Source: Propionibacteriaceae bacterium (GTDB taxonomy: Bacteria > Actinomycetota > Actinomycetes > Propionibacteriales > Propionibacteriaceae). Taken from it: 12,008 bases of DNA. Position 1 is the first letter of the stretch. Each line of letters begins with the position of its first letter. Below the pieces are notes generated by a model. It worked only from the letters and a program-made list of their open reading frames with translations. It was not told the origin of the DNA and ran no database searches. This document shows, piece after piece, positions 1-12,008 of the stretch. The stretch spans positions 1-12,008 of the forward strand of contig JAUNRO010000067.1 in NCBI GenBank assembly GCA_030544185.1, in the 5' to 3' direction. The position numbers and the translations under genes were made by a program.

Positions 1-34
1 AGGGCGGTGTCCTAGGCCGCTAGACGATGGGGAC
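1..34 (-). tRNA. tRNA-Glu, 5' part only (cut by window start)
   Basis: On the minus strand, positions 34 to 1 read as the 5' half of a tRNA: a 7-base acceptor strand GTCCCCA, then TC, a D-arm GTCTAGCGGCCTAGGAC, one A, and an anticodon-stem strand CCGCC followed by loop bases CT. This matches the conserved 5' half of bacterial tRNA-Glu closely, including the unusual short D-arm. The anticodon itself lies outside the window, so identity rests on similarity of the 5' half. No strong promoter is visible in the roughly 118 bases upstream. Confidence 0.85.
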
Positions 35-125
35 CGGACCGGGACAACTAGAGATGTTCAGCCGGGGTCTAGGCCAAACGGCTTTCCAGGCGGTCCCGCG
101 CACCCCGGGAGCGAACGCCTCGCGG

Positions 126-141
126 CGCCCGAATCCGGGCG
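126..141 (-). terminator. small GC hairpin just after the SH3 protein gene
   Basis: A perfect 6-bp inverted repeat, CGCCCG / CGGGCG with a 4-base loop, lies 11 bases past the stop codon of the SH3-domain gene and before the tRNA-Glu gene on the same strand. There is no T-run after it, which is common for actinobacterial terminators but leaves the call weak. It could also be a chance GC hairpin. Confidence 0.3.
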
Positions 142-152
142 TACGCCGAGAA

Positions 153-1496
153 TCACCGCAGCACGGTGATGTGCACGTGATCTCGATGGTTGGCGGTGAC
201 GGAGCCGCGGTCGGCCATGAAGCGCCAGCCTTCGCGGGAGCGGGCGACGGACCAGATCCGCTGGTCCCAGATCACATATTCGACCTTCAGCGCGCTCGCG
301 TTCTGCTGGGCCCAGGTGGCGACGCGGTTGCCCAGGCCGGAGTTCGTATAGACCATGATGTCCAGCGCCCGGCCAGACGGGTGATCGGGCAGCGGATCGG
401 GGCGAACGCCATAGATGGTGCGCGCCTCCGGGAACTGCTGCTGGATCGCCGCGAGCAGCGCGGTCGCGTTCGGGGTCAGCCCGGGCAGGGTCTGGGTGTT
501 CTGGGTGGGCAGGGTGTTGCTGAGGTATTGCGCGGTGACCCAGCGCACGGTCCCGTTCCAGACGACCTCGGCGCGGCCGTTCTGCTGGCGGCCGGTGACC
601 TGGAGGGCGGAGCCGGTGGGCGCGACGCCGTATTGCGGGGCGCCGTCCGCCGCCGAGCCGCGCAGCGCGAGACCGGTGGTCGCATAGCGGGTCCCGACTG
701 TGGGCGGCAGTGTGGATGCGGGCGGGCGGGGCACGTTGGCCGAGCCCGAGATATAGAGGCTGTTCACCCACGCGAGCCGGCCGTCGTGGATGATCTGGGT
801 GCGCCCGTTCTCGGTGACGCCGGTGAGCCGCAGGGTCGAGCCGGAGGGGACGTTGGTGATGACGTCAAAGTCGGAGCCGGAGGTGGTGCGGACCATCAAT
901 TCGGCGGTGGCGGTCGCGGTGCTCTGCACCGGCGGCAGGCCGGGGCCGGCCGGAGTCGGTGCGGTCGGGCGAGCCTGGCTCAGGTAGCGCGTGGAGACCC
1001 AGCGCAGGGAGCCCCCGTGCACGATCTGGGAATAGCCGTTCGCCGTCACCCCGGTCGTCTCGACGGCCGTCCCGCGGGCCAGGACGGTCACGACCCGATA
1101 GGTGAGAGCGGCGCCGGTGCGGACGTTGAGGGCGGCGGTGGTGTAGGCGGAGCCGCGCTCGGCCGGTGGGGCCGAGTGGGGCGTGTTGCCGACGCCGACG
1201 GCGTTCAGGTAGGCATCCGATACCCAGCCTTGGCGCCCGCGGAAGGTGATCGGCATCCAGCCGTTGCGGGCGGGGCCGGTCGAGTCGATCCGGGTGCCGG
1301 TGGGTAGCGCGCCGATGATGCCGTGGTTCAGGCCAGGTCCGGAGCGGACGTTCAGGCCTGCGCTCGCGCGGACCGTGAACGGGTCGGCGGTGGCAGCGGC
1401 GGAGTAGGCCACACTGGCCACGGCTCCGAAGGTGGTGATCATCACAGCGGCCGCGCCCAAGGCGGTCGCCGAGCGCGCACGGCGTAGGAACTTCAC
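153..1496 (-). CDS. secreted protein with four SH3-like repeats and a C-terminal LAS-type metallopeptidase-like domain
   Basis: Predicted 447-residue exported cell-wall protein, probably a peptidoglycan hydrolase. The GTG start at 1496 was chosen over an upstream in-frame ATG (1769) because AAAGGGGAAG sits 5 bases before it and a signal peptide begins there: KFLRRARS, then a hydrophobic core to about residue 35, with likely cleavage near the ATA/DP boundary. Four SH3b-type repeats follow at about 40-98, 117-173, 194-250 and 270-327, each with an LNVR-like start and a WV...YL end, linked by Pro/Thr-rich stretches. The C-terminal domain (about 340-447) has H372-P-S-G-R-A-L-D379, the HxxGxAxD metal-binding motif of LAS peptidases (M15, M74), and H437-R-D-H440-V-H442. 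The HxxHxH arrangement resembles MepA (M74) more than the ExxHxH of VanX/VanY. SH3b repeats usually tether hydrolases to the wall. The exact bond cut is not deducible. Confidence 0.85.
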   Translation of the reverse strand: MKFLRRARSATALGAAAVMITTFGAVASVAYSAAATADPFTVRASAGLNVRSGPGLNHGIIGALPTGTRIDSTGPARNGWMPITFRGRQGWVSDAYLNAVGVGNTPHSAPPAERGSAYTTAALNVRTGAALTYRVVTVLARGTAVETTGVTANGYSQIVHGGSLRWVSTRYLSQARPTAPTPAGPGLPPVQSTATATAELMVRTTSGSDFDVITNVPSGSTLRLTGVTENGRTQIIHDGRLAWVNSLYISGSANVPRPPASTLPPTVGTRYATTGLALRGSAADGAPQYGVAPTGSALQVTGRQQNGRAEVVWNGTVRWVTAQYLSNTLPTQNTQTLPGLTPNATALLAAIQQQFPEARTIYGVRPDPLPDHPSGRALDIMVYTNSGLGNRVATWAQQNASALKVEYVIWDQRIWSVARSREGWRFMADRGSVTANHRDHVHITVLR

Positions 1497-1499
1497 AGT

Positions 1500-1509
1500 C
1501 TTCCCCTTT
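1500..1509 (-). promoter_or_regulatory. ribosome binding site fixing the start of the SH3 protein
   Basis: Minus-strand AAAGGGGAAG, with GGGGA at 1502-1506 and 5 bases to the GTG at 1494-1496. It supports the GTG start immediately before the signal peptide and excludes the 91-residue upstream extension, which has no signal-peptide or domain character. Confidence 0.7.
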
Positions 1510-1596
1510 GGCGGCGGGTGCCACCGGTCGTGGTCGACGGGCGGCCAGGGCCACCCGATTCCTTGTGTGCCCGGCCGCGCACGGCCGAGCGTCACC

Positions 1597-1678
1597 CGCT
1601 CCCCAACGAGCGACAACGTGCCCAGCCGCTTCCCAACGCCTGGGTACGCCCCCTGTGGCATCCCGGCCGCTTCCCAAC
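1597..1678. repeat. three phased direct repeats upstream of the SH3 protein gene
   Basis: Three copies of an 11-bp element lie at 1597-1607 (CGCTCCCCAAC, one mismatch), 1627-1637 and 1668-1678 (both CGCTTCCCAAC). On the minus strand the element reads GTTGGGAAGCG. Copy-to-copy distances are 30 and 41 bp, close to three and four helical turns, so the copies would lie on one face of the DNA. They sit 100-180 bp upstream of the GTG start, inside the 339-bp divergent gap. They could be regulator binding sites or repeated elements of a leader RNA. No known regulator is recognised. Confidence 0.55.
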
Positions 1679-1708
1679 AACCGTCACACCAGACTCGGGG
1701 CTCACTGG

Positions 1709-1738
1709 AATCTAATCGTGACTCAATCGCAACTGCAA
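1709..1738 (-). promoter_or_regulatory. candidate promoter for the SH3 protein gene
   Basis: On the minus strand, TTGCAG (1733-1738) and TAGATT (1709-1714) are separated by 18 bases, a fair match to housekeeping sigma elements within the most AT-rich part of the gap. If used, the transcript would have a leader of about 200 bases containing the three repeats. This is inference from pattern only. Confidence 0.3.
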
Positions 1739-1823
1739 TCGCGTGGAGTCTTTTCTGACCCACTGGCAACAGGACACGCCGCGGGCGGGGAGAAAATCAC
1801 AAGGGCGTAGTTCGGAGGTCGGC

Positions 1824-1829
1824 TAGGTT
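1824..1829 (+). promoter_or_regulatory. candidate leaderless -10 element for the zincin gene
   Basis: TAGGTT fits the TANNNT actinobacterial -10 pattern and ends 6 bases before the ATG at 1836, so transcription would begin at or next to the A of the start codon. No Shine-Dalgarno sequence sits at normal spacing: GAGG is 1 base from the ATG, and GGAGG at 1814-1818 is 17 bases away. Both facts fit a leaderless mRNA. No clear -35 box is seen. Confidence 0.45.
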
Positions 1830-1835
1830 CGAGGC

Positions 1836-2189
1836 ATGGCCGTCGACATGACACCCGCCGAGTTCGACGAGCTCGTCACCGAAGCGCTGGACACGGTGCC
1901 CGACGAGCTTCTCGATATGGTCGAGAATTGCGTTGTCCTCGTGGAGCCAGAGGCCCCGGAGAACTACCCCCACGCGCTCGGACTGTATGAAGGAATCCCT
2001 TTGACAGAAAGGAATTCTTACTATTCGATGGCGCTGCCCGATCGCATCTTCATCTTCCGCAACCCGATCCTGCGGATGTGTCGATCCAGGGAGCAGGCGG
2101 TGCGTGAGGTGCGCATCACGGTGGTGCACGAGATCGCCCACCACTTCGGGATCGACGACGACCGGCTGCACGAACTCGGCTATGGCTGA
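1836..2189 (+). CDS. small zincin-type metalloprotease family protein (DUF1025-like)
   Basis: A 117-residue cytosolic protein of the short 'metallopeptidase family protein' / zincin-like group that is widespread in actinobacteria. It begins with the typical helix FDELVTEALDTVPDELL (10-26), continues through a beta-rich middle (NCVVLVEP, IFIFRNPILR), and ends with H98-E-I-A-H102-H-F-G-I-D-D, the HExxH zinc motif followed by a conserved acidic stretch and RLHELGYG. Length and motif order match the family. No signal peptide or membrane segment is present. Substrate and physiological role are unknown for the family. A second in-frame ATG at codon 5 is possible, but the first fits the leaderless -10 element. 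It is transcribed divergently from the SH3 protein gene and convergently with the GroEL-apical-like gene, so it is probably monocistronic. Confidence 0.85.
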   Translation: MAVDMTPAEFDELVTEALDTVPDELLDMVENCVVLVEPEAPENYPHALGLYEGIPLTERNSYYSMALPDRIFIFRNPILRMCRSREQAVREVRITVVHEIAHHFGIDDDRLHELGYG

Positions 2190-2217
2190 GCTCCCGGCCA
2201 CGGCCAGGGGAGTGCTG

Positions 2218-2231
2218 CGAGAAATATCTCG
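2218..2231. terminator. small hairpin between convergent genes
   Basis: CGAGA-AATA-TCTCG is a perfect 5-bp inverted repeat with an AATA loop in the 69-bp gap between two convergent genes (stops at 2189 and 2259). Its position suits a bidirectional terminator, but the stem is short and there is no T-run, so support is weak. Confidence 0.25.
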
Positions 2232-2258
2232 GGCGAAACTCTCAAGCGGTAGGTGAGG

Positions 2259-2921
2259 TTATTGGGTCACGACCCAGGTCTGCGCCGTCGAACTGACCCA
2301 TGTCCGGGCCGTTCCAATCGCAAAGTCCGGTATCCATCCTGACTGCAATTCGGATCGCGACAAGGGCTTACTTGAGGTTGCAGCAGCGATTGCCTGGAGG
2401 GTTGCGGTGTCCGCGGTGACCGCCGCGACCACCAGCGTGCGGTAGAGGTGGTTCACCACGAGCGTCTCGCGTGTTTCGTGGTCGAAATCGGGCGCCGCGA
2501 GGACCACCGCGCTCTTGCTGCTGGCCGCGTCCTCGAGGAACGGCAGCACCTCCCGCAGCGTCTGGACCGGTTCCGCGCACACCAGCACCCGCGGGTTGTC
2601 GATCACGGCCCACCCCGTCGGGCGGTCGCTGACGAGCGAATCTGCTGCCAAGGGCGCGCCGAGTGGGGGCACAGACCGGAGGCGTACGCGCAGGGCGGTG
2701 CGCTCGTCCTCGCTCAGCTCACGGTCGCCGGTGGGAGCCGGGCGGGGATCGGTGACGTACGCCGGGGTGTCCCCGGCGTAGCCCGGAATGGGGCGATCAG
2801 GGGGGCGGGTGAGCTGTTCGGCGCGACGCCGGTTGCGCTCGCGGTCCCACAGCGCGCCGAACAGGATGACCGCGACGCCGACGGCCATCACGATGATCAG
2901 CCCGATCTGCCAGCCAGCCAT
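2259..2921 (-). CDS. membrane-anchored protein with a GroEL apical-domain-like soluble part
   Basis: A 220-residue protein. Residues 4-24 form one hydrophobic helix (start MAGWQIGLIIV), followed by the basic patch DRERNRRR, so it is probably a single-pass protein with the C-terminal part in the cytoplasm. A Pro-rich linker (about 38-68) leads to residues 85-219, which by eye follow the GroEL apical domain: PRVLVCAEPVQTLREVLPFLE against P-ILL----S-(I/V)(R/K)-LLP-LE, TLVVN identical, AAVTADTATLQAIAAAT against AVKAP...ML-DIA-LTG, and the tail ARTWVSSTAQTWVV against AR-V-V-KD-TT-V. GroEL substrate-groove residues equivalent to L234, L237, V263 and V264 are kept (L126, L129, V155, V156). The equatorial ATPase part is absent. 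GAGGGGG lies 6 bases before the ATG. Function is unknown. A role in holding or binding unfolded polypeptides at the membrane is inference. Confidence 0.75.
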   Translation of the reverse strand: MAGWQIGLIIVMAVGVAVILFGALWDRERNRRRAEQLTRPPDRPIPGYAGDTPAYVTDPRPAPTGDRELSEDERTALRVRLRSVPPLGAPLAADSLVSDRPTGWAVIDNPRVLVCAEPVQTLREVLPFLEDAASSKSAVVLAAPDFDHETRETLVVNHLYRTLVVAAVTADTATLQAIAAATSSKPLSRSELQSGWIPDFAIGTARTWVSSTAQTWVVTQ

Positions 2922-3001
2922 CCGCAGCCCCCTCGTTCACCAAGTCACCGCCATTGTTCCAGCGGTGTCCGACAATCTCGGTCTCGCGGGCAGGCCGCAA
3001 C

Positions 3002-3044
3002 GCAAGGGGCCCGGGGCGCCGTTCGGCAACCCCAGGCCCCTTGC
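3002..3044 (-). terminator. strong hairpin terminator of the six-cysteine protein gene
   Basis: Arms GCAAGGGGCCCGGGG (3002-3016) and CCCCAGGCCCCTTGC (3030-3044) form a 15-bp stem with a single mismatch that becomes a G-U pair in the minus-strand RNA. The 13-base loop can itself pair GCCG with CGGC. It begins 13 bases after the stop codon of the six-cysteine gene. No T-run follows. It separates that gene from the GroEL-apical-like gene, suggesting that the two same-strand genes are not simply co-transcribed. Confidence 0.7.
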
Positions 3045-3056
3045 TGGTGATCGGAC

Positions 3057-3371
3057 TCACTTCTTGCCGTGCGAGAACAGCATCGTCTTGAGGGAGAGGA
3101 TCGAGGTGACGAGACCCACCCAGTTGAAGCTGGACGAAGCGTGGCTCTGGCCGCCGCACGACCCGGAGTACTGCGAGCACGAGCAGCTCTGCTGGTAGCT
3201 GCCACAGGTGCGGGTGTTGCTGCAGCTGGTGTAGCGGTAGCCGGAGCTGGAGCACGAGCCGGAGCCGTAGTAGCCACCGGTCGAGGCATACGGCGCGGCC
3301 ATCGCCACCGGCGCGCTGAAGGTCAGCAGAGCGGCGGCACCAGCAACGGAAGCGACAATTTTACGCGACAT
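3057..3371 (-). CDS. small secreted six-cysteine Ser/Gly/Tyr-rich protein
   Basis: A 104-residue protein of no family I recognise. It has a clear Sec signal peptide: MSRKIV, a hydrophobic core, and likely cleavage after PVAMA at residue 25. The mature part begins with a Ser/Gly/Tyr-rich, charge-poor segment carrying six cysteines at 40, 50, 56, 63, 65 and 72 (spacing C-x9-C-x5-C-x6-C-x-C-x6-C), enough for three disulfides. It ends with a hydrophobic segment WVGLVTSILSLKTMLF (84-99) and basic tail SHGKK, which could be a membrane-inserting or amphipathic helix. AGGAG lies 5 bases before the ATG. The gene has its own candidate promoter and a strong terminator, so it is a single-gene transcript. 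It could be a surface structural protein, an envelope-stress protein or a secreted antimicrobial-like peptide; the sequence does not decide between them. Confidence 0.7.
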   Translation of the reverse strand: MSRKIVASVAGAAALLTFSAPVAMAAPYASTGGYYGSGSCSSSGYRYTSCSNTRTCGSYQQSCSCSQYSGSCGGQSHASSSFNWVGLVTSILSLKTMLFSHGKK

Positions 3372-3459
3372 GATAACTCCTGCACTGAGTCATGGAAAGG
3401 ATGGAGGTGGAACCCTTTTTCGCTCGCCCGCGTTGCGCACCACGGCTGAGCGTTTGTTA

Positions 3460-3522
3460 AGGCTAATCACTTATGGACGGGCGTGCCATGAGCGGGTTCG
3501 GAAGTTGCCGGGTAATCTTCCG
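3460..3522 (-). promoter_or_regulatory. candidate promoter and adjoining inverted repeat for the six-cysteine gene
   Basis: On the minus strand, TGGCAC (3483-3488) and TAGCCT (3460-3465, TANNNT type) are 17 bases apart, giving a leader of roughly 80 bases. Just upstream, 3499-3522 holds an inverted repeat CGGAAG-N12-CTTCCG, a possible operator. Both are pattern-based guesses. Confidence 0.3.
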
Positions 3523-3587
3523 GTTGCCATTGAGGCGCCCTCCTAACCATTGGTCCAGGAGCGTCAGAGCGGGCTGTGGCGCGCCTC

Positions 3588-3605
3588 AGCGGGTGGTCAC
3601 CCGCT
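3588..3605. repeat. 18-bp near-perfect palindrome
   Basis: AGCGGGTG-GT-CACCCGCT has 8-bp perfect arms around a 2-base centre. As DNA it could bind a dimeric regulator. As RNA it would fold into a 7-bp hairpin with loop GGTC. It lies about 100 bp upstream of the candidate promoter of the six-cysteine gene and has no T-run on either side. Confidence 0.5.
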
Positions 3606-3678
3606 CGCGACCGGCCGTTGCGCTCTGCCTAAACCGCCAGTGCTGCGGCAGGGTCGAGACGGCGATCATGCGCCTCTC

Positions 3679-3701
3679 AGGAGGGGTGATCCAGCCCTCC
3701 T
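3679..3701. repeat. hairpin with AGGAGGG/CCCTCCT arms
   Basis: AGGAGGG (3679-3685) and CCCTCCT (3695-3701) form a perfect 7-bp stem around the 9-base loop GTGATCCAG. The 5' arm looks like an anti-Shine-Dalgarno partner, but no start codon follows at useful spacing. It may be part of a structured RNA or an accidental hairpin. Confidence 0.4.
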
Positions 3702-3796
3702 TGCCCCCGTCACCGATGCGCAGCGCAAATTCCTGACCGGGGCCGGGGTTGCCTGCCTGGCGGCGGGCCGAGCCCGGGGGTTAATAAAGGACTGCG

Positions 3797-3823
3797 AAAA
3801 CGCGACGATATGCGCGGGTTTTT
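3797..3823 (-). terminator. probable terminator downstream of tRNA-Lys
   Basis: An inverted repeat AAAACGCG ... CGCG-GG-TTTT, with a 2-base bulge and an 8-base loop, lies 59 bases past the 3' end of tRNA-Lys on the minus strand, where it ends in CGCGTTTT. The A/T runs on both sides mean it could also act on the plus strand. It is unusually AT-rich at its ends for this window, which supports a terminator. Confidence 0.45.
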
Positions 3824-3881
3824 GGAGTTCCAATGGCAGGAATAGGTGAAATCTGCGCGTCCCCTTGGCACGCCGACTGGG

Positions 3882-3955
3882 TGCCCCCAGTGGGACTCGA
3901 ACCCACGACCCGCGGATTAAAAGTCCGCTGCTCTAACCAACTGAGCTATAGGGGC
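3882..3955 (-). tRNA. tRNA-Lys (anticodon UUU)
   Basis: A complete 74-base cloverleaf on the minus strand: acceptor GCCCCTA pairs with TGGGGGC (one G-U), the D-arm is GCTC-AGTTGGTTA-GAGC, the anticodon stem GCGGA/TCCGC encloses loop CTTTTAA with anticodon TTT, the variable loop is GGGTC, and the T-arm is GTGGG-TTCGAGT-CCCAC. The discriminator is A and no CCA is encoded, as is usual in actinobacteria. It decodes AAA (and AAG by wobble), the rarer Lys codon in a genome of this GC content. Confidence 0.97.
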
Positions 3956-3961
3956 CCGGCA

Positions 3962-3967
3962 AGCTTA
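3962..3967 (-). promoter_or_regulatory. candidate -10 of the tRNA-Lys gene
   Basis: Minus-strand TAAGCT (TANNNT type) ends 6 bases before the mature tRNA 5' end at 3955. No clear -35 box is found 16-18 bases upstream, so the call is weak. Confidence 0.25.
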
Positions 3968-4065
3968 GCTGAACCGGCCTCCCGGCGCTCCTCATGGAAC
4001 CGCCGCGCCGACGGGATGGCCCTTGCTGGCCGCCGTTCGGCCTGAGCCTGCCCCACCAGGGAAAT

Positions 4066-4081
4066 CCGGCGCTCGCGCCGG
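4066..4081. repeat. GC hairpin in the divergent tRNA-Lys/operon gap
   Basis: CCGGCG-CTCG-CGCCGG is a perfect 6-bp inverted repeat with a CTCG loop. It sits between two divergent transcription units (tRNA-Lys and the glycosyltransferase operon), where an operator or insulating terminator would be plausible. A weaker inverted repeat CATGA-N8-TCATG lies at about 4092-4109. Confidence 0.35.
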
Positions 4082-4132
4082 CCCTCGGTCACATGAAGAT
4101 CTCCTCATGTCCACGTCAGATTTACCTCACGT

Positions 4133-4138
4133 TAACCT
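4133..4138 (+). promoter_or_regulatory. candidate -10 of the glycosyltransferase/exporter operon
   Basis: TAACCT (TANNNT type) in the AT-richer segment just upstream of the first operon gene. Transcription would start around 4145, leaving a leader of only about 8 bases before the ATG at 4153. That fits the absence of any Shine-Dalgarno sequence there. No convincing -35 box is visible. Confidence 0.3.
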
Positions 4139-4152
4139 TGCACTCTCGTTCC

Positions 4153-5358
4153 ATGACGCGATCCCGCCGCCCCCGCATCGCCCTCTATGGACACGACACC
4201 CAAGGCCTGGGCCACCTGCGCCGCAACCTGGTGCTGTCCACCGCCTTTGCCTCGGACCTCCCGGAGGGCCTCGGCGCGGAGGTGCTCCTGCTCACGGGGG
4301 CGAGCGAGGTCGGCATGTTCCCGCGGCCCGAGGGCGTCGACGCGCTCGTGCTGCCGGGCGTTCGCAAGGATGATCGCGGCCGGTACGCCCCGCGTTCCCT
4401 GCGGGGGCGGCTCAGCGACCTCGTCGGTTTCCGGGCCTCGATGATCACGGCGGCGCTGGATGCGTTCCGGCCGCACCTGCTGGTGGTCGACAAGACCCCG
4501 CGCGGGTTCGGCGGGGAGCTGGAGCAGGCGCTCCGCCTGGTGCGCGAGCGTGGGACGCACACGGTGCTCGGCTTGCGCGATGTGCTCGACGATCCCGCCG
4601 TCGCTCGGGACCAATGGCTCACCGATGCAGCCGATGTTGCCGTCCGGAACCGCTATGACGAGGTCTGGGTCTATGGCGACCCCGTCATTCACGATCTGAC
4701 AACCGCCACGGGAATGGCCCCGGACGTCGCCGCGCGGACCCACCATCTCGGCTATCTCTCCGCCGACCGCATCTCTGAAACCGAACGCGCGCACCGGCCC
4801 GCCACCGACGGCCGCGACTATGTCCTGGTCATGGTCGGCGGCGGCCAGGACGGCGCTCAGCTCTCCCGGTTCGCGGCCCGGATGATCCCGCCGCCCGGGA
4901 TGGAGCTGATCGTGCTGACGGGTCCGCAGCTGGCGGAGTCGGAGGTGCGCCGGGTGCGCCGCGCCGCGGCCGGGCGTCCCGGAGTGCAGGTCATGCGGTT
5001 CAGCCGGCACGGCGCAGCCTGGCTCGCCGGTGCCCGCGCCGTCGTCACGATGGGCGGCGCCAACACCGTTGCCGAGATCCTCGACACCGAGGTCCCCGCC
5101 CTGGTCGTCCCGCGCACCACCCCGCGCGCCGAACAGCTCGTCCGGGCCGAGGCGCTGGCCGAACACGGGCATCTGTCGTTCATGCTGCCCCAGGACATCA
5201 CCACCGAAGCTCTGCAGGAGTGGGTCCACCAGGCCGTTGGCACCCACGTGGACCGCAGCCGCCTCGACCGCGGCGGCATCGCTGCCGCCACCGAGCGCGC
5301 CCGGCACCTCCTCCTCGACCGCATCTCCACTGACACCAGGAGCTCCCATGTCGCCTGA
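4153..5358 (+). CDS. COG4671-like GT-B glycosyltransferase (MurG-related fold)
   Basis: A 401-residue cytosolic glycosyltransferase, first gene of the operon. The ATG at 4153 was chosen because the conserved N-terminus begins there (RIALYGHDTQGLGHLRRN, residues 8-25), typical of the 'predicted glycosyltransferase' COG4671 group. The 53 residues upstream in frame look non-coding. The N-terminal Rossmann-like half (about 8-210) leads to a C-terminal donor-binding half: VMVGGGQDGAQL (226-237), then GGANTVAEIL (301-310) and VPRTTPRAEQLVRAEAL (319-335), which resemble the nucleotide-sugar-binding loops of MurG-type enzymes. No Shine-Dalgarno sequence precedes the start, so initiation may be near-leaderless. 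The frame overlaps the next gene by 11 bases. Donor and acceptor sugars cannot be read from the sequence. Confidence 0.85.
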   Translation: MTRSRRPRIALYGHDTQGLGHLRRNLVLSTAFASDLPEGLGAEVLLLTGASEVGMFPRPEGVDALVLPGVRKDDRGRYAPRSLRGRLSDLVGFRASMITAALDAFRPHLLVVDKTPRGFGGELEQALRLVRERGTHTVLGLRDVLDDPAVARDQWLTDAADVAVRNRYDEVWVYGDPVIHDLTTATGMAPDVAARTHHLGYLSADRISETERAHRPATDGRDYVLVMVGGGQDGAQLSRFAARMIPPPGMELIVLTGPQLAESEVRRVRRAAAGRPGVQVMRFSRHGAAWLAGARAVVTMGGANTVAEILDTEVPALVVPRTTPRAEQLVRAEALAEHGHLSFMLPQDITTEALQEWVHQAVGTHVDRSRLDRGGIAAATERARHLLLDRISTDTRSSHVA

Positions 5359-7792
5359 GACCACCCCCCGACGCATCGGCTATGTAGTGAAGTGCTATCC
5401 CCGGTTCTCCGAAACGTTCATCGTCCGCGAGGTCCTCGCTCGCGAGGCGGCCGGTGACGACATCACGATCGCGGCGCTGCGGACCACGACCGATACGCGG
5501 TTCCACGCCCTGTTGGCGCGCGTGCAGGCGCCGGTCAGCTGGATGCCTGTGGAGAGCCGTGGCTCCGGGCGGCTGTGGGACGCTATCGCGCGGCTCCGCC
5601 AGCTTCGCCGCGATGCCGGTCGCGGGCCCATCGAGCCCTTGGCGCTCGACGCGCTCTTCGACGAGGAGTCCGCCGTCGCGGCGCAGGCCGTCCACCTGGC
5701 CGCCTGGGCCCTGGAAAACGACCGGGAACATCTGCACGCACACTTCGCCTCGATCTCCGGGCGCACCACCCGGGTCGCCGCCAAGCTCGCCGGGTTGACC
5801 TGGACTCTCACCGCCCATGCGAAGGACATCTTCCACGAGAGCAACGACCCCGTCCGGCTGCGGGCGGTCCTGACCGATGCCGATGCGGTCGTCGCGGTCA
5901 GCGACATGACCGCCGACTGGATTCGCAACCTCGCCCCGGCGGCCCGGGTCGAGCGGATCTACAACGGCATGGACCTCGACGAGCTTCGCTATACCGCCCC
6001 CGTCGAGCGCCCCGCCCGCATCGTCGGAGTCGGTCGGCTGGTCGCCAAGAAGGGCTGGCCCGACTTCCTCACTGCGGTCGCGAGGCTGCGCGCCGACGGG
6101 CTCGACGTCACCGCCGACATCGCCGGTTCCGGTCCGCTCCAAGCCGGGCTGCGCCAACTCTGCACCGAGCTCGAGATCGATGACGCCGTCACGTGGCACG
6201 GGCCGATGCCCCAGCACGAGGTCATCGAGATGGTCCGGTCCGCGGGCGCCTTCGCAGCCCCGTGCGTCATTGCCGACGACGGTGACCGGGATGGGCTGCC
6301 GACGGTGCTGCTGGAGTCGATGGCGTTGGGCACGCCGGTGGTCGGCACCCCGGTCGCCGGCATCCCCGAGGCGGTCGTGCACGACCAGACCGGGCTCATC
6401 ATCGACGAGCACGATCCCGACGCGCTGGCCGCAGCCCTGAAGCGGCTGCTGACTGACGCCGAGCTCCGCGTACGCCTCGCCGAAGCCGGCCGCGCCCACA
6501 TCGAACGCCACTTCGACATGATCGACCAGGCCCGCCAGCTGCGGGCGTTGACCGAGTCCGTGCGTCCCGCGCCGCACACCGCGCACGGGACCGGAGCCGA
6601 GGTCATCTATGTCGTGACCGATCCCGGCATCCCGGCGTTCGGTCGCAAGGGCGGCTCCGCCCATGTCCAGGAGGTCCTGCACCAGCTCGTCCGGCGCTCG
6701 CGCAAGGTCACCCTCATCGCCGCCCGGCTCGGCGGGCCCGTCCCGCCCGGGCTCGAGAACATCGCCACGATCGAGCTCGGCCGGCCGAAGGCGAGCTCCC
6801 CGGAGGCGGCGGAACGAGCGCTGCAGGCGCTGGACCGCCAGGCCGCCGGCATCGTCACCGGGCTCGTCGCGGCCGCCCGTGCCGCCCGCCCCGCCGACCC
6901 CGCGCCGCTGGTCTATCAGCGTTATGGCCTGTGGAGCGCCGAGGTCCTCGAGGGTGCCCGTGCCGCCGGGGCCCGCACCGTCCTGGAGATCAACGCGCCC
7001 CTCATCGAGGAGCAGCGCACCCACCGCGCCCTCATCGACCATGCCACCGCGACCGACCTGACCCGCCGTGCGGTGCGCGCCGCGGATCTGGCGTACGCCG
7101 TCAGCGGCCCCGTCGCCCGGTGGGCCGAGGAAGTTGCCGGGCGTGCCGTGGAGGTGATCGGCAACGGCGTCGACGTGGACCGGTTCAGCGGCACGGCGGG
7201 CAGCGGCGCGGAGCCACCCACGGTGGTCTTCGTCGGAACCTTCCGGCCGTGGCACGCCCCGGACCTGTTGGTGGCGGCCGCCGCAGAGCTGCAGCGGCGC
7301 GCCACCCCGATCCGGCTCCTCCTCGTCGGCGACGGCCCGAACCTCACCGACACGATCGCCGCCGCCCAGGCGGCCGGGGTCGAGGTCGAGGCGACCGGAC
7401 TCGTCGAGCACGAGGCCGTCCCGGCGCTGCTGGCCCGCGCGGACATCGCGTGCGCGCCCTACCCGACCGGCGAGGCGTACTTCTCCCCGCTCAAACTCAT
7501 CGAGTATCTCGGCGCCGGCCTGCCGGCCGTCGCCTCCGCGATCGCCGACCTGCCCGACCTGCTCGGTCCGGACGAGGCGATCCTGACCCCACCCGGGGAC
7601 CTCGACGCGCTCGTCGAGGCACTGGGGTTGCTCGTGAGCGATCCGGACCACCGGCGCGCGATCGGCCGGGGTGCCCGCGCCGCCGCGGTCACCCGCTTCA
7701 CCTGGTCCGCGGTCGTCGGGCGCATGCTGGACTGCCTGGATGCCACCGAATCCGCTGCGGAGGAGGTTGCTGAGGAGGTCGCTGTCGGATGA
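5348..7792 (+). CDS. double-domain fusion of two GT4-type glycosyltransferases
   Basis: An 814-residue protein made of two complete GT-B enzymes in tandem; single GT4 proteins are usually 370-420 residues. The first (about 9-405) starts IGYVVKCYPRFSETFIVREVL, the N-terminus typical of exopolysaccharide GT4 enzymes, has VGRLVAKKGWPDFL (227-240), and carries the donor-site motif DGLPTVLLESMALGTPVV (315-332). The second (about 418-795) has a GRKGGSAHVQEV glycine loop (432-443), FVGTFRPWHAPDLL (628-641) and FSPLKLIEYLGAGLPAV (712-728). A short linker joins them at about 405-418. The start ATG lies inside the previous gene, with AGGAG 5 bases before it. The frame ends in a 4-base ATGA overlap with the ABC exporter gene. 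The fusion probably adds two consecutive sugars to the same acceptor; this is inferred from the architecture. Confidence 0.9.
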   Translation: MSPETTPRRIGYVVKCYPRFSETFIVREVLAREAAGDDITIAALRTTTDTRFHALLARVQAPVSWMPVESRGSGRLWDAIARLRQLRRDAGRGPIEPLALDALFDEESAVAAQAVHLAAWALENDREHLHAHFASISGRTTRVAAKLAGLTWTLTAHAKDIFHESNDPVRLRAVLTDADAVVAVSDMTADWIRNLAPAARVERIYNGMDLDELRYTAPVERPARIVGVGRLVAKKGWPDFLTAVARLRADGLDVTADIAGSGPLQAGLRQLCTELEIDDAVTWHGPMPQHEVIEMVRSAGAFAAPCVIADDGDRDGLPTVLLESMALGTPVVGTPVAGIPEAVVHDQTGLIIDEHDPDALAAALKRLLTDAELRVRLAEAGRAHIERHFDMIDQARQLRALTESVRPAPHTAHGTGAEVIYVVTDPGIPAFGRKGGSAHVQEVLHQLVRRSRKVTLIAARLGGPVPPGLENIATIELGRPKASSPEAAERALQALDRQAAGIVTGLVAAARAARPADPAPLVYQRYGLWSAEVLEGARAAGARTVLEINAPLIEEQRTHRALIDHATATDLTRRAVRAADLAYAVSGPVARWAEEVAGRAVEVIGNGVDVDRFSGTAGSGAEPPTVVFVGTFRPWHAPDLLVAAAAELQRRATPIRLLLVGDGPNLTDTIAAAQAAGVEVEATGLVEHEAVPALLARADIACAPYPTGEAYFSPLKLIEYLGAGLPAVASAIADLPDLLGPDEAILTPPGDLDALVEALGLLVSDPDHRRAIGRGARAAAVTRFTWSAVVGRMLDCLDATESAAEEVAEEVAVG
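7760..7783 (+). repeat. 12-bp tandem duplication containing the exporter's ribosome binding site
   Basis: GAGGAGGTTGCT (7760-7771) is followed directly by GAGGAGGTCGCT (7772-7783), with one mismatch. It encodes EEVAEEVA at the C-terminus of the glycosyltransferase fusion and places two AGGAGGT sequences ahead of the exporter start at 7789. The second lies 10 bases from the ATG. Confidence 0.7.
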
Positions 7793-9576
7793 GCCGCTCA
7801 AAGACCAAGCTCCGGGCCACGCCCCTGCGGCGTACGCTCGGAATTCTCCGCCCGCACCTAAAGGGCTCGGGCCGGCTCGCCGCGCTCGGTGTCCTCGCCG
7901 TGCTGGCCGAGGTCGCCGCCCGACTGCTCGAACCCTGGCCGGTCAGCTGGGTGATCGATGGCGTGCTGCCGGCGGTCGTCGGCCAGCCGATCCCTGGCGG
8001 CGTTCCGCGCCTGCTCATCGGCGCCGGCGTCGCCGTGGTGCTCGTCGCCGCGCTGCGGGCCACCGCGGCCTATCTGTCCACGGTCGCATTCGCCAACGTC
8101 GGCGCCCAGGTGACGACCCGGCTCCGCGCCCACGTTCACGAGCGGCTGCTCGGGGCCAACCTGGGCTTCCACGACCGGATGCGCTCCGGCGACCTCGTCA
8201 CGCGGGTGGTCTCCGACGTCGGCCGCGTCCAGGAGGCCGGCGTCACCGCGGGTCTGCCGCTCATGGCGAACGTCCTCACCGTGATCGGCATGCTCGTCGT
8301 GGTCGTGATCCTGGACCCGGTCCTGGCGCTTGTCGTCGTCGGCGTCCTCCCGCTCATCCTCCTCTCCGGACGCTTCGCCGGCTCGCGGATCACCACGGCC
8401 TCCCGCGCCCAGCGCAAACGCGAGGGCGAGCTCGCCGGCGACGCCGGTGAGGCCTTCGCCGCGGTGCAGACCATCCAGAGCTATGACCTCAGCTCCCACC
8501 TCGGCGCCCGATTCGCCCAGGCCAACGTGAAAGGACTCAAGGACGGGGTCAAGGCCAAGCGGCTCTCCGCCGGGCTCGAACGCCGCACGGACCTGCTCGT
8601 CGGGATCGCCACGGGCGCAGTGCTCGCCATCGGCGGCTGGCGCGTCGTCGTCGGCGCGATCTCCCCGGGCGAGCTCGTGGTGTTCATCACCTATCTCAAG
8701 ACGACCTTCAAGCCGCTGCGCGACCTCGCCAAACACACCGGTCGCATCGCCCGCGCCGCAGCCTCCGGTGAACGCATCGCCGACACCCTCGACCAGGCCA
8801 TCCCCGTCGAGGACCGCTCCTGGGCACGCCCGTTGCCTCCGGTGCGCCGCGGCCAGCCCGCCGGCGCGGTGGACCTGCGCGGGGTGACGTTCGGTTATGG
8901 GAGTACGCCGGTGCTGCGCGGGGCCGAGTTGCACGTCCGGGCGGGGGAGCGGGTCGCGATCGTGGGGCCGAGCGGCTCCGGCAAGTCGACCCTGCTCAAC
9001 CTCTTGCTGAGGTTCCATCAGCCCCGCCACGGCATCGTGGCGATCGACGGTCACGACGTGCAGGACCTGACGTTGGCCTCGGTGCGCGAGGCATCCGCGG
9101 TCGTCCTGCAGGACTCCGCTATCTTCGCGGGCGACCTCGCCGAGAACGTCCGCCTCGGGCGCCTCGATGCCACCGACGAGGAGATCGAGTGGGCCCTGCG
9201 GGCGGCGGCGCTCGGGTCACTGGTCGACAGCTCCGAGCTGGGGATCCATCGGCTTGTCTCGGAGAAGGGGTCGACATTGTCCGGCGGCCAGCGCCAGCGG
9301 CTCGCGATCGCCCGCGCATTGCTGCGCAACCCGCGGCTGGTCCTGCTCGACGAGCCCACGACCGGACTCGACGAGGCGAGCCGCCAGGAGGTGATCGCGG
9401 CCCTGCGCCGGCTGTCGGCGGGACGGACCACGATTCTCGTCACCCATGACGAGGACCTGCTCGCCGGCATGGATCGCGTGATCGAGATTCGCGAGGGAAC
9501 GTTCGTCGAGCGACCGCGGAACGGTTGGGCGGTCGTCCGCAACTCCGAGCCTGCAGGAAGTGGGGCAGACGCATGA
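7789..9576 (+). CDS. ABC exporter half-transporter (membrane domain fused to ATPase)
   Basis: A 595-residue type IV (MsbA-like) ABC exporter that should work as a homodimer, since no partner half is present in the operon. The membrane domain covers about 25-325, with hydrophobic segments near 28-62, 75-100, 156-178, 179-196, 268-286 and 290-302 and the conserved cytoplasmic stretch FHDRMRSGDLVTRVVSDV (127-144). The ATPase domain (about 360-575) shows Walker A GPSGSGKST (393-401), Q-loop VVLQDSAIF (438-446), signature LSGGQ (497-501), Walker B LVLLDEPT (517-524) and H-loop VTHDED (551-556), all intact. The start overlaps the upstream stop by ATGA. Placement between glycosyltransferases and kinases suggests export of a glycolipid or other glycoconjugate. 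A peptidase domain for peptide export is absent. The substrate is not identifiable from sequence. Confidence 0.93.
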   Translation: MSRSKTKLRATPLRRTLGILRPHLKGSGRLAALGVLAVLAEVAARLLEPWPVSWVIDGVLPAVVGQPIPGGVPRLLIGAGVAVVLVAALRATAAYLSTVAFANVGAQVTTRLRAHVHERLLGANLGFHDRMRSGDLVTRVVSDVGRVQEAGVTAGLPLMANVLTVIGMLVVVVILDPVLALVVVGVLPLILLSGRFAGSRITTASRAQRKREGELAGDAGEAFAAVQTIQSYDLSSHLGARFAQANVKGLKDGVKAKRLSAGLERRTDLLVGIATGAVLAIGGWRVVVGAISPGELVVFITYLKTTFKPLRDLAKHTGRIARAAASGERIADTLDQAIPVEDRSWARPLPPVRRGQPAGAVDLRGVTFGYGSTPVLRGAELHVRAGERVAIVGPSGSGKSTLLNLLLRFHQPRHGIVAIDGHDVQDLTLASVREASAVVLQDSAIFAGDLAENVRLGRLDATDEEIEWALRAAALGSLVDSSELGIHRLVSEKGSTLSGGQRQRLAIARALLRNPRLVLLDEPTTGLDEASRQEVIAALRRLSAGRTTILVTHDEDLLAGMDRVIEIREGTFVERPRNGWAVVRNSEPAGSGADA

Positions 9577-10715
9577 GCGTGACCGATGCCGATGTGATCC
9601 GTGCCCATCCCTCGCTGCCGGCGCTGGAACTGCTGCTCGACCCGGCTGCGTTGCAGGAGGCGACTGTGCGTCTTGGCGGCGGGGGCCTGCAACTGGACCG
9701 ACTGCGCCTCAAGCCGGGCGCCTCGGTGACGGCGATGCTGCGCCCGGTCTCGGGCCGGGGGCCCTGGGTCCTGGCCCGTGGACTCGCCCGCAGGCCCTGG
9801 GCGACCAAGCGGCAGAAGGATCTGCGCGCGGCCGAGGAGGCCGGACTGGCGAGCTGGGAGCTGCCGGCCGAGCGGCTGGTGCTGGTGCCGGCCGCAGCCG
9901 ACCGGCAACTGAATGGGCTGGCGGCGCTGCGGCCGGACACCGGTTGTGCAGTGCCGGCGGTCTATGGCCGCAAGCCCTGGCGGGTGCGTGGCGGCCGCAT
10001 GCCGGCCCTGGCCGCGGCCCGAGCAGGGCGCACGGGCAACGGCTCCCGCGCCCTGCCCGCCGACGCCGACGAGATGATGACCGTTCGCACGCTCTCGCAC
10101 AATCCCGCTCGTCGCTGGGTCGGGCTGGCCGAGGCGGGGGAGACCCGGCGCGTGCTGCGGCTGCACAGCGACCGGCCGGCCGAACAGCTGTTGTGGGTGC
10201 CGGGCCGCGACTGGATGCCGGGTGACCCGCTGCCTGTCCTGCTCGCGGACCCGGCGCACGTCCACATCGACGCGCTCCTGGGCGATACCGAGCTTCCGGC
10301 CGCGCTCGGACCTGCCGTCGACGGGCTGCGCATGATCCACCGGCCGTGGGGAGAACGGGCCGCCGCTGTGGTGGCGGCCATTGCGGACCGGCTGGCGCGA
10401 GTCCCGCAGGAGCCGGCGCACGGCGACCTCACCCCCGACCAGGTCGTGGTCGGTGCCGACGGCACCACCGTCGTCGACTGGGATCGGGCGGGCCGCTGGC
10501 CGGCCGGATGGGACGCCGCCACCTGGACCGCCGGCATGATCGTGGCCGGTTGGCACCCGGCTGGGTCCTGCGCGGTCCCGGACCTGAGCGTTGAGCCGGT
10601 GGTGCTGGCCGCCGCTGCGATCATGCGCGGGTCGGAGCCGTTCCGCCGGCGGGAACCGGACTGGGCCGGCCGGATCGAGGCCCTGCTCGCGCACGCCGAG
10701 CTGGTGCAGTCGTGA
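9573..10715 (+). CDS. APH-fold phosphotransferase, first of a pair
   Basis: A 380-residue cytosolic kinase-like protein of the aminoglycoside phosphotransferase/choline kinase fold. The start overlaps the exporter stop by ATGA; AGGAAG lies 12 bases before it. The N-lobe contains LDRLRLKPGASVTAML (41-56), similar to the 'KPGRR' strand seen in many actinobacterial APH-like proteins. The C-lobe has the catalytic loop H283-G-D285-L-T-P-D-Q290 and the metal site V-V-D302-W-D304. The usual Asn of the HGDxxxxN loop is Gln here. Overall similarity to resistance enzymes is low, and in this context a sugar, polyol or glycolipid is a likelier phosphate acceptor than an antibiotic. This is inference from the neighbours. 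A short segment around 140-165 rich in Ala/Arg/Gly looks like a loop insertion. Confidence 0.75.
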   Translation: MSVTDADVIRAHPSLPALELLLDPAALQEATVRLGGGGLQLDRLRLKPGASVTAMLRPVSGRGPWVLARGLARRPWATKRQKDLRAAEEAGLASWELPAERLVLVPAAADRQLNGLAALRPDTGCAVPAVYGRKPWRVRGGRMPALAAARAGRTGNGSRALPADADEMMTVRTLSHNPARRWVGLAEAGETRRVLRLHSDRPAEQLLWVPGRDWMPGDPLPVLLADPAHVHIDALLGDTELPAALGPAVDGLRMIHRPWGERAAAVVAAIADRLARVPQEPAHGDLTPDQVVVGADGTTVVDWDRAGRWPAGWDAATWTAGMIVAGWHPAGSCAVPDLSVEPVVLAAAAIMRGSEPFRRREPDWAGRIEALLAHAELVQS

Positions 10716-11779
10716 AGGCCGAACTGGCCCGGGCGCTGGCCACCGGGGTCAGCGTCAACGGCCAGCACTGGCGGGTGACCCGAGCCTGGCCCGCCTCCCT
10801 CGACGATTCGGCGCAGGGTTATGTGCTCGAACTCGCCGGCGCGGACGGCCGTGTCCGCGGCGCCCGGCTGCGTGGCGGCCTGGTCGAGCTCGGCTCCGAC
10901 GGTGCGCTGCCCGCGCTCGATCCGCTGATCGCCCAGGGGTGGAGCGTGGTCGCCCACCGGCTCGGCAAGCGGGCGGTCCTGCGCCGCAACGGCGCCGGGA
11001 ACTTCCGCAAGCTCGCCACCCCGAAAGCCACCAAGCGCGCCGTCGCCCGGGCCGATGCCGTCGAACGGCTGCTGGGCGCAGTGCCCGGCGTACCGCGCCC
11101 ACCCGGTCGTGTCGGCGTCGACACCACGACCGGGACGATCGACCTGGCCCCCGCCCCGGGGATCGGGCTGCGGACCCTGCTCACAGACCCCGCGACCACG
11201 AAATTGCGTGCGCGGGCGGTCGGGCGCCGCCTCGGCGACGTGCTTGCCTCCCTGGCGACCATCGAACCCGCCTCGGGGGATGTTCGCGCTGCCCGATTGC
11301 CCGAACACCGACTGACCGACGAGGTCGCCGTCCTGGAGCGCTGGATCGTATCCGCCTGCAGTCTCGCGCCGCTCTCCGCCGATGACACGCGCCGGCTGTG
11401 GCAACAATCCGATGAGGTCCTGGGCGAACTGGCGCGCGCAGGGCAGCGGCAGAAGCTCGTGCTGAGCCACCGCGATCTGCACGACGGGCAGGTCCTGGTC
11501 GCCGAGGACGGCACACTGACGCTCCTCGATTGGGATACCGCGGCGTGGGCCGAGCCGTGTCTCGACCCGGCCAACCTGCTCGCGCACTTCGACCTTCTCG
11601 CCGAGCAGCGACCGGATGCCGCCGAGCTGGTCGCTGCCGCCGCCGGCGGGCTCCACGAGAGCCTGGCCGCCGCCGGTCATCCCGCGGCGAGCGATGCCGC
11701 GCGCCTCGAGCTGTTGCGCCGCGCCAGCGCCGTTCGAATCCGTGCGGTGCATGCCTTTCGAAGTGTGCCGGACCAGTGA
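10712..11779 (+). CDS. APH-fold phosphotransferase, second of a pair
   Basis: A 355-residue protein of the same fold as its neighbour but strongly diverged from it. It begins with GTG in a GTGA overlap with the previous stop and has only a weak GAG upstream, so translation is probably coupled. The catalytic loop is H253-R-D255-L-H-D-G-Q260 and the metal site is L-L-D273-W-D275-TA, again with Gln where Asn is usual. The sequence after it (CLDPANLLAHFDLL, 283-296) matches the helix that follows the metal site in this family. The N-lobe is less canonical; FRKLATPKATKRAV (98-111) may supply the ATP-binding Lys. It is the last gene of the operon and is followed by a GC hairpin. It may phosphorylate an intermediate or the product of the three glycosyltransferase domains. 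The acceptor is unknown. Confidence 0.75.
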   Translation: MKAELARALATGVSVNGQHWRVTRAWPASLDDSAQGYVLELAGADGRVRGARLRGGLVELGSDGALPALDPLIAQGWSVVAHRLGKRAVLRRNGAGNFRKLATPKATKRAVARADAVERLLGAVPGVPRPPGRVGVDTTTGTIDLAPAPGIGLRTLLTDPATTKLRARAVGRRLGDVLASLATIEPASGDVRAARLPEHRLTDEVAVLERWIVSACSLAPLSADDTRRLWQQSDEVLGELARAGQRQKLVLSHRDLHDGQVLVAEDGTLTLLDWDTAAWAEPCLDPANLLAHFDLLAEQRPDAAELVAAAAGGLHESLAAAGHPAASDAARLELLRRASAVRIRAVHAFRSVPDQ

Positions 11780-11789
11780 CGTCTGGATC

Positions 11790-11803
11790 CCGCCGTTCGG
11801 CGG
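11790..11803 (+). terminator. GC hairpin after the operon
   Basis: CCGCCG-TT-CGGCGG is a perfect 6-bp inverted repeat (5-bp stem with a GTTC loop when folded) 10 bases after the stop of the last operon gene. No T-run follows. Its position suits an actinobacterial terminator, and it stands immediately before the repeat array. Confidence 0.4.
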
Positions 11804-11805
11804 CG

Positions 11806-12008
11806 ACCTCGCAGCACGAACTTTGACCTCGATGCGCGACCGTCGTCCTCGCAGCATGCCGTTCCCGTGAGGGTCCGCGCGCGGTGATGTCCTCGCAGCA
11901 CGAACTTTCACCTCGCAGCACGCCATTCACTTGAGGGCACGCATGCACGTCCCTGAGTGGACCTCGTGATGCGAGGTGCCACTCGTGATGCGAGGTGGCG
12001 CTTGTGAT
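11806..12008. repeat. 20-bp-period repeat array with inverted second half
   Basis: Copies of a CCTCGCAGCACG-type core start at 11807, 11827 (degenerate), 11847, 11891 and 11911. Spacing is exactly 20 bp within each group and 44 bp across the group break. The tails fall into two kinds: AACTTTGA/AACTTTCA (11807, 11891) and CCGTTCCC/CCATTCAC (11847, 11911). The second kind is followed each time by a TGAGGG-containing segment (11868-11873, 11932-11937). From 11961 the core appears inverted: TCGTGATGCGAGGT at 11964-11977 and 11984-11997, again 20 bp apart, and a third copy begins at the window end. ACCTCG-TGATG-CGAGGT (11961-11977) forms a 6-bp hairpin. No open reading frame with coding character crosses it. 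The array continues beyond the window. I know no named family for it. Confidence 0.85.

Follow-up and report, generated by a model that had tools for sequence, protein, structure and literature searches.

In the chlamydiae, the paralogues GroEL2 and GroEL3 are copies of GroEL that are thought to have changed their role. The usefulness of an isolated apical domain in vivo has so far been argued from laboratory constructs. These minichaperones consist of GroEL residues 191-345, as described in parts of PMC9138447. Among apical domains that occur outside chaperonins, the nearest known one that we met is Fab1_TCP in PIKFYVE, which is of group II and, according to passages of PMC2846930, most similar to the apical domain of CCT3. 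No natural membrane-anchored apical domain is described in the titles and abstract openings listed by searches of one open-access library; with subscription papers mostly outside that scope, this is weak evidence of novelty.

Here we analyse a 12,008-nucleotide stretch of DNA from a Propionibacteriaceae bacterium (assembly GCA_030544185.1, contig JAUNRO010000067.1), referred to as the window. It encodes a 220 amino acid protein that is almost certainly a group I apical domain standing alone behind a predicted membrane anchor. Propionibacterium-related bacteria hold a normal GroEL and, besides it, this small protein with its predicted anchor.

Protein layout, homology and predicted topology

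The protein consists of a hydrophobic helix, a basic stretch, a proline-rich tether and a compact domain from residue 84 onwards. The features of the gene are as follows.

2259-2921, minus strand: gene of the membrane-anchored apical-domain protein, an ATG-start open frame of 220 amino acids
2928-2934, minus strand: likely ribosome-binding sequence GAGGGGG, 6 bases 5' of the ATG, judged by consensus
2847-2906, minus strand: predicted transmembrane segment, residues ~6-25 (AlphaFold2 helix 3-38 and hydropathy)
2805-2846, minus strand: basic flank, residues 26-39, DRERNRRRAEQLTR (Lys/Arg counts of aligned members)
2751-2804, minus strand: conserved tether motifs PPxRxIP and P-x-Y-[VLI]-[TS], residues 40-57 (alignment of 88 members)
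2262-2672, minus strand: GroEL apical domain, residues 84-220, equivalent to E. coli GroEL ~192-335 (sequence and structure comparison)
2517-2558, minus strand: helix H equivalent, residues 122-135, GroEL 230-243 (alignment; model helix 126-135)
2442-2477, minus strand: helix I equivalent, residues 149-160, GroEL 257-268 (alignment; model helix 148-159)
2451-2453, minus strand: Asn157, equivalent to GroEL N265, invariant (Asn in 88/88 aligned members)

Eighteen further proteins are similar to this one (E≤1e-3, identity 40-68%), and those homologues that carry a database name are called 'hypothetical protein'. Pfam gives no match above cut-off for the 220 amino acid protein. Matches of the family to DUF7269, LapA_dom and DUF5632 are weak, and below cut-off for the window protein, and were set aside.

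The initial annotation, made from the letters alone, had proposed a membrane-tethered homologue of the GroEL apical domain, and the follow-up bears this out. A profile search returns Cpn60/GroEL, and the AlphaFold2 model (mean pLDDT 87.4, with blocks of ten residues at 90-98 from residue 71) has the fold of the GroEL apical domain when superposed on GroEL: residues 83-220 fit 191-335 of both 1JON and 1DK7, at 19-30% identity to the GroELs in the structure comparison. The structure and PDB sequence matches listed are of group I, and the absence of group II from such listings excludes nothing. In a viral structure library there were seven matches at E≤0.001, of 511-609 amino acids, six of which carry the name GroEL or Hsp60, while the seventh is unnamed. 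The NCBIfam model NF038369 (GroEL3) matches the window protein weakly (3.5e-5), and the Pfam Cpn60_TCP1 model reaches 7 of 55 family members at E≤0.1, the best at 0.003. The weakness of this last model, together with the lack of an above-cut-off Pfam match to the window protein, is what one would point to in reading the gene as a chance resemblance, an assembly artefact or a fragment of a GroEL pseudogene. However, the homology and fold matches, and the identical architecture in 141 of 198 genomes at a recurrent locus, are decisive against such a reading, whose probability is negligible.

The same annotation had the equatorial and intermediate domains missing, and they are: the alignment to E. 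coli GroEL is confined to ~173-335, and neither an intermediate hinge domain nor the makings of a double ring were found, since sequence and structure comparison give no convincing alignment outside the apical domain. The motif DGTTT of the equatorial ATPase domain, which lies at D87 in E. coli GroEL and is present in 12 of 12 GroELs checked, does not occur in the 220 amino acid translation. The window protein also lacks the apical part that follows GroEL ~335, as well as most of loop 280-286, F281 included. A profile aligns GroEL 173-190 with residues ~68-83, yet the model shows a helix at 71-81, and this stretch was not counted as homologous.

For the membrane part, an alignment of 88 family members (called A3) was used; one further sequence was left out, as its membrane-bearing start was not found near the match. 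The single N-terminal helix that had been suggested as the anchor is predicted both in the model and by hydropathy, and all 88 rows have an N-terminal stretch of 19 residues with a mean hydropathy of at least 1.6. Lys and Arg average 0.02 before this stretch and 4.9 in the 15 residues that follow, and they are more abundant after it than before it in every one of the 88 rows. By prediction, all 88 rows thus combine one hydrophobic helix with a basic cytosolic side, as in a single-pass N-out/C-in protein; a second stretch with mean hydropathy of at least 1.6 past residue 60, seen in 16/88, lies within the folded domain. Because the basic residues come after the helix, the positive-inside rule would place the domain in the cytosol, and we infer an N-out/C-in topology from this distribution of charges. 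Beyond the helix, position 26 is Asp in 87/88 rows. Where the rows are not gapped, the tether has P41 in 71/77, P53 in 80/83, Y55 in 79/85, and Val, Leu or Ile at position 56 in 83/84. P41, P53, Y55 and D26 are among the best-conserved positions, although the confidence of the model in the tether is low.

Distribution, origin and genomic context

The genome G001 carries a relative that is 57% identical to the window protein, and the 198 genomes of its taxonomic family were taken as the Propionibacteriaceae; those without a match may be incomplete. A profile built from 19 sequences matches 118 of the 198 at E≤1e-25. A survey of the combined membrane helix and apical domain, which had been called for to see how widely it is conserved, finds near full-length relatives in 141/198 with the 88-sequence profile A3 at E≤1e-31. 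All 142 A3 matches listed start at profile position 41 or earlier, while GroELs as a rule start at ~70 or later, and therefore none of the 142 is a GroEL. When the remaining 57 genomes were searched again, the best GroEL scored 3.8e-29; nine more genomes have family-like pieces (G002, G003, G004, G005, G006, G013, G088, G103 and G133), four have no match at all, and the rest have GroEL-like matches only, apart from a few weaker, ambiguous pieces. In G013 (C1, 805724-806355) the match is split over different frames, which may be a broken gene or a sequencing error. Another genome, G038, has two family copies, C93:99-761 (7.4e-77) and C71:1953-2582 (1.8e-59), the result of either duplication or a mixed assembly.

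At the order level (391 genomes, 217 of them new, G199-G415), none of the matches listed in the new genomes, down to about 1e-26, is family-like. They are open frames of 538-683 amino acids that start at position 75 or later; members scoring weaker than about 1e-26 are possible in these genomes. At E≤3e-28, 10 of 394 genomes match in the class, two of them with the family (G001 and G091), and 7 of 396 in the phylum, one with the family (G001); the remaining class and phylum matches are GroEL-like frames of 447-589 amino acids. The named hosts of homologues (Granulicoccus, Mariniluteicoccus, Tessaracoccus and Aestuariimicrobium) all belong to the Propionibacteriaceae. The protein family looks like an old innovation of the Propionibacteriaceae, and distant members outside are possible. 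In a tree of 46 sequences and 136 columns, a short alignment with a long branch, the family forms one clade (support 100, stem 0.86 substitutions per site) beside two GroELs of Actinomycetota, L104, which has a His-rich tail, and L107, which has no His tail (support 86 and 90). This may hint at an origin near these two GroELs.

Three neighbours of the gene recur at other loci:

1836-2189, plus strand: Zincin_1 metallopeptidase, convergent neighbour (PF06262, E=2.3e-31)
153-1769, minus strand: SH3-repeat protein, downstream neighbour (PF08239, E=1.2e-30), whose true start may fall inside the frame
3880-3955, minus strand: tRNA-Lys(TTT), upstream neighbour

Neighbours were counted over 70 loci, each 3.6 kb or longer and one of them that of the window, and as many of these are short the counts are lower bounds. 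The tRNA-Lys is present in at least 47/70 loci. By tblastn, the SH3-repeat protein is in at least 40/70 and the Zincin_1 protein in at least 31/70; three of the SH3 hits, found upstream and on the opposite strand, may belong to different SH3 proteins. A set of 22 loci has the SH3 protein in 21 and Zincin_1 in 16. The Zincin_1 gene is nearly always convergent with the gene studied here, and no neighbour is in a clear operon with it; the context therefore names no partner. Open reading frames near Zincin_1 were also compared with the family profile, in search of a divergent ortholog, in 12 genomes numbered G199 and above (12 of 26 Zincin_1 places, 1.5 kb on each side), with no match even at E≤10.

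Some other features of the window are worth recording. The SH3-repeat protein has four SH3_3 stretches, and its C-terminal part resembles a cell-wall enzyme by eye. Between the tRNA-Lys and the gene, at 3057-3371 (minus strand), lies a frame for a 104 amino acid protein rich in Ser, Gly, Tyr and Cys, with a start that looks like a signal peptide by eye and no Pfam match. The plus strand from 3994 to 11779 encodes glycosyltransferases (one GT28-like and one with two group 1 stretches), an ABC transporter and a phosphotransferase of the APH family, perhaps a glycoconjugate cluster; within this region, Pfam gives nothing at E≤0.001 for 9525-10715.

Upstream regions were scanned with the generally known CIRCE consensus. 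No CIRCE was found in 71/71 stretches upstream of family genes (up to 430 bases around the start), which have 7-9 mismatches of 18. The same element, with 0-3 mismatches, was found in 14/14 GroEL loci outside E. coli, and E. coli has 8, these loci being scanned whole. For HAIR (HspR) sites the best match in each of the 71 upstream stretches has 4-7 mismatches of 14, in a scan that had no positive control.

Conservation of the groove and possible functions

The classical groove positions of GroEL, which we take to be 199, 203, 204, 234, 237, 259, 263 and 264, are non-polar at six of eight in the window protein. The equivalents of L234, L237, V263 and V264 that had been recognised by eye are confirmed by alignment as L126 and L129 in helix H and V155 and V156 in helix I, followed by N157 for N265. 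The 88 members were compared with 15 GroELs (L106 among them being a 444 amino acid frame), with Ala counted as non-polar. Non-polar residues occupy position 234 in 99% of members (Leu in 58), 237 in 98% (Leu in 64), 204 in 97%, 264 in 100% (Val in 43, Ala in 38), 199 in 88% and 259 in 78%. At 263 the share is 60%, with Glu in 22/88, and at 203 it is 18%, with Asp or Glu in 42/88; from published mutants, charged residues at 203 and 263 would be expected to weaken substrate binding in GroEL. Positions 203, 263, 267, 268 and 270 are all poorly retained, R268 in 17/88. T261 is retained in 79/88, R231, which varies in GroELs, in 76/88, and L262 strongly. The sole invariant residues of the alignment are N265 and G318 in GroEL numbering.

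According to the parts of PMC3514286 consulted, GroES contacts L234, L237 and V264 of GroEL, and the mutation N265A blocks the binding of GroES while leaving that of substrate. Passages of PMC10723157 list V264, Y203, M267, R268 and I270 as substrate contacts, with N265 in another state, and describe F281 as critical for the folding of substrate within the cage. Judged by this pattern of conservation, the groove appears to be under selection but altered: several central contacts are kept, and much of what lies behind the broad substrate range of GroEL seems lost. The pattern argues against a groove that is entirely dead, and also against a general substrate groove that has stayed as it is in GroEL.

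Our main reading, to which we give a probability of about one half, is that the protein is a tethered, ATP-free module for binding peptides, with a narrowed range of ligands. A GroEL apical domain (~191-335) would have parted from the ring and the ATPase, and one N-terminal helix plus the conserved tether would hold it at the cytosolic side of the cytoplasmic membrane. Between helices H and I, the groove would still bind a peptide segment through the non-polar line of 234, 237 and 264 and the invariant N265, with neither ATP nor cage. Since neither Y203, R268 nor the F281 loop is retained, and V263 often is not either, the ligand set would be narrower than that of GroEL; the protein would act at the membrane as an adaptor or holdase for specific clients, and not as a general foldase. 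The gene would lie outside HrcA control, unlike GroEL genes. Against this reading stand the charged residues at 263 and 203, structural reasons that could explain the retention of N265, a locus that points to no partner, and the fact that the membrane helix and its orientation are predictions.

The six non-polar groove positions would also suit a general holdase bound to the membrane as a natural minichaperone. It would take up whatever hydrophobic segments are exposed nearby on membrane and secreted proteins, whether nascent or damaged, and would gain avidity by clustering in the membrane. Its tethered geometry would be like that of the matrix-immobilised minichaperones used for refolding (passages of PMC9138447), and small residues on one face of the helix (G15 in 82/88, G or A at 22 in 87/88) might permit clustering, although the periodicity of this face is not significant (moment p=0.07). 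The poor retention of 203, 263, 267, 268 and 270, with 203 and 263 often charged, and the lack of an upstream CIRCE speak against it. So does the presence of the family in only 2/394 class and 1/396 phylum genomes (E≤3e-28), a surprisingly narrow spread for a function needed generally, even if such a search could miss weak members. We consider this holdase doubtful.

Conservation is also found outside helices H and I. G318 is present in 88/88 members and Trp at GroEL 323 in 75/88; in the numbering of the window protein, residue 191 (Glu there, Asp in most members) and G195 are near-invariant, and there is a family-specific C-terminal motif, DLQxG[WY]xP...LG...W. Together with P53 and Y55 of the tether, such positions would be expected if the apical fold were no more than a stable platform with a dead groove, binding through other surfaces, for example the C-terminal or tether motif, in a membrane complex. 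The invariant N265 and the strongly retained T261, R231 and L262 in H and I are unexpected for a drifting groove, and we find a scaffold of this kind unlikely.

The retained positions include 234, 237 and 264, which meet the mobile loop of the co-chaperonin, and N265, whose change to Ala blocks GroES (parts of PMC3514286). The protein might then keep the docking site for GroES and tether GroES, or a loop resembling that of GroES, to the membrane, so as to tune the amount of free GroES or bring GroE folding there. A lone site should bind GroES weakly, and position 264 is Ala in 38/88. In GroEL, seven sites act together on GroES. V264 also touches substrate (passages of PMC10723157), which means that the pattern does not single out GroES. 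This tether seems quite unlikely. A related idea, to which we give a similarly small chance, makes the apical domain a membrane-bound receptor that clusters through the Gly-rich helix face and takes as ligand a GroES-type (Ile-Val-Leu-like) loop or its own P-x-Y-[VLI]-[TS] tether, an ATP-free, switchable adaptor through which the inner membrane would be connected with a specific client or with the GroE system.

Comparison with known systems

If the peptide-binding reading holds, the family would be a natural, conserved and membrane-bound case of an isolated apical domain, making the question of its usefulness in vivo directly testable. It would be a bacterial parallel to the chaperonin apical domain of PIKFYVE, and would show how a piece of an essential folding machine can acquire a new role. 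Compared with GroEL/Cpn60, the apical domain is homologous and the equivalents of L234, L237, V264 and N265 are retained, whereas the equatorial and intermediate domains, the residues after ~335, the F281 loop and CIRCE are missing and a predicted membrane anchor is present. The chlamydial models NF038369 (GroEL3) and NF038370 (GroEL2) have full chaperonin length (506 and 533 positions), unlike the 220 amino acid protein. Fab1_TCP of the PIKFYVE/Fab1 kinases is likewise an apical-type domain outside a chaperonin (passages of PMC2846930), but it is of group II, CCT3-like, eukaryotic and part of a lipid kinase, while the domain described here is of group I and free-standing, preceded by a predicted transmembrane helix. 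The minichaperones (1JON, 1SRV and 1DK7) share with it the predicted fold, near-identical ends, helices H and I, and the lack of ATPase and ring. They are laboratory fragments of GroEL, whereas here we have a natural gene family with a predicted membrane helix, a conserved tether and a changed groove.
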